DNA from: Winogradskyella arenosi
GTDB taxonomy: Bacteria; Bacteroidota; Bacteroidia; Flavobacteriales; Flavobacteriaceae
Assembly (NCBI RefSeq): GCF_003337305.1
Contig: NZ_QPJO01000002.1
Span: forward strand, 620,001 to 684,000
Direction: 5' to 3'
DNA: 64,000 nucleotides
Shown here in pieces: positions 1 through 64,000 of this stretch. The translations under genes and the position numbers were made by a program. Every line of letters begins with the position of its first letter. The first letter of the stretch is position 1. The notes below the pieces were generated by a model. That model searched no databases, was not told where the DNA came from, and worked only from the letters and a program-made list of their open reading frames with translations.

Positions 1-833
1 TGAGTGCAGTTGGTGTAGATCGTGTAAAATTAAGACGCCAAATGACTGATATGGGGGATAACGTCGATTTATTACCAGCACAAGATCCAGACTATGCATG
101 GTTACGTTTTTTAACCACACCAGAATTAGAAGCCATGTCACCAGAAGGGTATATTGGTTATGAGTTGGTATCCGGAATGTTTACAACCAAAGTAGGTGCA
201 GACCGATCACAAACTCTCGAGCTTGGTACTGGTATGCCAATATTAGTTAGAGGTATGCTCATTGCAGAAGATGTTTTTGTCATATATGCAGCATCGCACC
301 AAGGGGGACACGCATTTAATGTACCATCGTATATGCATCAAAAAGATATTACCATTTTAAACGTGATTGGTAAAGGCGAACAACAATTTCATGTAGACTG
401 GCTAGAAAAAGCAAAACCAATTGTGCAAGAGTTTGAAGCAACCTTAAAAGCTAATTATGATGCCGCTGCAAAATCAACGATGGATGCTATAAAAATGCCA
501 AAAGCAGGAGCAATGAATAATAATGCATCATTAATAAGCTTTGCTAAACAAAATGTGTCTAAAACTATTGAAAAAGATGGTGCTAAACTTTTAAAATTGA
601 ACATAGAATCTAACGACTGGAGTGTTGTAAAAAACAAATATACAGGTCACATTTTGTACCGTTGGATAAAAGGAGCTTTTACAGAGAAAAATAAAAATAA
701 CGACTGCTATTTACAAGGCTTTTTAATTAAGCAATATTATAACGGTAGTGGTTATGGGAATTCCGAGTTTGGTGGAATTATACACGGACAAATGCCTTAC
801 GGACAAAAAATGAACTGTGAAAATGCCAATTAA
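1..833 (+). CDS. Hypothetical protein, 5' end cut by window edge
   Basis: The frame is open from the first complete codon (position 3) to the stop at 831-833, so the start lies at or before the window edge; the first two bases (tg) could even be the end of a start codon. The visible part is about 276 residues. I recognise no family in the N-terminal two thirds, which has no signal peptide or membrane segment in view. The last 75 or so residues (a conserved W..VK.K.TG..LY.W..GA stretch, then a Gly/Tyr-rich tail ending in a Cys near the C-terminus) align by eye with the C-terminus of the next gene at 867, so the two share a domain. The gap to that gene is 33 bp, suggesting co-transcription. Function unknown. 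Confidence 0.75.
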   Translation, partial: SAVGVDRVKLRRQMTDMGDNVDLLPAQDPDYAWLRFLTTPELEAMSPEGYIGYELVSGMFTTKVGADRSQTLELGTGMPILVRGMLIAEDVFVIYAASHQGGHAFNVPSYMHQKDITILNVIGKGEQQFHVDWLEKAKPIVQEFEATLKANYDAAAKSTMDAIKMPKAGAMNNNASLISFAKQNVSKTIEKDGAKLLKLNIESNDWSVVKNKYTGHILYRWIKGAFTEKNKNNDCYLQGFLIKQYYNGSGYGNSEFGGIIHGQMPYGQKMNCENAN

Positions 834-866
834 AACGATAAAGGAATAATTAATACATTTTAAAAA

Positions 867-1373
867 ATGAAAAAGCTATTTATATTTTTAACTATAATCT
901 TTATATGGGCAGCACAGCCTTCACATGCACAATTTTTTAAAAAAATAAAGGATAAATTAGATAAGCCTCTTATTAAACAGAAGGATAAAAAAATTAGTGA
1001 AGAAGAGTTAGAAAAAAGAAAAAATATTAAGCTGCCAGACGTTGGTACTTTAGATAAAGATGAAGCTTTAAAAGCCATTGCTGTTAAAGGTTTAGATTCG
1101 TATTACAGTAAGCATAGTATGAGTAATACGCATCAATATATTACATCGAATACTTGGTCTACTGTAAAACATAAAGATACGGGAGTGCCTTTATACCAAT
1201 GGGCTGTAGGAGCAGTTGTTCAGAAAAATTCAGATGGACAATGTATGCTATATGAGTTTATTTTAAGACGAGATTATACAGGTGGAGGGCAGTATGGAGA
1301 TTCCTATTTCAATGGTATAAATAGAGGCACAATTAAGGCGCCTTATGGTAATTATATAGCTTGCGTAGAATAA
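867..1373 (+). CDS. Small secreted hypothetical protein
   Basis: 168 residues. The N-terminus is a typical signal peptide (two Lys, a hydrophobic core with FLTIIFIWAA, cleavage likely after SHA at about residue 21). A Lys/Glu-rich segment follows (about 22-60), then a C-terminal domain (about 95-168) that matches the C-terminal domain of the preceding gene: SN.WS.VK.K.TG..LY.W, a Cys, then a Gly/Tyr-rich tail with a Cys near the end. The two conserved Cys could form a disulfide in the periplasm. The likely role is periplasmic or surface-exposed, but no function can be assigned. It lies 33 bp behind the upstream gene and is followed by a good terminator. Confidence 0.75.
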   Translation: MKKLFIFLTIIFIWAAQPSHAQFFKKIKDKLDKPLIKQKDKKISEEELEKRKNIKLPDVGTLDKDEALKAIAVKGLDSYYSKHSMSNTHQYITSNTWSTVKHKDTGVPLYQWAVGAVVQKNSDGQCMLYEFILRRDYTGGGQYGDSYFNGINRGTIKAPYGNYIACVE

Positions 1374-1402
1374 TATCTAAAAAATATTTGCTTTCATATT
1401 TT

Positions 1403-1435
1403 AAAAGAGTTTACGAAATGTAGGCTCTTTTTTTA
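1403..1435 (+). terminator. Rho-independent terminator after the 867 gene
   Basis: Arms AAAAGAGTTTAC (1403-1414) and GTAGGCTCTTTT (1420-1431) pair over 12 bp, including two G-U pairs, around a 5-nt loop and run into a T tract. It ends the two-gene unit 1-1373. Confidence 0.75.
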
Positions 1436-1534
1436 TTCAGAAAAAAATAATGGAGTTTCAGAAAAATACAACTTGGTAATCTAGGGAATAGCAATTGTTT
1501 TGTATTCCATTAATTTAAAAAATACTCAACTACA

Positions 1535-4500
1535 ATGAAAAAACAATTACTCTTATTTACAACCTGCTTGTGTTTAGGTTTGTTTTCGGCGATGGCCCAA
1601 AACGTAAACATTCCAGACGCTAATTTTAAAAGCTATTTATTAGCAGACGCAGCCATTAACACCAATAGTGATTCAGAAATTTCTGTGGAAGAAGCAGAAG
1701 CTTTTACAGGAACTATATCGGCAACAGGACTTGGAATTACAGATTTAACAGGAATTGAAGCCTTTGTAAATATTACCATATTAGAGGTATATTCAAATAG
1801 CCTAACCTCTTTAGACGTTAGTAATAACACTAATTTAACACGATTACATTGTGCAGATAACCAAATTACCCAATTAGATGTTAGTAACATTCCTACATTA
1901 AATCAAGTTCATTGTCAAAACAATCAGCTTGTAGAATTAAATTTAGCTAATGGCAACAATGCTTATTTTATATACATGAAATCTTATAATAACCCTAATC
2001 TTACTTGTATTCAAGTAGATGCAGGAACTGTGCCACCAGCTAACGTAGGCTTGTATGATGTGGGTTGGACTAGAGATCTAGAAACTAGAGTCGTAGAAGA
2101 TTGCAGTTCAAGTATTTCTTACGTAACTATACCAGATGCAAATTTTAAATCTTATTTAGTTAACAGTGCAGTTAACACAGATTATGATCAAGAAATATCT
2201 GTTGAAGAAGCACAGGCGGTTACAGGAGCATTAGATGTAAGTAGTTTGGCAATTACAGATTTAACAGGAATTGAAGCTTTTATTAATCTAACCGAATTAG
2301 ATTGTAGTGATAATACAATTACGGCTTTAGATGTGTCAACTATTACAGGTCTTACCAATTTAAATTGTAAAGAAAATAATATTAGCAATTTAAATGTGCA
2401 GTTGACTTCTTTAGTAACTTTAGATGCCGAAGACAATAGTTTAACGAGTTTAGATGTTTCAAATTTAGCGACCTTAACAACTTTAAATACGAGATCAAAT
2501 AATATTTCAAATTTAAATCTTCAAGGTGCAACTGGTCTTGAGGTTTTAAATTGTAGCGATAATAGCTTACCTACGTTAAATGTAAGTTTAAATACTAACC
2601 TTATTGATTTAAATTGTAGTGATAACAGTTTAACAAATGTAGATGTGACTAATTTAACAGCTTTAACAGATTTAAATATTAATGACAATGCCATCTCATC
2701 AATTATCCTTACCGCGAATTCAAATTTAAATACATTAACAGCAAGCGATAATAACTTAACGAGTATTGATGTTTCTAATAATACTTTATTAACTGAATTA
2801 ATTGTGGCAAGTAATAGCTTAACAAGTATAGATATTACTAATAACACAATGCTTACTGCTGTAGATTTTCAAGATAATTCAATCAGTAGCCTAGATATTA
2901 GCAATAACCCTAGTTTAACTAGAATTCACGCTGCTTTTAACCAATTTACAACTTTTGATATTAGCGCTTATCCTCAAATAAATCAATTGTTAATATATGA
3001 CAATCAGCTAACTAGCTTAAACGTAGCTAATGGTAATAACTCTAATTTTGTATATATGAAGGTATATAATAATCCTGATTTAACATGTGTACAAATAGAT
3101 TCAGGATATACACCAAACCAAGTAGGTGTGTATGATAATGGATGGACTAAAGATACAACCACAAACTATAGTGAAAATTGTATTCCTACAGTGTATTATG
3201 TTAATGCAAATGCCACAGGAAATAATGATGGAAGCTCTTGGACAGATGCTTTTACTAGCATTGAAGATGTATTAAATAATGCATTATTAAATGATGAAAT
3301 TTGGGTAACTAGTGGTGTTTATACGCCAGCAACAGCCGCTTCAGTATTAACATTAGATTTGGAAAACTTAAAAATATATGGTGGTTTTGATGGTACTGAG
3401 TTAACCTTAGCAGACCGAGATTTAACGAAGGTATTTACGGATAACGCTACTATTATTTCTGGAGATATTAATGGTGATGATATTGAAGGTGATTTCACAA
3501 CTAATAAAACCGATAATGCCACAACATTAGTAAGTCTTGAAGATGATAATGTCATTTTTGATGGTTTTGTACTTCAGAATGCGTATACCTCTGGGTCTAG
3601 TCCTGTTATCGCAACTAATACCAATGTTACCAATTTTACTTTGAAAAATATATGGATTTCAGAAAATTACAGTGCAGGATTACTATTAGATTGGAGAAAA
3701 TTTTCTGGAGACTTGGTGGTTGAGAATGTAGCAATAACCAACAATGCTAGTAATAATGGTGTTGTTTTGGTAGAACATAGCGCTATAAATTCTGATGCAT
3801 TAACATCTCATTGGTCAAATATTCTATTTACAGATAATACGTATAAATCAGATTTTGGTGCAATTTGGTTTAGAAGAAGTTCAGCTTCTAATGGTAACAG
3901 AAGTATAGTTCACTATTTAAATAATGCTACAATTGTAAATAACGTTAACAACCATGCTTCCGTTGAACACGTTATTAATGTAAGTGGAAGTGGATGGATT
4001 CGTCTTGAAACAAGAAATAGTATTTTTTGGCAAAATAAATATAATGGAAACCAATTCAGTACAGTAGATATTGAAAACAGTAAAACAAGTGAAGGTGATA
4101 GCCAAACCATTAATGTTTACAACGCTGTAGCGCAGGTTACATCAGCTGCAACTTCTGGGACTTATAACGCTTTAGATATTACGCAATTAGACCCATCAAC
4201 GGATAATTTAAATTTAGATAGTGATTATAAACCAACATCAGCTTCAAATTATATCATAGATCAAGGAGATAATACGTATTATGACACAGCAATTTTTGCA
4301 AGTTTTGATTTATTTGGGAACGATAGATTTTTCAATAGCACTATAGATTTAGGTGCTTATGAGTATAATTCTACCTTAGGATTTGAGGATGAAAATTCTA
4401 TTTCAAAATTGAAATTATACCCAAACCCTGCAAGTGACAGATTGTTTATTAGTACAAGAGCACAGATAGAACGTCTGGCTATTTTCAACATAAACGGTCA

Positions 4501-4624
4501 ATTAGTAAAGGAAACTAATTCGGTAGTAAATGGTGTTGATGTATCGCAATTACCAAGTGGTTTATATATGGTGCAGTTACAAACAAATACCAATACTGCA
4601 ACTCAAAAATTCCTTAAAAAATAA
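1535..4624 (+). CDS. Secreted LRR / beta-helix surface protein with T9SS sorting domain
   Basis: 1029 residues. A signal peptide (about 1-21, ending SAMAQ) is followed by leucine-rich repeats of roughly 20-21 residues with the pattern L..LDVSNNT.LT.L.C..N. They form two homologous modules: residues about 23-190 and about 196-550. Each module opens with IPDANFKSYL and an EISVEEA segment and closes with LANGNN or VANGNN, then YMK.YNNP.LTC and GWT. From about 553 a different region starts with YYVNANATGNNDGSSW, typical of secreted right-handed beta-helix proteins of Bacteroidota, running to about 940. The last 70 or so residues (LYPNPA..., ending TATQKFLKK) are a type A T9SS sorting domain, so the protein should cross the outer membrane by T9SS and be anchored or released. 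Adhesion or ligand binding is plausible but unproven. Confidence 0.9.
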   Translation: MKKQLLLFTTCLCLGLFSAMAQNVNIPDANFKSYLLADAAINTNSDSEISVEEAEAFTGTISATGLGITDLTGIEAFVNITILEVYSNSLTSLDVSNNTNLTRLHCADNQITQLDVSNIPTLNQVHCQNNQLVELNLANGNNAYFIYMKSYNNPNLTCIQVDAGTVPPANVGLYDVGWTRDLETRVVEDCSSSISYVTIPDANFKSYLVNSAVNTDYDQEISVEEAQAVTGALDVSSLAITDLTGIEAFINLTELDCSDNTITALDVSTITGLTNLNCKENNISNLNVQLTSLVTLDAEDNSLTSLDVSNLATLTTLNTRSNNISNLNLQGATGLEVLNCSDNSLPTLNVSLNTNLIDLNCSDNSLTNVDVTNLTALTDLNINDNAISSIILTANSNLNTLTASDNNLTSIDVSNNTLLTELIVASNSLTSIDITNNTMLTAVDFQDNSISSLDISNNPSLTRIHAAFNQFTTFDISAYPQINQLLIYDNQLTSLNVANGNNSNFVYMKVYNNPDLTCVQIDSGYTPNQVGVYDNGWTKDTTTNYSENCIPTVYYVNANATGNNDGSSWTDAFTSIEDVLNNALLNDEIWVTSGVYTPATAASVLTLDLENLKIYGGFDGTELTLADRDLTKVFTDNATIISGDINGDDIEGDFTTNKTDNATTLVSLEDDNVIFDGFVLQNAYTSGSSPVIATNTNVTNFTLKNIWISENYSAGLLLDWRKFSGDLVVENVAITNNASNNGVVLVEHSAINSDALTSHWSNILFTDNTYKSDFGAIWFRRSSASNGNRSIVHYLNNATIVNNVNNHASVEHVINVSGSGWIRLETRNSIFWQNKYNGNQFSTVDIENSKTSEGDSQTINVYNAVAQVTSAATSGTYNALDITQLDPSTDNLNLDSDYKPTSASNYIIDQGDNTYYDTAIFASFDLFGNDRFFNSTIDLGAYEYNSTLGFEDENSISKLKLYPNPASDRLFISTRAQIERLAIFNINGQLVKETNSVVNGVDVSQLPSGLYMVQLQTNTNTATQKFLKK

Positions 4625-4651
4625 GTCCATATTTTAATATTAATATGAAAT

Positions 4652-4680
4652 GGTCCATTGTAAAAAGTGGGCCTTTTCTA
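4652..4680 (+). terminator. Terminator after the LRR protein gene
   Basis: GGTCCATT (4652-4659) pairs with AGTGGGCC (4666-4673) over 8 bp with G-U pairs, loop GTAAAA, then TTTTCT. It lies just before the lipoprotein gene at 4701, so some read-through is possible. Confidence 0.6.
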
Positions 4681-4700
4681 ACTTTTTAAAATTCTAATAT

Positions 4701-5252
4701 ATGAAACATATAAAACGTTTTGCATTCGCAATCTTAGTTATTTTAAGTGTGTCTTGTTCATCCGATGATGATAATTCAGGCTCTCAAAACGAAAACAATA
4801 TTACAGTAGGGGCATCTGTTTATGAAATGAAAACAGCCATTGTAGAACCTGCTTCAATAGGTCAGTATGTATATTTAAGTGTAAGCAATAAAACTGAGGC
4901 AGAAATAACAGCTGCTATTAATGGGACGACAATCAATAATGTGGATTTGTTTTCGGCTCGAATTAATGCGTTGGATCTTACACCCAATAGAACTTACAAC
5001 TTATCAGAAATTTCAAGTTTAGAGTTTGTTGTTGATGGTGATTTTATTGATGCCGACTTTGAAAATGGCGTGAGTCAATTTTATTTAGGAGATGGAACTT
5101 CAGATTTAAGAGTCGTTGATGGTAGTATTACCGTTATAGATTACGCTGTAGAGGCTATTAATTTAACATTTACGTTTACACGAGCAGATGGAGTTGTAAT
5201 TTCCGGAGATTACAAAGGTTCATTTATTTATAGCAATAATAGTCTTGATTAA
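4701..5252 (+). CDS. Lipoprotein, function unknown
   Basis: 183 residues. The N-terminus is a lipoprotein signal peptide with lipobox LSVSC; the mature protein would begin C-S-S-D-D-D. Acidic residues directly after the lipid Cys resemble the lipoprotein export signal described in Bacteroidota for surface-exposed lipoproteins, so display on the outer leaflet is possible (inference). The rest reads as a beta-rich domain with alternating hydrophobic residues and no catalytic motif I can name. It follows the LRR protein by 76 bp across a terminator-like hairpin and is closed by the strong terminator at 5271-5300. Confidence 0.8.
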   Translation: MKHIKRFAFAILVILSVSCSSDDDNSGSQNENNITVGASVYEMKTAIVEPASIGQYVYLSVSNKTEAEITAAINGTTINNVDLFSARINALDLTPNRTYNLSEISSLEFVVDGDFIDADFENGVSQFYLGDGTSDLRVVDGSITVIDYAVEAINLTFTFTRADGVVISGDYKGSFIYSNNSLD

Positions 5253-5270
5253 CAGTGGTTAGACTAAATA

Positions 5271-5300
5271 AAAAAGCTCACTAAATTAGTGAGCTTTTTT
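5271..5300. terminator. Bidirectional terminator between lipoprotein gene and dnaN
   Basis: AAAAAGCTCACTAA (5271-5284) and TTAGTGAGCTTTTTT form a near-perfect hairpin with A and T tracts on both sides. It can serve the plus-strand lipoprotein gene and the minus-strand dnaN gene, whose stop is 30 bp away. Confidence 0.9.
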
Positions 5301-5329
5301 ATGATTAAATATAAGGCGTAGTTGAAATA

Positions 5330-6448
5330 CTAGCTATTTAGCATTACTGGCATGACCAACATAGTAACTTGTTCTCCTTCATCTAAACCATCAATAGGCG
5401 TTAAGATTCCGGCACGGTTTGGTAAGCTCATTTCTAACTGAACGTTATCAGAGTTTAAGTTATTAATCATTTCCGTTAAGAAACGTGAGTTAAACCCAAT
5501 TTGCATATCATCACCTTGGTAGTCACAACTTAAACGCTCTTCAGCTTTATTAGAGTAATCAATATCTTCAGCAGAAATATTTAATTCTGCACCTGCAATT
5601 TTAAGTCTAATTTGGTGTGTTGTTTTGTTAGAGAAAATACTAACACGACGTACAGAATTTAAAAACTGTGTACGGTCTATAACTAATTTATTAGGGTTCT
5701 CTTTTGGGATTACCGCTTCGTAGTTAGGGTATTTTCCATCAATTAAACGACAGATTAGTACTGAATTTTCAAAGGTAAATTTTGCATTAGAGTCGTTATA
5801 CTCTACAAGCACGTCATCATCACTTCCTGCTAAAATTCCTTTTAAAAGGTTTAAAGGTTTTTTAGGCATAATAAATTCAGCTGATTCTGTAGCCGTTACA
5901 TCAGCACGTGTATATTTTACTAATTTGTGAGCGTCTGTAGCCACAAACGTTAAGCTATCTTGCGAAAACTGAAAGAATACACCACTCATTACAGGTCTTA
6001 AGTCGTCATTACCAGCAGCAAAAATAGTTTTACTAATTGCTGTGGCTAAAATATCGCCCATAATTGTTGTTGTACTCGCATCTTCTATAGAAACCGCATT
6101 TGGAAACTCTGCACCATCAGCATAAGCTAGGGCATACTTACCATGGTTAGAACTGATTTCCACCGTATTATTGTCTTCAACAACAAAGGTTAAAGGTTGT
6201 TCTGGAAACGTCTTTAAGGTATCTAATAGTAATCTAGCTGGTAAAGCAATACTACCTTCAGAATCACTTTCAACATCAATTGTTGCAGACATTGTAGTTT
6301 CTAAATCACTAGCCGAAATCGTTAGTTTTGATTGGCTCAGTTCAAATAAGAAGTTATCTAAAATTGGTAGTGTATTACTGTTATTAATAACACCTCCTAA
6401 TACTTGAAGCTGTTTTAATAAATAGGTACTTGAAACAATAAATTTCAT
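5330..6448 (-). CDS. dnaN: DNA polymerase III subunit beta (sliding clamp)
   Basis: 372 residues, the usual length for the bacterial beta clamp. It forms a ring dimer that tethers DNA polymerase III to DNA and recruits other clamp-binding proteins. The protein reads as the family's three repeated domains (about 1-120, 121-245, 246-372): N-terminal MKFIVSSTYLLKQLQVLGGVI, a central stretch ending in the conserved LI.GKYPNYEAVIP motif, and a C-terminal P.DG.DEGEQVTMLVMPVMLN tail. It lies downstream of gldG (129 bp gap) on the same strand and not beside dnaA, so this is not evidence for a replication origin. Termination is shared at 5271-5300. Confidence 0.97.
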   Translation of the reverse strand: MKFIVSSTYLLKQLQVLGGVINNSNTLPILDNFLFELSQSKLTISASDLETTMSATIDVESDSEGSIALPARLLLDTLKTFPEQPLTFVVEDNNTVEISSNHGKYALAYADGAEFPNAVSIEDASTTTIMGDILATAISKTIFAAGNDDLRPVMSGVFFQFSQDSLTFVATDAHKLVKYTRADVTATESAEFIMPKKPLNLLKGILAGSDDDVLVEYNDSNAKFTFENSVLICRLIDGKYPNYEAVIPKENPNKLVIDRTQFLNSVRRVSIFSNKTTHQIRLKIAGAELNISAEDIDYSNKAEERLSCDYQGDDMQIGFNSRFLTEMINNLNSDNVQLEMSLPNRAGILTPIDGLDEGEQVTMLVMPVMLNS

Positions 6449-6577
6449 GCTGAATAGATGTGTTTTATACTTTTAATTGGTCTTACAAATATATCTCAAT
6501 AGAAGGGTTTTATAAAACAAACTTATTAACAAAATAGGTCGCTTTATATGGTTTTATCACCAAACTATTGCGGTCTA

Positions 6578-8248
6578 TTACGCAGTGTATTTACGTTTTC
6601 GTAAATAATTAAAGAGAAAGCCAAACAGCCCTAAAACAATGAGAGGCAAAGCGATATTAATAAATTGCCATTTCGATTTTTCTTCTTTTATTTTGTCTGC
6701 ATCTAAAAAGGCAACGTTAATTTCTTTAGATCTTATGTTTATAAGTCCAGAATCGTCTAAAAGGTAATTCACCGTATTTAGCAGAAATTCTTTGTTTCCG
6801 AATGATTTTCCGGTGAGCTGATCGAAACCTAATTGTTGAGGTCGGTTTCTTAAAACTTCATTTTTTACAACATCACCATCAGAAATAACCACCATTTTAG
6901 TGGCATTACTTTGAGTTTTAAAATCCTTGACCTTAAAGGGTAACACCCGTTGGTTGTACACCGATGTAAATTCGCCTTCTAAGAGTACAGCTAAATTTTG
7001 AGGACCTTGATTATAACTGGCCTCATCTGGAGATTGCGTTACGGCATCTAATGAAATAGTTGTTGGGGCACCTTCTAATTTCGATTTTGGTGAGCTTTGT
7101 AATAAAATCGATTTTTTAATACTGTTTTTTAAAGTGTCAATAGGACTTGCAAAATCAAACTTAACCAAGTTTAAATTTTTAGTAATGGCATGGTTAGGGT
7201 TAGACGCGGCTAATGGCGAATATTGCCATTGTATAGGTTGCATCTGCGCCTGACTTCCTTCGCCAATAGACAGCATAATAGGTGCCGAGTAAAGATCCTT
7301 GACTAAGGTAGGATTGACTCTTACTCCATATTGAAAGAAAAAATCATTGAGGTGAAGATCTCGCATAATAGAAACTCCACGTCCTGCCGCATTATAAAGA
7401 CTGTCTTTGTCCATAGCCACGGCTTCCGTTAACCATAAACTTTTACCACCATTCATGGTGTATTGGTCTAAAACTAATTTTTCATTTTCAGAAAAAGGAA
7501 CACTAGGTTTTGCCACAACAATTAAGTCGTAATCTTTTAATTTATCTAAAGTCCCTTGTGGGTTATTGGCCACACTATCTAAAGTAAATGGTGCTAAATT
7601 GTAATAAGGTTTTACAGTGGTTAGAAAATCTGCCATATAAATATCGTCTAACTCACCATTCCCTTTTAAAATGGCAATTTTCTTAGATTTAGCATTTACC
7701 AATTTATTAAAGCCATCAGCAAAAGCGTATTCTAAAGCTTGTACGGAATTATTAATTTGTTCTTGTAAGCCCTGAGTAATACTACGTTTTAAAAGTGGAA
7801 TTTTTACCGTTTCTCCTTTGTAGCTTGCAAATGCCCAAGGGAAAATAATATCTTGGGTTACTTTTCCGGTGCTATTGTCTGTGTTGATATAGGGCTCTAA
7901 TCCTGATTTGGTAAGTTCTTCAATATTGCGCTCACGGGTTGTTTCATCTTCAATAGGATTAATATAGTTTATGAAAATTTGATCGGTTTGAAGCTGAAAC
8001 TCCTCTATAATTTGTCTTACTTCGGTTTGAAGCAATCTAAATTCCGAAGGAAAGTCACCTTCTAAAAACACATCAATAATTAAAGGCGAATCTAAATCTG
8101 AAATGAGTGTTTTTGAATTTTCAGATAAGGTATAGCGTTGGTCTTTAGTTAAATCGAAACGTTTAAATACCGTGCTAGAGAGTAGGTTAACAAGAACTAA
8201 TCCAACAAGTATGGCTAAAATATATAGGCTGGTTTTATTTTTTTTCAT
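6578..8248 (-). CDS. gldG: Gliding motility-associated ABC transporter auxiliary protein GldG
   Basis: GldG works with GldF and the ATPase GldA as an ABC-type complex needed for gliding in some flavobacteria. The protein has an N-terminal membrane anchor (SLYILAILVGLVLVNLLSS), a long periplasmic ABC_transp_aux region with the family phrases KDQRYTLSENSKTLI and INYINPIEDE, and one C-terminal membrane helix followed by a basic tail (NYLRKRKYTA). I chose the ATG at 8248 (556 residues, start MKKNKTS) over an in-frame ATG 15 bp upstream because a lysine-rich start directly before the anchor is normal; either start overlaps the upstream gene's 3' end (by 14 bp with this choice), indicating translational coupling. 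gldA is not in the window. Confidence 0.93.
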   Translation of the reverse strand: MKKNKTSLYILAILVGLVLVNLLSSTVFKRFDLTKDQRYTLSENSKTLISDLDSPLIIDVFLEGDFPSEFRLLQTEVRQIIEEFQLQTDQIFINYINPIEDETTRERNIEELTKSGLEPYINTDNSTGKVTQDIIFPWAFASYKGETVKIPLLKRSITQGLQEQINNSVQALEYAFADGFNKLVNAKSKKIAILKGNGELDDIYMADFLTTVKPYYNLAPFTLDSVANNPQGTLDKLKDYDLIVVAKPSVPFSENEKLVLDQYTMNGGKSLWLTEAVAMDKDSLYNAAGRGVSIMRDLHLNDFFFQYGVRVNPTLVKDLYSAPIMLSIGEGSQAQMQPIQWQYSPLAASNPNHAITKNLNLVKFDFASPIDTLKNSIKKSILLQSSPKSKLEGAPTTISLDAVTQSPDEASYNQGPQNLAVLLEGEFTSVYNQRVLPFKVKDFKTQSNATKMVVISDGDVVKNEVLRNRPQQLGFDQLTGKSFGNKEFLLNTVNYLLDDSGLINIRSKEINVAFLDADKIKEEKSKWQFINIALPLIVLGLFGFLFNYLRKRKYTA

Positions 8249-8741
8249 CGTCTTGCTTCTCAAAGGTTATTAGCTCTTGGTAAGGTTTAAGGGCTACGAC
8301 TTTTTCGTCTTTAAAGGTGATTTCTACGCATTCTTTGTGCTCCGTAAAGGCACCAGGTTCTATGCCTAAACCGTAATTCCATTTATTGGTGTTATGGGCT
8401 TTGGCGGCATCATCCCAGGTTAACCATTCTTCTGGGCCTAAAAGGGCTTTTACTTTTTCTTTTGAAAGGCCAATTAAGGTGTCTGAAGTAATGGTGTTAT
8501 CAATCATCTCGTAACGCAGATTAGGATCTTCAATCCAAGCGGTACTATTAAAATACTTCTGATGATGGTGATTGCTTAAAATATTAATAAACGGATAGAA
8601 TACAAAGAAATAGGCAAATGGTGTTAATACCAAACTGATGAGTATGGTTAACCATTTTCGCTTATCTACAGTGTTTAAAAATAGAAATAAGAGTACAAAA
8701 ACAATTATTAAAAAGACGACAAATAAAGGTGTGATAATCAT
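8235..8741 (-). CDS. Small membrane protein between gldF and gldG
   Basis: 168 residues from the ATG at 8741, which lies 1 bp after the gldF stop; an ATG at 8792 inside gldF is less likely. Two membrane helices occupy about residues 1-60 (MIITPLFVVFLIIVFVLL, then LTILISLVLTPFAYFFVF). The rest is a soluble domain with IGLSKEKVKALLG, which resembles the first helix motif of BamE/SmpA-like folds (weak, by eye), and a beta-rich end. It is coupled to both neighbours, one base from gldF and 14 bp into gldG, so it is probably made together with the GldFG complex. Function unknown; an accessory subunit is an inference from position only. Confidence 0.85.
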   Translation of the reverse strand: MIITPLFVVFLIIVFVLLFLFLNTVDKRKWLTILISLVLTPFAYFFVFYPFINILSNHHHQKYFNSTAWIEDPNLRYEMIDNTITSDTLIGLSKEKVKALLGPEEWLTWDDAAKAHNTNKWNYGLGIEPGAFTEHKECVEITFKDEKVVALKPYQELITFEKQDDEKK

Positions 8742-8742
8742 T

Positions 8743-9465
8743 TTACTGTTTTTGAATTCTAAGTTTGGTGAATAATAAAAAGGCGATAGCAATACTTATA
8801 AAGTAGACCAAATCTCGGGTATCTATAACGCCACGACTCATACTGTTGTAATGCGCGGCCATTCCTAAGTTTTCTAAATATATAAGGTCGCCCAAAATGT
8901 GATAATTTGATAAGCCTTCAAATCCGAAATAGAAAAAGAAGCAAATAAAAATAGCAATGATAAAGGCCACAATTTGATTGTCTGATAGCGTAGAGGCAAA
9001 CACGCCAATAGCGGTATAAGTGCCTACTAAAAATAAAAGACCAAAATAAGATCCAATGGTGCTCCCCATATCTAGGTTGGCTTCAGGATTTCCTAAAGAA
9101 GACACGGTATATACATACAGTAGAGTAGGCAGGAGGGCCATAAGTATCAAAACAAAAGCTCCAAAATATTTGCCCAGTACAATTTGAAAATGCGAAATAG
9201 GTTTTGTGACCAAGAGCTCTAAAGTTCCTTGCTTTTTTTCATCACTAAAACTTCGCATCGTTACAGCCGGAACTAAGAAAATTAGAATCCATGGTGCCAA
9301 TAAAAAAAAGGAAGATAGACTGGCTTGTCCGTAATTAAAAATATTAAACTCGCCTTTAAACACCCAAAGAAAAAGGCCGTTGAGTAATAAAAACACCCCA
9401 ATAACCAAATAGCCTATTGGTGAAGCGAAAAAGGTGTTTATTTCTTTTTTTAAAATGGCAATCAT
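8743..9465 (-). CDS. gldF: Gliding motility ABC transporter permease GldF
   Basis: 240 residues, an ABC-2 type permease. It starts with the family's MIAILKKEINTFFASPIGYL and contains about six membrane helices, with the conserved DEKKQGTLELLVTKPI loop between helices 2 and 3, the expected place of the coupling loop that contacts the ATPase. With GldG and the distant GldA it forms the gliding-associated transporter in the inner membrane. It is the first gene of a tightly packed unit (gldF, small membrane protein, gldG), with dnaN behind. A 7-bp tandem repeat lies 42 bp upstream of its start. Confidence 0.94.
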   Translation of the reverse strand: MIAILKKEINTFFASPIGYLVIGVFLLLNGLFLWVFKGEFNIFNYGQASLSSFFLLAPWILIFLVPAVTMRSFSDEKKQGTLELLVTKPISHFQIVLGKYFGAFVLILMALLPTLLYVYTVSSLGNPEANLDMGSTIGSYFGLLFLVGTYTAIGVFASTLSDNQIVAFIIAIFICFFFYFGFEGLSNYHILGDLIYLENLGMAAHYNSMSRGVIDTRDLVYFISIAIAFLLFTKLRIQKQ

Positions 9466-9506
9466 CTATTCTTTAATTTTTTTTTGAATTCGTACATATT
9501 AATTTA

Positions 9507-9560
9507 CTCACAGCTCACAGCTCACAGCTCACAGCTCACAGCTCACAGCTCACAACTCAC
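9507..9560. repeat. Heptanucleotide tandem repeat (CTCACAG)
   Basis: Six perfect head-to-tail copies of CTCACAG (9507-9548), one degenerate copy CTCACAA and a partial CTCAC. On the minus strand, in which the flanking genes are read, the unit is CTGTGAG. The array begins at the stop codon (9557-9559) of the monooxygenase gene and ends 42 bp before the gldF start, so copy-number change would alter only the spacer and not the proteins. Confidence 0.95.
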
Positions 9561-9853
9561 GTAAGCGAAGCGACTTTGTCTACACTCCAAGCTTCGGGTT
9601 TAGCATTAAATAAAGGCTTAGTTTTAGACCAAACCCCTTTAAATAGATCTGAGTGCCGGTACTGATTGAGATGCATTTCAGAATCCCAGTAACTATAGGT
9701 GAAAAAGATATGAGGCTGCTGCTTATCGCGATACAGTTCTAAAAAATTACAACCTTCAAAATGTCTTATTTTATCTTTTACCTGATCAAAATTAGTCAAG
9801 AATTCTTCAATATTAGAAGGTTCAAAACTCATTTTTACAATTCTTACTAACAA
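9557..9853 (-). CDS. Antibiotic biosynthesis monooxygenase (ABM) domain protein
   Basis: 98 residues, the size of a single ABM (dimeric ferredoxin-like) domain. Recognisable features are the N-terminal strand VRIVKMSFEPSNIEEFL, the central HFEGCNFLELYRD strand and the FFTYSYWDSEMHLNQYRHSDLFK segment typical of this fold. Members include quinol and haem-related monooxygenases and many uncharacterised enzymes, so the substrate cannot be named. It starts 3 bp after the stop of the upstream SAM hydrolase gene, so the two are co-transcribed. No signal peptide is present, so it should be cytoplasmic. Confidence 0.85.
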   Translation of the reverse strand: MLVRIVKMSFEPSNIEEFLTNFDQVKDKIRHFEGCNFLELYRDKQQPHIFFTYSYWDSEMHLNQYRHSDLFKGVWSKTKPLFNAKPEAWSVDKVASLT

Positions 9854-9856
9854 AGC

Positions 9857-10693
9857 TTAAGCGTTTAAAAAGTTAATTGTTACTGTATCTTTGGTTTTTA
9901 GACCCATTAGCGTAGAAGCACTACCAACGGTGCTGTTGTTGCTTTTATAAATGGCAATTTCAATATACTGCGAAGAGTTAAATACCACCATAGCTTTTCC
10001 TTCTACACTGCGTACGGATTCTTCATCGTCATAATTTATAATGTCACTATATTTATTCAGAATTTCTTTAAACTTGTGGTTGCGTGCATAAACGATGTAA
10101 GGACGCCCTTTTTGAATATTCTCAAAAAATTTGCGCTTAATATTAGTCACCACATTTCCATAATTATCAATATAGATTACACTGCCAATAATTTGATTAT
10201 GTTCATCATTAACAAATGGGTTTAAATTTTTAATGGGTTTTATAGTGTTAATAACTTTTCCTATAACATCTAAGGTTCCACCACGTGCAATATGACAAGC
10301 GACTTTTACAAAAATATCTAAGACCGGGAAGCTGGTTTCAACCTTGTCATGAATGTTAATTTCAACAATCTTATCTGGGGCTATCTCATTGCAAATCATA
10401 CTCATAATCCCATTGTTGGCACAGATAAAGTAATGATCGTCTAATTTTAGTGCAATATGCTTATTATCAGGGCTTAACTCAGAATCTATACCAATTAAAT
10501 GTATAGTTCCTTTAGGGAAACTGCTGTACGCATTCTGAATAATATACGCGGCTTCACAAATATTAAAAGGCGATACAGAATGCGAAATATCTACAATATT
10601 TATTTCATCAAGTTCACTATAAATAGCTCCCTTTATGGCACTAGTAAAATGATCTTTATATCCAAAATCAGTCGTTAAAGTGATTATCGCCAT
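9857..10693 (-). CDS. SAM hydroxide adenosyltransferase (DUF62 family)
   Basis: 278 residues from the ATG at 10693; an upstream in-frame ATG would add a non-conserved 32-residue leader. The start MAIITLTTDFGYKDHFTSAI is the family signature, followed by IVDISHSVSPFNICEAAYI and IGIDSE; a C-terminal domain follows with VIYIDNYGNVVTNIKR. Family members split S-adenosylmethionine to adenosine and methionine using an activated water or hydroxide, and relatives use chloride or fluoride. The DISH-type motif and the absence of a fluorinase-like context favour the hydrolase. It is transcribed away from the phoH-like gene, sharing a 122-bp intergenic region. Confidence 0.9.
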   Translation of the reverse strand: MAIITLTTDFGYKDHFTSAIKGAIYSELDEINIVDISHSVSPFNICEAAYIIQNAYSSFPKGTIHLIGIDSELSPDNKHIALKLDDHYFICANNGIMSMICNEIAPDKIVEINIHDKVETSFPVLDIFVKVACHIARGGTLDVIGKVINTIKPIKNLNPFVNDEHNQIIGSVIYIDNYGNVVTNIKRKFFENIQKGRPYIVYARNHKFKEILNKYSDIINYDDEESVRSVEGKAMVVFNSSQYIEIAIYKSNNSTVGSASTLMGLKTKDTVTINFLNA

Positions 10694-10815
10694 AGATTGA
10701 TTTGTTGATATTTTTTTAAGATTTGTGGTTGTAAAATAGTTAAATTTGTTTGTATACAACAGAATTACAAAATTAATAAAAGAAAACATATTAACGCACT
10801 AAATAAAGCTCGCTT

Positions 10816-11769
10816 TTGAATGAACTTATCCTAGAACTCGAAGAAATATCTCCTAAAGAATTTTTCGGAGCTCAAAATGCTAATATTGAGCTGTTAAAAA
10901 AGTATTTTCCTAAACTTAAAATTGTAGCCCGCGGCAATAAACTTAAAGCGTATGGCGATGAGGATTTACTTGAACAATTTGACCAAAGAATGACCATGCT
11001 TATGCAACATTTTGGCAAGTATAATAAACTCGACGAAAATGTTATTGAGCGCGTATTAACCAGTGACAGCACCGCAGATTACGAAACCACATCTCGTAGT
11101 GGAGAAGTGTTGGTCCATGGTGTTGGGGGCAAATTAATTAAAGCCCAAACGGCAAACCAACGCAAATTGGTAGACAGTATGCGTAAAAATGATATGGTCT
11201 TTGCTATTGGCCCTGCCGGAACAGGTAAAACCTATACAGGGGTGGCCTTAGCCGTAGAAGCTCTAAAGAAAAAGGAAGTAAAACGTATCATTCTAACACG
11301 TCCTGCTGTAGAGGCTGGAGAAAATCTTGGGTTTTTACCAGGAGATTTGAAGGAGAAATTAGATCCGTATATGCAACCTTTATACGATGCCTTACGCGAT
11401 ATGATTCCGGCTGAAAAATTAGATAGTTATATAGAGAAAGGAGTTATTCAAATTGCACCCTTAGCTTTTATGAGAGGGCGTACCTTAGATAATGCTTTTG
11501 TTATTTTAGATGAAGGACAAAACACCACGCATGCCCAGATGAAAATGTTCCTAACCCGAATGGGAAAGAATGCGAAGTTCTTATTAACCGGAGATCCAGG
11601 TCAGGTTGATTTACCACGCCGTACAATTTCAGGATTAAAAGAAGCCTTACTGGTTTTAAAAAATGTAGAGGGTATTGGTATTATCTATTTAGACGATAAA
11701 GATGTTATTCGTCATAAGCTTGTTAAGAAAGTTATTGCGGCTTATAAAAGTATTGAAAATAGGGAATAA
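10816..11769 (+). CDS. PhoH-like ATPase
   Basis: 317 residues, the normal length for bacterial PhoH/PhoL proteins. The N-terminal part (about 1-110) is the small nucleic-acid-binding-like region. The ATPase domain has Walker A GPAGTGKT (132-139) and a Walker B/DEGQN segment (LDEGQNTT, about 235-240), followed by FLTRMGKNAKFLLTGDPGQVDLPR. PhoH proteins are cytoplasmic ATPases tied to RNA metabolism and, in some bacteria, phosphate starvation; the exact role here is not shown by the sequence. The gene is divergent from the SAM hydrolase and lies upstream of a barrel gene and purC. Confidence 0.93.
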   Translation: MNELILELEEISPKEFFGAQNANIELLKKYFPKLKIVARGNKLKAYGDEDLLEQFDQRMTMLMQHFGKYNKLDENVIERVLTSDSTADYETTSRSGEVLVHGVGGKLIKAQTANQRKLVDSMRKNDMVFAIGPAGTGKTYTGVALAVEALKKKEVKRIILTRPAVEAGENLGFLPGDLKEKLDPYMQPLYDALRDMIPAEKLDSYIEKGVIQIAPLAFMRGRTLDNAFVILDEGQNTTHAQMKMFLTRMGKNAKFLLTGDPGQVDLPRRTISGLKEALLVLKNVEGIGIIYLDDKDVIRHKLVKKVIAAYKSIENRE

Positions 11770-11903
11770 TTGATAAGTGTTTATAATCAAGTTTCTTAGG
11801 TTTTTAAAGGGTTTGATTATATAAAAGATATGACAAATTGTATAAAAATTTTGGGTGTTAATGGGCCTAAATTTGTCACAGTAATCAAAACTTAAAAAAA
11901 AAC

Positions 11904-12419
11904 ATGAAAAAAATATTTTTAACATTAGGACTCGTATTAGGATTAAGCCCATTATTTGCTCAAGATGATGATATTGACTTCAACTCTGACAACTCATGGC
12001 TAAAGGCAGGAATCACCGCTGGTGTGCCTGTAGGTGATGCCGGTGATGTCTCGTCATTTTCTTTGGGTGCCGATTTAAGAGGGCAATATTTGTTCAACCC
12101 CAATGTAGGGATCGGTATTGCTACCGGATATACCAACTATTTTGAAGAGGATGAGAATGATGATTTTGGAGTTATTCCATTAGCCGGATTTATCCGTTAC
12201 TATTTTACACCAAATGGTCTTTTCTTCGGAACAGATGTAGGATATGGTTTTTTAACCGGTGTAGATGATAATGACGGAGGGGTTTATGTAAATCCACAAA
12301 TTGGTTACCATAACCGCGATTGGAATTTTTATGCCTACTACCAAAACACCTTTGCAGAAAATGATATTGATGTACAAGCCGTAGGACTTGGTGTAACGTA
12401 CAACATTAGATTTAAATAA
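11904..12419 (+). CDS. Outer membrane beta-barrel protein
   Basis: 171 residues. A signal peptide (about 1-19, ending SPLFAQ) precedes an acidic stretch (DDDIDFNSD) and then about eight amphipathic strands with alternating aromatic/small residues, ending in the aromatic-terminated strand GLGVTYNIRFK typical of outer membrane barrels. It resembles the small 8-stranded porin-like proteins common in Bacteroidota. No enzyme motif. The region in front (11868-11875) contains TAAATTTG, a match to the -7 element of Bacteroidota promoters, but no good -33 element. A terminator at 12447-12474 ends the transcript. Confidence 0.85.
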   Translation: MKKIFLTLGLVLGLSPLFAQDDDIDFNSDNSWLKAGITAGVPVGDAGDVSSFSLGADLRGQYLFNPNVGIGIATGYTNYFEEDENDDFGVIPLAGFIRYYFTPNGLFFGTDVGYGFLTGVDDNDGGVYVNPQIGYHNRDWNFYAYYQNTFAENDIDVQAVGLGVTYNIRFK

Positions 12420-12446
12420 AATATCTAAACATACAGGTTAAATTAA

Positions 12447-12474
12447 AGAGGAGAAATTTTATTTCTCCTTTTTT
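12447..12474 (+). terminator. Terminator after the barrel gene
   Basis: AGGAGAAA (12449-12456) pairs with TTTCTCCT (12462-12469), loop TTTTA, followed by a T tract to 12474. Confidence 0.85.
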
Positions 12475-12484
12475 ATGCACTTTA

Positions 12485-12515
12485 TTGTTTCGACCAAGGA
12501 AAGAAATTACATTTG
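12485..12515 (+). promoter_or_regulatory. Promoter of purC
   Basis: TTG (12485-12487), 20 nt, then TACATTTG (12508-12515), a full match to the Bacteroidota consensus TTG/TTTG-N19-21-TAnnTTTG. Transcription would start near 12522, giving a leader of about 18 nt before the purC ATG. Confidence 0.6.
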
Positions 12516-12539
12516 TAGTTCACAATAAATGATGATGAC

Positions 12540-13484
12540 ATGAACACCATAATAGATACCAATTTCAACTTTCCTAATCAGAAGAGTTTTTATAAAGGAA
12601 AAGTAAGAGCAGTTTATAACATCAACGACGAGCAATTGGTGATGGTTGCTACCGATCGTTTAAGTGCATTTGATGTGGTGATGCCAAAAGGAATTCCTTA
12701 CAAAGGGCAGATCTTAAACCAAATTGCGACTAAAATGATGAAGGAAACTGAAGATTTGGTACCTAATTGGTTGGTTGCAACACCAGATCCTAATGTGGCT
12801 GTCGGTCATTTATGTGAGCCTTTTAAGGTTGAGATGGTAATTCGTGGCTATATGTCTGGGCATGCTGCACGCGAATATAAAGCTGGTAAACGTATGCTTT
12901 GTGGTGTTGCGATGCCAGAAGACATGAAGGAAAATGATAAATTTCCAGAGCCTATTATTACACCTGCTACAAAAGCTGAAATGGGCGATCATGATGAAGA
13001 TATTTCTCGCGAAGACATTCTGAAAAAAGGTATTGTTCCTGAAGAAGATTATATTGTACTGGAAGATTATACCAAGAAATTATTTCAACGTGGTACAGAG
13101 ATCGCTGCGGCTAGAGGCTTAATTTTAGTCGATACCAAATATGAATTTGGAAAAACTAAAGACGGTAAAATTGTATTGATTGATGAAATTCATACCCCAG
13201 ATTCTTCACGTTATTTTTATGCTGAAGGATATCAGGAACGTCAAGATAAGGGCGAAGCACAAAAACAATTGTCAAAAGAATTTGTAAGACAATGGTTAAT
13301 TGCTAATGATTTTCAAGGTTTAGAAGGGCAAACTGTTCCTTTTATGAGTGATGATTATATTGAATCGGTAAGTGAGCGTTATATAGAGCTTTATGAAAAT
13401 ATCACTGGAGATACCTTTGTAAAAGCAGATGTGTCGGATATTCAGGCGCGAATAGAAAAAAATGTTTTAGACTATTTAAAATAG
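12540..13484 (+). CDS. purC: Phosphoribosylaminoimidazole-succinocarboxamide synthase
   Basis: 314 residues, the longer form of SAICAR synthetase. It joins aspartate to CAIR with ATP in purine synthesis. Motifs visible: the ATP-grasp-like start [29 protein letters not shown], the conserved [23 protein letters not shown] and [13 protein letters not shown] with the metal-binding Asp/Glu. The start at 12540 sits just behind the promoter at 12485-12515. It follows the phoH-like gene and one barrel gene. A long hairpin terminator follows. Confidence 0.96.
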
Positions 13485-13504
13485 AAAACCATAATGTATA
13501 AAGT

Positions 13505-13545
13505 AAACAACCTAACCGTACAATTTGTATGGTTAGGTTGTTTTC
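13505..13545 (+). terminator. Long-stem terminator after purC
   Basis: AAACAACCTAACC (13505-13517) pairs perfectly with GGTTAGGTTGTTT (13531-13543), and four further pairs close a 5-nt loop (AATTT). The stem is 17 bp and ends in TTTT, so it is also long enough to be a stable 3' end. Confidence 0.85.
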
Positions 13546-13673
13546 GTTTAAAGGCAATCCATTGCCATTATATTTTAATGACTGTTGGTCGCAAAAATTT
13601 TAATATACTCTAGAAAAGTAATTAAAGTGAAATAAAACGACTAGCATTAACGGTAAGGTTTAGCCAAAGCAAC

Positions 13674-14432
13674 TTATTCTACTTCTTTTTCTTGAATGAC
13701 AATTTTATCTTTCTTAAATATAGGAACCAGATAAGAAAGGTTAAACCCGAAACCCCCACCAAAACGACTACTGTCGTAAGTACGGTTATACCCAGGAACA
13801 TATAAGTTTTCGTAATTATCAATTTCCTTTTCGGTAATAAGCACTTTTAGCTGTACGTTAAACCCTGCATAGAAATTATTAAAAAGCTCTGCTTTAAGGC
13901 CCACTTGTAATTCTGTCCATACAGCGGACAAGCCATCAAAGGTTTGTGATTCGTTAACCGTGTAGCGGTCGCCCCAATATTGGTTGTAAACATCATAAAC
14001 CGTATAACTGTTTCTTGTTTGGCTAAAACTCGCGGCACCAACTCTAAAACCAGCATAAATCATGTTTTCCATGTCTAACCAGTTTTGATAAAAATTCATA
14101 TCAATACCAGCTTTAAAATAGCTTCCTTTCGTGGTGTTGTTGAGTTGATTATAGTCTAATGTACGTTCTTCATTTCCTATTTCTCCTGCAATATAAATAC
14201 GTTTGCTGAGACGGTAGTCACCCATAATTTCAAATCCAGAGTAATCGTCAGTAACAAAACTACGTGCTAATTTGCTAATATCGGTTCCTAATCTAAGACC
14301 ATACTTTTGTTTATAAACTAAAGTATCTTGGACCGTTTTCTTCTTTTCTTGTTGCCCATAAGCCATTGTAGAAAACAACAGCGTTAAAATAACACCTCTA
14401 ATGATAGATGCGTACATGTGTTGTATTTTCAT
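13674..14432 (-). CDS. Outer membrane protein of the DUF6048 type
   Basis: 252 residues. Signal peptide (IIRGVILTLLFSTMAYGQ) followed by a barrel-like protein rich in alternating aromatic residues: YKQKYGLRLGTDISKLARSF, YSGFEIMGDYRLSKRIYIAGEIGNE and GGFGFNLSYLVPIFKK. The gene order (rlmD, a small lipoprotein gene, this gene) and the sequence style match the DUF6452/DUF6048 pair I know from flavobacterial genomes; the family name is from memory. It overlaps the upstream lipoprotein gene by 35 bp (20 bp if the second ATG at 14417 is used), so the two are translationally coupled. Function unknown. Confidence 0.8.
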   Translation of the reverse strand: MKIQHMYASIIRGVILTLLFSTMAYGQQEKKKTVQDTLVYKQKYGLRLGTDISKLARSFVTDDYSGFEIMGDYRLSKRIYIAGEIGNEERTLDYNQLNNTTKGSYFKAGIDMNFYQNWLDMENMIYAGFRVGAASFSQTRNSYTVYDVYNQYWGDRYTVNESQTFDGLSAVWTELQVGLKAELFNNFYAGFNVQLKVLITEKEIDNYENLYVPGYNRTYDSSRFGGGFGFNLSYLVPIFKKDKIVIQEKEVE

Positions 14433-14976
14433 TTTCTATACTTGCTTGTGTCGTTTCTTCAATTTCTATATTGGAAATCCAATTGTCGGCATCGGTAATT
14501 CTGGCAACACCTAAACTGTTAAAATTACTTTTATATCCGCAGGCTCTAGAGACATAAACAAATTCAGTATTATAAGAAATTTCTATAATGTCTATATTAG
14601 AGTTGGTGGTATCATCTTCATCTTCAATTCTTAAATCAGTGTCTTTTTCTATCACATAACGGGTAGTGATTGTTGTTTCTACACCTTCCGCATCGATAAT
14701 TAGAGGTAACTCTACTGAATTTGCATTTTCATTAAAGAGTAGTGTAGCATCCGATTCTTCTGTAGGTTCAATACTATTACCATCTTCATCCGTTACTAAT
14801 CCTTCCCCATAAACGGTAATTCTAGAAACGTTGAGTAACTCATCGGTATCCGTTGCATCATAGAACTCCACAATTAATCGCGGGGTCGTTTGCGTTGTAG
14901 CGGCGCAGATATCATCGCGTTCGCAATTAATCAGTGCAATAGCTATAAATAGAATTAAAAATTTTGCGTTTTTCAT
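14398..14976 (-). CDS. Lipoprotein of the DUF6452 type
   Basis: 192 residues. The lipoprotein signal peptide (FLILFIAIALINC) places the lipid Cys at about residue 18, followed by E-R-D-D. It contains TTPRLIVEFYDATDTDELLNVSRITVYGEG, a beta-rich domain with Cys residues that may form a disulfide. It starts 3 bp after the rlmD stop and overlaps the barrel gene downstream, so the three form one transcription unit. The acidic residues after Cys suggest transport to the outer membrane or surface (inference). Function unknown. Confidence 0.8.
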   Translation of the reverse strand: MKNAKFLILFIAIALINCERDDICAATTQTTPRLIVEFYDATDTDELLNVSRITVYGEGLVTDEDGNSIEPTEESDATLLFNENANSVELPLIIDAEGVETTITTRYVIEKDTDLRIEDEDDTTNSNIDIIEISYNTEFVYVSRACGYKSNFNSLGVARITDADNWISNIEIEETTQASIENENTTHVRIYH

Positions 14977-14979
14977 CGA

Positions 14980-16431
14980 TTATTTTTCAAATAACACAAC
15001 CGTTTCTATATGTGCGGTGTGCGGAAATTGATCTACTAAGCTCATCTTTTTAATGGTATACCCTGATGCCATTAATTGCTCGGTATCTCTAGCCTGAGTA
15101 GCAGGATTACAAGATACATAAACCAAACGTTCTGCATTGAGGTTTATTATCTTTTTTAAGGTTTTTGGAGCAATACCAGCACGGGCAGGATCTAAAATAA
15201 TAGTTCTAATCTTGTTGGTGTATTCAGGGTGCTCGGTTAAGAATTTACCAACATCGGCAGCATAAAACTTAAGGCCTTCTATACCGTTGCGTTTGGCATT
15301 CTCTTCAGCATCTTTAATGGCCGCAGCAACAATATCTACCCCTACAATTTTTGTGTTTTCAGCTTTATTCGCAATAATTTGACCTATGGTTCCTGTGCCA
15401 CAGAATAAATCTAACACCACAGTGTTATCTACAGCATCTTTATTTTCTAGCGCGTAATCTACAACTTTAGTATAGAGTTTTTCGGCACATTTTGGGTTGG
15501 TCTGAAAAAAGCTCTTCATGCTTATTTCAAAATTCAGGTCTAATAACTCTTCAACAATTTTATCATCGCCGTAGACCAAGGAAATACTTCCTGTAGTGGC
15601 AATAGTTCTATCGCCAGTTTCATCATTAATGGTGTGTAATAATCCTGCAACACGATCACCAAATAATTCAACTAAAAACTTAGCAAATTCATTTAAATCA
15701 AACTTTGGAAGGTCGTAAGAAGTCGTTACTAAGTTAAATAACAACTGATTGGTTTTATACGATTTTCTAACTACAAAATACCTAAAGAAACCTTCTCGCT
15801 TTGGTGGGTGCCAAGGTGCTAAGTCGGTGTTAACACAATAGGCTTTAATCTCCTTTAAACGGTTTTCAAATTCGGCATCAAATAAACCTGAATCTTTTTT
15901 AAGATCGTCACCACACCACCAAGTACCACGTTTTTTAAAGCCTAAGGTAAACTCATCAACATCAGTTTTAAGATCGTGATCATAGCCTATGGCAGAAAAA
16001 CCATATTCCATCTTATTTCGGTAATGAAAGGTATTTGGAGAAGTTACAAATTCGTCAAATTTGTCTTCTATATCGGCAACTTTACCAATTCTTTTAAAAA
16101 GCTCTAAGGTACTTTGCTTCTTATATTGGTGTTGTTTTTCAATGGGTAACTGAATATAAGGTGCACCAGGAATACTTTGGTAAGGCATATCAACTTCATC
16201 ATCAGAAGCTTTTAAGACTTCAAAAAGTTTTCCTTCGGCATATTTTTTACTCGTTTTTTTAATCTGAGTTTTAACTAATTGTCCCGGTAATGTATTAGGA
16301 ACAAAGACCACAAATTCGCCGTGTTCATTTCTAATACGTCCTATACCTTTACCTCCAAAGGCATAATCTTCTATTAAGATTTCAATTATTTCTCCGCGTC
16401 TAACAAATTTGTTTCGTTCTCTTTTTGGCAT
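14980..16431 (-). CDS. rlmD: 23S rRNA (uracil-5-)-methyltransferase RlmD
   Basis: 483 residues. N-terminal TRAM RNA-binding domain (about 1-75: GEIIEILIEDYAFGGKGIGRI), then a SAM-dependent methyltransferase domain with DLFCGTGTIGQ, LDPARAGI and the catalytic Cys in YVSCNPATQARD (near residue 440). It makes m5U in 23S rRNA. The positions where E. coli RlmD carries its 4Fe-4S cysteines (C-X5-C-X2-C) here read MPYQSIPGAPYIQLP, with no Cys, so this version appears to lack the cluster. First gene of the unit with the two envelope genes. Confidence 0.93.
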   Translation of the reverse strand: MPKRERNKFVRRGEIIEILIEDYAFGGKGIGRIRNEHGEFVVFVPNTLPGQLVKTQIKKTSKKYAEGKLFEVLKASDDEVDMPYQSIPGAPYIQLPIEKQHQYKKQSTLELFKRIGKVADIEDKFDEFVTSPNTFHYRNKMEYGFSAIGYDHDLKTDVDEFTLGFKKRGTWWCGDDLKKDSGLFDAEFENRLKEIKAYCVNTDLAPWHPPKREGFFRYFVVRKSYKTNQLLFNLVTTSYDLPKFDLNEFAKFLVELFGDRVAGLLHTINDETGDRTIATTGSISLVYGDDKIVEELLDLNFEISMKSFFQTNPKCAEKLYTKVVDYALENKDAVDNTVVLDLFCGTGTIGQIIANKAENTKIVGVDIVAAAIKDAEENAKRNGIEGLKFYAADVGKFLTEHPEYTNKIRTIILDPARAGIAPKTLKKIINLNAERLVYVSCNPATQARDTEQLMASGYTIKKMSLVDQFPHTAHIETVVLFEK

Positions 16432-16664
16432 TGTGTGTCTATAAAATTGACTGCAAAGATAGGTGCAATTTTACAAATGGCATAACGTTAATTGCGTCAT
16501 AAGCTAGTAGCAATTCTCTAATATTTTTGTAATTTGCAACTCTCTAGGGATGATTTCTTTCCCACGCTGAATTTTCGGACACTTCGAAAGGATAAAGGTA
16601 GATAAGGAATGGTTATTTTAGATATCCATTTTTGATGTGGATATTAACGTTTAAACTTTTTAAA

Positions 16665-17909
16665 ATGGCTGTTTTAGAGCAATTAAATTCGCAACAAGCG
16701 ATAGATTTAGAAAACAAGTATGGTGCACACAATTACCATCCGTTACCTGTAGTATTAAGCAGGGGAGAAGGTGTGTATGTTTGGGATGTAGAAGGTAAAA
16801 AGTATTACGATTTTCTTTCGGCCTATTCTGCAGTAAACCAAGGGCATTGTCATCCAAAAATTGTAGGTGCAATGACCGAGCAGGCAAAAACCTTAACGCT
16901 TACCTCAAGAGCCTTCTATAATGATATGTTAGGGAAGTATGAAAAATATGCTTCGGAAACATTTAATTTCGATAAGCTTTTACCAATGAATACAGGAGCA
17001 GAAGCTGTTGAAACGGCTTTAAAAATCTGTAGAAAGTGGGCTTATGAAGTTAAAGGAATAGATGAAAATGATGCCGAGATTATTGTTTGTGAGAACAATT
17101 TCCATGGAAGAACTACTACAATCATTTCCTTTAGTAATGATCCTGTAGCGCGTAAAAATTTTGGACCTTATACCAATGGTTTTATTAAAATTGAATACGA
17201 TAATTTAGAAGCTTTAGAAGCAACTCTTAAAGATAATGCTAATATCGCAGGGTTTTTAGTAGAACCTATTCAAGGGGAAGCTGGTGTTTATGTGCCTTCT
17301 GAAGGTTATTTATCGAAAGCCAAAGCCTTATGTGAAAAACATAATGTATTATTTATTGCAGACGAAGTACAAACAGGGATTGCAAGAACGGGTAAAATGT
17401 TGGCTGTTGATCATGAAAATGTAAAACCTGATGTTTTAATTTTAGGTAAAGCCTTAAGTGGTGGCGCTTATCCGGTTTCGGCAGTATTAGCTGATGATGC
17501 TGTGATGAATGTGATTAAGCCAGGAAATCATGGAAGTACGTTTGGAGGAAACCCAATTGCTGCGGCAGTAGCTATTGCAGCTTTAGACGTCGTTAAGGAT
17601 GAAAAATTAGCCGAAAACGCTGAAACTTTAGGGCAGTTATTTAGAAGTGAACTTTCTAAGTTTATTGAGAGCAGTTCTATTGTGAATTCTGTAAGAGGAA
17701 AAGGATTATTAAACGCTATTTTAATCAATGATTCTGAAGACAGCGATACCGCTTGGAATATTTGTTTGAAATTAAGAGATAATGGTTTATTAGCAAAACC
17801 AACACATGGTAACATTATTCGTTTTGCACCACCATTAGTTATGACTGAAGCGCAATTGTTAGATTGTGTATCTATTATAACTAAAACCTTAAAAGAATTT
17901 GAAGCCTAA
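16665..17909 (+). CDS. rocD: Ornithine aminotransferase
   Basis: 414 residues from the ATG at 16665; an upstream in-frame ATG at 16632 adds 11 non-conserved residues. Class III PLP aminotransferase that moves the delta-amino group of ornithine to 2-oxoglutarate. Motifs: [24 protein letters not shown] (read as two parts), [45 protein letters not shown] and [19 protein letters not shown] with the PLP lysine at about residue 262, all as in ornithine aminotransferases. Monocistronic, followed by a strong terminator. Confidence 0.95.
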
Positions 17910-17932
17910 TCTAGCGCTTAAAGTATAGTTAT

Positions 17933-17970
17933 AAAAAAAGCGATTTTCTGAATTGAAAATCGCTTTTTTT
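17933..17970. terminator. Bidirectional terminator after rocD
   Basis: AAAAAAAGCGATTTTC (17933-17948) pairs perfectly over 16 bp with GAAAATCGCTTTTTTT (17955-17970); loop TGAATT. It serves rocD and probably also the minus-strand genes that end at 17991. Confidence 0.95.
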
Positions 17971-17990
17971 ATAGTAAAGAATTTATAAGT

Positions 17991-18329
17991 TTAAGGTTGT
18001 GGCCCAAAAATCTCTTGCATTCTTTCTTCCATTAATTCAGGGTTTTGCATGGCTTCTATACCTATAGCGGTGTACATCCAAATGATCAATATAACCATTA
18101 CTATACTAAGTACAACACCAATAATCCCCATAATTTTACCAGCTTTTACATTTCCGTAACCTGTGTAGCTTTCCGGAGCTTCCATAAAAAGTTTGCTTGC
18201 TTTTCCGGCGAGTATAATAGCGACGATACCAAAGACTAGTCCCGGTAAACCGTAGCAACAACAGCCTATTATTGATAAAATTCCCATGATGAGAATTAAA
18301 GTTCCATTAGGTATTGGTTGTTTTTCCAT
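17991..18329 (-). CDS. CCC-motif membrane protein
   Basis: 112 residues with two membrane helices: one around GTLILIMGILSIIGCCCYGLPG, with three consecutive Cys, and one around IMGIIGVVLSIVMVILIIWMY. The triple-Cys plus GLPGLVFGIVA pattern is that of the flavobacterial CCC-motif membrane proteins. It lies 14 bp downstream of the DUF2752 gene on the same strand, so the two are likely one unit. Function unknown; inner membrane. Confidence 0.8.
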   Translation of the reverse strand: MEKQPIPNGTLILIMGILSIIGCCCYGLPGLVFGIVAIILAGKASKLFMEAPESYTGYGNVKAGKIMGIIGVVLSIVMVILIIWMYTAIGIEAMQNPELMEERMQEIFGPQP

Positions 18330-18343
18330 AATTAATTTGATTT

Positions 18344-18646
18344 TTAGTTGATTAAAAAAGTTTTGATTATAAAGCTTGTAACAATAATACTAATATTTAA
18401 TAAAAAAAGGCCTAAAATGATACGATGTCCATTAGCATACTGAAATTTAAGATGTAAAACCAAGTAAGCAAACATTATAATTAAGGTGTATATGGCAGGA
18501 TACATATAGAAGGCTCCAACAAAATCACCTTCTAACAATAGATTAAGTGCACGTTGAGTGCCACAACCCATACAGTCTACCTTAAAGGTTTGCTTCCATA
18601 AGCAGGGTAACATATAGTCTTCAAGTCCTGTTGTAAGTAATAACAT
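18344..18646 (-). CDS. DUF2752 membrane protein
   Basis: 100 residues. It carries the DUF2752 signature CMGCGTQRALNLLLEGDF (Cys-x-x-Cys-Gly, then Arg) near residue 25, preceded by an N-terminal LPCLWKQ segment and followed by two membrane helices (AIYTLIIMFAYLVLHL and LGLFLLNISIIVTSFII). The start at 18646 may be a few codons long; an ATG 11 codons on is also possible. The Cys pair could bind metal, but no activity is known. It forms a pair with the CCC-motif gene. Confidence 0.8.
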   Translation of the reverse strand: MLLLTTGLEDYMLPCLWKQTFKVDCMGCGTQRALNLLLEGDFVGAFYMYPAIYTLIIMFAYLVLHLKFQYANGHRIILGLFLLNISIIVTSFIIKTFLIN

Positions 18647-18780
18647 ACGGCTAAAATAATTAATTTGTATTAGACATTACAGTCCAATTCAATATAAAAA
18701 TAACACCACGCAGTATTGGTTTGTCTCTAGACGTCTTGATTTCTTTTATAAAATAGCGTCAATTAATACTTCTAAATATT

Positions 18781-18788
18781 ACTTTTGC
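18781..18788 (+). promoter_or_regulatory. Promoter -7 element for the 18810/19015 genes
   Basis: TACTTTTG followed by CACC, an exact match to the Bacteroidota TAnnTTTG element, 21 bp before the ATG. No clear TTTG at the expected -33 position, so the assignment rests on the -7 element and its position. Confidence 0.45.
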
Positions 18789-18809
18789 ACCGTAATACAA
18801 TACTTATAT

Positions 18810-19025
18810 ATGAATATCTCAAGAGTCATTAATACCATTTCTATTATTGTCGGTGGTGTTTTAGCATTATACGCACAAAGTCAGGCCGATTCTAACCCTT
18901 ACGTTTTAATAGGTGGGGTCTCTTTATTAATGTTTGGAATTTATAGAACCTCTAGAAATATTCCGAGTAAATACGATAAGCCAGAAGAATCGTTTGTAAA
19001 AACAGAAAACGAACATGAAGTTTAA
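18810..19025 (+). CDS. Small two-helix membrane protein
   Basis: 71 residues with two hydrophobic segments (INTISIIVGGVLALYA and YVLIGGVSLLMFGIYRTSR), then a hydrophilic acidic tail. It is coupled to the next gene: its last 11 bp overlap the ATG at 19015. A TACTTTTG element stands 21 bp upstream. No family can be named. Its conserved pairing with the Smr-domain gene would be the main clue to its role. Confidence 0.75.
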   Translation: MNISRVINTISIIVGGVLALYAQSQADSNPYVLIGGVSLLMFGIYRTSRNIPSKYDKPEESFVKTENEHEV

Positions 19026-19572
19026 AAAAGGAGATCAGGTTGAAACTATAGACGATGCTATTACAGGTGTAGTTACTAAGGTTTCAGATGAAATAGTGAC
19101 CCTAGAGGATGTACAAGGATTTGAGTTTCAGTTTGAAGCCCGAGAATTGATGCTTGCCGCTTCTGGACATTCATTGGAACGCTCTATTTATAATACAGAT
19201 TTTGAAGCTGTTAAAAGAGAGAAAGCCTCTAAAAAGCGAAAATCGGCACCTACTGTGAAGCCTAAGGAACGAAATGCTCCAAAATTTGAGGTAGATCTCC
19301 ATATTCACCATCTGACGAAATCTTATAAGCATATGACAAGTTTTGATATGCTCAATCTTCAGTTAGATACGGCCAAGGGACAATTAGAATTTGCCATGCG
19401 TAAACGCATACCAAAAATTGTATTTATTCATGGTGTGGGAGAGGGCGTTCTACGTCAAGAATTAGAAACCCTTTTCAGCCGTTATAATAATGTTACTTTT
19501 TATGATGCCGATTATAAAACTTATGGACTAGGAGCTACTGAAGTTCGTATTCTTCAGAATGTAGCGCCTTAA
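19015..19572 (+). CDS. Smr domain protein
   Basis: 185 residues. The N-terminal part (about 1-50, FKKGDQVETIDDAITGVVTKV) looks like a KOW/SH3-like small beta domain, followed by a basic linker (KASKKRKSAPTVKPKER) and a C-terminal Smr domain (about 92-185) with VDLHIHHL at its start and the HGVGEGVLR loop, which carries the nuclease-associated Gly motif. Smr domains act on branched DNA or on RNA; several flavobacterial genes of this form are annotated as MutS2-like, but the MutS ATPase is absent. Start overlaps the upstream small gene. Its stop shares TTAA with the convergent gene. Confidence 0.88.
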   Translation: MKFKKGDQVETIDDAITGVVTKVSDEIVTLEDVQGFEFQFEARELMLAASGHSLERSIYNTDFEAVKREKASKKRKSAPTVKPKERNAPKFEVDLHIHHLTKSYKHMTSFDMLNLQLDTAKGQLEFAMRKRIPKIVFIHGVGEGVLRQELETLFSRYNNVTFYDADYKTYGLGATEVRILQNVAP

Positions 19573-20519
19573 TTGTCGTAATCATCAGGATTAAAATCTT
19601 CAATTTCTGTAGTTAAGGTTCCTAAATTAATTTCAGTAGATCTAAAAATGGTTAAATCTGTATCCGTGACTACAAAAGAGGTTTCAACGGTTCTTGTGTA
19701 AGAATTGGTATACGCATCGTAATCTTCAAAAGTATAAGGCGTAGCTTCTTCACTATTAAGGTAAAGTTCAACCAATATGCCGTTAACAGAGATACGGTCG
19801 TCACCAGGACCATTTTCGCCATTAGCATCTTCTAAGCGTGTAGGAACGTTATCACCATCATCATCAGCATCCAAATAATTAGGAATACCATCACCATCCG
19901 TATCTAAAGGATTTGTTAAAGGGTCATCATCTCCATCGGCATTATCGTCGTCCAATTCGTTTGCCGTTAGTACATTATCTCCATCATCATCAATATCTAA
20001 ATAGTTTGGGATACCGTCACCATCCGTATCTAGAGAATCCCAGTAAATACCATTTTCATCAGGTAAACCAGCGAGGCCTTCATCTGCAGTTGGTACGCCA
20101 TCGTTATCATCATCTTCAACTGTAGAAGTTACGTATATTGTGCCAGAACCCGCTTCGTAATCTTCTTTAACAGAAAGACCTGAAGGCGATACAACGGCAC
20201 AGACATCGTCTGAGGTTAAGGCTCTATTATAGGTTCTGTATATAAATCTAGTGGTACTCGCATCAATAGTTAGAGTTTCTGGAGAACCTTCAGTTGTAGC
20301 ATGAGTAAAGAAGGCATCGTTGATGTCTTCACCTTTTTCAAAAATTAAAATCAGTGCTTCATTAGGATCTTCACGGGTGTCATAGACCAAATGATACTCT
20401 TCAAAGTTGTCGCAATAGGCGAGTTCTTCGTCAAAATCTAAATCTATAGTTAGGATATCGCCATCATCACAGGCGGTAAATAGGGTAAGACAAAAGAAGA
20501 TTAATAATGGGCGTATCAT
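19569..20519 (-). CDS. Lipoprotein with thrombospondin type 3 calcium repeats
   Basis: 316 residues from the ATG at 20519, which starts a lipoprotein signal peptide (MIRPLLIFFCLTLFTAC, then DDGD); an ATG 6 codons upstream is less likely. The middle (about 140-240) has repeated DTDGDGIPNYLD-type TSP3 motifs and DDDGDNV spacers, which bind calcium in secreted proteins. The C-terminal end is beta-rich. Probably an outer-membrane or surface lipoprotein; partner unknown. It is convergent with the Smr gene and overlaps it by 4 bp; it is divergent from the cysteine desulfurase with 86 bp between. Confidence 0.85.
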   Translation of the reverse strand: MIRPLLIFFCLTLFTACDDGDILTIDLDFDEELAYCDNFEEYHLVYDTREDPNEALILIFEKGEDINDAFFTHATTEGSPETLTIDASTTRFIYRTYNRALTSDDVCAVVSPSGLSVKEDYEAGSGTIYVTSTVEDDDNDGVPTADEGLAGLPDENGIYWDSLDTDGDGIPNYLDIDDDGDNVLTANELDDDNADGDDDPLTNPLDTDGDGIPNYLDADDDGDNVPTRLEDANGENGPGDDRISVNGILVELYLNSEEATPYTFEDYDAYTNSYTRTVETSFVVTDTDLTIFRSTEINLGTLTTEIEDFNPDDYDN

Positions 20520-20593
20520 AGATTCTATTTTCAACAAAAATAATGGATTTGTAAAATTATAACGTTGGATTAACTAAATAATTTTATTTACAA

Positions 20594-20601
20594 TATTTTT
20601 G
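20594..20601 (+). promoter_or_regulatory. Promoter -7 element immediately before the desulfurase gene
   Basis: TATTTTTG, a full TAnnTTTG match, ends 4 bp before the ATG at 20606. The start point would fall at or next to the start codon, so the mRNA would be leaderless or nearly so. The nearest upstream TTG (20565-20567) is 26 nt away, too far for the usual spacing, so confidence is limited. Confidence 0.35.
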
Positions 20602-20605
20602 CGTC

Positions 20606-21751
20606 ATGAATTCAGTATATCTCGATAACGCAGCCACAACGGCATTACGACCAGAAGTGGTGAAACGAATGACGCAAGTATTAAATGAAACCTATGGTAA
20701 TGCGTCGTCTAGTCATAGTTTTGGACGTTCTTCTAAAGTGCTTTTAGAACAATGTAGAAAGGATATTGCCCGTTATTTTAAGGTTTCGGCCTCAGAAATA
20801 GTTTTTACCTCAGGGGGTACCGAAGCTGATAATTTAGCACTAAGAAGTGCAGTAAGGGATCTTGGAATTAAGGAAATTATTACCTCGAGAATTGAACATC
20901 ATGCTGTTTTACATACCGTAGAGCAATTGGAAAAAGAATATGCAATAACGCTAAAGTATGTGGATTTAGATGAGTGCGGTAGGGTTAATTATACCCATCT
21001 CGAAGAATTATTGCAAGCCGCAGACCAGCCTCTTGTAAGTTTAATGCATGTTAATAATGAAATTGGAAATATTTTAGACCTTAAACGTGTGGCAGAACTC
21101 TGTAAAAGTTATAAGGCCTTATTTCATTCCGATATGGTGCAATCCATAGGACATTACCAAATCGATTTGGAAGCGATTTCTGTTGATTTTATGGCGGCCA
21201 GTGCCCATAAGTTTCATGGTCCTAAAGGTGTTGGCTTCTGTTTTATACGAAAAGAATCGGGATTAAAACCTTTAATTTTTGGAGGTGAACAAGAGCGCGG
21301 GTATAGAGCAGGAACCGAAGCTATACATAATATAGTAGGAATGGCTGAAGCGCTTAAATTAGCTTATGATAATCTTGAGGTTGAAAAACAATACATTTTA
21401 GAGCTTAAGACCTATTTTGTTGAAGCATTAAAAAAAGAGCTTCCTAAAACAAGTTTTAACGGACGTTGTGAATCCCAGGAAGACAGCACGTTTACCCTAC
21501 TTAATGTGTGTTTACCTATTGCACCTGAGAAAGCTTCAATGTTGCAGTTTCAGTTAGATTTAAAAGGCATTGCCTGCTCTAGAGGAAGTGCTTGCCAAAG
21601 TGGAAGTAACCAACAGTCTCATGTATTAACAGCTATTTTAGATGTTGAACAATTAAAACAACCTTCCGTTCGGTTTTCATTCAGTATTTTTAATACCAAG
21701 GATGATGTAGATTATGTTATTGATGTACTCAAAGCCTTTACAACCGCTTAA
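20606..21751 (+). CDS. Cysteine desulfurase (NifS/IscS type)
   Basis: 381 residues. A PLP enzyme that takes sulfur from cysteine for Fe-S clusters or thiolated cofactors. Start MNSVYLDNAATTALRPEV is the family start; GNASSSHSFGR, TSGGTEADNLAL, MHVNNEIGNI and DMVQSIGH follow. The PLP lysine is in SAHKFHGPKGVGF (K202), and the catalytic Cys is in SRGSACQSGS (C330). No iscU, sufB or similar genes are nearby, so the specific pathway is open. Convergent with the T9SS cargo gene: stops share TTAA. The ATG stands directly behind a TATTTTTG promoter element. Confidence 0.93.
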   Translation: MNSVYLDNAATTALRPEVVKRMTQVLNETYGNASSSHSFGRSSKVLLEQCRKDIARYFKVSASEIVFTSGGTEADNLALRSAVRDLGIKEIITSRIEHHAVLHTVEQLEKEYAITLKYVDLDECGRVNYTHLEELLQAADQPLVSLMHVNNEIGNILDLKRVAELCKSYKALFHSDMVQSIGHYQIDLEAISVDFMAASAHKFHGPKGVGFCFIRKESGLKPLIFGGEQERGYRAGTEAIHNIVGMAEALKLAYDNLEVEKQYILELKTYFVEALKKELPKTSFNGRCESQEDSTFTLLNVCLPIAPEKASMLQFQLDLKGIACSRGSACQSGSNQQSHVLTAILDVEQLKQPSVRFSFSIFNTKDDVDYVIDVLKAFTTA

Positions 21752-23568
21752 TGCTTAATGATGATTTTCTGTGTTTTTAAAGCGTTCTGCGTACGGGTGC
21801 TAATATGTACCACATAAACACCGTTGCTTAAATTAGTTGTCGGTATGGTGTATTGCGTATGCGTAGTGGTGTAGGTTTGTTTCACCACTTGTTTTCCTAA
21901 AACATCATAAAGACTGATGGTTTGGACATCTAAGCCTGTTGGATTCTCTACCGATACTTCTTGTGTTTTATTTAATTGCTTAATGCTTAAGTTTTCGCTA
22001 TCTAAATGATTGATGTCTAAAGTGTTTTCCGTAGCAAAAACGATTTCAAAACGGTCGGTGTAGAGGCCGGGTGCGATATCTAATTCGTAATCATTAGCTC
22101 TAAGGTCGGTATACGTGTTCGTGGCGGTATCATGTAGGTAAATGCTCTGTGTCTCTTCAAAATTCTGAATGTCGAAAATTCTAAAACGTAAAGGTTGTTG
22201 GGCTTCAATAGTTAAAGTTATAGGAATACTCAGTTCCGTTTCAAAAGGATAGGCTTGTGCTAAATAGATGACATCACCCAATGAAAAATAGGCGTCGTTA
22301 GCACTTGAAGAACTACCTTTTAACTCTAAACCATAATCAAATCCTGCTGTGGCGGTATCGTGAAAATTCAGCAGCAATTGTTTAGTGAAAAAGGTGCCAT
22401 TTACAGCGAAATCTACATTAATTCTGAAGCGTTTAAAATCACTTGGAACTATAGGGAGTCCATTAGTTTGGTATTGAATACCTCCATCGTCTTGGGTTTC
22501 ATTATCATTTTGATTTCTGAAAAAATAACTGTTTCCATCTGAAACTTTAGCAAAGGCACGATGTTCATTTTTTGTATATACCATTGCTGGTGCAGAAATT
22601 GTTCCCGCAGCGCCTTCTATCATAAAACCTTGCCCTATCGGAATATAACGTCGTGCCGATTTTACCCCATCTTGAGGTGTGGAGAGGGGATACGTATTGT
22701 CTTGCTCATCATAAGTCATAAATTCAGCAGGGGAATCTGTGATTACAGTTCCTGTGGCATCAATGGTGAAAGCATAATACCCACCTCTATACTCTTGTAA
22801 GATGTGCGAATTAACGGAGCCGTCTTGTTCCCAATATAGTAAAGTTCCTGTTATAGCGGCTTGATTGTCTGAATCATGAATAAATGCTGCAGCGTCTAAA
22901 GCACTCGGGTAGGGATTACCTATTAAGGTGTTTAGTCCATTGACAACATTATTGGTAATTGTACCATTATTAGGTTTGCCTCTAAAATCGTAACGTTGAC
23001 TGCCTGTGTCATTGGTTCCATTTCCTTTCATTGTAAATCCTAATCCAGGTAGAATAGCTCCAGAACTACCCACATAAATCCAATCGGCATAGTTTGTAGA
23101 GGTTTGGAAAGTCCATAACCAACGTTCAGAAATTGTAAGCGGGCTAGAACTTCCGTCGTAACTGCTAGTGAATAAGGCATCCGTACTAGAGGTTAAGCCT
23201 AAAGGGTCGTTAGCGGTTGGTATGCCTGTAGCTGCATCGATTAAGTTAACACGGGCGGGTTCATTACCAAAGGCGGCCGAATTATTGCCCACCGGTGAGC
23301 ACCAATAATTATAACTCCACTGGTTAGCTGTCCCTGTTTGGTAGACACTTAATTGGCCTACACCGGAATTACCGGTAAGGCCATCACCTTGTAGAAGTTG
23401 GGCTTCGTCTCTTAAATATATTTTAGAATCGGTATCATTAATATTAACGTCATCGGTAACGTAGAGGTATTGATTTTTTACAAAGATATAAGCGTTATTC
23501 TGAACGCTAAGTTGGGCAAAAGATAGGCTACAACTTAATAGCAGAAATGAAAAGAGGGATAGTTTCAT
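21748..23568 (-). CDS. Secreted protein with T9SS sorting domain
   Basis: 606 residues. Signal peptide (about 1-18, LSFAQ) followed by LSVQNNAYIFVKNQYLYVTDDV, a start common in flavobacterial secreted proteins. The middle is a large beta-rich region with NQWSYNYWCSPVG, GFTMKGNG and GNPYPSALDA, which I know as typical of Bacteroidota T9SS-exported proteins of unknown function. The last 70 or so residues (VENPTGLDVQTISLYDVLGK, GVYVVHISTRTQ, KTQKIIIKH) form the type A C-terminal sorting domain. No catalytic motif was recognised. Terminal stop shares TTAA with the desulfurase gene. Confidence 0.88.
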   Translation of the reverse strand: MKLSLFSFLLLSCSLSFAQLSVQNNAYIFVKNQYLYVTDDVNINDTDSKIYLRDEAQLLQGDGLTGNSGVGQLSVYQTGTANQWSYNYWCSPVGNNSAAFGNEPARVNLIDAATGIPTANDPLGLTSSTDALFTSSYDGSSSPLTISERWLWTFQTSTNYADWIYVGSSGAILPGLGFTMKGNGTNDTGSQRYDFRGKPNNGTITNNVVNGLNTLIGNPYPSALDAAAFIHDSDNQAAITGTLLYWEQDGSVNSHILQEYRGGYYAFTIDATGTVITDSPAEFMTYDEQDNTYPLSTPQDGVKSARRYIPIGQGFMIEGAAGTISAPAMVYTKNEHRAFAKVSDGNSYFFRNQNDNETQDDGGIQYQTNGLPIVPSDFKRFRINVDFAVNGTFFTKQLLLNFHDTATAGFDYGLELKGSSSSANDAYFSLGDVIYLAQAYPFETELSIPITLTIEAQQPLRFRIFDIQNFEETQSIYLHDTATNTYTDLRANDYELDIAPGLYTDRFEIVFATENTLDINHLDSENLSIKQLNKTQEVSVENPTGLDVQTISLYDVLGKQVVKQTYTTTHTQYTIPTTNLSNGVYVVHISTRTQNALKTQKIIIKH

Positions 23569-23707
23569 AGTTCTTAATTTTTATCACTAAAGTCTAATAA
23601 GTTGACTTAAAGCACCTTATTGTATCAAATATAAGAAAATTAAACGCGTGTTAGTTGCTGAATTCTTTCAAAACCTTACTCATTTCTTGCTCTTAATATT
23701 CTGAGCC

Positions 23708-26176
23708 TTAGAATCGTGCGGACATTCTTAGGTTAAACACACGTGGTGTTAAATAATTAGGAATGGCATACTGAGCTTTAGAATACACGTCTCTCACCCA
23801 AGTATTGGTAATGGAGTTTTGGTTGTTAAACATGTTGTAAATTTCAAAACCAATTGAGAGTTCTCTAAAGGCTGTTTTCCATTGGGCGTTGTATGTTTTT
23901 TCTGGATTTATCAGCTGATAAGAAATCCCTAAATCTGCACGGCGGTAATCTCGTAATCGCAATTGGTAGTCGTAAGGATCAGCATAACTTGGAGAGCCTC
24001 CAGGGACTCCGGTGTTATAAACCAAGTTAAGGTACATTTTAAGATCGGGCATATTAGGAACATAATCCTGAAATAATGCTCCAAATTTTAAGCGTTGATC
24101 TGTAGGTCTTGCAATATAACCACGATCATCAATGTTTTCTTCGGTTTTTAGGTAACCAAAACTAAACCACGATTCGGTTCCTGGTACAAATTCCCCATTT
24201 ATTCTTAAATCTAAACCATAGGCATAAGCAACAGCATCATTATTCGCACTGTAACGAATTCTAACATTTTCTAGGGTATAAGGGTTCACGTCGGTCATGC
24301 CTTTATAGTAAGCTTCAGTTACTAATTTAAAAGGGCGTTCCCAAATTTCAAAACTGTATTCATTACCTAAAACCACATGGAAAGATTTTTGTGCTTTTAC
24401 ATTGGGTTGAATGGTTCCCGACGAATCCCTCAACTCTCTATAAAAAGGCGGTTGGTAATAAAGTCCGGCTGCAACTCTAAACAGCATGTCCTTATCCCAA
24501 TTGGGTTTGATGGCAAATTGCCCTCTTGGACTTATAATGGTCTGAGAATCGCCTGTGCTAAACGTATCACCGCTTACCACCCAACTATGCGATCTTACAC
24601 CGGCGTTGTAAAAAACCTCATGGCCATTCCACTCGGTCTGCTTACTGTATTGTAAAAAGGCTTGAAACCTGTTAATTTGAACGCGGTTGGTTACTCTAAT
24701 ATTCTGATAGGCGGTTAAAGGTCCCGAAAACGCCTCATAAGGTTGTGGGTTGTTCCCGCTAACTAAAGGCGGTCTAATGGAAAAACCGGCAGAATCTATC
24801 ACTTCATATTCTACCAAACGGTCTCTAATATCTTCATGAGTGTATTTCGCAGACCATTCTAAAGTACTTTCATCATCAATTTTATAATCTCCACGATGTT
24901 CTACATTGATAATAAAAGCATCCAAATCGTTACGGGCATGAGTTAATTGAGATCCAATACCTTCACTAAATTCAACGTCCCCTAAATTTTCGTCTCCAAT
25001 ACTGGTATTAACTTCACCTAATCGGTATTGTGCTAAGATGTCAAAGTATTCTTGCTCTGTAGTTTGGTAGGCTGAAGCTAAAAGTTTTAGCGTCACTTGA
25101 TCATTTAGAAAATAATTGGCTTTAAAGGCCCCGAAATAGGTTTGATATTGATCTTTTTCTTGACCGTCATAAAATACTAAAAGTGCAACAGGATCATCTA
25201 TGGTTCCGAAATTGGTTTGTCTATTTTCAGGTTGAAAATTGTATTTGTTAGATGAAATTGTTCCTAAGAAATTAAGGTGGAATTTACTAGAAAACCTATA
25301 AGTCAGGAAGGTTTGAGCATCTGCAAAAACGGGTTCTACATTACCTTCGGTTTCAAGACTATTTAAAAGTAAGCTGTTATCGCGGTAACGTACGCCGGCA
25401 ATACCGGAGAATTTTCCATCTTTAGAAACTGTTTCTGCAGCAAGGCTACCGCCTAGGAGACTTAAATCGGCTCTAATTCCGAAATCTACAGGGTTTCGGT
25501 AAGTAATGTCTAAAACTGAAGATAGTTTATCGCCATATCGGGCTTGAAAACCACCCGCAGAAAAATCCACATTTTGAACTAAATCGGTATTCACAAAACT
25601 TAAACCTTCTTGGTTTCCTGAGCGGATTAAAAAAGGTCGGTAAACTTCAATATCATTAACATAGACTAAGTTTTCATCAAAATTTCCCCCTCTAACAGAG
25701 TACTGTGTACTTAATTCATTAGAAATATTAACGCCGGGTAATGTTTTTAAAATATTCTCTACGCCAGGTTGTGCGCCTTTTATCGTTCTTATCATTTGTG
25801 GCGAAATAGAGGTAACCCCATCTACAGATTGCCGAGTATTGGTGTTAATAACCACCGTGGCAATTTGCTCAACATCCATAAGCATTACCGGATTGTATTC
25901 TATTTCTTGACCGTTCTTTAAGAGAAATTTCTGTTCTACACGCTCGTGAGAAACATGACTAAAAACTACCGTTACCTCTATGCCATATGGAATTTTAAGC
26001 TCGTAAAAACCATTGCTATTGGTGGAGGTTCCTTCGCCTGTATTGGTGGTAATATTGACACCTTCAATAGGTTGGTGGGCTTCATTGAGAATTACACCTC
26101 TAACGATTGCAGATTGCGAAAAAGACAAAAGACTAAAAAATAAGCCAATGAGGACGGTAAGATATGAGCGTTTCAA
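23708..26176 (-). CDS. TonB-dependent outer membrane receptor
   Basis: 822 residues. Signal peptide (about 1-20), then a carboxypeptidase-regulatory-like domain (about 22-105: VRGVILNEAHQPIEGVNITT), a plug domain (about 110-235: VEQIATVVINTNTRQSVDGV, PGVNISNELSTQYSVRGGNFDENLVYVNDIEVYRP) and a 22-strand barrel ending in FNLRMSARF. Such receptors take up large or scarce ligands (metal chelates, glycans) across the outer membrane with TonB energy. No susD-like gene is adjacent, so a SusCD glycan system is not indicated; the ligand is unknown. Gene stands alone, 115 bp from the M23 peptidase gene on the same strand. Confidence 0.93.
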   Translation of the reverse strand: MKRSYLTVLIGLFFSLLSFSQSAIVRGVILNEAHQPIEGVNITTNTGEGTSTNSNGFYELKIPYGIEVTVVFSHVSHERVEQKFLLKNGQEIEYNPVMLMDVEQIATVVINTNTRQSVDGVTSISPQMIRTIKGAQPGVENILKTLPGVNISNELSTQYSVRGGNFDENLVYVNDIEVYRPFLIRSGNQEGLSFVNTDLVQNVDFSAGGFQARYGDKLSSVLDITYRNPVDFGIRADLSLLGGSLAAETVSKDGKFSGIAGVRYRDNSLLLNSLETEGNVEPVFADAQTFLTYRFSSKFHLNFLGTISSNKYNFQPENRQTNFGTIDDPVALLVFYDGQEKDQYQTYFGAFKANYFLNDQVTLKLLASAYQTTEQEYFDILAQYRLGEVNTSIGDENLGDVEFSEGIGSQLTHARNDLDAFIINVEHRGDYKIDDESTLEWSAKYTHEDIRDRLVEYEVIDSAGFSIRPPLVSGNNPQPYEAFSGPLTAYQNIRVTNRVQINRFQAFLQYSKQTEWNGHEVFYNAGVRSHSWVVSGDTFSTGDSQTIISPRGQFAIKPNWDKDMLFRVAAGLYYQPPFYRELRDSSGTIQPNVKAQKSFHVVLGNEYSFEIWERPFKLVTEAYYKGMTDVNPYTLENVRIRYSANNDAVAYAYGLDLRINGEFVPGTESWFSFGYLKTEENIDDRGYIARPTDQRLKFGALFQDYVPNMPDLKMYLNLVYNTGVPGGSPSYADPYDYQLRLRDYRRADLGISYQLINPEKTYNAQWKTAFRELSIGFEIYNMFNNQNSITNTWVRDVYSKAQYAIPNYLTPRVFNLRMSARF

Positions 26177-26291
26177 ATATGATGTTTTTAGTGTGGTTAG
26201 GAAGCCAAGGTCATAATAAATTTAAGAAAACACCTGTAATAGGCGTTAAAAGCATAAAAGTCTAACAGGTATTTATCTGGGTTCTAATTTA

Positions 26292-28007
26292 CTACTTTCT
26301 AAAAAATGTTGCTTCAAATGTAGAACTATTTCCTACATTATCCGTGACAATTATTTTTAATTCGTTTTTAGTGTCTTTCACCACGTTATCATTAAAATCA
26401 TGGACCAATGAATTGGTTTTATAATCGTATTCCATTAAAATCCATTTTCCGTTTACCGTAGCTCTGTACTTGCTGATGCCTGTAAGTTTATCTTCAATCT
26501 TTAATTTTAGATAACGGTAGTTGCTAATCCATTTTTTATTGGTGAAATTTACCGGAGTAATCACAGGAGGTTCGGTATCCATAGCTAAGGCATAAGTTCC
26601 TAAAGCTTTTGTCTTTGCGATTAAACGATCGCCTTTACGAGAGGTGGAAACGTAATAGGGTTTTTTATAGTTTCCATAAAAACGCGCAATGTACAACTTG
26701 TTTTGGTGCTCTGCTTTATAGTGACTCAAATCGTAATTAATATAAAAATTCTGTTGCATCGGTAGTTTATCCTCTCCTAAAAAGAGCGTATCTGAATTTA
26801 CTTTAAAATCGATATAAGCATCATCATATAAAGTGTTTTTATAAAAGTCTACCGTAAAATTCCCAGAAGTCAATGTACTCTTTTTGTTGTTGTAGACTAA
26901 AGATTGTTTGGAGCGATTAACAGGATTATCGTCTTTTTTTAAAGGCTCATATTTACCATCAATAGGGATAACTACCCAAGATTCATTACCGTGATAATCT
27001 CTTACTCTTACTTTATAAACAGAAGCTGTGCTATCTTCAACGTGTACATAGCCTTGATCATAAGCATCTTTATATAGACTAAGTGGGTTATTAGGTTCAA
27101 TAAATAACTTTTGAATTTTTGTTCGGTGTTTAATGTAATACTCATAATCCACCAGGCGCCTTATGTGCTTAGTTTCATCAAAACTAAAACGCTTAAAATC
27201 GATCTCTAAACTTTTATTACCATTAAAAAAGGATTGAATATTACTTACACCGTTGTTGTTTGGGGCCAAATCTTGTTTGTCATTGGCGGTAATCCCGAAA
27301 CCTATATTGCCGTAAGCTGTAATTTTTTCTACAGCGTAATCACCATTTTTCTTAGGAATAAGTCTTAAAGGAACACGTTCATTTTTTCCATTTATCGTAG
27401 CATTTTCATCTCTGGGGTAAGCAAATACAGCCGTAACGTATGGAGATATAGAATCTTTAACCTCCATACCAAAAAGTAAGGGATTTATAGGGCGTTCTAA
27501 ATTATCCCTAATTTCAAAATGTAGATGAGGCCCTCCAGAGCCACCAGTGTTACCCGAATAACCAATAACTTCATCTTGTGCAATTAAAAGTTCTTTTGAA
27601 TGCGGAAAGACCTCCACCTCAAATCGCTCTTTATCATACTGACATTGCTTAATATAATCTTCTAAGCGTTTAGAAAATTTTTGAAGATGACCATACACTG
27701 TGGTGTACCCATTAGGATGTGTAATGTAAAGCGCTTTACCGTAACCATAATGTGAAATTTTAATTCTACTAATATAGCCTTCCGCAGCAGCATAAACTTT
27801 TAAACCCTCGCGTTGTTGCGTTTTAATATCTAAGCCACCATGAAAATGGGTAGATCGTAATTCAGCAAAGGTTCCCGACAAGACTAATGGAATGTCTAAG
27901 GGCTGTCTAAAATAATCTTGCGGATATTCTGATTCTTCACCTGTAGTGATATCAGGTTGCCCATAAAGGGAACAAGAGATAAGAAAGAGAATTAAAAATT
28001 GTTTCAT
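26292..28007 (-). CDS. M23 family metallopeptidase
   Basis: 571 residues. After a signal peptide (about 1-16) comes a LytM/M23 peptidase domain (about 38-175) with the zinc motif HFHGGLD (H56, D60) and the second motif GGPHLHFE (H161, H163), so the active site looks complete. The long C-terminal region (about 180-571) is beta-rich and of unknown fold. Such enzymes cut peptide cross-links in peptidoglycan; periplasmic. Located upstream of the TonB receptor gene on the same strand. Confidence 0.93.
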   Translation of the reverse strand: MKQFLILFLISCSLYGQPDITTGEESEYPQDYFRQPLDIPLVLSGTFAELRSTHFHGGLDIKTQQREGLKVYAAAEGYISRIKISHYGYGKALYITHPNGYTTVYGHLQKFSKRLEDYIKQCQYDKERFEVEVFPHSKELLIAQDEVIGYSGNTGGSGGPHLHFEIRDNLERPINPLLFGMEVKDSISPYVTAVFAYPRDENATINGKNERVPLRLIPKKNGDYAVEKITAYGNIGFGITANDKQDLAPNNNGVSNIQSFFNGNKSLEIDFKRFSFDETKHIRRLVDYEYYIKHRTKIQKLFIEPNNPLSLYKDAYDQGYVHVEDSTASVYKVRVRDYHGNESWVVIPIDGKYEPLKKDDNPVNRSKQSLVYNNKKSTLTSGNFTVDFYKNTLYDDAYIDFKVNSDTLFLGEDKLPMQQNFYINYDLSHYKAEHQNKLYIARFYGNYKKPYYVSTSRKGDRLIAKTKALGTYALAMDTEPPVITPVNFTNKKWISNYRYLKLKIEDKLTGISKYRATVNGKWILMEYDYKTNSLVHDFNDNVVKDTKNELKIIVTDNVGNSSTFEATFFRK

Positions 28008-28345
28008 AGAAATAGCTATAATAGCGAAAATATTAATTTGCTTACAGTTTCCAAACTGTTCAAGGGGATAAATTTAGTAACGTCTTATTTTAACAGAACT
28101 TATATGCGTTTGAAATAAATGTGAGACACAAGGCTAAATTTTGGGTCTGATTTTTGAGAATGAAAGTAAAATGAAAGCTTAACTGTTGGGAAACTTGGGG
28201 GTTAGCTGTCATAGAAACAGATTGCTGTGAAATTTTAGAACGATAAGCTTAAAAAATCGGTGGCTTTAACAAAAAATAATTGTAAAAGAATTGTGATTAT
28301 TCAATAGGTATGTTAACTTTGTTTTAATAGTATTGAATTGCTTTT
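28008..28345. other. Gene-free divergent region before the coiled-coil/zapA genes
   Basis: 338 bp between two divergent genes. No ORF of note. It is AT-rich, with the promoter at 28291-28321 at its right end. No repeat or RNA structure stood out otherwise. Confidence 0.6.
28291..28321 (+). promoter_or_regulatory. Promoter of the coiled-coil/zapA unit
   Basis: TTG (28291-28293), 20 nt, TAACTTTG (28314-28321), fitting the Bacteroidota consensus. The leader to the ATG at 28346 would be about 18 nt. Confidence 0.55.
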
Positions 28346-28636
28346 ATGAGTAAAATAGAAGACATTGTTGATGCACTAGAAAATAAAATCAGTAAGATTT
28401 TACACAAGCAAACCGTTTTAAAACAAACCAATGCTAAGCTAGAAAGTCAATTAGAACAGCAACAACAAAAGCTTTTAGAACAGCAAGAAGAAATTTCTGC
28501 ATGGGTAGAAAAATATGATACCCTCAAAATGGTAAATTCAATGCTAGGTAGTGACGAAAATAAACGAGAAACAAAACTCAAAATAAATGCACTTATTAGA
28601 GATATAGACCATTGTATTGGACAACTCTCAGAATAA
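28346..28636 (+). CDS. Small coiled-coil protein upstream of zapA
   Basis: 96 residues, almost entirely predicted coiled coil (heptad-like ALENKISKILHKQTVLKQTN, then a Gln-rich stretch LEQQQQKLLEQQ), without a signal peptide. It lies 20 bp before zapA and shares its promoter. Position and form resemble ZapB-type division proteins, but there is no sequence motif proving that; it is an inference. Probably cytoplasmic. Confidence 0.8.
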   Translation: MSKIEDIVDALENKISKILHKQTVLKQTNAKLESQLEQQQQKLLEQQEEISAWVEKYDTLKMVNSMLGSDENKRETKLKINALIRDIDHCIGQLSE

Positions 28637-28656
28637 TATTGTAAATTTAGATTATA

Positions 28657-28944
28657 ATGCCTGAACAATTAAAAATTAAACTTTCTATAGCCAATAGAGT
28701 TTATCCGTTGACGATAAACCCTAGTCAGGAGGAAGGTTTACGTAAAGCCACAAAGAATATTGAGGCAATGATTGGGCAATTTGAGCAGAATTACTCTGTA
28801 AGAGACAAGCAAGATGTTTTAGCCATGTGTGCTTTACAATTTGCAGCTCAAGTAGAGCAAAAGTCAATAGATAAAGAGTATGTTAATGAAGAAGTACAGG
28901 AAAAGTTAGAAGCTTTAAATGAACTTTTAAATCAACATGTTTAA
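28657..28944 (+). CDS. zapA: Cell division protein ZapA
   Basis: 95 residues, the usual ZapA size. ZapA binds FtsZ and bundles its filaments. The N-terminal KIKLSIANRVYPLTINPSQEEGLRKA matches the family's globular head (I..A.R.YPL....QE..L..A), and the C-terminal half (about 45-95) is the coiled-coil stalk. It is in one unit with the coiled-coil gene and stands directly in front of the candidate 6S RNA and rny. Confidence 0.92.
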   Translation: MPEQLKIKLSIANRVYPLTINPSQEEGLRKATKNIEAMIGQFEQNYSVRDKQDVLAMCALQFAAQVEQKSIDKEYVNEEVQEKLEALNELLNQHV

Positions 28945-28978
28945 CTCGTACGTTCTTTAAAATAAATAAAAGGTTACT

Positions 28979-29167
28979 GCCTACATTAGTTATATTTTTT
29001 GATAAACTCAACGATCAATTCTTTAAAAAGGGTGAGTTTAAGTTGTAAAATCGTGCTGTTAGTGCTGAACTTGCTTCAGTAGCTTAGACAGATTTTTGAT
29101 CAGCTTGTTAGCCCTAAACTTGTTTTTAAGGAGTTTATACAAAACCGATACTAGTGTAGGCTTTTTT
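28979..29167 (+). ncRNA. ssrS: Candidate 6S RNA (ssrS-like) between zapA and rny
   Basis: A 189-nt stretch with a closing helix GCCTACATTAG (28979-28989) to CTAGTGTAGGC (29151-29161), 11 bp with one G-U pair, followed by six T residues as a terminator. Inside it, ATAAACTC (29002-29009) can pair with GAGTTTAT (29131-29138) and GATCAA (29013-29018) with TTGATC (29096-29101), and a hairpin CTGAA/TTCAG with loop CTTGC (29065-29079) lies at the centre. This rod with open middle, its size (E. coli 6S is 184 nt) and its place behind zapA, where 6S sits in many proteobacteria, point to 6S RNA. It would bind RNA polymerase. Identification is by structure and position, not by a covariance model. Confidence 0.6.
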
Positions 29168-29191
29168 ATACACTAAAACTAAATTATAAAG

Positions 29192-30769
29192 ATGGATAAT
29201 TACGCAATAATGTTTATTGTAGGAGGAATACTAGGAGGAATAATAATAGGATATTTAATCGCTAAAGCTTTAGAAAAAGGTAAAGCGTCTAAGTTGATTG
29301 CCAGCGCAGAAATCGAAGCACAATCAATTTTAAAACAAGCCAAATCTGATGGTGATTCCTTAAAAAAGGATAAAATACTGCAGGCCAAAGAGAAGTTTAT
29401 TGAGTTAAAATCAGAACATGAAAAGGTGATTTTTTCTCGCGATAAAAAAATGGCTGAAACTGAAAAACGCATTAGAGATAAAGAATCTCAACTTTCTAGC
29501 GAGTTAAGTAAAGCAAAAAAATCAAATCAATCTTTAGAGAGTAAAATAAAAGATTACGATTTTAGATTGGAGTTTTTAGACAAGAAGCAAGAAGAAATTG
29601 AAAAAGCGCATAAAAATCAAATTAAGCAATTAGAAGTTATTTCATCGTTATCTGCAGAAGAGGCGAAGTCGCAATTAGTAGAGTCTTTGAAAGAGGAAGC
29701 CAAAACAGATGCCATGGCCTTTATTCAAGACCATGTTGAAGAAGCTAAATTAACCGCACAACAAGAAGCTAAGAAAATAATTATAAACACCATTCAACGT
29801 ATCGGTACAGAAGAAGCTGTAGATAACTGTGTTTCTGTATTTAATATCGAGTCGGATGACGTTAAAGGTCGTATTATTGGACGTGAAGGGCGAAATATTA
29901 GAGCCATTGAAGCTGCAACGGGTGTAGAGATTATTGTTGATGATACTCCTGAAGCTATAATTTTATCTTGTTTCGATTCTGTAAGACGAGAAATTGCACG
30001 CCTATCTTTACACAAATTAGTTACCGATGGTAGAATACATCCGGCACGAATTGAAGAGGTGGTGAGAAAGACAGAAAAGCAGATTGAACAAGAAATTATT
30101 GAAGTAGGAAAGCGTACGGTCATCGATTTAGGAATTCATGGATTACATCCAGAATTAATTAAAATGGTAGGACGTATGAAATACCGTTCGTCTTACGGTC
30201 AAAACTTATTACAACACTCACGTGAGGTTGCAAAACTATGTGGGGTGATGGCTGCAGAATTAGGATTAAATCCGAAATTAGCCAAACGTGCTGGTTTACT
30301 ACACGATATAGGAAAAGTACCATCATCAGAAACCGATGTGGAAACACCTCACGCTATTTTAGGTATGCAATGGGCTGAGAAACATGGAGAGAAACCAGAG
30401 GTTTGTAATGCTATTGGAGCACACCACGACGAAATTGAAATGACCACTTTGTTATCTCCAATTATTCAGGTTTGTGATGCTATTTCAGGAGCAAGACCAG
30501 GAGCAAGACGTCAGGTTTTAGATTCTTATATCCAACGATTAAAAGATTTAGAAGATGTGGCCTTCGGATTTACAGGGGTAAAGAAAGCTTATGCAATCCA
30601 AGCTGGTAGAGAGTTACGTGTTATTGTGGAAAGTGAAAAAGTATCGGATGATAAGGCTGCAAGTTTATCGTTTGAAATCTCTCAGAAAATACAAACGGAT
30701 ATGACTTATCCAGGACAAGTAAAAGTTACTGTGATAAGAGAAACAAGAGCGGTAAATATTGCAAAATAA
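29192..30769 (+). CDS. rny: Ribonuclease Y
   Basis: 525 residues, the normal length. Endoribonuclease that starts mRNA decay, anchored to the membrane. N-terminal membrane helix (about 4-25: [19 protein letters not shown]), long coiled coil (about 30-190), KH RNA-binding domain (about 205-280; [17 protein letters not shown]) and an HD domain with the LLHDIGK motif (H371, D372). The 5' leader overlaps the 6S RNA candidate region, whose T tract ends 25 bp before the ATG, so a separate promoter or read-through is needed. Strong terminator at 30794-30822. Confidence 0.97.
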
Positions 30770-30793
30770 AAACGCTTCACATTATATAGACCT

Positions 30794-30822
30794 AAAACGC
30801 ACTCTAATTTAGAGTGCGTTTT
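30794..30822. terminator. Bidirectional terminator after rny, overlapping the kinase stop
   Basis: AAAACGCACTCTAA (30794-30807) pairs with TTAGAGTGCGTTTT (30809-30822). The minus-strand kinase gene ends inside it: its stop is 30809-30811 and its last codons lie in the right arm. The hairpin can serve rny on the plus strand and the kinase gene on the minus strand. Confidence 0.85.
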
Positions 30823-31990
30823 GCTTTTTAAAGCTAAGTGAAAAAGCGGTGCCATGATTAAGGTTGCTTTCCACTTGAATCTCACCATTTAATGCCTCCA
30901 CTTGAGTTTTAGTAATAAAGAGACCAATGCCTCTAGAGTCTTTGCGTTTGGTGCCATGAAAGGTTTTATAAATTTCAAAAACTTGATCTTTAAATTTATT
31001 CAGATCAATACCAATTCCGTTATCCGAAATTAAAATCCTGACATGGCTTTCGGTTTCCATAGATGCTATAGTAACTTCAGATTGTTTGTTAGGGTCTGAA
31101 TATTTAATGGCATTAGAGATTAAATTATATAAAACACTTTCTAAATAAGCTTTATTGGTCAATAAAACGACCTCTTTTCTAACGTCGTTGTGGATACGGA
31201 CCTCGTTTTTTTCACTTTCTAAGGACAGACTGTTTATAATCGTGGACGTAAAAGGGTAGAGTTCTACGCTTTCATTAAGTTCGCTAATTTTTGATTTAGA
31301 TTTAATGCTTACAATATCATCGAGATCTTTAATGGTCGTTGATAAAGATTTAGAAATAGTCTGCAAGTGCCCCATTAGGGTGCCTTTTTCAGTTTCGCTA
31401 GTGGCTTCATTATAAAATTCTAAGATATTTTTAAAATTTCCAATGTGTGTTCTTAGATTATGAGACACAATATGCGTAAAACTGTATAGCCGCTTATTTT
31501 GATTGGTAATGACGTCTAATTTCTTTTTTAAGAGGTCTTCACTTTGTTTGCTTTTAGAAATATCGGTGTGCGTTCCAATAATCCGTGTGGCTTTTTGGTT
31601 GGCATCGCGCTCTACAACTTTCGCCTTGTCTAAAATCCATTTGTATTGCCCATTTATACCTTTTATACGGTATTCATGTTCGTAAAGTAAATTAGGACCT
31701 TCTAAGAACTGTTTAAAACTTTCAAAATACGCTTCGCGGTCTTCCGGATGTACTTGCTCATTCCAATATTGTGCATTATTAAAGGAGTAGTCTTCAGGAT
31801 AGCCTAATATATGTTTAGATTCTTTAGAAAAATGGACCTCATTTTTATGGATATGCCAATCCCAAAAGCCGACTTGCGATAATTCTAGAGCATGCTTATA
31901 TTTATTAGCTTCAAAAGTTGCAGCTTGAGAATTAAAAATGTTATAAGATATTGATTTAATGTTTTTTAGCGTTAGGGCAATAAAATTCAT
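30809..31990 (-). CDS. PAS domain sensor histidine kinase
   Basis: 393 residues, no membrane helix or signal peptide, so cytoplasmic. One PAS domain (about 35-145: GFWDWHIHKNEVHFS, EYRIKGINGQYKWI, GTHTDISKSK), a dimerisation/phosphoacceptor helix with SHNLRTHIGN (H177), and an HATPase domain with N box YNLISNAIKYS, G1 DNGIGID and G2 GIGLF. It should autophosphorylate on H177 in response to an unknown internal signal. No response regulator gene adjoins it, so its partner is elsewhere. Confidence 0.92.
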   Translation of the reverse strand: MNFIALTLKNIKSISYNIFNSQAATFEANKYKHALELSQVGFWDWHIHKNEVHFSKESKHILGYPEDYSFNNAQYWNEQVHPEDREAYFESFKQFLEGPNLLYEHEYRIKGINGQYKWILDKAKVVERDANQKATRIIGTHTDISKSKQSEDLLKKKLDVITNQNKRLYSFTHIVSHNLRTHIGNFKNILEFYNEATSETEKGTLMGHLQTISKSLSTTIKDLDDIVSIKSKSKISELNESVELYPFTSTIINSLSLESEKNEVRIHNDVRKEVVLLTNKAYLESVLYNLISNAIKYSDPNKQSEVTIASMETESHVRILISDNGIGIDLNKFKDQVFEIYKTFHGTKRKDSRGIGLFITKTQVEALNGEIQVESNLNHGTAFSLSFKKQNAL

Positions 31991-32230
31991 TCTAGTGGGC
32001 TTTATTTTGAGACCCTTTTCTTTTCAGAAGGTCACAATATTAAACCTTGTTTAACAACTCTAACAGTATTACGTTTGGCCTTGCCTTTACTGGATTTATG
32101 GCACTTTTATTCAGAATGGCGTATAGATGAAGACCTTGAAAATAATTGTATAAGTCTTTGTGAAGATTTCACGTTTCAGTTGTTATGATTTTGAGCTTGT
32201 AAAGCCCTTTTTTTCTTGATTTTGGAGTCT

Positions 32231-33139
32231 TTAATTTCTAGGGTGAAACTGCTCTAAGATATCACTAAGGTGTGTTCGGTTTACATGCATATAAATTTCT
32301 GTTGTTGTAATGCTTTCATGACCTAGCATCATTTGTATAGCTCTTAAATCCGCTCCATTTTCTAAAAGATGTGTAGCAAATGAGTGTCTAAAGGTGTGTG
32401 GAGAGACGTTTTTCTCTATTCCAGTGGTCTTTACGAGTTTTTTAATGATGGTAAAAACCATAGCTCTCGTGAGCTGACGTCCTTTGTAATTCAAAAAGAG
32501 TATGTCTTTAGAGTCGGCCTCGATAGCAATATGAGCTCTTATAGCCATCCAAATAGAAATGAATTTTTGGGTCGATTTTCCAATCGGAACAAAACGTTCT
32601 TTATTCCCTTTTCCGTTCACTTTAATAAAGCTTTCTTCAAAATAAAGATCTGAAATTTTTAAGGCAATTAACTCACTTACACGTAACCCACAACTGTATA
32701 GGGTTTCGAGCATGGCTCTATTGCGTTCACCTAGATTAATACCACTATAAGTGTAGGTTAAATCTATCGCATTTATAAGTTTATCAATGTCTTCAATAGA
32801 CAAGGTATCGGGAAGTTTACGGCCAATTCTCGGGGTTTCAATAAGGTCTAAGGGATTGGTTGTTCTGTAATCTTCAAAAATGAGATAGTCAAAAAAATTA
32901 CGAAGTCCCGATACTAACCGGGCTTGAGACCTGGGGTTTATTGATTTTGAAACCGAATAAATAAAAGACTTCACCACCGTTGTATCAATAGTTAGAGGTG
33001 TTACCTTTAGGTCTTCAGCAGCCAAATAGGTCATTAGTTTTTTTATATCGTAACTGTAATTCTCAATAGAGTTTTTAGATAAACCACGTTCAATTTGAAG
33101 ATAATGTTTGTAGTCTGCGAGTGCCTGATCCCATTTCAT
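32231..33139 (-). CDS. xerD: Site-specific tyrosine recombinase XerD
   Basis: 302 residues, the usual XerC/D length. N-terminal SAM-like core-binding domain (about 1-90: YKHYLQIERGLSKNSIENYSYD), then a catalytic domain with the full set R153 (CGLRVSEL), K177, H248/R251 (HTFRHSFATHLL), H274 (MLGHESI) and nucleophile Y283 (EIYMHV). It resolves chromosome dimers at dif together with a partner. Nothing in the neighbourhood suggests an integron or phage, and the gene stands next to aroQ as in other flavobacteria, so it is the housekeeping recombinase. XerC versus XerD cannot be settled by reading. Confidence 0.92.
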   Translation of the reverse strand: MKWDQALADYKHYLQIERGLSKNSIENYSYDIKKLMTYLAAEDLKVTPLTIDTTVVKSFIYSVSKSINPRSQARLVSGLRNFFDYLIFEDYRTTNPLDLIETPRIGRKLPDTLSIEDIDKLINAIDLTYTYSGINLGERNRAMLETLYSCGLRVSELIALKISDLYFEESFIKVNGKGNKERFVPIGKSTQKFISIWMAIRAHIAIEADSKDILFLNYKGRQLTRAMVFTIIKKLVKTTGIEKNVSPHTFRHSFATHLLENGADLRAIQMMLGHESITTTEIYMHVNRTHLSDILEQFHPRN

Positions 33140-33277
33140 AGTTAAAAATAAGTATTTAAAAGTTTATAGAATCTAATATCTCAAGGATATTTCTTTTGTG
33201 CGTGTGGAAAAGGATTAAAATGAAAACCGAAGTGAAGGCTACATTTTTTTATACTGTAATTTTAATATCTTTACTTT

Positions 33278-33703
33278 ATGAAAAAGTTGATTATAATAAA
33301 TGGGCCTAATCTTAACTTATTAGGAAAACGCGAAACAAATATCTACGGTAATTTAACCTTCACCGAGTTTTATGAAGCTGTTGTGAAAAAATATCCTGAT
33401 GTCGATTTAACCTATTATCAGTCTAATATAGAAGGAGAACTCATTGATAAAATTCAGGAAGTTGGCTTTAGTTATGATGGTATTATTCTTAATGCGGCCG
33501 CTTATACACACACTTCAGTAGGCATTGGTGATGCCGTTAAGGCTGTTACTACACCGGTTGTAGAAGTGCATATTTCTAATACGTTTTCTAGAGAAGAATT
33601 TAGGCATCAATCGTATATCTCACCAAATGCTAAAGGTGTTATTTTAGGTTTTGGTCTACAAAGTTATGAATTGGCTATTGAGAGCTTTATCAGTGCCTCT
33701 TAA
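33278..33703 (+). CDS. aroQ: Type II 3-dehydroquinate dehydratase
   Basis: 141 residues, the size of type II dehydroquinase. Third step of the shikimate pathway; forms dodecamers. Motifs: INGPNLNLLGKRETNIYG (start, with the catalytic Tyr at about 23), QSNIEGELIDKIQ, LNAAAYTHTSVGI and VEVHISNTFSREEFRHQSYIS, with the catalytic His in EVHISN. It is divergent from xerD with 138 bp between. Confidence 0.95.
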   Translation: MKKLIIINGPNLNLLGKRETNIYGNLTFTEFYEAVVKKYPDVDLTYYQSNIEGELIDKIQEVGFSYDGIILNAAAYTHTSVGIGDAVKAVTTPVVEVHISNTFSREEFRHQSYISPNAKGVILGFGLQSYELAIESFISAS

Positions 33704-34310
33704 AATCTTTCAGAAATAACACTGAACAACGGGTTATTGGAGTTGAAGTCGTTGGTGAATGCCACGGCTTTTGTATGGAATTAATACAATCCGGAATAGG
33801 GATCGGCTGCGTATTAATGATGTGTTGGTGGTCATAAACAATAGGAAATATATCTTTTTTTTGTTTTTTTAATGCCAATTTACCTTCGGGCGTTTTTATG
33901 TTATAAAATCCGTTTTACTTCGGAATAACGACGTTGACATATGATACGTCTTGTATGGATGCTACGAGGTATGCTTCACTTAGCGCTGTAATGTTTTATA
34001 GCTCTTCAATAAAATGATTTACAGTTGACCTTAACTTTAAGGGACAACGTCTTCCAGAAATTAAATTTGATAAACCTTTTATTTTAAGGGAAGCTCACTT
34101 AAAATTCCACTTTTTGACGATGCGCTATAAATTTCAAAATAGGTGCTTTAATGGCATAAGAGTTAATGATTTCTTGATTTGAGCAGCCTTTAAAATAAAA
34201 CTTTTCCGATTGATTTATGTGTTTGATTAACAACTTGTTAAACTGCTGTTAAGTCCTATGGCTAGGTGGTTTCGGGCTTATAGCTTTGTGGTATTAACCC
34301 AAATAAAACA
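33704..34310. other. Gene-poor region, possibly decayed coding DNA
   Basis: 607 bp without a convincing gene. The first 180 bp give frame-broken peptide fragments in several plus-strand frames, none recognised; the remainder is AT-rich with stops in all frames. The right end carries the -7 element at 34281-34288 for the barrel gene. The aroQ stop at 33703 is not followed by a clear terminator. Confidence 0.5.
34281..34288 (+). promoter_or_regulatory. Promoter -7 element of the barrel gene
   Basis: TAGCTTTG, an exact TAnnTTTG match, followed by TGG. It lies 31 bp before the ATG at 34320. The -33 region has no clear TTTG. Confidence 0.4.
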
Positions 34311-34319
34311 ATGATTAAA

Positions 34320-34958
34320 ATGAAAAAATTAATTGCATTTACCGGCGTATTTTTAATAGCATTAACTTCAATTAATGCACAGTCAGATTCAAAAATGGTA
34401 CAACTTGGAGCTAAGGGAGGGGTTAACTTTTCTAAGCTTAGTGGTGACGATTTTGATGATGTCGATTCAAGAACAAGTTTTAATGCCGGATTGGTCGCTG
34501 AAATTCCAATTTCAGAACGTCTTTCTTTTCAACCCGAGGTGTTTTATTCCGGACAAGGATTCGATATCGCTGAAAGAGATCAGGATAATGTCTTTGATAC
34601 CGATGAAAATATTGAATATCAATTAGATTATATTCAAGTGCCTTTACTACTTAAAGTGTATTTAGTGAAAGGACTTAGTGTTGAAGCAGGACCTCAATTC
34701 GGATTTAAAATTCATGAAGAGTTTGATTCACAACCTAACGATGATGGTGGTGATATTGAAATTGATAACGACGACTCTTATGTAAAGGATTTTGACACGA
34801 GTGTGGCCTTAGGAACATCGTACAAATTTGATAACGGTTTCTTTTTAAGTGCACGCTATAATATTGGTGTAACCAGTATTTTTAAAGATGATACTGTATT
34901 TGACGGTGTAGATGGTAAAAATGATGTATGGCAGTTTGGTTTAGGGTTTATGTTTTAA
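34320..34958 (+). CDS. Outer membrane beta-barrel protein
   Basis: 212 residues from the ATG at 34320 (MKKLIAFTGVFLIAL..., signal peptide to about residue 20, ending INAQ). An ATG three codons upstream (34311) is possible. Strands with alternating residues include LGAKGGVNFSKLSGDDF, FQPEVFYSGQGFD, YIQVPLLLKVYLVKGLSVEAGPQFG and a terminal WQFGLGFMF, the pattern of the porin-like PorT/OMP_b-brl_2 group in Bacteroidota. Acidic loops (NDDGGDIEIDNDD) may bind cations. Function unknown; single gene with a strong terminator. Confidence 0.88.
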   Translation: MKKLIAFTGVFLIALTSINAQSDSKMVQLGAKGGVNFSKLSGDDFDDVDSRTSFNAGLVAEIPISERLSFQPEVFYSGQGFDIAERDQDNVFDTDENIEYQLDYIQVPLLLKVYLVKGLSVEAGPQFGFKIHEEFDSQPNDDGGDIEIDNDDSYVKDFDTSVALGTSYKFDNGFFLSARYNIGVTSIFKDDTVFDGVDGKNDVWQFGLGFMF

Positions 34959-34978
34959 TCCTAAACGCTAATAAAGAT

Positions 34979-35010
34979 AAAAAAGCCTCAGACTAATCTG
35001 AGGCTTTTTT
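34979..35010 (+). terminator. Terminator after the barrel gene
   Basis: AAAAAAGCCTCAGA (34979-34992) and TCTGAGGCTTTTTT (34997-35010) pair perfectly around a CTAA loop, ending in a T tract. Confidence 0.95.
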
Positions 35011-35076
35011 ACTTTCTAAACGACCTTATCATTTTAAGTCTAAATGTGTAGACTAGTTTGCTTAAGGTCGCAACCT

Positions 35077-35111
35077 AAAAAAAAGTGATTTGAAAAACTT
35101 CAAATCACTTT
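35077..35111 (-). terminator. Terminator after lpdA (minus strand)
   Basis: AAAGTGATTTGAA (35082-35094) pairs over 13 bp with TTCAAATCACTTT (35099-35111), loop AAAC. The A tract at 35077-35084 is a U tract on the minus strand, directly behind the lpdA stop at 35136. Confidence 0.9.
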
Positions 35112-35135
35112 ATTAATTATAAGGATACGGTCTTC

Positions 35136-36512
35136 TTATAAATGAATAACTTCATCGTATGCTGCAGCAACGGCTTCCATTACCGCTTCACTCATTGTTG
35201 GGTGAGGGTGAACAGCTTTTAAGACTTCATGACCTGTAGTTTCTAATTTACGGCCTAAAACAGCTTCAGCAATCATATCGGTTACACCGGCACCAATCAT
35301 ATGGCAACCTAACCATTCGCCATACTTAGCATCAAAGATTACTTTTACAAAACCTTCTTTATTTCCACCTGCACTAGCTTTACCAGAAGCAGAGAAAGGG
35401 AATTTACCAATCTTAACGTCTAAACCTTGTTCTTTAGCTTGAGCCTCAGTTAAACCAACACTAGCAATTTCAGGAGAACAATAGGTACATCCTGGAATGT
35501 TACCGTAGTCTAAAGCTTCAACATGTTGTCCAGCTATTTTTTCTACACAAAGAATTCCTTCAGCAGAAGCTACGTGAGCTAAGGCTTGACCTGGAGTCAC
35601 ATCTCCAATTGCGTAATAACCAGGAATGTTAGTTTGGTAGAAATCATTGACTAAGATTTTATCTCTATCAACAGCGATTCCTACATCTTCTAAACCAATG
35701 TTTTCAATGTTCGATTTAATTCCAACTGCAGAAAGTACGACATCTGCTTCTAAAACTTCTTCTCCTTTTTTAGTCTTTACGGTTGCTTTAACACCACTTC
35801 CAGAAGTGTCTACAGACGTTACTTCAGCAGAGGTCATAATTTTGATACCCGATTTCTTAAAGCTACGTTCTAATTGTTTAGAAACCTCATCATCTTCAAC
35901 AGGTACAATTTTATCTAAATACTCTACAATGGTAACTTCAGTTCCTATAGAGTTGTAGAAGTAAGCAAACTCTACACCAATAGCTCCAGAACCTACAACA
36001 ATCATTTTCTTAGGTTGCTCTTCTAAAGTCATGGCTTGTCTGTAACCAATCACTTTTTTACCATCTTGTGGTAAGCTAGGAAGTTCGCGAGAACGTGCTC
36101 CTGTAGCAATAATAATATGGTCGGCAGAATATTCTTTACCATCCACATCAATTTTCTTTCCAGTTTTTAAGGTTCCATAACCTTCAATAACGTCAATTTT
36201 GTTCTTTTTCATTAAGAACTTAACGCCATTACTCATTCCATCAGCAACACCACGACTACGTTTAACAATGGCATCAAAATCATGTTCTGCATCGTTAACT
36301 TTTAATCCGTAATCTCCAGCATGTTTTAAATATTCGAAGACTTGAGCCGATTTTAAAAGGGCTTTTGTAGGAATACAACCCCAATTTAAACACACACCAC
36401 CAAGACTTTCTTTTTCTACTACCGCAGTTTTAAATCCTAATTGTGATGCTCTAATTGCAGTTACGTAGCCACCAGGACCACTTCCTAATACTATAATATC
36501 GTATTTACTCAT
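35136..36512 (-). CDS. lpdA: Dihydrolipoyl dehydrogenase (E3)
   Basis: 458 residues. FAD-dependent flavoprotein that re-oxidises lipoyl groups of 2-oxoacid dehydrogenase complexes, making NADH. N-terminal FAD motif LGSGPGGYVTAIRASQLG; redox-active disulfide C41/C46 in GGVCLNWGCIPTK; NAD motif VVGSGAIGVEFAYFY; dimer-interface catalytic pair in HPHPTMSEA near the C-terminus. No other complex subunits are adjacent. Monocistronic with its own terminator. Confidence 0.97.
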   Translation of the reverse strand: MSKYDIIVLGSGPGGYVTAIRASQLGFKTAVVEKESLGGVCLNWGCIPTKALLKSAQVFEYLKHAGDYGLKVNDAEHDFDAIVKRSRGVADGMSNGVKFLMKKNKIDVIEGYGTLKTGKKIDVDGKEYSADHIIIATGARSRELPSLPQDGKKVIGYRQAMTLEEQPKKMIVVGSGAIGVEFAYFYNSIGTEVTIVEYLDKIVPVEDDEVSKQLERSFKKSGIKIMTSAEVTSVDTSGSGVKATVKTKKGEEVLEADVVLSAVGIKSNIENIGLEDVGIAVDRDKILVNDFYQTNIPGYYAIGDVTPGQALAHVASAEGILCVEKIAGQHVEALDYGNIPGCTYCSPEIASVGLTEAQAKEQGLDVKIGKFPFSASGKASAGGNKEGFVKVIFDAKYGEWLGCHMIGAGVTDMIAEAVLGRKLETTGHEVLKAVHPHPTMSEAVMEAVAAAYDEVIHL

Positions 36513-36680
36513 GGGTAAGTTTTTTTTATTGAATTTTTGTATTTACAAAAGTAACAAATTCCAAAAAGAAAATCCCAACATCAGAAGCCTTTAAATTGCA
36601 TTAAAATACAAGACCAAGCTATTTAGACCCGTTTTGCTTAAAACGAATGTTTTACGGGAGAGAAAGCGGCTATGAGAACA

Positions 36681-37172
36681 TTAATCTTCTGTAGGGATAA
36701 ACTTCAGAGCAGCACCGTTAATACAATGGCGTTTTCCAGTTGTCGCCTTTGGACCGTCGTTAAAAACATGCCCCAAATGGCCGCCACAAGTAGCGCAGTG
36801 TTCTTCATCTCTTGTATAGCCCAGTTTGGTGTCGCTACCAAAGGCTACATTATCTCCAATAGGGCGGTCAAAACTTGGCCAACCAGTACCAGAGTTAAAT
36901 TTGTGTTCACTTTTAAATAAAGGGGTGTCGCAAGCAGCACAAACATAGACGCCTTCCTCATGGTTGTCGTTCAATGGGCTAGAGAACGGACGTTCCGTAC
37001 CTGCTTCTCTAAGAACTTGGTATTGTAGATCGGTAAGCTGAGCTTTCCATTCGGCATCCGTCTTTGTTATAGCGAAAGGAATGTTTTTAGTTTTATTCTC
37101 ATCGTTTTTTTGAGCCGTACCGTTACAGCTAAATAAAAAAATGGTGAAGGTAATTATAAGGAGATTTTTCAT
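36681..37172 (-). CDS. msrB: Methionine-R-sulfoxide reductase MsrB (lipoprotein)
   Basis: 163 residues from the ATG at 37172 (an ATG two codons upstream is possible). A lipoprotein signal peptide ([12 protein letters not shown]) precedes the MsrB domain (about 40-160): two zinc CXXC pairs in CAACDTP and [22 protein letters not shown], and the catalytic Cys in [11 protein letters not shown]. It repairs oxidised methionine in proteins, here outside the cytoplasm because of the lipid anchor. Divergent from the glycogen operon. Confidence 0.95.
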
Positions 37173-37260
37173 TTTCAAGAGCTTTAAAATTGATTTTATT
37201 CTCTTGGTCGTAAAATCCTCTTGAGAATTACTTATTTCTTTTATTTATTTTAGGAAATGG

Positions 37261-37292
37261 TTGAATTTTCCCAAAAATATTTGTTAAATTTA
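37261..37292 (+). promoter_or_regulatory. Possible promoter of the glycogen operon
   Basis: TTG (37261-37263), 21 nt, TAAATTTA (37285-37292), one mismatch to TAnnTTTG. It stands 21 bp before the glgA ATG, giving a short leader. Moderate to weak. Confidence 0.35.
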
Positions 37293-37312
37293 GAAACAAA
37301 TTGACCGAATAG

Positions 37313-38716
37313 ATGAAGATATTCCATTTAAGCGCAGAATGTTACCCTATAGCTAAAGTTGGGGGCTTAGCAGATGTGGTTGGGGCTTTACCAAAATACC
37401 AAAATGATAATGGAGAAGACAGTGCCGTTATTATGCCTTTCTATAAAAATCCGTTTACAACCACCCATAATTTTAGCTCTGTTTTTGAGGGGCATGTGCA
37501 TTTAGGGAATACGTCTTATGCGTATCAAATTTTAAAGACATCCGATGTGTCTTTAGGGTTTGAGGTGTATTTTGTTGCTATTGATACCTTATTACATACA
37601 CCATTTGTATATTCTGAAAATGATGTCGATAGGTTTTTGGCCTTTCAGATTGCAGCTTTAGATTGGATTTTAACCTTAAAGCAATTTCCAAATATTCTGC
37701 ATTGCCATGATCACCATACGGGGTTAATTCCTTTTATGACACAAGAGTGTTATAAATATGAAGCCCTAAATAAAATTCCTGTTATTACAACCATTCATAA
37801 CGCGCAATACCAAGGATGGATGACGTATGAACATTTGCATAAAATTCCTCCATTTAATATGGAACATATTGGTTTGTTAGATTGGGATAAGGTGATTAAT
37901 CCTTTGGCCGCAGCAATAAAATGTGCTTGGCGGGTTACCACCGTATCGCCGAGCTATATGGAAGAGTTGAAGCAAAATGCCAACGGATTAGAACAGTTGT
38001 TAGCGCACGAAAGTGGCAAAGCCGTTGGAATTTTAAACGGTATTGATACCGAAGTGTGGAATCCTGAAACGGACGATTATATTATTGAAAACTATAACGC
38101 CACAACAGTCGGTGCAGGAAAAAAAGCAAATAAAAAGTGGCTTTGTAAGCTATTCAATTTAGATGAAGAAAAACCTCTAGTAGCTTTTATTGGGCGTCTA
38201 GTGGGTGAAAAAGGTGCAGAATTATTACCAGAAGTGTTTCATAAAGTCTTGCAACAAGAAGCTGTGAATATTTTGCTTTTGGGGTCAGGACATAAAGATA
38301 CAGAAGAACAATTAAGCCAATTAAGGGCCAACTATAGTGGAAATTACAACGTGTACATCGGCTACGATGAAAAATTGTCTCATATTATATATGCAGGGGC
38401 CGATTTCCTTCTGATGCCTTCGCGTGTTGAGCCGTGCGGACTTAACCAAATGTATTGTCTGCGTTACGGAACGGTTCCTGTGGTTCGACGGATTGGAGGA
38501 TTAAAAGATACCGTTGTAGACCTTAATGACAACGGTTTTGGTATTTGTCACGACGATGTTACGGTCTCTGATATAGCCTATGCGGTGCATCGTGCTTTAG
38601 AATTTTATAATGATACAGCCCAATTTCAAGCCAATAGAAGATTTATAATGAGTATTGATCACTCATGGAAAACTTTAGCAAAAACCTACATAAACTTGTA
38701 CAATTCAATAAACTAA
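37313..38716 (+). CDS. glgA: Glycogen synthase
   Basis: 467 residues, GT5 glycosyltransferase. It adds glucose from ADP-glucose to the glycogen chain end. N-terminal AECYPIAKVGGLADVVGALP with the KxGGL nucleotide-sugar motif; GILNGIDTEVWNP and IGRLVGEKGAELL in the second domain; MPSRVEPCGLNQMYCLRYGTVPVVRRIGGL near the C-terminus is the usual GT5 signature. First gene of glgA-glgC-glgB, 7 bp before glgC. Confidence 0.95.
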   Translation: MKIFHLSAECYPIAKVGGLADVVGALPKYQNDNGEDSAVIMPFYKNPFTTTHNFSSVFEGHVHLGNTSYAYQILKTSDVSLGFEVYFVAIDTLLHTPFVYSENDVDRFLAFQIAALDWILTLKQFPNILHCHDHHTGLIPFMTQECYKYEALNKIPVITTIHNAQYQGWMTYEHLHKIPPFNMEHIGLLDWDKVINPLAAAIKCAWRVTTVSPSYMEELKQNANGLEQLLAHESGKAVGILNGIDTEVWNPETDDYIIENYNATTVGAGKKANKKWLCKLFNLDEEKPLVAFIGRLVGEKGAELLPEVFHKVLQQEAVNILLLGSGHKDTEEQLSQLRANYSGNYNVYIGYDEKLSHIIYAGADFLLMPSRVEPCGLNQMYCLRYGTVPVVRRIGGLKDTVVDLNDNGFGICHDDVTVSDIAYAVHRALEFYNDTAQFQANRRFIMSIDHSWKTLAKTYINLYNSIN

Positions 38717-38723
38717 CAACACT

Positions 38724-39989
38724 ATGATTAACGACAGAGTATTATCAATTATTTTAGGAGGAGGTCAAGGCTCTCGGCTCTACCCATTAACAGAAAAAAG
38801 GTCTAAGCCAGCGGTGCCGATTGCTGGTAAATATAGGTTGGTGGATATTCCTATTTCTAATTGTATCAATTCTGATATGAAACGTATGTATGTGTTAACG
38901 CAGTTTAATTCTGCCTCTCTAAATAGACACATAAAAAACACCTATCATTTCAGTTTTTTTAGCTCTGCGTTTGTAGATGTTTTGGCTGCAGAACAAACCA
39001 TTAAAAGTGATAAGTGGTTTCAAGGAACTGCCGATGCAGTACGACAAAGTATGGATCATTTTTTACAGCACGATTTTGAGTTTGCGCTCATCCTCTCTGG
39101 AGATCAGCTCTACCAAATGGATTATAACGATATTATTAATAAACATATAGAAAGTAAGGCCGAAATCTCAGTGGCCACTTATCCCGTAAATGCGAAAGAC
39201 GCCACCTCTTTCGGGATTTTAAAATCGGACGAGAATAATTTGATCACCTCTTTTATCGAAAAACCCTCGTCAGACCTATTAGTGGATTGGAAATCTGACG
39301 TTGGAGAAGAAATGAAAAGTCAAGGACGTGAGTACCTAGGATCAATGGGAATCTACGTTTTTAATAGAGATTTATTGATTGAGCTTATGGCCGATGAGAG
39401 TACCGTAGATTTTGGGAAAGAAATTATTCCACAGTCCATTGAAAAATACAGAACGGTAAGTTATCCGTTTGAAGGGTATTGGACGGATATTGGAAATATA
39501 GATTCCTTCTTTGAGGCAAATATTGGTTTAACCGACGATATTCCTAAATTTAATCTCTACGATTCTAAACAACGTGTTTATACCAATGCGCGTATTCTAC
39601 CAACTTCAAAAATTTCAGGAACAAGTTTAGATAAGGCTGTGGTTTCTGAAGGTTGTATTATTAGTGCAGCAAAAATTGAAAAATCCGTCATTGGTATTCG
39701 ATCTAGAATTGGGAAAGATTCTACAATAATAAATACCTATATGATGGGGAATGACGATTATGAGTCTTTAGAAGGCATTAATAAAAATAATACAGAAATT
39801 TTAGTGGGAATAGGAGAGCGTTGTTTTATTAAAAATACCATTATCGATAAAAATGTACGTATCGGTGACGACGTTAGAATTAATGGCGGTCCGCATCTTG
39901 AAGATACCGAAACGGATAAATATGTAATTAAAGATGGTATTGTAGTCATTAAAAAAGGTACAGTGATTCCTAAAGGTTTTGTACTTTAA
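38724..39989 (+). CDS. glgC: Glucose-1-phosphate adenylyltransferase
   Basis: 421 residues. Makes ADP-glucose from ATP and glucose-1-phosphate, the committed step of glycogen synthesis. N-terminal nucleotidyltransferase motif GGGQGSRLYPLTEKRSKPAVP with the ATP and activator site, SGDQLYQMDY, then IEKP, and a C-terminal left-handed beta-helix of hexapeptide repeats (IGDDVRINGGPH region). 7 bp behind glgA and 3 bp before glgB, so one operon. Confidence 0.95.
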   Translation: MINDRVLSIILGGGQGSRLYPLTEKRSKPAVPIAGKYRLVDIPISNCINSDMKRMYVLTQFNSASLNRHIKNTYHFSFFSSAFVDVLAAEQTIKSDKWFQGTADAVRQSMDHFLQHDFEFALILSGDQLYQMDYNDIINKHIESKAEISVATYPVNAKDATSFGILKSDENNLITSFIEKPSSDLLVDWKSDVGEEMKSQGREYLGSMGIYVFNRDLLIELMADESTVDFGKEIIPQSIEKYRTVSYPFEGYWTDIGNIDSFFEANIGLTDDIPKFNLYDSKQRVYTNARILPTSKISGTSLDKAVVSEGCIISAAKIEKSVIGIRSRIGKDSTIINTYMMGNDDYESLEGINKNNTEILVGIGERCFIKNTIIDKNVRIGDDVRINGGPHLEDTETDKYVIKDGIVVIKKGTVIPKGFVL

Positions 39990-39992
39990 TCT

Positions 39993-41903
39993 ATGGGAAA
40001 AGTCATTGTACACAGTCGTTTTACAGAATTTGATATCAACCTTTTTAAATTAGGTAAGCATTACCGATTGTATGAAAAATTTGGATCTCATATCACCACT
40101 TTAGAAGGGGTTAAGGGGACTTATTTTGCCGTTTGGGCTCCTAGTGCTAAGCAGGTTTCTGTGGTAGGCGATTTTAATTTTTGGAATGAAGAAGAACATC
40201 CATTAAACGTCCGTTGGGATTCTAGTGGTATTTGGGAAGGCTTTATTCCTAATGTTGGTAAAGGCAGTATTTATAAATATAAAATTCATAGCCATAATAA
40301 TGGCATTGTTACCGAAAAAGCAGATCCTTATGCACGGCGTTGTGAGCATAACCCAAGTACAGGCTCTATTGTTTGGGAAGATGATTACCAGTGGCAAGAC
40401 AACACTTGGTTAAAAAAACGGGCTAAGCATAATGCCTTAGATGCGCCATATTCGGTTTACGAAGTGCACTTAGGTTCTTGGAAAAAACATTTTGAAGAGG
40501 GACGATTTCTGTCTTATGTAGAAATGGCAGATGAATTGGTGAGCTATGTTAAAGCTATGAATTTTACCCATGTAGAATTGATGCCGGTCATGGAATTTCC
40601 TTATGATCCGTCTTGGGGATATCAAGTTACGGGGTATTTTGCACCTACATCGCGATTTGGTTACCCGGAAGAATTTAAATTGTTGGTCGATAAATTTCAT
40701 CAAAACGATATCGGAATTGTTTTAGATTGGGTACCGTCGCATTTTCCTGAAGATGCGCATGGTTTAGGATTTTTTGACGGTTCTGCGCTCTATGAGCATC
40801 CCGATAAACGAAAAGGTTATCACCAAGATTGGAAGAGTTTAATTTTTAATTATGGACGGAATGAAGTTAAGTCGTTTCTCATTAGTAATGCCTTATTTTG
40901 GTTAGACCAATACCACGCCGATGGCTTAAGGGTAGATGCTGTAGCTTCGATGTTATTCTTAGATTACAGTAGGGAAGACGGGGAATGGGAGCCTAATATG
41001 TACGGTGGAAACGAAAATTTAGAAGCCATGTCATTTTTAAGAGAAATGAATGAGGCTGTCTATGCGTCTTATCCCGATGTACAAACTATAGCCGAAGAAT
41101 CAACGGCATTCCCAATGGTGTCTAAACCTACCTTTATTGGTGGTTTAGGTTTTGGAATGAAGTGGATGATGGGCTGGATGCATGATACGCTACAGTATTT
41201 TGCTAAAGATCCTATTCATAGGCCTTACCATCAGAATGATTTAACTTTTTCAATGACCTATGCCTTTACAGAAAATTTTATGCTGCCACTAAGTCATGAC
41301 GAAGTCGTTTATGGGAAACGCTCTATTTTAGGACGAATGCCTGGAGATGAATGGCAGCGTTTTGCCAATTTAAGGGTGTTGTATTGTTATATGTTTACAC
41401 ATCCAGGAACAAATTTATTGTTCCAAGGGGCGGAATTCGGACAAAGCGAAGAATGGGATTTTCAAAATAGTCTGCAATGGTTCTTGTTAGACTATAGTCC
41501 GCATCAAGGCATACAACAACTCATTAAAGATCTAAATACCTTATATAAAAATGAACCTGCTTTATATGAAATGCAGTTTTCAATGGAAGGTTTCGAGTGG
41601 ATTGACTATGGAGATTCAGAAAATGCCGTATTTACGTATATGAGAAAAGGACATCAGGATAAGGATACTATTATTGTGGCCTGCAATATGACGCCGGTAC
41701 CAAGGGAAGGCTATCAAATAGGACTGCCTAAAAAAGGACGTTTAAAAGAAATCTTTAATAGCGATCTTAAACCCTATTTTGGCTCCGGACAGTATAAAAA
41801 CAAAGTGAAAGCAACCAAAGCTGAACCGTGGAATTTTAGAGATCATTCTATTAAAATAGATATTCCGCCATTGGGTATGGTAGCTTTTAAATATTCAAAA
41901 TAA
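39993..41903 (+). CDS. glgB: 1,4-alpha-glucan branching enzyme
   Basis: 636 residues, GH13. Makes the alpha-1,6 branches. N-terminal CBM48 domain (about 35-110: GTYFAVWAPSAKQVSVVGDFNFW), catalytic barrel with VELMPVMEFPYDPSWGYQVTGYFAPTSRFG, nucleophile D315 in GLRVDAVASML, acid/base Glu in IAEESTAF and the third Asp in LSHDEVVYGK, then a C-terminal beta domain. 3 bp from glgC. Terminator at 41924-41960. Confidence 0.96.
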   Translation: MGKVIVHSRFTEFDINLFKLGKHYRLYEKFGSHITTLEGVKGTYFAVWAPSAKQVSVVGDFNFWNEEEHPLNVRWDSSGIWEGFIPNVGKGSIYKYKIHSHNNGIVTEKADPYARRCEHNPSTGSIVWEDDYQWQDNTWLKKRAKHNALDAPYSVYEVHLGSWKKHFEEGRFLSYVEMADELVSYVKAMNFTHVELMPVMEFPYDPSWGYQVTGYFAPTSRFGYPEEFKLLVDKFHQNDIGIVLDWVPSHFPEDAHGLGFFDGSALYEHPDKRKGYHQDWKSLIFNYGRNEVKSFLISNALFWLDQYHADGLRVDAVASMLFLDYSREDGEWEPNMYGGNENLEAMSFLREMNEAVYASYPDVQTIAEESTAFPMVSKPTFIGGLGFGMKWMMGWMHDTLQYFAKDPIHRPYHQNDLTFSMTYAFTENFMLPLSHDEVVYGKRSILGRMPGDEWQRFANLRVLYCYMFTHPGTNLLFQGAEFGQSEEWDFQNSLQWFLLDYSPHQGIQQLIKDLNTLYKNEPALYEMQFSMEGFEWIDYGDSENAVFTYMRKGHQDKDTIIVACNMTPVPREGYQIGLPKKGRLKEIFNSDLKPYFGSGQYKNKVKATKAEPWNFRDHSIKIDIPPLGMVAFKYSK

Positions 41904-41923
41904 CTTAAGACCAATAAAATCTT

Positions 41924-41960
41924 AACCTGTTAGGTGTAAAAACTAACAGGTTTTGTTGGT
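41924..41960 (+). terminator. Terminator after glgB
   Basis: AACCTGTTAG (41924-41933) pairs perfectly with CTAACAGGTT (41943-41952), followed by TTGTTGG. The T tract is interrupted, so partial read-through into the GH31 gene is possible. Confidence 0.7.
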
Positions 41961-42000
41961 TTTTAACCCTATTCTTTTCGCTGTCAGAGGTCTATAATTC

Positions 42001-42035
42001 ACAAATTGAAAACGTTTTCGTTGATAACAATTTGT
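42001..42035 (+). promoter_or_regulatory. Candidate LacI-type operator with flanking inverted repeat, upstream of the GH31 gene
   Basis: GAAAACGTTTTC (42008-42019) is a perfect 12-bp palindrome with a central CG, the form of LacI-family operators. It is flanked by a second inverted repeat, ACAAATTG (42001-42008) and CAATTTGT (42028-42035). The site is 77-111 bp before the GH31 ATG and 41-75 bp behind the glgB terminator, so it should act on GH31. No LacI gene is in the window. Confidence 0.5.
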
Positions 42036-42111
42036 AATATCAAGGGCGAACGCTTTCTAATGTTGTATTTTTTCCGTTTTTTTACTGCTTATTGTTCCTA
42101 AAAATCGACTT

Positions 42112-44529
42112 ATGATTATAAATACTGAATTAGAAAATAAAGGAAACTTATTTCCTTCAAAAATCATAGACTTCAAAAAGGACGTTGATAAACTTTATTT
42201 CACTGCAGATAATGACGTTATTTTAGAATTAACAGTAGTTAGAGATAGTTTACTTCGTTTTAGATATACAACGGTAGGGAACTTTAAAAACGACTTTTCG
42301 TACGCCATTACCAAATACGCTAGTATAGGGTATAATAAACTAGAGATTGAAGAGAAGGAAAATACGTATGAAATTATCACCTCTAAGTTACGATGTGAGA
42401 TTTCAAAGTCAGATATGAAAATCTCAATTTACGATGCTATTGATGACGTTTTAATAAGTCAGGATGAACGTGGATTCCATTGGGAAGAAAGTTACGAGCA
42501 TGGTGGTAATGTCGTTAAAATGAGTAAAGTTTCTAGAGATGGCGAGAGTTATTACGGACTTGGAGATAAACCAAACCATCTCAATTTAAAAGGGAAGCGT
42601 TATAGCAATTGGGTGTCTGATTCTTATGCTTTCGGAAAAGATACTGATCCTATTTACAAAGCCATTCCATTTTACACAGGTTTACATCAAGGAAAAGCTT
42701 ATGGGGTCTTTTTTGATAATACTTTTGAGTCTTCGTTCGATTTTGCACATGAACGCAGAAATGTAACCAGTTTTTGGGCACAAGGAGGTGAGATGAATTA
42801 TTACTTTTTCTATGGTCCTAAGATGAATGATGTGGTAGAGAGTTATACGGATTTAACCGGTAAGCCTCACCATTTACCTCCACTTTGGGCCTTAGGTTTT
42901 CACCAATGTAAATGGAGTTACTATCCCGAAAGTAAGGTGAAAGAAATCACTTCTACCTTCAGAAAATTACAAATTCCATGCGATGCTATTTATTTAGATA
43001 TCGATTATATGGAAGGCTTTCGTTGTTTTACATGGAACAAAAGCTATTTCCCAGATCCGAAGCGTATGGTGAAAGAACTGTTAGATGACGGTTTTAAAAC
43101 CGTAGCTATTATAGATCCAGGAATTAAGATTGATAAAACCTATTCGGTGTTTCAGGAAGCCTTAGAGAATGATTACTTCTGTAAGCGTGCCGACGGTGAT
43201 TATATGAAAGGGAAAGTATGGCCTGGTGAATGTTATTTCCCAGATTTTACGAATCCTGAAGTTAGAGATTGGTGGTCGGGCTTATTTCAAGAACTTATTG
43301 AAGATATCGGAATTAAAGGGGTTTGGAATGATATGAACGAACCCGCCGTGATGGAAGTCCCTAATAAAACATTTCCAGATGATGTGCGTCATGATTACGA
43401 TGGTAACCCTTGTAGCCATAGAAAAGCACACAATATTTATGGTATGCAAATGGCACGTGCTACCTATCAAGGTTTAAAGCGTTATTCATTTCCAAAACGA
43501 CCATTCGTCATAACACGTTCCGCCTATTCAGGAACACAGCGTTACACTTCTACCTGGACAGGAGACAATGTAGCAACCTGGGAGCATTTGTGGATTGCAA
43601 ACATTCAGGCACAACGTATGGCGATGTCGGGCTTTTCTTTTGCCGGGAGTGATATCGGAGGCTTTGCCGGGCAGCCACAAGGCGAGTTATTTGCGCGTTG
43701 GGTACAGTTAGGAACGTTTCATCCATTCTTTAGAGTGCACTCTTCAGGAGATCATGGCGATCAAGAACCATGGGCTTTTGATGAAGATGTAACCAATATT
43801 GTTAGAAAATTTATTGAAATTAGATACCAATTGTTGCCATATTTATATACCGCCTTTTGGAATTATGTAGATCATGGAACACCATTGCTAAAATCCTTAG
43901 TACTGTATGATCAAGATGATGTGCAAACGCATTATAGAACGGATGAGTTTATTTTTGGCGAACAAATTTTGGCTTGCCCAATTTTAGAACCTAACGCTAA
44001 AGGGCGTCGCATGTATCTTCCTAAAGGAAAATGGTACGACTACTGGACGGATACCGTTGTAAAGGGAGGTAGAGAAATGTGGGTTGATGCCGATATTGAT
44101 AGCATGCCAATTTATGTAAAAGCTGGGGCTATTATTCCAAAGTATCCAATACAGCAGTATGTAGGAGAAAAAGAGATTACAGAGATAACTCTAGATGTAT
44201 ATTATAAAAAAGGGAAAGAGAGCAGTGAATTGTATAGTGATGCTAATGATGGCTTCGATTATACGAAAGGCCGCTATAGTCTTAGAAATTTTAGTCTTTC
44301 AGGAAAATCCAAGCAATTGATTATTAATCAACATAAAGAAGGGAAATTTGACGCGACGTTCCAAAAGTTTAATATTCAATTTCACGGTCTACCATTTGAG
44401 ATTTCAGAGATCTATTTAGATAATGAAAAAATGGAAATTGAACCTTTTGATAGTGAGAAAGGGCAATCTATAAGAATCTGTAAGAATTTTTCTCAGTTAC
44501 ATATTAAAGGAAAAGAGGTCATTAAATAG
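42112..44529 (+). CDS. GH31 alpha-glucosidase
   Basis: 805 residues, no signal peptide, so probably cytoplasmic. GH31 family: an N-terminal beta domain (about 1-250), a catalytic barrel (about 260-620) with LGFHQCKWSYYPES, DIDYMEGFRCFTW, nucleophile D407 in VWNDMNEPAVME and the acid/base region around RYTSTWTGDN, SFAGSDIGGFAG and FRVHSSGDHG, then C-terminal beta domains. Likely splits terminal alpha-glucose from glycogen-derived or imported maltodextrins. Its own operator-like site lies upstream, so control may differ from the glg operon. Confidence 0.94.
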   Translation: MIINTELENKGNLFPSKIIDFKKDVDKLYFTADNDVILELTVVRDSLLRFRYTTVGNFKNDFSYAITKYASIGYNKLEIEEKENTYEIITSKLRCEISKSDMKISIYDAIDDVLISQDERGFHWEESYEHGGNVVKMSKVSRDGESYYGLGDKPNHLNLKGKRYSNWVSDSYAFGKDTDPIYKAIPFYTGLHQGKAYGVFFDNTFESSFDFAHERRNVTSFWAQGGEMNYYFFYGPKMNDVVESYTDLTGKPHHLPPLWALGFHQCKWSYYPESKVKEITSTFRKLQIPCDAIYLDIDYMEGFRCFTWNKSYFPDPKRMVKELLDDGFKTVAIIDPGIKIDKTYSVFQEALENDYFCKRADGDYMKGKVWPGECYFPDFTNPEVRDWWSGLFQELIEDIGIKGVWNDMNEPAVMEVPNKTFPDDVRHDYDGNPCSHRKAHNIYGMQMARATYQGLKRYSFPKRPFVITRSAYSGTQRYTSTWTGDNVATWEHLWIANIQAQRMAMSGFSFAGSDIGGFAGQPQGELFARWVQLGTFHPFFRVHSSGDHGDQEPWAFDEDVTNIVRKFIEIRYQLLPYLYTAFWNYVDHGTPLLKSLVLYDQDDVQTHYRTDEFIFGEQILACPILEPNAKGRRMYLPKGKWYDYWTDTVVKGGREMWVDADIDSMPIYVKAGAIIPKYPIQQYVGEKEITEITLDVYYKKGKESSELYSDANDGFDYTKGRYSLRNFSLSGKSKQLIINQHKEGKFDATFQKFNIQFHGLPFEISEIYLDNEKMEIEPFDSEKGQSIRICKNFSQLHIKGKEVIK

Positions 44530-44595
44530 TGACAAAATATTTAATTTAGTGTCTAAGCCTATAGAGCGAATAACGTTTAAACAAAAAAGAAACAT

Positions 44596-45423
44596 ATGAA
44601 ACTTAATAAAATAGTCTCAAGTCTTGCCATTGTAGTGGTAGCCGTATCCTGTGCTACAAACCCTTTTACAGGTAAAAAAACAATGGCATTTGTAGGAAAC
44701 GATCAATTATTTCCAACGGCTTTTGCACAATACAATGAAGTGCTTGCTGAAAATAAAGTGGTGACAGGAACTTCTGATGCCGAAATGATAACCCGTGTAG
44801 GGCAACGTATAGCCGTTGCTGCAGAGCGCTACCTTACCGCTAATGGTTTTGAAGGGTATTTAGAAGATTATGCTTGGGAGTATAAACTGATAGAATCAGA
44901 TCAGGTTAACGCGTGGTGTATGCCAGGAGGGAAGATTGCGTTTTATACAGGAATTCTTCCTATTGCCGATAACGAAACTGGTGTAGCCGCAATTATGGGG
45001 CACGAGGTAGCGCATGCCTTAGCAAACCATGGTCAACAACGTATGAGTGCGGCGTATATTCAGCAAGGGGTATCTGTAGTGGGTAATGTGGCCTTATCTA
45101 ACGATGATCAAGCTTTAGGAATTTTTAACCAGTCTTTTGGTGTGGTGTCTAATGTCGCAGGAATGTTGCCTTTTAGTCGCTCTCATGAGACGGAAGCTGA
45201 TAAAATTGGGCTCTACCTTATGGCAATTGCAGGTTACAACCCCGATGAAGCTGCAGAATTATGGGGTCGTATGAAAGCGAATAGTGGTGAATCTACTACT
45301 CCAGAATTTCTAAGCACACACCCTAGCAACGATTCTAGGATAGAAAACTTAACGGCTTTAGCGCCGAAAGCTAAGCAAGAAGCTCAAAAATTTGGGGTGA
45401 CATCATTTAGACCGATAAATTAA
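44596..45423 (+). CDS. M48 family metallopeptidase (lipoprotein)
   Basis: 275 residues. Lipoprotein signal peptide (SLAIVVVAVSC), then a peptidase M48 domain with the zinc motif HEVAHALANHGQQR (HEVAH) and the downstream Glu ligand in SRSHETEADKIGLYLMA. Similar lipoproteins (LoiP/BepA type) degrade or check outer membrane proteins in the periplasm. The IEVDRVNAWCMPGGKIAFY-like stretch (IESDQVNAWCMPGGKI) is the family strand near the active site. It lies 66 bp behind the GH31 gene; terminator at 45451-45479. Confidence 0.93.
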   Translation: MKLNKIVSSLAIVVVAVSCATNPFTGKKTMAFVGNDQLFPTAFAQYNEVLAENKVVTGTSDAEMITRVGQRIAVAAERYLTANGFEGYLEDYAWEYKLIESDQVNAWCMPGGKIAFYTGILPIADNETGVAAIMGHEVAHALANHGQQRMSAAYIQQGVSVVGNVALSNDDQALGIFNQSFGVVSNVAGMLPFSRSHETEADKIGLYLMAIAGYNPDEAAELWGRMKANSGESTTPEFLSTHPSNDSRIENLTALAPKAKQEAQKFGVTSFRPIN

Positions 45424-45450
45424 AAATTTAAGAATATTTGTTTACTTTCG

Positions 45451-45479
45451 AAGCTGCTCATTTTGAGCAGCTTTTTTTT
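45451..45479 (+). terminator. Terminator after the M48 gene
   Basis: AAGCTGCTCA (45451-45460) pairs perfectly with TGAGCAGCTT (45463-45472 region) with a short loop, followed by nine T residues. Confidence 0.92.
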
Positions 45480-45553
45480 GTGTTAATAGGTCGGAGTTCT
45501 ACATCATACGCTTGGTTAATCTAAGAAGAGAACTTTATAAAGGATAAGTAACT

Positions 45554-46933
45554 ATGAGTGAAATTAAAAAAGGAAGTAAAAAATTATTAAATGCATGGGC
45601 TTTTTACGATTGGGCTAATTCAGTGTATACCTTAACAATTGCTTCTTCTATTTTTCCAATTTTTTATTCCGCTTTATTTGTAAGTCAGGTAGAAAAGAAT
45701 GTTATGGCCTTTGGGGTGCTTTTTAAAAGTACCGCTTTAATTACTTATGTCACGGCGTTTACATTTTTAATCGTGGCGTTTTTATCTCCAATTCTTTCTG
45801 GTATTGCAGATTACATTGGGAATAAAAAGAATTTTATGAAATTCTTCTGCTACGTCGGTGGCTTAGGTTGTATAGGATTGTATTGGTTTAATCTAGATCA
45901 TATTCATTTAAGTTTGCTGTTCTATTTTATGGGACTTATTGGCTATTGGGGAAGTCTAGTGTTTTATAATTCCTATTTGCCTGATATCGCGTTTCCAGAA
46001 CAGCAAGACCGCATTAGTGCCAAAGGGTTTAGCTTGGGCTATTTAGGGAGTGTTTTATTATTAATTCTGAATTTGGCCATGGTGATGTATCCACAATGGT
46101 TCGGGTTTGATATTAGCACCCCGGTGTCACTTCAAGAAACAGGGACAGAAATAGAAGTTGCAAAAGCCTTAAAGGCGGCTAAAAATAAGGCGTCTTTTGA
46201 AGCTATGCGATTGTCTTTTATTACCGTGGGGTTATGGTGGATGCTCTTTAGTCAGTACACCTTTTATATCCTTCCTAAAGGTGTTTCTAAAGGTGGTAAA
46301 GTTACCAAAGATGTTGTTTTTAACGGATTGAGAGAGCTCAAGCAAGTTTGGTTGCAGTTGCAATCTAACTTACGTCTAAAGCGTTACTTAATTGCTTTTT
46401 TCGTGTTTAGTATGGCGGTTCAAACCATTATGCTGGTTGCTGTGTATTTTGGAGAAGAAGAGATTGCTTGGGGTGGGGCAGATGCTAAAACCTTCGGATT
46501 GATCTCTAGTATTTTAATTATACAAGTGGTTGCTATTTTAGGAGCATTTTTAACCTCTAGAGCCTCCTCTGTTTTTGGAAATCTTAAAACATTAATTGTT
46601 ATCAATGGCTTTTGGATGGCCCTGTGTTTTTATGCTTACTTCATGGTCACGCCATTTCAATTTTATGTTGCGGCAGGACTTGTCGGTTTGGTTATGGGTG
46701 GTGTTCAATCTTTAGCAAGATCTACGTATTCTAAATTTTTACCAGAGACTAATGATACCACGTCGTATTTTAGTTTTTATGATGTTGCTGAGAAAATAGG
46801 TATTGTTATTGGGATGGTCATTTTTGCAACGATAGATCAGGTTACAGGCAGTATGAGAAACGCCATTTTGTTTTTGGTCGTCTTTTTTTTAGCAGGAATT
46901 TTCTTGTTATTCCGAGTGCCATTAAAAAAATAA
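45554..46933 (+). CDS. MFS transporter of the UMF1 (Atg22-like) family
   Basis: 459 residues with about 12 membrane helices. The start NAWAFYDWANSVYTLTIASSIFPIFY is the UMF1 family signature; later NSYLPDIAFPEQQDRISAKGF and GGVQSLARSTYSKFLPE are also typical. The family includes the yeast vacuolar amino-acid exporter Atg22; the bacterial substrates are not known. Inner membrane. 29 bp before the lipoprotein gene downstream, so possibly co-transcribed. Confidence 0.92.
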   Translation: MSEIKKGSKKLLNAWAFYDWANSVYTLTIASSIFPIFYSALFVSQVEKNVMAFGVLFKSTALITYVTAFTFLIVAFLSPILSGIADYIGNKKNFMKFFCYVGGLGCIGLYWFNLDHIHLSLLFYFMGLIGYWGSLVFYNSYLPDIAFPEQQDRISAKGFSLGYLGSVLLLILNLAMVMYPQWFGFDISTPVSLQETGTEIEVAKALKAAKNKASFEAMRLSFITVGLWWMLFSQYTFYILPKGVSKGGKVTKDVVFNGLRELKQVWLQLQSNLRLKRYLIAFFVFSMAVQTIMLVAVYFGEEEIAWGGADAKTFGLISSILIIQVVAILGAFLTSRASSVFGNLKTLIVINGFWMALCFYAYFMVTPFQFYVAAGLVGLVMGGVQSLARSTYSKFLPETNDTTSYFSFYDVAEKIGIVIGMVIFATIDQVTGSMRNAILFLVVFFLAGIFLLFRVPLKK

Positions 46934-46962
46934 ATAAATTATTTTTAAATATAAAACCAATT

Positions 46963-47697
46963 ATGATGAAAATTACCAAACTAGCCTTCGCTTTTATTTT
47001 TTTAATTTCTTTGGCCTCATTTCAGTCTTGTGAAAATGAACCTTTAGATTCAGACTTAACGTCAGGGGTTTCTGATGATGACGGAGGATCAGATGGAGGT
47101 GATACTGATGGTACAGGAGCAGCTTCCACTGGAGATTATTGGCCAAGAGCTGTTGGTAATGTTTGGAATTTTAATGATACCTTCTATGGAGGTGTAACTT
47201 ATGATATGGTAGGGACTGAGGTTATTGATGGGGATACCTATTACAAATTTGACGACTTATTAAATTCTGAGTCTTGGTTACTTAAGTCTGGAGATAGTTA
47301 TTATATAAGAACCGCAGTTGGAGGGTATGATATTCCTGGATATGCGATTACAACAAGTTATATTACAACAAAAATGTTAGTAGATTCTGCTGAAGCGGGT
47401 GATGAATGGGCGAGTCATGTGAGTTATACCATTTCATATACCGCTACTGATTCTAATTATCCTGAGATTCCTAATGTAGATTATAGTGCTACCTATAATT
47501 TTGAAATGATAGCTAGAGATTTAACGCGTACCGTGGAAGGCGTAGAGTATGACAACGTTTTGCAAGTTAGATTGGAATTGGAAGCTTTAGGCGCACCGAC
47601 AACGACTGTAGATTATTTTTATGCGAAAGATGTAGGATTAATAGAATTTGTTGGCAATTTAAGTTCTGGGACATTAGTAAACTATAGCCTTAACTAA
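46963..47697 (+). CDS. Lipoprotein, function unknown
   Basis: 244 residues. Lipoprotein signal peptide (LAFAFIFLISLASFQSC) with C-E-N-E-P after the lipid Cys, then a Ser/Asp/Gly-rich linker (SDDDGGSDGGDTDGTG, about 35-55) and a beta-rich domain starting YWPRAVGNVWNFNDT, a pattern shared by several flavobacterial surface lipoproteins. No catalytic motif. The low-complexity linker suits a display arm at the cell surface (inference). Terminator follows. Confidence 0.8.
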   Translation: MMKITKLAFAFIFLISLASFQSCENEPLDSDLTSGVSDDDGGSDGGDTDGTGAASTGDYWPRAVGNVWNFNDTFYGGVTYDMVGTEVIDGDTYYKFDDLLNSESWLLKSGDSYYIRTAVGGYDIPGYAITTSYITTKMLVDSAEAGDEWASHVSYTISYTATDSNYPEIPNVDYSATYNFEMIARDLTRTVEGVEYDNVLQVRLELEALGAPTTTVDYFYAKDVGLIEFVGNLSSGTLVNYSLN

Positions 47698-47725
47698 TTG
47701 AGGTTAGAACGAAATAGATTTAAGA

Positions 47726-47752
47726 GGCTACCTAAAAGGGTAGCCTTTTTTA
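47726..47752 (+). terminator. Terminator after the 46963 lipoprotein gene
   Basis: GGCTACC (47726-47732) pairs with GGTAGCC (47739-47745), then TTTTTTATTT. Confidence 0.9.
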
Positions 47753-48014
47753 TTTAGAGCTTAAGAAAAGGGAATTAGGATGATGTGAAAAAGATAATGG
47801 CTTTTACTAATCGAGGGTTACTTTTACAGAAGGTTACACTATTCATTTAGGATAACAGACTGCTCTAGTCAATAAATTATTTTACGATTTATTTAGTATT
47901 ATAAAATGAATGGCATAACAATTGAATTTATTACGATGTGAATAACTTTAAATATCTTGTAATGCTTTGGTATTCAGTATAAAGTTAATTATTAATACAT
48001 TTAAAAATCATAGG

Positions 48015-48039
48015 ATTCTGTCGGTAAGAGTGACAGAAT
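48015..48039 (+). promoter_or_regulatory. Inverted repeat in the lon leader
   Basis: ATTCTGTC (48015-48022) and GACAGAAT (48032-48039) are perfect 8-bp arms 9 nt apart, ending 15 bp before the lon ATG. It could be a regulator-binding site or an mRNA hairpin near the ribosome-binding region. Function not shown. Confidence 0.5.
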
Positions 48040-48054
48040 GACTTAAAAATATAT

Positions 48055-50508
48055 ATGGGAAAATCAAATTTTTTAAACTTAGACAATCTGTCATTTCAGG
48101 ATTTTGATGAGAATTCAGAATTAATTCCGTTAATGACACCTGAAGATGAAGAATTAATAAACAATGAATCTTTACCAGAATCATTGCCAATATTACCATT
48201 GCGAAACACGGTATTGTTTCCGGGCGTTGTTATCCCAATTACAGCGGGAAGAGACGCTTCTATCAAGTTAATTAATGATGCCAATAAAGGTGGTAAAGTT
48301 ATCGGTGTGGTCTCTCAAATTGATGAGTCTGTAGAAAACCCTACCGCTAAGGATATTTACAAAACCGGTACGGTGGCACGTATTCTAAAGGTTTTAAAAA
48401 TGCCTGATGGCAATACAACGGTAATTATTCAAGGAAAAAAACGCTTTGAAATTAAAGAAGTAGTTTCTGAAAAACCTTATTTAACGGCAACCATTTCTGA
48501 TATTGCTGAAGCTAAACCAGCGAAAGATAATGAGGAGTTTAGAGCGATTATAGATTCGATCAAAGATTTGTCTTTAGATATCATTAAAGAAAGTCCAAAT
48601 ATTCCTTCTGAAGCGAGTTTCGCGATTAAAAATATTGAAAGCGATTCGTTTTTAGTCAATTTTGTGTCTTCAAACATGAATCTTAATGTTGAAGAAAAGC
48701 AAGAACTCTTAAAGATTAATGATCTTAAAGAACGCGCGCTTCAAACGTTGAAATTCATGAATTTAGAGTTTCAAAAGTTAGAACTTAAAAACGACATACA
48801 GTCAAAGGTTCAGAGCGATATGAACCAGCAACAACGTGAGTATTTCTTACACCAACAAATGAAAACCATTCAAGAAGAATTAGGTGGTGGTGTGTCTTCG
48901 GGAGAAGAAATCGAAGAGATGAAAAAGCGTGGAAAGCAGAAAAAATGGGACGATAAAGTACAAGCGCATTTTGAAAAAGAATTGTCTAAAATGCAACGTA
49001 TGAATCCTCAAGTTGCCGAGTATTCTATACAACGTAACTATTTAGATCTGTTTTTAGATTTACCATGGAACGAGTTTAGTAAGGATAAGTTTGACCTAAA
49101 ACGTGCCATGAAAATTCTTGATCGTGATCATTTTGGTTTAGACGATGTTAAAAAACGAATTATTGAATACTTAGCGGTTTTAAAGCTACGTAACGATATG
49201 AAATCGCCAATTTTATGTCTTTATGGACCTCCAGGTGTGGGTAAAACCTCATTAGGAAAATCTATAGCAGAAGCCTTGGGCCGAGAGTATGTAAGAATTT
49301 CTTTAGGAGGTTTACGTGATGAAGCCGAAATACGTGGACACCGTAAAACTTATATTGGTGCTATGCCAGGACGTATTATTCAGAGTTTAAAAAAGGCCCA
49401 AACTTCTAATCCTGTATTTGTTTTAGATGAAATTGATAAGCTTTCAACAGGAAGTCAAGGGGATCCGTCTTCTGCCATGTTAGAAGTTTTAGATCCGGAG
49501 CAAAACAATGAGTTTTATGATAATTTCTTAGAAATGGGCTACGACCTTTCTAAGGTTATGTTTATTGCGACATCTAACAGTTTAAATACCATTCAGCCTG
49601 CTTTAAGAGACCGTATGGAAATTATCAATGTTACGGGATATACTATTGAAGAAAAAGTTGAAATCGCTAAAAGACATTTATTGCCAAAACAATTGACGGA
49701 GCATGGTTTAGATAGTAGCGCATTAAAAATTGCAAAACCGCAATTAGAAAAAATAGTGGAAGGCTATACACGCGAATCTGGAGTAAGAGGCTTAGAAAAG
49801 CAAATCGCCAAAATGGTGCGTTATGCTGCTAAAAATATAGCGATGGAAGAGGATTATAATATCAAAATTTCTAATGATGATATTATTGAAATCTTAGGAA
49901 GTCCAAGGTTAGAGCGCGATAAATATGAAAATAATGACGTTGCTGGTGTAGTTACAGGTTTAGCTTGGACCAGTGTAGGTGGTGATATTTTATTCATCGA
50001 ATCAATTCTTTCAAAAGGAAAAGGCACGCTTTCTATTACCGGTAACCTAGGAAAGGTGATGAAAGAATCTGCAACTATTGCCATGGAATATATTAAGGCG
50101 AATGCAGAGGAATTCGGAATCAATTCTGAGGTCTTTAATAAATACAACGTTCATATTCACGTTCCAGAAGGAGCAACACCTAAAGATGGTCCTAGTGCTG
50201 GAGTTACGATGTTAACGTCACTAGTGTCTTTGTTTACGCAACGTAAAGTGAAAAAGAGTTTAGCCATGACGGGAGAAATTACCTTAAGAGGTAAGGTTTT
50301 ACCTGTCGGTGGTATAAAAGAGAAAATATTAGCGGCTAAACGAGCGCGTATAAAAGAGATTTTATTGTGTGAAGACAACCGTCGTGATATTGACGAAATT
50401 AAACCAGAATACCTTAAAGGCTTAACATTCCATTACGTAAAAGATATGAGTGATGTGTTAAAACTAGCCCTTACCAAACAAAAAGTTGATAATGCTAAAC
50501 AGCTATAG
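48055..50508 (+). CDS. lon: ATP-dependent endopeptidase Lon
   Basis: 817 residues. Cytoplasmic AAA+ protease that removes damaged and short-lived proteins, usually heat-induced. N-terminal LON substrate domain (about 40-240: [19 protein letters not shown]), AAA+ domain with Walker [12 protein letters not shown] and Walker [10 protein letters not shown], and the protease domain with catalytic Ser714 ([11 protein letters not shown]) and Lys755 ([12 protein letters not shown]). The leader carries an inverted repeat at 48015-48039 and the tail a long perfect hairpin at 50533-50573. Confidence 0.97.
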
Positions 50509-50532
50509 GCGTTTAGGATTCTAGAGACGTAT

Positions 50533-50573
50533 AACTTTGCCTTACCCTACAACAATTGAGGTAAGGCAAAGTT
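50533..50573 (+). other. 14-bp perfect inverted repeat in the lon 3' region
   Basis: AACTTTGCCTTACC (50533-50546) and GGTAAGGCAAAGTT (50560-50573) are perfect arms around a 13-nt spacer. There is no T tract, so it is not a standard terminator; the real terminator comes at 50595-50622. It may stabilise the 3' end or be a binding site. Confidence 0.75.
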
Positions 50574-50594
50574 AATACCTACCATTTCTGAAAT

Positions 50595-50622
50595 AAAAAG
50601 CCTTTTTAAAAGGCTTTTTTTA
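50595..50622 (+). terminator. Terminator after lon
   Basis: AAAAAGCCTTTT (50595-50606) and AAAAGGCTTTTTT pair over at least 11 bp with a minimal loop and end in a T tract. Confidence 0.9.
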
Positions 50623-50741
50623 TGTCTATATAGGAGCAGAGATACACGATAACAGAAAAAAGTGCAACAATATCTAAAGCTTAAAAAAAATAAAAAAATC
50701 ATATCACCGTTTTAAGATAGATTTACTTATTTTGCAAGTCT

Positions 50742-51761
50742 ATGATCAAAAGGATTTCTACCTTTATTTTAATGCTTTCAGCATGTTCTGTATTCGCACA
50801 ATTAGGTGGAGAATCAACGTATCAATTTCTAAACTTGGTGTCTTCGCCAAGACAGGCTGCTTTAGGTGGTAAAATTATTACCAATTTTGATCATGATGTC
50901 ACGGAAGCCTTATACAATCCGGCTTCAATAAACTATAAAATGCATAATCAGCTTGCTATAAACTATTCAAGCTATTTGGGTGATATCAGTTATGGTACTG
51001 CGGCCTATGCGTATACTTGGGATCGGCATGTACAAACCTTTCATATCGGAGTCACTTATATAAACTATGGTTCTTTTGATGGTTATGATTTAGATGGAAA
51101 CTCTACAGGAACATTTAGTGGTAACGAAACGGCAATTTCAGCCGGATATAATTATAAGATTCCATTTTCAGATATTTATGTCGGTGCTAATTTAAAAGTG
51201 ATTACTTCGGCCTTAGAACAATATAATTCAGTGGGTGGCGCCTTAGATTTTGGTGTGATGTACATCAACGAAAAACTAGATTTCCATGCCGCTTTAACCG
51301 TTAGAAATTTAGGAACTCAATTTTCTACCTATGCTGGTCAAAACGAGCCTTTACCCTTAGAGGTTAATTTTGGGATGTCTCAAACGCTAGAAAATGTGCC
51401 TTTACGTTGGCATCTTACTTTAGAGAATTTACAGAAATGGCCAATTTCAGTAGCTAATCCGGCACGTGTTACCACAGATCTAGATGGTAATCAAACAGAA
51501 GAGAAGGTCAGCTTTTTAAACGAAGGGCTGAGACATTTAATTTTAGGAGCAGAATTATTCCCAGAAGGCGGATTCAATATTCGTTTGGGATATAATTTTA
51601 GACGTGCGGAAGAATTACGTATTGTAGACCAGAGAAACTTTTCTGGACTTTCAGTAGGTGTCGGAATTAAACTTAATAAAATGCGTTTCAGTTATACGCA
51701 TGCTAGATATTCAGGAGCTTCAAACACAAGTTTTTTTGGGCTTCAAATCGATTTACAATAA
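50742..51761 (+). CDS. porQ: Type IX secretion system protein PorQ
   Basis: 339 residues. Signal peptide (about 1-19, SVFAQ), then a large beta-barrel-like protein with the PorQ start LGGESTYQFLNLVSSPRQAALGGK and the segment TEALYNPASIN. PorQ is an outer-membrane T9SS component in the PorU/V/Z attachment complex of P. gingivalis, where it helps cargo anchoring (established in that organism). 3 bp before cmk, the usual pair in flavobacteria. Confidence 0.92.
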   Translation: MIKRISTFILMLSACSVFAQLGGESTYQFLNLVSSPRQAALGGKIITNFDHDVTEALYNPASINYKMHNQLAINYSSYLGDISYGTAAYAYTWDRHVQTFHIGVTYINYGSFDGYDLDGNSTGTFSGNETAISAGYNYKIPFSDIYVGANLKVITSALEQYNSVGGALDFGVMYINEKLDFHAALTVRNLGTQFSTYAGQNEPLPLEVNFGMSQTLENVPLRWHLTLENLQKWPISVANPARVTTDLDGNQTEEKVSFLNEGLRHLILGAELFPEGGFNIRLGYNFRRAEELRIVDQRNFSGLSVGVGIKLNKMRFSYTHARYSGASNTSFFGLQIDLQ

Positions 51762-51764
51762 TAT

Positions 51765-52454
51765 ATGAGTAAAATAGTCATTGCCATAGATGGATTTTCA
51801 TCCACTGGTAAAAGCACCATTGCGAAACAATTAGCAAAGCAGTTAAACTATATCTATGTAGATACCGGAGCGATGTATCGGGCGGTTACCTATTTTGCTT
51901 TAGAGCAGCAGTATATAGGAGAAGGTTTTTTTAAGGAAGAAGCACTGATTCAAAATTTAGATTCTATCCATATTACCTTTAAGTTTAATCCGGACTTAGG
52001 TTTTGCTGAGGTATATTTAAACGGAGAAAATATAGAAGCGGCCATTAGAACTTTAGAGGTTTCTAAATACGTAAGTCCCGTGGCAACCTTATCGGAAGTG
52101 CGACGAAAGTTAGTAGAGCAACAACAGCTCATGGGAAAAGATAAAGGCATTGTAATGGACGGGCGTGATATAGGTACGGTGGTGTTTCCGGAGGCAGAAT
52201 TAAAAATCTTTATGACGGCTTCTGCAGAAACGAGAGCTACACGTCGCTATCAAGAATTATTAGGTCGTGGGCATCAATTAAGTTACGAAGAAGTGCTTGA
52301 AAACGTCACCACCAGAGATCATATCGATTCTACTAGAGAAGATTCGCCTTTAGTAAAAGCTGAAGATGCTGTAGAGATTGATAATTCAGACTTAAGTATT
52401 GAAACGCAACTTGATAGGTTAGTGTTTATGGCCAAGACTTTAATAGAAGAATAA
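51765..52454 (+). CDS. cmk: Cytidylate kinase
   Basis: 229 residues. Phosphorylates CMP and dCMP using ATP. P-loop IDGFSSTGKSTIAKQLA (start), DTGAMYRAVT, DGRDIGTVVFPEAELK and the NMP-binding region RRYQELLGRGH, all family signatures. Co-transcribed with porQ (3 bp). A terminator at 52476-52514 follows. Confidence 0.97.
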   Translation: MSKIVIAIDGFSSTGKSTIAKQLAKQLNYIYVDTGAMYRAVTYFALEQQYIGEGFFKEEALIQNLDSIHITFKFNPDLGFAEVYLNGENIEAAIRTLEVSKYVSPVATLSEVRRKLVEQQQLMGKDKGIVMDGRDIGTVVFPEAELKIFMTASAETRATRRYQELLGRGHQLSYEEVLENVTTRDHIDSTREDSPLVKAEDAVEIDNSDLSIETQLDRLVFMAKTLIEE

Positions 52455-52475
52455 AATATAATCTTATTAAAGATG

Positions 52476-52514
52476 AAAAGCGACTTTCCTAAACATAAGG
52501 GAAGTCGCTTTTTT
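52476..52514. terminator. Terminator after cmk, usable by both strands
   Basis: AAAAGCGACTTTCCT (52476-52490) pairs with AGGGAAGTCGCTTTT (52498-52512), then more T. The facing minus-strand LysM gene ends at 52543, so the hairpin may end that transcript too. Confidence 0.9.
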
Positions 52515-52542
52515 ATATAATTTAAGATGTTAAGGTCTCTGA

Positions 52543-52920
52543 TTATAATTTAGGAATCACTAATTCTTGACCAGGATGAATCACATCTGGGTTCTTTAAA
52601 ATATCGGTATTAGCCTGAAATATTTTTTGGTATTTCCCTGGCTCACCATAATATTGCTTTGCAATTTTACCTAAAGTTTCACCAGAACTAACCGTGTGCT
52701 TTGCATAGACAGAATCGTCTTCAACTTTAATATCGGCCATAATATCAGAAGGAGATTCACCTCCGATTTCTTTAATCTTATCCCATATTAAATCTTTTTC
52801 GTAAGGTGTTGCTGCAGTTCCCCAAACTTTTAGTTTCCCATCAGCCTCTTCAACTTTTCCTTCTTTAATATTTAATTTTTCTCCTAAATCAAGAACATCT
52901 TGATATTTTGCTTTTACCAT
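52543..52920 (-). CDS. BON-like/LysM protein, Kbp (YgaU) type
   Basis: 125 residues, no signal peptide. N-terminal part (about 1-70) reads like a BON-type domain (KVEEADGKLKVWGTAATPYEKDLIWDKIKEIGG); the C-terminal part (about 75-125) is a LysM domain (HTVSSGETLGKIAKQYYGEPGKYQKIFQAN, PGQELVIP). This order and size match E. coli Kbp (YgaU), a cytoplasmic potassium-binding protein, so a K+ or ligand-sensing role is more likely than cell-wall binding (inference). Single gene. Confidence 0.88.
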   Translation of the reverse strand: MVKAKYQDVLDLGEKLNIKEGKVEEADGKLKVWGTAATPYEKDLIWDKIKEIGGESPSDIMADIKVEDDSVYAKHTVSSGETLGKIAKQYYGEPGKYQKIFQANTDILKNPDVIHPGQELVIPKL

Positions 52921-53056
52921 AATAGTTGTTTTTTGAATTGTTAATCGTTACTTGTAAAGATAAGAATTTATGATTTAAAATTTAAACTGTAAACCATCAA
53001 TTTGATCTTCTATAAGTTAAGACCCCAAATAAAAAATAAAGTCACATGATTTAGTA

Positions 53057-53088
53057 TTTGGTTTTCAGAATAATATGTAGTACTTTTG
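53057..53088 (+). promoter_or_regulatory. Promoter of rpsA
   Basis: TTTG (53057-53060), 20 nt, TACTTTTG (53081-53088) followed by CAC: a full match to the Bacteroidota promoter consensus. The start point would be near 53095, giving a 5' leader of about 118 nt. Confidence 0.75.
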
Positions 53089-53151
53089 CACTCCTTTTTA
53101 GCGAATACAAGAAAGTAAGGAAAGGGAAAGAAAAACAAATTTAATAATAAC

Positions 53152-53190
53152 TTCTGTAGATTTTTCGCAAATCTTTCAAAACTTACAGAA
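53152..53190 (+). promoter_or_regulatory. Stem-loop in the rpsA leader
   Basis: TTCTGTA (53152-53158) pairs with TACAGAA (53184-53190), and inside it GATTT (53159-53163) pairs with AAATC (53169-53173) with a 9-11 nt bulge. It lies 23 bp before the ATG. A structured leader before rpsA could be the target for autoregulation by S1, which is known for E. coli rpsA; here that is inference. Confidence 0.45.
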
Positions 53191-53212
53191 TACAAATTTT
53201 TATTCAGCACAC

Positions 53213-55039
53213 ATGTCTGAAAAAGAAACAAACCAAGCTGAAGTTGAAGCAACTGAAGCAGCAGCTCCAGTAATCTCTGAAGCACAAGCAAACCCAGAAA
53301 AATTCTTAAAAGAATTCGATTGGCACAATTACGAAGAAGGAATTGAGCAAGTAGCGGATACGAAATTAGAAGAATTTGAAAAATTAGTATCAGAAAATTT
53401 CGTTGACACTTTAGATGATGAAGTTGTAGAAGGTACTGTAATTACTATCACAGACCGTGATGCTATTATCGATATTAATGCAAAGTCGGAAGGTGTTATT
53501 TCACTTAACGAATTCCGTTACAACCCAAACCTAGCTGTAGGTGATAAAGTTGAAGTATTAATTGATGTTCGTGAAGATGCAACAGGTCAATTAGTATTAT
53601 CGCACAGAAAAGCACGTGTTATTAAAGCATGGGAACGTGTAAATAACGCACATGATACTGGTGAAATCGTAAACGGTTTTGTAAAATGCAGAACTAAAGG
53701 TGGTATGATCGTTGACGTATTTGGTATTGAAGCATTCTTACCAGGTTCTCAAATTGATGTGAAGCCTATTAGAGATTACGATCAGTATGTAAACAAAACT
53801 ATGGAGTTTAAAGTTGTGAAAATCAACCACGAATTCAAAAACATAGTTGTTTCTCATAAAGCTTTAATTGAAGCTGATATTGAAGAGCAAAAGAAAGAAA
53901 TCATTGGTCAATTAGAAAAAGGACAAGTCTTAGAAGGTATTGTGAAAAACATTACTTCTTACGGTGTGTTTATCGATTTAGGTGGCGTAGATGGTTTAGT
54001 TCATATTACAGATTTATCTTGGTCTCGTATCAACCATCCAAATGAGATTGTTGAGTTAGATCAGAAATTAAATGTTGTAATCCTTGATTTTGATGAAAAC
54101 AAATCAAGAATCCAATTAGGTCTTAAACAATTATCTAAGCATCCTTGGGAAGCTTTAGGTGAAAACGTAAAAGTTGGAGATAAAGTAAAAGGTAAAGTTG
54201 TCGTTATCGCTGATTACGGTGCTTTTGTTGAAGTAGAAGAAGGTGTTGAAGGATTAGTTCACGTAAGTGAAATGTCTTGGTCTACACACTTACGTTCAGC
54301 TCAAGACTTCGTATCTGTAGGAGATGAAATCGATGCTGTAATTTTAACTTTAGATAGAGAAGACAGAAAAATGTCTCTTGGTATTAAGCAATTAACGCCA
54401 GATCCATGGACTGATATCACTACGAAGTATCCTGTAGGTTCTAAGCATTCAGGTATTGTACGTAACTTTACAAACTTTGGTGTTTTTGTTGAATTAGAAG
54501 AAGGTATCGACGGATTAATTTATATCTCTGATTTATCTTGGACTAAGAAAATTAAGCACCCATCTGAGTTCTGTAACGTAGGAGATACTCTAGAAGTAGT
54601 AGTATTAGAATTAGATGTAGACGGACGTAAATTATCTTTAGGTCATAAACAAACTGAGGAAAACCCTTGGGATAAATATGAAACTGAATTTGCTTTAGGT
54701 ACAACTCATAAAGCTGCGATCACTGAGATGGTAGATAAAGGAGCTACAATTGATTTTAATGAAGATATCGTTGCTTTTGTTCCTGCACGTCACTTAGAGA
54801 AAGAAGATGGTTCTAAACTTGGTAAAGGTGAAGAAGCAGAATTCAAGATCATTGAATTTAATAAAGAATTCAAACGTGTAGTAGCATCTCATACTGCAAT
54901 CTTTAGAGAAGAAGAAGCTAAAATCGTTAAGCAAGCTGTGAAAAAAGCAGAAGCTCAAGCGGCAGAAGCTAAACCTACTTTAGGTGATGCAAATGATGCT
55001 TTACAAGCACTTAAAGATAAAATGGACGGGAAAAAATAA
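53213..55039 (+). CDS. rpsA: 30S ribosomal protein S1
   Basis: 608 residues. Binds mRNA and brings it to the small ribosomal subunit. An acidic N-terminal leader (EKETNQAEVEATEAAAPV) is followed by several S1 (OB-fold) domains of about 70-85 residues, with the best copies near 240-310 and 325-400 (VLEGIVKNITSYGVFIDLGGVDGLVHITDLSW; split here as VLEGIVKNITSYGVFIDLG and VDGLVHITDLSW). A Lys/Ala-rich tail ends it. Translation in Bacteroidota depends little on Shine-Dalgarno pairing. The leader carries a stem-loop. Confidence 0.97.
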   Translation: MSEKETNQAEVEATEAAAPVISEAQANPEKFLKEFDWHNYEEGIEQVADTKLEEFEKLVSENFVDTLDDEVVEGTVITITDRDAIIDINAKSEGVISLNEFRYNPNLAVGDKVEVLIDVREDATGQLVLSHRKARVIKAWERVNNAHDTGEIVNGFVKCRTKGGMIVDVFGIEAFLPGSQIDVKPIRDYDQYVNKTMEFKVVKINHEFKNIVVSHKALIEADIEEQKKEIIGQLEKGQVLEGIVKNITSYGVFIDLGGVDGLVHITDLSWSRINHPNEIVELDQKLNVVILDFDENKSRIQLGLKQLSKHPWEALGENVKVGDKVKGKVVVIADYGAFVEVEEGVEGLVHVSEMSWSTHLRSAQDFVSVGDEIDAVILTLDREDRKMSLGIKQLTPDPWTDITTKYPVGSKHSGIVRNFTNFGVFVELEEGIDGLIYISDLSWTKKIKHPSEFCNVGDTLEVVVLELDVDGRKLSLGHKQTEENPWDKYETEFALGTTHKAAITEMVDKGATIDFNEDIVAFVPARHLEKEDGSKLGKGEEAEFKIIEFNKEFKRVVASHTAIFREEEAKIVKQAVKKAEAQAAEAKPTLGDANDALQALKDKMDGKK

Positions 55040-55097
55040 TTCCTTTTTTCGCAACACCGAGCTTTAGTTTGGTGGTAAAGAAAAACCATTAATTATA

Positions 55098-55132
55098 TAA
55101 AAGCCTCTCTATTTTTAGAGAGGCTTTTTTTT
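55098..55132 (+). terminator. Terminator after rpsA
   Basis: AAAAGCCTCTCTA (about 55098-55110) pairs with TAGAGAGGCTTTT (55115-55127 region), loop TTTT, then a long T tract. Confidence 0.95.
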
Positions 55133-55343
55133 ATGCCCTTATTTTAAGAACTAGTACAAAACCTATAACGCTATGTAAATTTTCTAAAACTAATCGCAAC
55201 ACTATACAAGGTCTTAATTAAGAGCCTTCTAGAATGAGGTGGCTTTCCTTTCGGTTATAATGAGAGTTGATTTCTTCATTACAACTGGAATACGATACGG
55301 TGTTCTTCTCAAAATTCACTGCCGAAAGAGCTTAAAATATCCC

Positions 55344-55373
55344 TTGTAAACAAATATATTTACCTTAACTTTG
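55344..55373 (+). promoter_or_regulatory. Promoter of pyrR
   Basis: TTG (55344-55346), 19 nt, TAACTTTG (55366-55373). The start point near 55380 leaves almost no leader for the ATG at 55383 but about 18 nt for the ATG at 55398, which supports the latter as the start. Confidence 0.6.
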
Positions 55374-55397
55374 TAAACCATAATGCTAGGAAACGAT

Positions 55398-55937
55398 ATG
55401 AGTCAAAAAGTTTTACTTAACTCTAAAGAAGTCAATATTACCCTTCACCGATTGGCTTGTCAACTCATTGAAAATCATGATGATTTTTCTGAAACGGTAT
55501 TAATCGGTATTCAACCACGCGGAAAATACTTAGCCGATCGATTAGCTAAAATGCTTAGTGATGACTATAAGATCAAGGATATTCAACTCGGACATTTAGA
55601 CATTACCTTTTTTAGAGACGACTTTAGACGCGGTGACAAACCTTTAGAGGCCAATACCACCAGCATCAATTTTATTGTAGAAGATAAAAATGTTGTTTTT
55701 ATAGACGACGTATTATATACAGGTAGAAGTATACGATCTGCCCTTACCGCCATTCAGTCCTTTGGACGTCCAAAAGATATAGAATTACTAACCTTAATAG
55801 ATAGACGTTTTAGTAGACACTTGCCTATACAACCTAATTATAGAGGCCGGCAAGTCGATGCTATAGACAACCAAAAGGTTATTGTAAAATGGCAAGAGAA
55901 TGATGGGGAAGATGCCGTGTACTTGGTAGATAAATAA
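55398..55937 (+). CDS. pyrR: Pyrimidine operon regulator / uracil phosphoribosyltransferase PyrR
   Basis: 179 residues from the ATG at 55398 (MSQKVLLNSKEVNITLHRLA, the usual start; a 5-codon longer form from 55383 would have almost no leader). PRPP-binding motif VVFIDDVLYTGRSIRSAL, with LIGIQPRGKYLADRLA upstream. In Gram-positives PyrR binds pyr mRNA and attenuates transcription; the sequence cannot say whether that holds here, but the hairpin between pyrR and pyrB is a possible target. Followed by pyrB (126 bp gap). Confidence 0.94.
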   Translation: MSQKVLLNSKEVNITLHRLACQLIENHDDFSETVLIGIQPRGKYLADRLAKMLSDDYKIKDIQLGHLDITFFRDDFRRGDKPLEANTTSINFIVEDKNVVFIDDVLYTGRSIRSALTAIQSFGRPKDIELLTLIDRRFSRHLPIQPNYRGRQVDAIDNQKVIVKWQENDGEDAVYLVDK

Positions 55938-55968
55938 AACCGATCATGATGTTGATAGAACAGACGCT

Positions 55969-55980
55969 GTAAATCAACAT
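55969..55980 (+). other. Right arm of the pyrR-pyrB intergenic hairpin
   Basis: ATGTTGAT (55949-55956) pairs perfectly with ATCAACAT (55973-55980), and ACAG (55960-55963) with CTGT (55967-55970) stacks inside. The hairpin covers 55949-55980, begins 12 bp after the pyrR stop and lies 84 bp before the pyrB ATG. There is no T tract behind it, so it is not a simple terminator. Confidence 0.6.
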
Positions 55981-56063
55981 GGGATTTAGAATTAAGACAA
56001 ACATAAAAGTAAATTGCTAAGGACCTATAACTAAGGCTCACTAGCTAATAAAGACTGAAAGAA

Positions 56064-56993
56064 ATGAGCGAATTAAGTGTCAATCACTTATTAGGAATTA
56101 AATATCTTACTAAAGAAGATATCGATCTTATTTTTGAAACCGCAGATCAGTTTAAGGAAGTCATCAATAGACCTATTAAAAAGGTGCCTTCTCTAAGAGA
56201 TATTACCATTGCCAATCTGTTTTTTGAAAATTCAACACGAACAAAATTATCTTTTGAATTAGCTGAAAAGCGACTTTCAGCAGATGTGATTAATTTTTCG
56301 GCGTCTCAATCTTCAGTTAAAAAAGGAGAAACCTTAATAGACACCGTAAATAATATCTTATCTATGAAAGTAGATATGGTGGTGATGCGGCATCCTAATC
56401 CTGGCGCAGGGGTGTTTTTGTCTAAACATGTGAATGCCAGTATTGTCAATGCCGGTGATGGTGCTCACGAGCATCCTACACAGGCCTTATTAGATTCGTA
56501 TTCTATAAGAGAAAAATTAGGGACTGTAAAAGGTAAAAAAGTCGTTATTGTTGGTGATATTTTACACAGTAGGGTAGCACTTTCAAATATTTACGCCCTG
56601 CAGTTGCAAGGTGCAGAAGTGATGGTTTGTGGTCCTCAAACCTTACTTCCTAAATATATCAAAGATTTAGGGGTTAAAGTAGAGACCAATTTAAAGAAAG
56701 CCTTAGAGTGGTGTGATGTGGCTAATATGCTTCGTGTACAAAACGAACGTATGGATATTAGTTATTTTCCTTCAACAAGAGAATATACACAACAATTTGG
56801 CGTTAATAAAGAACTATTAGATAGCCTTAATAAAGAGATTGTTATTATGCATCCCGGCCCAATAAACCGTGGTGTAGAAATTACAAGTGATGTTGCAGAT
56901 TCTAAACAAGCTATTATTCTCAATCAAGTAGAAAATGGAGTAGCGGTTAGGATGGCTGTAATTTATCTTTTGGCGTCTAAAATAAAACAATAG
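56064..56993 (+). CDS. pyrB: Aspartate carbamoyltransferase catalytic subunit
   Basis: 309 residues. Second step of pyrimidine synthesis, joining carbamoyl phosphate and aspartate. Carbamoyl-phosphate motif FFENSTRTKLSFE, then MRHPNPGAG, HEHPTQALLDSY, GDILHSRVALSN and HPGPINRGVEI with catalytic and substrate residues intact. No pyrI gene follows, so it is the unregulated trimeric form or regulated by PyrR. Next gene starts 3 bp on. Confidence 0.96.
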   Translation: MSELSVNHLLGIKYLTKEDIDLIFETADQFKEVINRPIKKVPSLRDITIANLFFENSTRTKLSFELAEKRLSADVINFSASQSSVKKGETLIDTVNNILSMKVDMVVMRHPNPGAGVFLSKHVNASIVNAGDGAHEHPTQALLDSYSIREKLGTVKGKKVVIVGDILHSRVALSNIYALQLQGAEVMVCGPQTLLPKYIKDLGVKVETNLKKALEWCDVANMLRVQNERMDISYFPSTREYTQQFGVNKELLDSLNKEIVIMHPGPINRGVEITSDVADSKQAIILNQVENGVAVRMAVIYLLASKIKQ

Positions 56994-56996
56994 ATT

Positions 56997-57329
56997 ATGA
57001 TTATAGATAGAGACGGTAACACTACCATTATTACACAAGAAACAGCTTCAGTTAAAACCTTAGTTAGTAATATTGAAGCGGCATATGATACCCATAAAAA
57101 TTATCATCTCATCATTAAATTATCGAGTTTAGAACAGGTCGCTTTAGAAGAGGTGGTAGAGTTTTTACGTTTAAGTAATAACCACAGAGCCGATAAAAAG
57201 AGTTTTGTTATTGTATCTGAAAAAGTAGACCTAGATCTTGTTCCTGTAGAAATGGTTGTAGTACCGACACTACAAGAAGCTTACGATATCATTGAAATGG
57301 AAGATATTGAGCGCGACTTAGGATTCTAA
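56997..57329 (+). CDS. Small protein, STAS-like
   Basis: 110 residues, cytoplasmic. The alternation of hydrophobic strands and helices (VSNIEAAYDTHKNYHLIIKLSSLEQVALEEVVEFLRLSNNHRADKK, given here only as a region) fits a STAS-type sulfate transporter/anti-anti-sigma fold by eye, but the conserved phosphorylated Ser is not obvious. It is 3 bp from pyrB and 59 bp before rnz, so these three are likely one unit. Function unknown. Confidence 0.75.
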   Translation: MIIDRDGNTTIITQETASVKTLVSNIEAAYDTHKNYHLIIKLSSLEQVALEEVVEFLRLSNNHRADKKSFVIVSEKVDLDLVPVEMVVVPTLQEAYDIIEMEDIERDLGF

Positions 57330-57388
57330 ATTCTTCTTTAAGGAGATGACTCTAAAAGTTTGTTCCCTATAATCCTTTACCTGTATCA

Positions 57389-58297
57389 ATGAAACTAACA
57401 ATTCTAGGTTGCCATAGCGCAACACCACGGACCAATACCAATCCCACAGCTCAGATTCTTGAAATAAAAAACCATATGTTTCTTATTGATTGTGGCGAAG
57501 GTACTCAAGTAGAATTAAGGAGGAATAAGGTAAAATTTTCACGGGTTAAGCATATATTTATTTCTCATTTGCATGGCGATCATTACTTTGGTTTAATTGG
57601 TTTAGTGAATACCTTTAGTTTGCTAAATCGTGAAACTGAATTGCACATCTATGCGCCCAAAGGTTTAAAAGAGGTGATAACCTTACAGATGAAATTGTCT
57701 GGGAGTTGGACCAATTATCCGTTAATATTTCATGAATTAAGTTCTAAAGCGTCTGAGTTAATCTACGAAGATGATAAAGTAGAGGTGTATACCATTCCTT
57801 TAAAGCATCGTATTTATACCAATGGTTTTCTATTTAATGAAAAGGAAAATGAGCGAAAACTAGATATTAATTTGGTCAGAGAAGCCAATATTGATGTCGC
57901 CTACTACCGAAAGTTAAAACAAGGTTTTGATGTGGTTAACGAAGATGGTGTTTTAATAAGTAATGCTAAAGTAACCAAAGATGCGGTGCCACCTAAGAGT
58001 TACGCTTATTGTAGTGATACGGCTTACCATGAGGCCATCGTGCCGCTGATTAAAAAAAGTACGGTTTTGTATCATGAATCGACATTCTTAGAGAAAAACG
58101 AAAAACTATGTCTGCCTACACGCCATAGTACGGCAAAACAAGCGGCTACAATCGCTAAAAAAGCCGAAGTAGAGACTTTAATCCTAGGGCATTATTCAAC
58201 CCGTTATAATGGTTATGAGGATTTTAAAACGGAGGCGCAAACGGTTTTTGAAAATGTTGTTCTGGCAAAAGACGGAAAGGTCTTTAACTTTGATTAA
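57389..58297 (+). CDS. rnz: Ribonuclease Z
   Basis: 302 residues. Zinc beta-lactamase-fold nuclease that trims tRNA 3' ends. Zinc motif SHLHGDHYFGLIG, N-terminal CGEGTQVELRR, YCSDTAYHEAI and the HSTAKQAATIAKKAEVETLILGHYSTRY end with His/Asp ligands intact. The start at 57389 follows 59 bp of spacer with no terminator. Its last 14 bp overlap the convergent gene on the minus strand. Confidence 0.94.
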   Translation: MKLTILGCHSATPRTNTNPTAQILEIKNHMFLIDCGEGTQVELRRNKVKFSRVKHIFISHLHGDHYFGLIGLVNTFSLLNRETELHIYAPKGLKEVITLQMKLSGSWTNYPLIFHELSSKASELIYEDDKVEVYTIPLKHRIYTNGFLFNEKENERKLDINLVREANIDVAYYRKLKQGFDVVNEDGVLISNAKVTKDAVPPKSYAYCSDTAYHEAIVPLIKKSTVLYHESTFLEKNEKLCLPTRHSTAKQAATIAKKAEVETLILGHYSTRYNGYEDFKTEAQTVFENVVLAKDGKVFNFD

Positions 58298-58703
58298 ATT
58301 CTCGTAATTGCAACATCCAATCAATAGCTTCTTCCAAGCTACGACATCGCTTTAAACTTTTACTGAAAAATTGTTTTTCTAAAGAAGCATTCAGATAACT
58401 GAAATCGGAATAGGTGACAATTGCCGAGGCGAGAAAGGTATCATACTCATTATTAAAGTCCACCCACAATTGCGGATCAAAAGAATAAGAATTGTAACGA
58501 TTGGCAATATATCCAACCTGTATTTTTTTGTCTATGAGTGCACTAAATTTGGTGACTAATTCTCCGGCGATCTCATAATTAACATGAACACCTTCATTAA
58601 ATTCTGATAATAAGAACCGTTCCGTGAGGTAAACCGTTCCGAATGAGAAACACACTTTTTTATATTCCAAAAGGTCGGAATATTTACTGTCTTCAAACTT
58701 CAT
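58284..58703 (-). CDS. Hypothetical protein, convergent with rnz
   Basis: 139 residues, no signal peptide or membrane helix. The alternating pattern (CFSFGTVYLTERFLLSEFNEGVHVNYEIAGEL, region about 17-50) hints at a STAS/SpoIIAA-like fold. I cannot name a family. Its 3' end overlaps rnz by 14 bp, so the two transcripts are antisense at their ends. Its upstream neighbour is divergent pdxH. Confidence 0.7.
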   Translation of the reverse strand: MKFEDSKYSDLLEYKKVCFSFGTVYLTERFLLSEFNEGVHVNYEIAGELVTKFSALIDKKIQVGYIANRYNSYSFDPQLWVDFNNEYDTFLASAIVTYSDFSYLNASLEKQFFSKSLKRCRSLEEAIDWMLQLREFNQS

Positions 58704-58785
58704 TTATAGGGATTAATGCTTAAATTTATGGGTAAAATATTAATTGTAGAAATATTTTTTTAAGAAAAATATAAATTTAATTGTA

Positions 58786-59433
58786 ATGAATACAGACCTA
58801 GGTAATTATAGAAAATCTTACGAGAAACAAGAACTTTTAGAAGCCTTCATTGGAGATAATCCTATGGAATTATTTCAGAAATGGTTTTATGAGGTCGATC
58901 AGAATTTTGATGTGGAAGAAGCCAATGCGATGACGGTGTCTACAATAGGTCTAGATGGCTTTCCAAAAAGTAGAGTAGTGCTGCTTAAAAAATATACTTA
59001 TGAGGGGTTTATTTTCTATACCAATTATAACAGTGAAAAAGGAAAAGCGATTGTAGCAAATCCGAATGTTTGTATTTCTTTTTTCTGGCCTTCAGCCGAA
59101 CGGCAAATTATTATTAAAGGGAAAGCTGAAAAGATTTCAGAAAACTTAAGTGATGGCTATTTTGAATCCCGTCCGCGTGGCAGCCAATTAGGCGCCTTAG
59201 TCTCCCATCAGAGTGAAGTGGTAAAAGACCGCTCTGAGTTAGAGAACCAACTAAAGGCCTTAGAGAAAGCCTATGAAGGCAAAACCATAGAACGTCCTAA
59301 ACATTGGGGTGGATTTATAGTAAAACCTGTAGAAATGGAATTTTGGCAAGGACGTCCTAATCGTTTGCACGATAGAATTCGCTTTCAATTGCAAGAAGAT
59401 TACAATTGGAAAATAGACCGATTAGCCCCTTAA
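58786..59433 (+). CDS. pdxH: Pyridoxine/pyridoxamine 5'-phosphate oxidase
   Basis: 215 residues, usual length. FMN-dependent last step to pyridoxal phosphate. Motifs: MTVSTIGLDGFPKSRVVLLK, IFYTNYNSEKGKAI, NPNVCISFFWPSAERQI, ESRPRGSQLGALVSHQS and the end EFWQGRPNRLHDRIRF..WKIDRLAP, which is the family C-terminal signature. Monocistronic. Confidence 0.97.
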   Translation: MNTDLGNYRKSYEKQELLEAFIGDNPMELFQKWFYEVDQNFDVEEANAMTVSTIGLDGFPKSRVVLLKKYTYEGFIFYTNYNSEKGKAIVANPNVCISFFWPSAERQIIIKGKAEKISENLSDGYFESRPRGSQLGALVSHQSEVVKDRSELENQLKALEKAYEGKTIERPKHWGGFIVKPVEMEFWQGRPNRLHDRIRFQLQEDYNWKIDRLAP

Positions 59434-59617
59434 ATTAGAAGTTAAAAATGAGCAGCGTCAGTTTTTATATATTTCCGATGAAATGCATGATTTTGACGCT
59501 GTAATTCATTTTTTTTGACAGAGAAAGTGTATTTCATCGATTATTTGCATGAAAAGACGATAAAATGCACGTTGTTTATCGATTTTAACATTTTATTAAC
59601 AGTTTAGCTCAGATGTG

Positions 59618-59651
59618 AGGTTAATTTAGCAGTCCCAAACCTAATTAACCT
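59618..59651 (+). promoter_or_regulatory. Inverted repeat before the CAP-domain gene
   Basis: AGGTTAATT (59618-59626) and AATTAACCT (59643-59651) are perfect 9-bp arms 16 nt apart, ending 5 bp before the ATG at 59657. It could be an operator or an mRNA hairpin at the start region. The area upstream (59479-59570) also has ATGCAT/TTTGCAT-type motifs. Confidence 0.4.
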
Positions 59652-59656
59652 ACATT

Positions 59657-60154
59657 ATGAAAATTACTAAACTACTGCCTTTCGTGGCTGTTTTCGCCCT
59701 ACTTAGTATTACTTCTTGTGCAACTGATGCTGCAGATGACGCTTCTTTAAACGCTATTGAAGTTCCTGTTGCTCCTGATGCCAAAGAGATTGAAATTGAA
59801 ATCATGGAGCTTATTAATGCGTATAGGATTAATGAAGGTTTAAATACGTTAACAAATAATACAACGGTAAAAGCGGTTGCTTCTACACATACGGAGTATA
59901 TGATTGAAGTAAATAACGTTTCTCACGATAACTTCTTTTTAAGAAAACAAAGTTTACAAGCAAATGCCGATGCAGATGTGGTTTCAGAAAATGTAGCCTA
60001 TGGTTTTAGCTCTGCAGAATCTGTAGTTAACGCTTGGATTGCAAGCCCTGGACATAGAGATAATATTGTCGGAGATTACACGGATTTTGATGTGTCTGCA
60101 GAACAGAATAGTAACGGAAAATGGTATTTTACCAATATGTTTATTAAACGATAA
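59657..60154 (+). CDS. CAP-domain (SCP/PR1) lipoprotein
   Basis: 165 residues. Lipoprotein signal peptide (FALLSITSC) with A-T-D-A-A-D-D behind the Cys. A CAP domain follows (about 45-160): INAYRINEGLNTLTNNT, VASTHTEYMIEVNNVSHDNFF, SENVAYGFSSAESVVNAWIASPGHRDNI and WYFTNMF, the SCP/YkwD form. Bacterial members are secreted or surface proteins of mostly unknown function. Its terminator is probably the hairpin at 60309-60342. Confidence 0.9.
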   Translation: MKITKLLPFVAVFALLSITSCATDAADDASLNAIEVPVAPDAKEIEIEIMELINAYRINEGLNTLTNNTTVKAVASTHTEYMIEVNNVSHDNFFLRKQSLQANADADVVSENVAYGFSSAESVVNAWIASPGHRDNIVGDYTDFDVSAEQNSNGKWYFTNMFIKR

Positions 60155-60308
60155 GCATTTCCCTTTAGGTTGTAGTAAACGAAGAGATTGTAATAAATCG
60201 TTTTGAATTATAGACTCCAGGAGTATCCGTTAAGTGATGCGTTGAAACTCTAAAGTCTTAAAGCGTCAATTTTTTTAGATATAATAATGGGTCTTAGACT
60301 CTATTTAG

Positions 60309-60342
60309 AAAGTATAGAATTTAATATTCTATACTTTTTTTT
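60309..60342 (+). terminator. Terminator 155 bp after the CAP-domain gene
   Basis: AAAGTATAGAAT (60309-60320) pairs perfectly with ATTCTATACTTT (60326-60337), loop TTAAT, followed by T residues to 60342. Confidence 0.9.
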
Positions 60343-60356
60343 GTTTAATAGCTTTG

Positions 60357-60445
60357 GTATAAGCATATCATTTAACGTAGAGCGAGCGTTAATGTGTTTC
60401 CTTTTAGTAGTGAAGGATAAAAGCCGTCTAAGAGGCTTTTCTTTT
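60357..60445 (+). ncRNA. Candidate small RNA between two terminator hairpins
   Basis: A stretch of about 85 nt that starts behind a TAGCTTTG element (60349-60356, full TAnnTTTG match) and ends with the hairpin AAAAGCC (60419-60425)/GGCTTTT (60434-60440) and CTTTT. An internal hairpin CATTTAACG (60369-60377)/CGTTAATG (60387-60394) has one bulged base. No ORF of note inside and no -33 element, so it could also be a second terminator only. Confidence 0.3.
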
Positions 60446-61102
60446 AGAGGTGATATTAGTATTCTTTTTAAGTTTAACTAATCTTATAAGCCTATTTAAA
60501 AGTCTTATGCCGTTAGAGTAGGGGGTGCTCATAGGTGTTTTTCTATATGTCATAGTTCTGTAACGGGATTTTGAATATACCGTCATCACTCCTCTCATTC
60601 CGGATTTTATAGCCTACCCCATGTAAATCTTGAATTTCTTTAGGGAATTAAAATACAGGACTGGATTTACAATGGTCTTACCTGAAATGATTGATTAGTT
60701 TATAAGGCGCATAAGGAATTTAAACCCGAGAATAATTGAAGGTTTAATTGAGAAATGGATACCATTAAATATGAAGTCACGACTATAAAAAAAAAGTCTA
60801 AAAATTCCATAGCATGAAAAAAAACATAGACGAACACTTTTTGTAAGGAGTTATTATATCACTACTAACGGACGGCCATTCCTGCGGAATATGCTTACTC
60901 TGTTTTATTTCTTAAGTTAGATACGTAACCATAGAACGAATCATGAACTATCGTCTTATAGATTTTAAGTTAAATAGGGTTATATGGCTATGATGGTTTT
61001 TAAGCTGACGAGAATAAGGGGGGGAGATCGATTGGGCTAGGTCGTAGAATTTTGACGCTAATGGGCCTTTAAGATTCGTTTATAACTATCTCTTATAAAA
61101 AC

Positions 61103-61137
61103 AAAAAAGCAAACTCATTTTTGAGTTTGCTTTTTCT
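61103..61137 (-). terminator. Terminator of the porP/ompA unit (minus strand)
   Basis: AAAAAGCAAACTCA (61104-61117) pairs with TGAGTTTGCTTTTT (61122-61135); the A tract at 61103-61108 is the U tract on the minus strand. It ends the transcript of the OmpA-type gene whose stop is 29 bp away. Confidence 0.9.
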
Positions 61138-61165
61138 CTTAGTATAAGCCTTATAGTTAGGAGAC

Positions 61166-63097
61166 TTATTCTTCTTTATCTTTATTACTATCGATAATGT
61201 AGAAGTAAGAACGTCTGTTTAATTGGTGTTCCTCTTCTGTACATTTTACACCATTACCACAATCGTTTAATAACTGTGTTTCACCATAACCAATGGCACT
61301 TTCAATTCTGTCTGGACTTATATCTCTAGATAAAAGATAGTCTTTAGTCGATTTAGCACGACGGTCAGATAATTTTAAGTTGTACTTATCACGACCTCTA
61401 CTATCGGTATGCGATTCAATTTTAATGACCATATCAGGGTGCTTACGCATCACATCTACAATGTTTTCTAATTCATATTCGGCATCCGTTCTAATGTTCC
61501 ATTTGTCAAAGTCGAAGAATATTGGGTTAATGACAATTTGATCTTCAGAAATTAATGGACTTAAGGTTAAGTCTGCAGTATGAACTTCTTCATTGGTATT
61601 CGTCGTTGTTAACGTCGCCTTATCATCTTTATAATCGGCCTTACTACCTAATACGGTATAAGTCTGATTACAGTCTACATCAAAGCTATAAGTACCGTCA
61701 GCCGTCGTTGTAACCTCTTCAATAATTTTACCTGTTGCATCAATGAGTTGAACTTTTACATCAGCAAGAATAATATCGGTTCTCGCCTCTCTAGCAGTAC
61801 CTGTAATTTGTTGTTTACATTCTGTTACGGTGTAACTATAAATATCATCACTACCTTTTCCACCAGGACGATTCGATGAGAAATATCCTTTTTGGTTGTC
61901 GTTATTAATAAAATATGCAAAATCATCATAACCACTATTGAAAGGAGCTCCTAAATTCACAGGATCTGAAGCAATCTCTACTTGTAAAACATCAGATTTA
62001 AAAATATCTAATAAACCAAGATTTAAATGTCCGTCTGAAGAAAAGTATAAGGTGTTATCAGCGGCCACGAATGGAAACATCTCACGTCCTTCTGTATTGA
62101 TTCCTTCACCTAAGTTTACTGGAGATCCATAAGTGTTATCATCGTTGATTTCTACCGCATAGATATCGGTTTGTCCAAAACCACCTTCACGATCCGATAC
62201 AAAGTATAAGGTTTTATTATCCGGACTTAAAGCAGGGTGACCTGTTGAAAAGACATCATCATTAAAAGGTAATTCCTCTACATCATCCCAAGCACCGTCT
62301 ACTAATGTGGCTTTATAGATTTGAAGGTGAGTGGTTCCTTCTTTATCGTATTCTAAACGGTTACGTTTATTAGTATTGTCTCGTGTAAAATACATGGTCT
62401 GCCCATCATTAGTAATTGCTATAGAAGCTTCATGATAATCGGTATTAATATCCATAGCATTAAGTGAGGTTGCAGAACCATAAGATTGTGACCCATCGTC
62501 TTCATCAGTGACTTCAATTTCAAAAAGATCTAAAAAAGGTTCTTTATTCCAGTTGTACACTTTTTTATCATCATTGTTGGCAGAGGCATAGTAAAGTGTG
62601 TTACCAAACATATATGGACCAAAATCTGAGTTTTCAGTATTGAAATCTAAATTTTCAATGGTTACAATAAGCTCATCATTCTTCGACGTTAATTTATCGA
62701 AAATGTCAACTTCATCAGGGTTGTACCCTTTAAGTCTGCTATCACCTTGTTGAGCATCACTTAATTTCTTAAACCAAACATCGGCTTCTTCATAGTTACC
62801 AATACTTCGTAAAGATTGAATATACTTATAGACAAACTCTGCTTCAATATCGTTGTATTGGTTCAAAGCTTTTTCATACCAGTATACAGCCTTCTCAGAA
62901 TTAGAGTTGTTATAGTACGCATCTCCTAAACGTGTTAGAACGTGAGCACTTTCATCTCCCTTTTCATAGGCTTTTTCATACAATTCAATGGCTTTTACAT
63001 AACCATAATTTTCAAAGAATTTATCGGCTAGTTTCGTTTGTGCAAAAGACAAAGAACTGCTTAAAATTATTACGAGCGCTAATATTTTAATCTTCAT
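61166..63097 (-). CDS. OmpA-family protein with TPR and PD40 domains, PorE-like
   Basis: 643 residues. Signal peptide (about 1-19, LSFAQ), TPR-like helices (about 22-125: YEKAYEKGDESAHVLTRLGDAYYNN and repeats), a PD40/WD40-type propeller (about 165-430: ALSPDNKTLYFVSDREGGFGQTDIYAVE and similar), a carboxypeptidase-regulatory-like domain (about 435-515) and a C-terminal OmpA domain (about 530-640: FDFDKWNIRTDAEYELENIV, IESHTDSRG, LSDRRAKSTKDYL) that binds peptidoglycan. This is the domain order of PorE, a T9SS part in P. gingivalis, but flavobacteria have several such OmpA/PorP pairs, so the exact role is open. 13 bp behind the PorP/SprF gene. Confidence 0.92.
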   Translation of the reverse strand: MKIKILALVIILSSSLSFAQTKLADKFFENYGYVKAIELYEKAYEKGDESAHVLTRLGDAYYNNSNSEKAVYWYEKALNQYNDIEAEFVYKYIQSLRSIGNYEEADVWFKKLSDAQQGDSRLKGYNPDEVDIFDKLTSKNDELIVTIENLDFNTENSDFGPYMFGNTLYYASANNDDKKVYNWNKEPFLDLFEIEVTDEDDGSQSYGSATSLNAMDINTDYHEASIAITNDGQTMYFTRDNTNKRNRLEYDKEGTTHLQIYKATLVDGAWDDVEELPFNDDVFSTGHPALSPDNKTLYFVSDREGGFGQTDIYAVEINDDNTYGSPVNLGEGINTEGREMFPFVAADNTLYFSSDGHLNLGLLDIFKSDVLQVEIASDPVNLGAPFNSGYDDFAYFINNDNQKGYFSSNRPGGKGSDDIYSYTVTECKQQITGTAREARTDIILADVKVQLIDATGKIIEEVTTTADGTYSFDVDCNQTYTVLGSKADYKDDKATLTTTNTNEEVHTADLTLSPLISEDQIVINPIFFDFDKWNIRTDAEYELENIVDVMRKHPDMVIKIESHTDSRGRDKYNLKLSDRRAKSTKDYLLSRDISPDRIESAIGYGETQLLNDCGNGVKCTEEEHQLNRRSYFYIIDSNKDKEE

Positions 63098-63110
63098 AAT
63101 TGGGGTCTTT

Positions 63111-64000
63111 TTAGAAATATCTAGGCGATTTTATACGTTTACTTTTAAATACTTCAAACATTAATAATACTTCATGGGTACCACTAGTGTAAGGTTTAAG
63201 ATCTGAAACTGGGTATTCATAGGCATAACCAATGCGGAGTTGCTTAGAGATTTGGAAATCTGCAATTCCTCCAATAGCTGCGGCATATTGATTAACTCTA
63301 TAGGCACCTCCTAACCATAACTTTTCATTGAATAAGAAGTTGGCCGAAAGATCAAATGATAATGGTGCACCATTCGTAGCTTTCAATAGGGCAGAAGGCT
63401 TAAGTTTTACGCTCTCACTTAAATCGAATACATATCCACCGGTGAAATAATAACTGATACGTTCTAAAGCTACATAGTCTACAGAACCGTTACGACCATT
63501 ATTATAATCAGTGTTTAGAATTCTTGGTGTTGATAACCCGAGGTACCAACGTGAAGAGTGTAAATACAAACCAGCGCCAATATTAGGACTCCATCGGTTA
63601 GAGACATCGTTAAAGAATTGATCACTTACAACAGAGGGATCTGTTAAAAGTTCTTCATCTAAACTGTAATGTGTTAAACCTCCTTTAATACCAAAGGCTA
63701 ATTTAACAGTTTCAGTCGCCTGAATGGTATAAGAATAATCGGCATAGAGGTATGAGAAGTTCTCATAACCCAATTTATCGTTGATAAATGAAAGGCCTAA
63801 ACCCATATTTTCATTACGTAATGGCGTATGTATAGACAGGGTTTGCGTCTCTGGTCCTCCATCTAAACCTACCCATTGACTTCTATGTAAACCTACAACA
63901 CTTAGTGTTTCTCTACTTCCTGCATAGGCAGGATTAATCGAAATCGTGTTAAACATGTATTGGGTGAACTGAGGTAACTGCTGGGCAAATGCAGAAGATA
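63111..64000 (-). CDS. PorP/SprF family type IX secretion membrane protein, 5' end cut
   Basis: The frame is open to the window edge. The codons before the first ATG (63956) read SSAFAQQLPQFTQY, so the end of a signal peptide and the mature start AQQLPQFTQYMFNTISINPAYAGSR lie upstream of that ATG, and the true start is outside the window. PorP/SprF proteins are outer-membrane barrels that take part in T9SS and adhesin export (known for SprF with SprB in F. johnsoniae). The TQYMFN..S.NPAYAGSRE motif is the family signature. It is co-transcribed with the PorE-like gene (13 bp). Confidence 0.92.
   Translation of the reverse strand, partial: SSAFAQQLPQFTQYMFNTISINPAYAGSRETLSVVGLHRSQWVGLDGGPETQTLSIHTPLRNENMGLGLSFINDKLGYENFSYLYADYSYTIQATETVKLAFGIKGGLTHYSLDEELLTDPSVVSDQFFNDVSNRWSPNIGAGLYLHSSRWYLGLSTPRILNTDYNNGRNGSVDYVALERISYYFTGGYVFDLSESVKLKPSALLKATNGAPLSFDLSANFLFNEKLWLGGAYRVNQYAAAIGGIADFQISKQLRIGYAYEYPVSDLKPYTSGTHEVLLMFEVFKSKRIKSPRYF

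Follow-up and report, generated by a model that had tools for sequence, protein, structure and literature searches.

A 6S RNA of the Bacteroidetes has been described as 6S-flavo (Weinberg 2010; PMC2864571), Flavobacterium psychrophilum is on record as having 6S RNA as one of its detected known RNAs (PMC9723704), and for B. thetaiotaomicron there is reported evidence of pRNAs made from its 6S RNA (PMC7366714). In beta- and gamma-proteobacteria the gene order zapB-zapA-6S has been reported, and the E. coli transcript that holds 6S RNA is stated to be processed (PMC7641849); for B. subtilis 6S-1, a route through a central-bubble-collapse helix has been described (PMC8876501). The other system to which the present locus can be related is boxA, of which the consensus in gamma-proteobacteria is given as GYTCTTTAANA (PMC5725501). 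In rrn leaders the distance between boxA and boxC is reported as 18-19 nt in 98% of Enterobacteriaceae cases, and a tethering model has been proposed (PMC10250234). By the account in the suhB paper, its boxA list left non-coding RNAs out of consideration (PMC5725501), and among the papers listed by full-text searches of open-licence literature there was none joining boxA and 6S RNA.

The locus described here occupies positions 28979-29167 on the forward strand of the window (the whole stretch of DNA that was analysed, 64,000 nucleotides in length), where the original prediction had placed a candidate 6S RNA between zapA and rny; its coordinates, sequence and context were found as given there. 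The Rfam model 6S-Flavo (RF01685) matched at 29006-29136 with 95.6 bits (gathering score 85), nothing else in the 64-kb window exceeded an Rfam gathering score, and RF01685 had no second match in the genome. The general 6S model (RF00013), with which the candidate was to have been checked by Infernal, gave no row for 28700-29400 at E values up to 10, and the model that fits is RF01685, which in Rfam is a separate family from RF00013. Of 60 genomes of the genus Winogradskyella, 58 had an RF01685 match, as did all 149 sampled genomes of the family, 138 of them above the cut-off. The genus follows from four of its loci, which agree with Winogradskyella sequences at every one of 2803-3130 bases. 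In a sample of the phylum it was found in 37 of 296 genomes (30 of the same family, six of a sister family in the order and one from elsewhere in the class), a count made with strict filters in which weak matches may drop out. The order zapA-6S-rny was kept on the same strand in 136 of 139 loci. The RNA at 28979-29167 is a member of an already known family and is not new. We regard it as virtually certain that this Flavobacteriaceae genome has its 6S RNA here, closing helix included; the match above gathering score, the covarying helix and the conserved synteny bear out what was originally proposed. The parts of the gene are as follows.

28979-29167, forward strand: 6S RNA gene, between zapA and rny
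28979-28990, forward strand: closing helix P1, 5′ strand, 98.0% of cells paired
28997-29009, forward strand: helix P2, 5′ strand (28997-29001 with 29140-29144 and 29002-29009 with 29131-29138), 95.7% of cells paired, double changes in 8 of 13 pairs
29004-29012, forward strand: predicted pRNA template AAACTCAAC, identical in 54 of 59 sequences
29013-29028, forward strand: central bubble, 5′ side, from fold and alignment
29029-29115, forward strand: apical arm (29029-29033 with 29111-29115, 29040-29045 with 29101-29106, 29049-29050 with 29096-29097, 29056-29059 with 29088-29091) with a variable tip
29116-29130, forward strand: central bubble, 3′ side, with A29116 and T29121 invariant in 59 sequences
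29131-29144, forward strand: helix P2, 3′ strand, from covariation
29150-29161, forward strand: closing helix P1, 3′ strand, covarying with 28979-28990
29162-29167, forward strand: T tract (T6), intrinsic-terminator-like, end of the 6S gene, from sequence and alignment

Folding of 28979-29167 gave a minimum free energy of -55.1 kcal/mol compared with a shuffled mean of -36.1 kcal/mol (z -4.6, with 0 of 200 shuffles as good). The structure was then scored on an alignment (A1) of 59 sequences, consisting of the window and 58 relatives that are less than 84% identical to each other and were taken from 138 full-length ones; one of these sequences (L049) misses part of the 3′ strand and another (L110) extends too far. 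With the pairs taken from the window's own fold and with shuffles that ignore relatedness, 96.2% of the 2445 cells of the 42 pairs were paired compared with 85.0% after shuffling, covariation reached 0.424 compared with 0.208, a value attained by 0 of 500 shuffles, and 35 of the 42 pairs were altered on both sides somewhere. Slid partners were paired in only 33-46% of cells, a comparison that favours the A1 structure because it was derived from one of the sequences. The closing helix proposed at the outset is real and does end into the T tract, and 11 of its 12 pairs carry double changes among the 59 sequences; its length is 12 bp, not the 11 bp first given. Since the RF01685 model starts inside P2, it lacks this well-supported outer helix, which runs into the T tract. 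In the apical arm, helices 3 to 6 had 93.7-97.6% of cells paired. The 6S rod architecture of closing stem, central bubble and apical arm is thus present, with lengths of 158-212 in 137 loci; the counts on 137 loci include the window (L001), drop the truncated L008 and leave out L087 and L138, for which the rule that sets the ends of the RNA failed. A separate 3′ terminator-like hairpin forms only with the 3′ part folded alone. On the 3′ side of the bubble, TAAACTTG at 29115-29122 is one letter off the -7 box TAnnTTTG, which suggests promoter mimicry at this site of the bubble. The mimicry is no more than a suggestion, for position 29115 covaries with its partner 29029 instead of staying T, and for this reason only A29116 and T29121 are strictly kept in the -7-like site.

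The predicted template would give a pRNA starting 5′-GUUGAGUUU..., with a putative start site, and transcription from C29012 would yield a pRNA of the sequence GUUGAGUUUAUC. Once such a pRNA covers the template, 29017-29028 may pair with 29124-29135 and so collapse the bubble, a proposal that is compatible with the explanation preferred below and that we hold tentatively, with rather more doubt than belief. For the window, the collapse helix was predicted with the last 8 to 16 template nucleotides before and including 29012 blocked, and the expected bubble pairs numbered 10.3 with pRNA compared with 0.8 in the free RNA. At least six expected bubble pairs were obtained for 27 of 59 sequences with pRNA compared with 11 of 59 free, but 32 of the 59 sequences stayed below six even with pRNA. 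Moreover, the strands of each species beat strands exchanged among species (0 of 5000 permutations, compared with 787 and 1638 of 5000 for unrelated region pairs), but this test ignores phylogeny, and its signal was gone (4320 of 5000) when GAGTTT, which is part of P2, was taken out. The per-pair counts of the collapse helix also showed no convincing covariation, with 33 to 96 of 500 shuffles as high depending on the measure, and slid partners scored similarly. We treat the collapse helix as a clade-limited prediction of the folding model, to which the pair counts give no support.

The surroundings of the 6S gene contain the following features.

28314-28321, forward strand: predicted operon promoter with -7 box TAACTTTG, a match to TAnnTTTG
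28346-28636, forward strand: orf96, an open reading frame, coiled-coil-like, predicted first gene of the operon
28657-28944, forward strand: zapA (ZapA, PF05164, E 1.2e-18)
28951-28964, forward strand: boxA-like element CGTTCTTTAAAATA, in which 28952-28962 fits GYTCTTTAANA at 11 of 11 positions
29192-30769, forward strand: rny, RNase Y (TIGR03319, E 1.5e-190), starting 24 nt past the T tract

The sigma-A -7 box of F. psychrophilum is given as TAnnTTTG (PMC9723704). Within 28001-29200 this motif has one match only, at 28314, and it stands 31-36 nt before orf96 in all 59 loci examined among L001-L060. At most 150 nt before the 6S gene it was found in 2 of 137 loci, a position for which the loci's own background predicts about 14. 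The product of orf96 compares with ZapB (PF06005) at 15.7 bits (cut-off 31.5, E 0.022), with several unrelated families ranking higher; on account of this weak likeness and of the proteobacterial order, the order zapB-zapA-6S may be common to phyla. The start of rny follows the 6S gene at a median of about 22 nt (136 loci). From its layout, the cluster would be read as one transcript, running from the predicted promoter through orf96, zapA, the boxA-like element and 6S into rny. Since TAnnTTTG also occurs inside the 6S gene in 10 of 137 loci and TAAGTTGT at 29039-29046 of the window fits TAnnTTGY, a promoter for rny within 6S is possible as well. These matches also count against the single transcript, in that 6S may be served by a promoter of its own, in or close to the gene, that TAnnTTTG does not capture. 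Either TAAGTTGT or the bubble string at 29115-29122 could be such a promoter at the DNA level.

The element between zapA and 6S lies outside the stretch given in the original prediction. Following the zapA stop, GTTCTTTAAAA at 28952-28962 fits all 11 positions of GYTCTTTAANA, a gamma-proteobacterial consensus, and across 139 loci the spacer from the zapA stop to the start of 6S repeatedly contains the string (A)CGTTCTTTAAAATA. Of 137 loci, 68 had exact GYTCTTTAANA in the slot preceding 6S, where 0.03 occurrences were expected, and elsewhere only 2 were found in 297158 same-strand positions. Within the genus of the window the box was exact in 26 and relaxed in all of 29 loci (window included); among other genera, represented by one locus each, it was exact in 41 and relaxed in 79 of 89 loci (89 of 90, with L087 left out here and included in A1), compared with a relaxed background of 32 in 4311 windows. 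All 11 Flavobacterium loci (g112) carried the relaxed box, and the 10 other genera without it comprise some with a near-match and others without any. Of the 121 loci that have a box, 120 show a distance of 11-18 nt (mode 15) from its end to P1, and in the window the 5′ strand of P1 begins 16 nt after the box. Some observations argue against a boxA reading: the sister family f2 had no box in 6 of 6 loci although zapA-6S-rny is kept there, and in predicted folds of the growing transcript the box pairs with nearby RNA, with a mean of up to 0.78. Exact GYTCTTTAANA is also not rare on its own, with 69 matches in this genome and 38 for the reversed control; 30 of the 69 sites were examined, and 4 of the 30, including the one at 6S, lay outside open reading frames of at least 100 aa. 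GTTCTTTRAAA had 17 sites in the genome, 16 of them in open reading frames. We consider the pre-6S element strongly conserved, with good grounds in its sequence for the name boxA; its putative function as a boxA is, in our judgement, probable.

A similar box was sought in rRNA leaders, which were taken from 36 relatives because no 16S gene was found in the assembly of this genome; 35 of the leaders were long enough, and a leader of f2 (L210, 56 bases) was too short. The rRNA leaders of 29 of the 32 family genomes carried a box of the form GTTCAT[TA] 3′ of their last TAnnTTTG, with ATATTG or TTATTG after it. The pattern had no match in G079, G403 and G368, in the latter two of which GTTCGTAGACATATTG was seen by eye, and the three f2 rRNA leaders seen carried GATCATTGACATA. 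The pattern GTTCWTTRAMATA, designed after inspection of both kinds of element so as to cover both, had 9 matches in this genome and 0 for the reversed control, of which 6 fell in open reading frames, 2 in rRNA-type leaders at contig ends and 1 at 6S; both contig-end sites are then followed by letters seen in the rRNA leaders of relatives. These two contigs (L216 and L221) break just past the rRNA-type leader, and as no 16S gene was found either, the assembly appears to lack the rRNA operons. The two kinds of box differ at the fifth base, which is usually A in the rRNA box (GTTCATT) and mostly T in the 6S boxes; because of this difference, the 6S site came no higher than rank seven in the window when scored with a matrix made from the rRNA boxes, and it took the first rank in only 81 of the 137 loci.

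The arrangement also extends beyond the order. Among 21 genomes examined from other families of the class, five, all of the family f3 from another order, had a long spacer between zapA and rny in which the box was accompanied by a closing helix of the type CCGCAGTTAAAT/ATTTAGTTGCGG with a T run and by the string AA[AG]CTTAAC[AG]CTTC, by its letters recognisably a pRNA template. The 16 genomes of the families f4-f9 had short zapA-rny spacers or no zapA there, with no 6S seen by eye, and Rfam reported no 6S in any of the 13 of them that were scanned. In an f5 genome (G241), locus L138 gave a weak 6S-Flavo match (38 bits, E 4.7e-4) with an ACTCAAC template, having neither zapA nor rny beside it and no box by eye in its upstream stretch; this may be a 6S RNA that a distant family carries at a different site. 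For f3, loci were taken from 33 of 61 genomes searched, being the best rny matches and three others and hence not a random draw. The box was found in 22 of 22 f3 spacers with the 6S template or a variant of it and in 1 of 11 without (L252), a difference with a Fisher p of 1.2e-7 that ignores phylogeny. The f3 consensus fold had 21 pairs, 10 of them with double changes, in an alignment of 20 loci (A2) that leaves out L247 and L248, which have the variant template, and the 11 template-free spacers. Of these 22 f3 loci 17 were scanned with Rfam, which found no 6S in any of them; the E limit was 0.5 for L222 and L225 and 1 for the other 15. Since the f3 6S has diverged past the reach of Rfam while the box was kept, the box has proved more durable than the RNA sequence. 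Box and helix lay 16-26 nt apart in 19 of 22 f3 loci and about 100 nt apart in L224 and L227, which argues against strict tethering. Three other f3 spacers (L259, L262 and L265) consist of a bare closing hairpin and a T run, with template and boxA both gone, and the 6S seems there to have shrunk to the bare hairpin.

That the element could instead be part of a dedicated 6S promoter, used by an alternative sigma factor or an activator, and not an RNA boxA at all, would suit its almost fixed place relative to the 5′ end of 6S (among the 109 loci that agree in 8 of 9 letters, 108 have it at -16 to -27, most often at -21 and -22), and 6S RNAs elsewhere have their own promoters. We judge it unlikely. 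The similar box of rRNA leaders lies 3′ of a TAnnTTTG promoter, and since it is downstream of that promoter it must be inside the transcript; TAnnTTTG itself stands near 6S in only the 2 of 137 loci mentioned, and the element matches the published boxA consensus exactly. A nuclease or maturation site common to the precursors of rRNA and 6S is an alternative to which we give an equally small chance. In its favour, rRNA and 6S are both stable RNAs that are probably cut from longer transcripts, with the element 5′ of both, and processing of the E. coli transcript bearing 6S is on record (PMC7641849); the exact fit to the boxA consensus speaks against this as well.

The last alternative belongs to the original prediction and concerns the fold of the RNA, in which one further stretch takes part.

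29033-29040, forward strand: TGAGTTTA, the alternative partner of 29003-29010 in the switch proposed earlier

The strings named for this switch, in which ATAAACTC (29002-29009) would leave GAGTTTAT (29131-29138) and pair with the nearer GAGTTTA (29034-29040) as a second stable state, are all present, and the pairs of the 5-bp core ACTCA/TGAGT can each form in 51 to 57 of the 58 or 59 sequences; but we hold the switch very improbable, as its helix was 76.9% paired in 59 sequences compared with 77.4% after shuffling, with 468 of 500 shuffles as good and no covariation, its mean pair probability in the equilibrium folds that stand for the growing transcript was 0.79 in a transcript ending at 29060 but 0.00 once 29120 was reached, forcing the 8-bp helix gave -45.9 compared with -55.1 kcal/mol, and by eye the pairing was absent in f2 and shortened in Flavobacterium. 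Where position 29003 is C, in 9 sequences, the P2 partner 29137 is G in 8 and the nearer copy follows in 1. The pairing of 29003-29010 with 29033-29040 was therefore rejected as a conserved alternative state, since it does no better than shuffles, and the hairpin would be at most a folding intermediate.

The explanation that we prefer to these is that the 6S RNA is made from one transcript with the help of Nus factors recruited by boxA, and as a whole we think it the probable one. By analogy with the 6S family, the central bubble of the rod would mimic an open promoter and bind sigma-A RNA polymerase, and the RNA would be released when the polymerase copies a short pRNA from the 5′ strand of the bubble. 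Its synthesis would start at the promoter at 28314 and run through orf96, zapA, boxA and 6S into rny within one transcript, from which 6S would then be processed. While the polymerase elongates, boxA at 28952-28962 may recruit NusB and S10 (NusE) to it, as in rRNA leaders. Because the 6S is about 190 nt of untranslated RNA that follows zapA and is open to Rho, a boxA at this place would protect the polymerase; one that bears NusB and S10 would be shielded from Rho on passing from translated zapA into untranslated 6S. The same complex would hold the RNA near the exit channel and may help to bring the two strands of P1 together. More broadly, we lean slightly towards the view that the 6S gene is a Nus-factor target in two families from different orders of one class, in which a boxA in the zapA-6S spacer loads an antitermination complex of the rRNA type and thereby ties 6S synthesis to the rRNA machinery, perhaps to the free pool of S10.

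The 6S gene alone would add little, being a member of a known family. If the boxA reading is true, 6S and rRNA, which stand at opposite ends of growth-rate control, get one common elongation control, and the reading would explain how about 190 nt of untranslated RNA inside a protein-coding operon escape Rho. With the full-length structure and the f3 homologues, the Rfam 6S-Flavo model can also be extended at both ends and across the order boundary.

Compared with the known systems, the locus is nearest to 6S-Flavo (RF01685) of the same phylum, with which it agrees in core sequence and structure; the Rfam model, however, has 108 positions, starts inside P2 without P1 and the T tract, and misses the f3 homologues scanned. 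The E. coli 6S gene ssrS also lies directly after zapA (zapA, ssrS, fau), but its downstream gene is fau where here it is rny, and the zapA-ssrS spacer shows by eye no boxA-like element. Rho-dependent termination of ssrS is, going by its title, the topic of one study cited in PMC7641849. Both RNAs are rods in which a central bubble lies between a closing stem and an apical arm (PMC8876501). In comparison with B. subtilis 6S-1, the collapse helix of the window is a prediction only, and most of the aligned sequences (32 of 59) have fewer than six expected pairs. The closest likeness of the spacer element is to the boxA of rRNA leaders and of suhB, with an 11 of 11 fit to the consensus, a position ahead of a long-range helix and a similar spacing, as far as these are given in PMC5725501 and PMC10250234; in contrast to the boxes of rRNA leaders and suhB, the box described here precedes a small regulatory RNA inside a protein-coding cluster.
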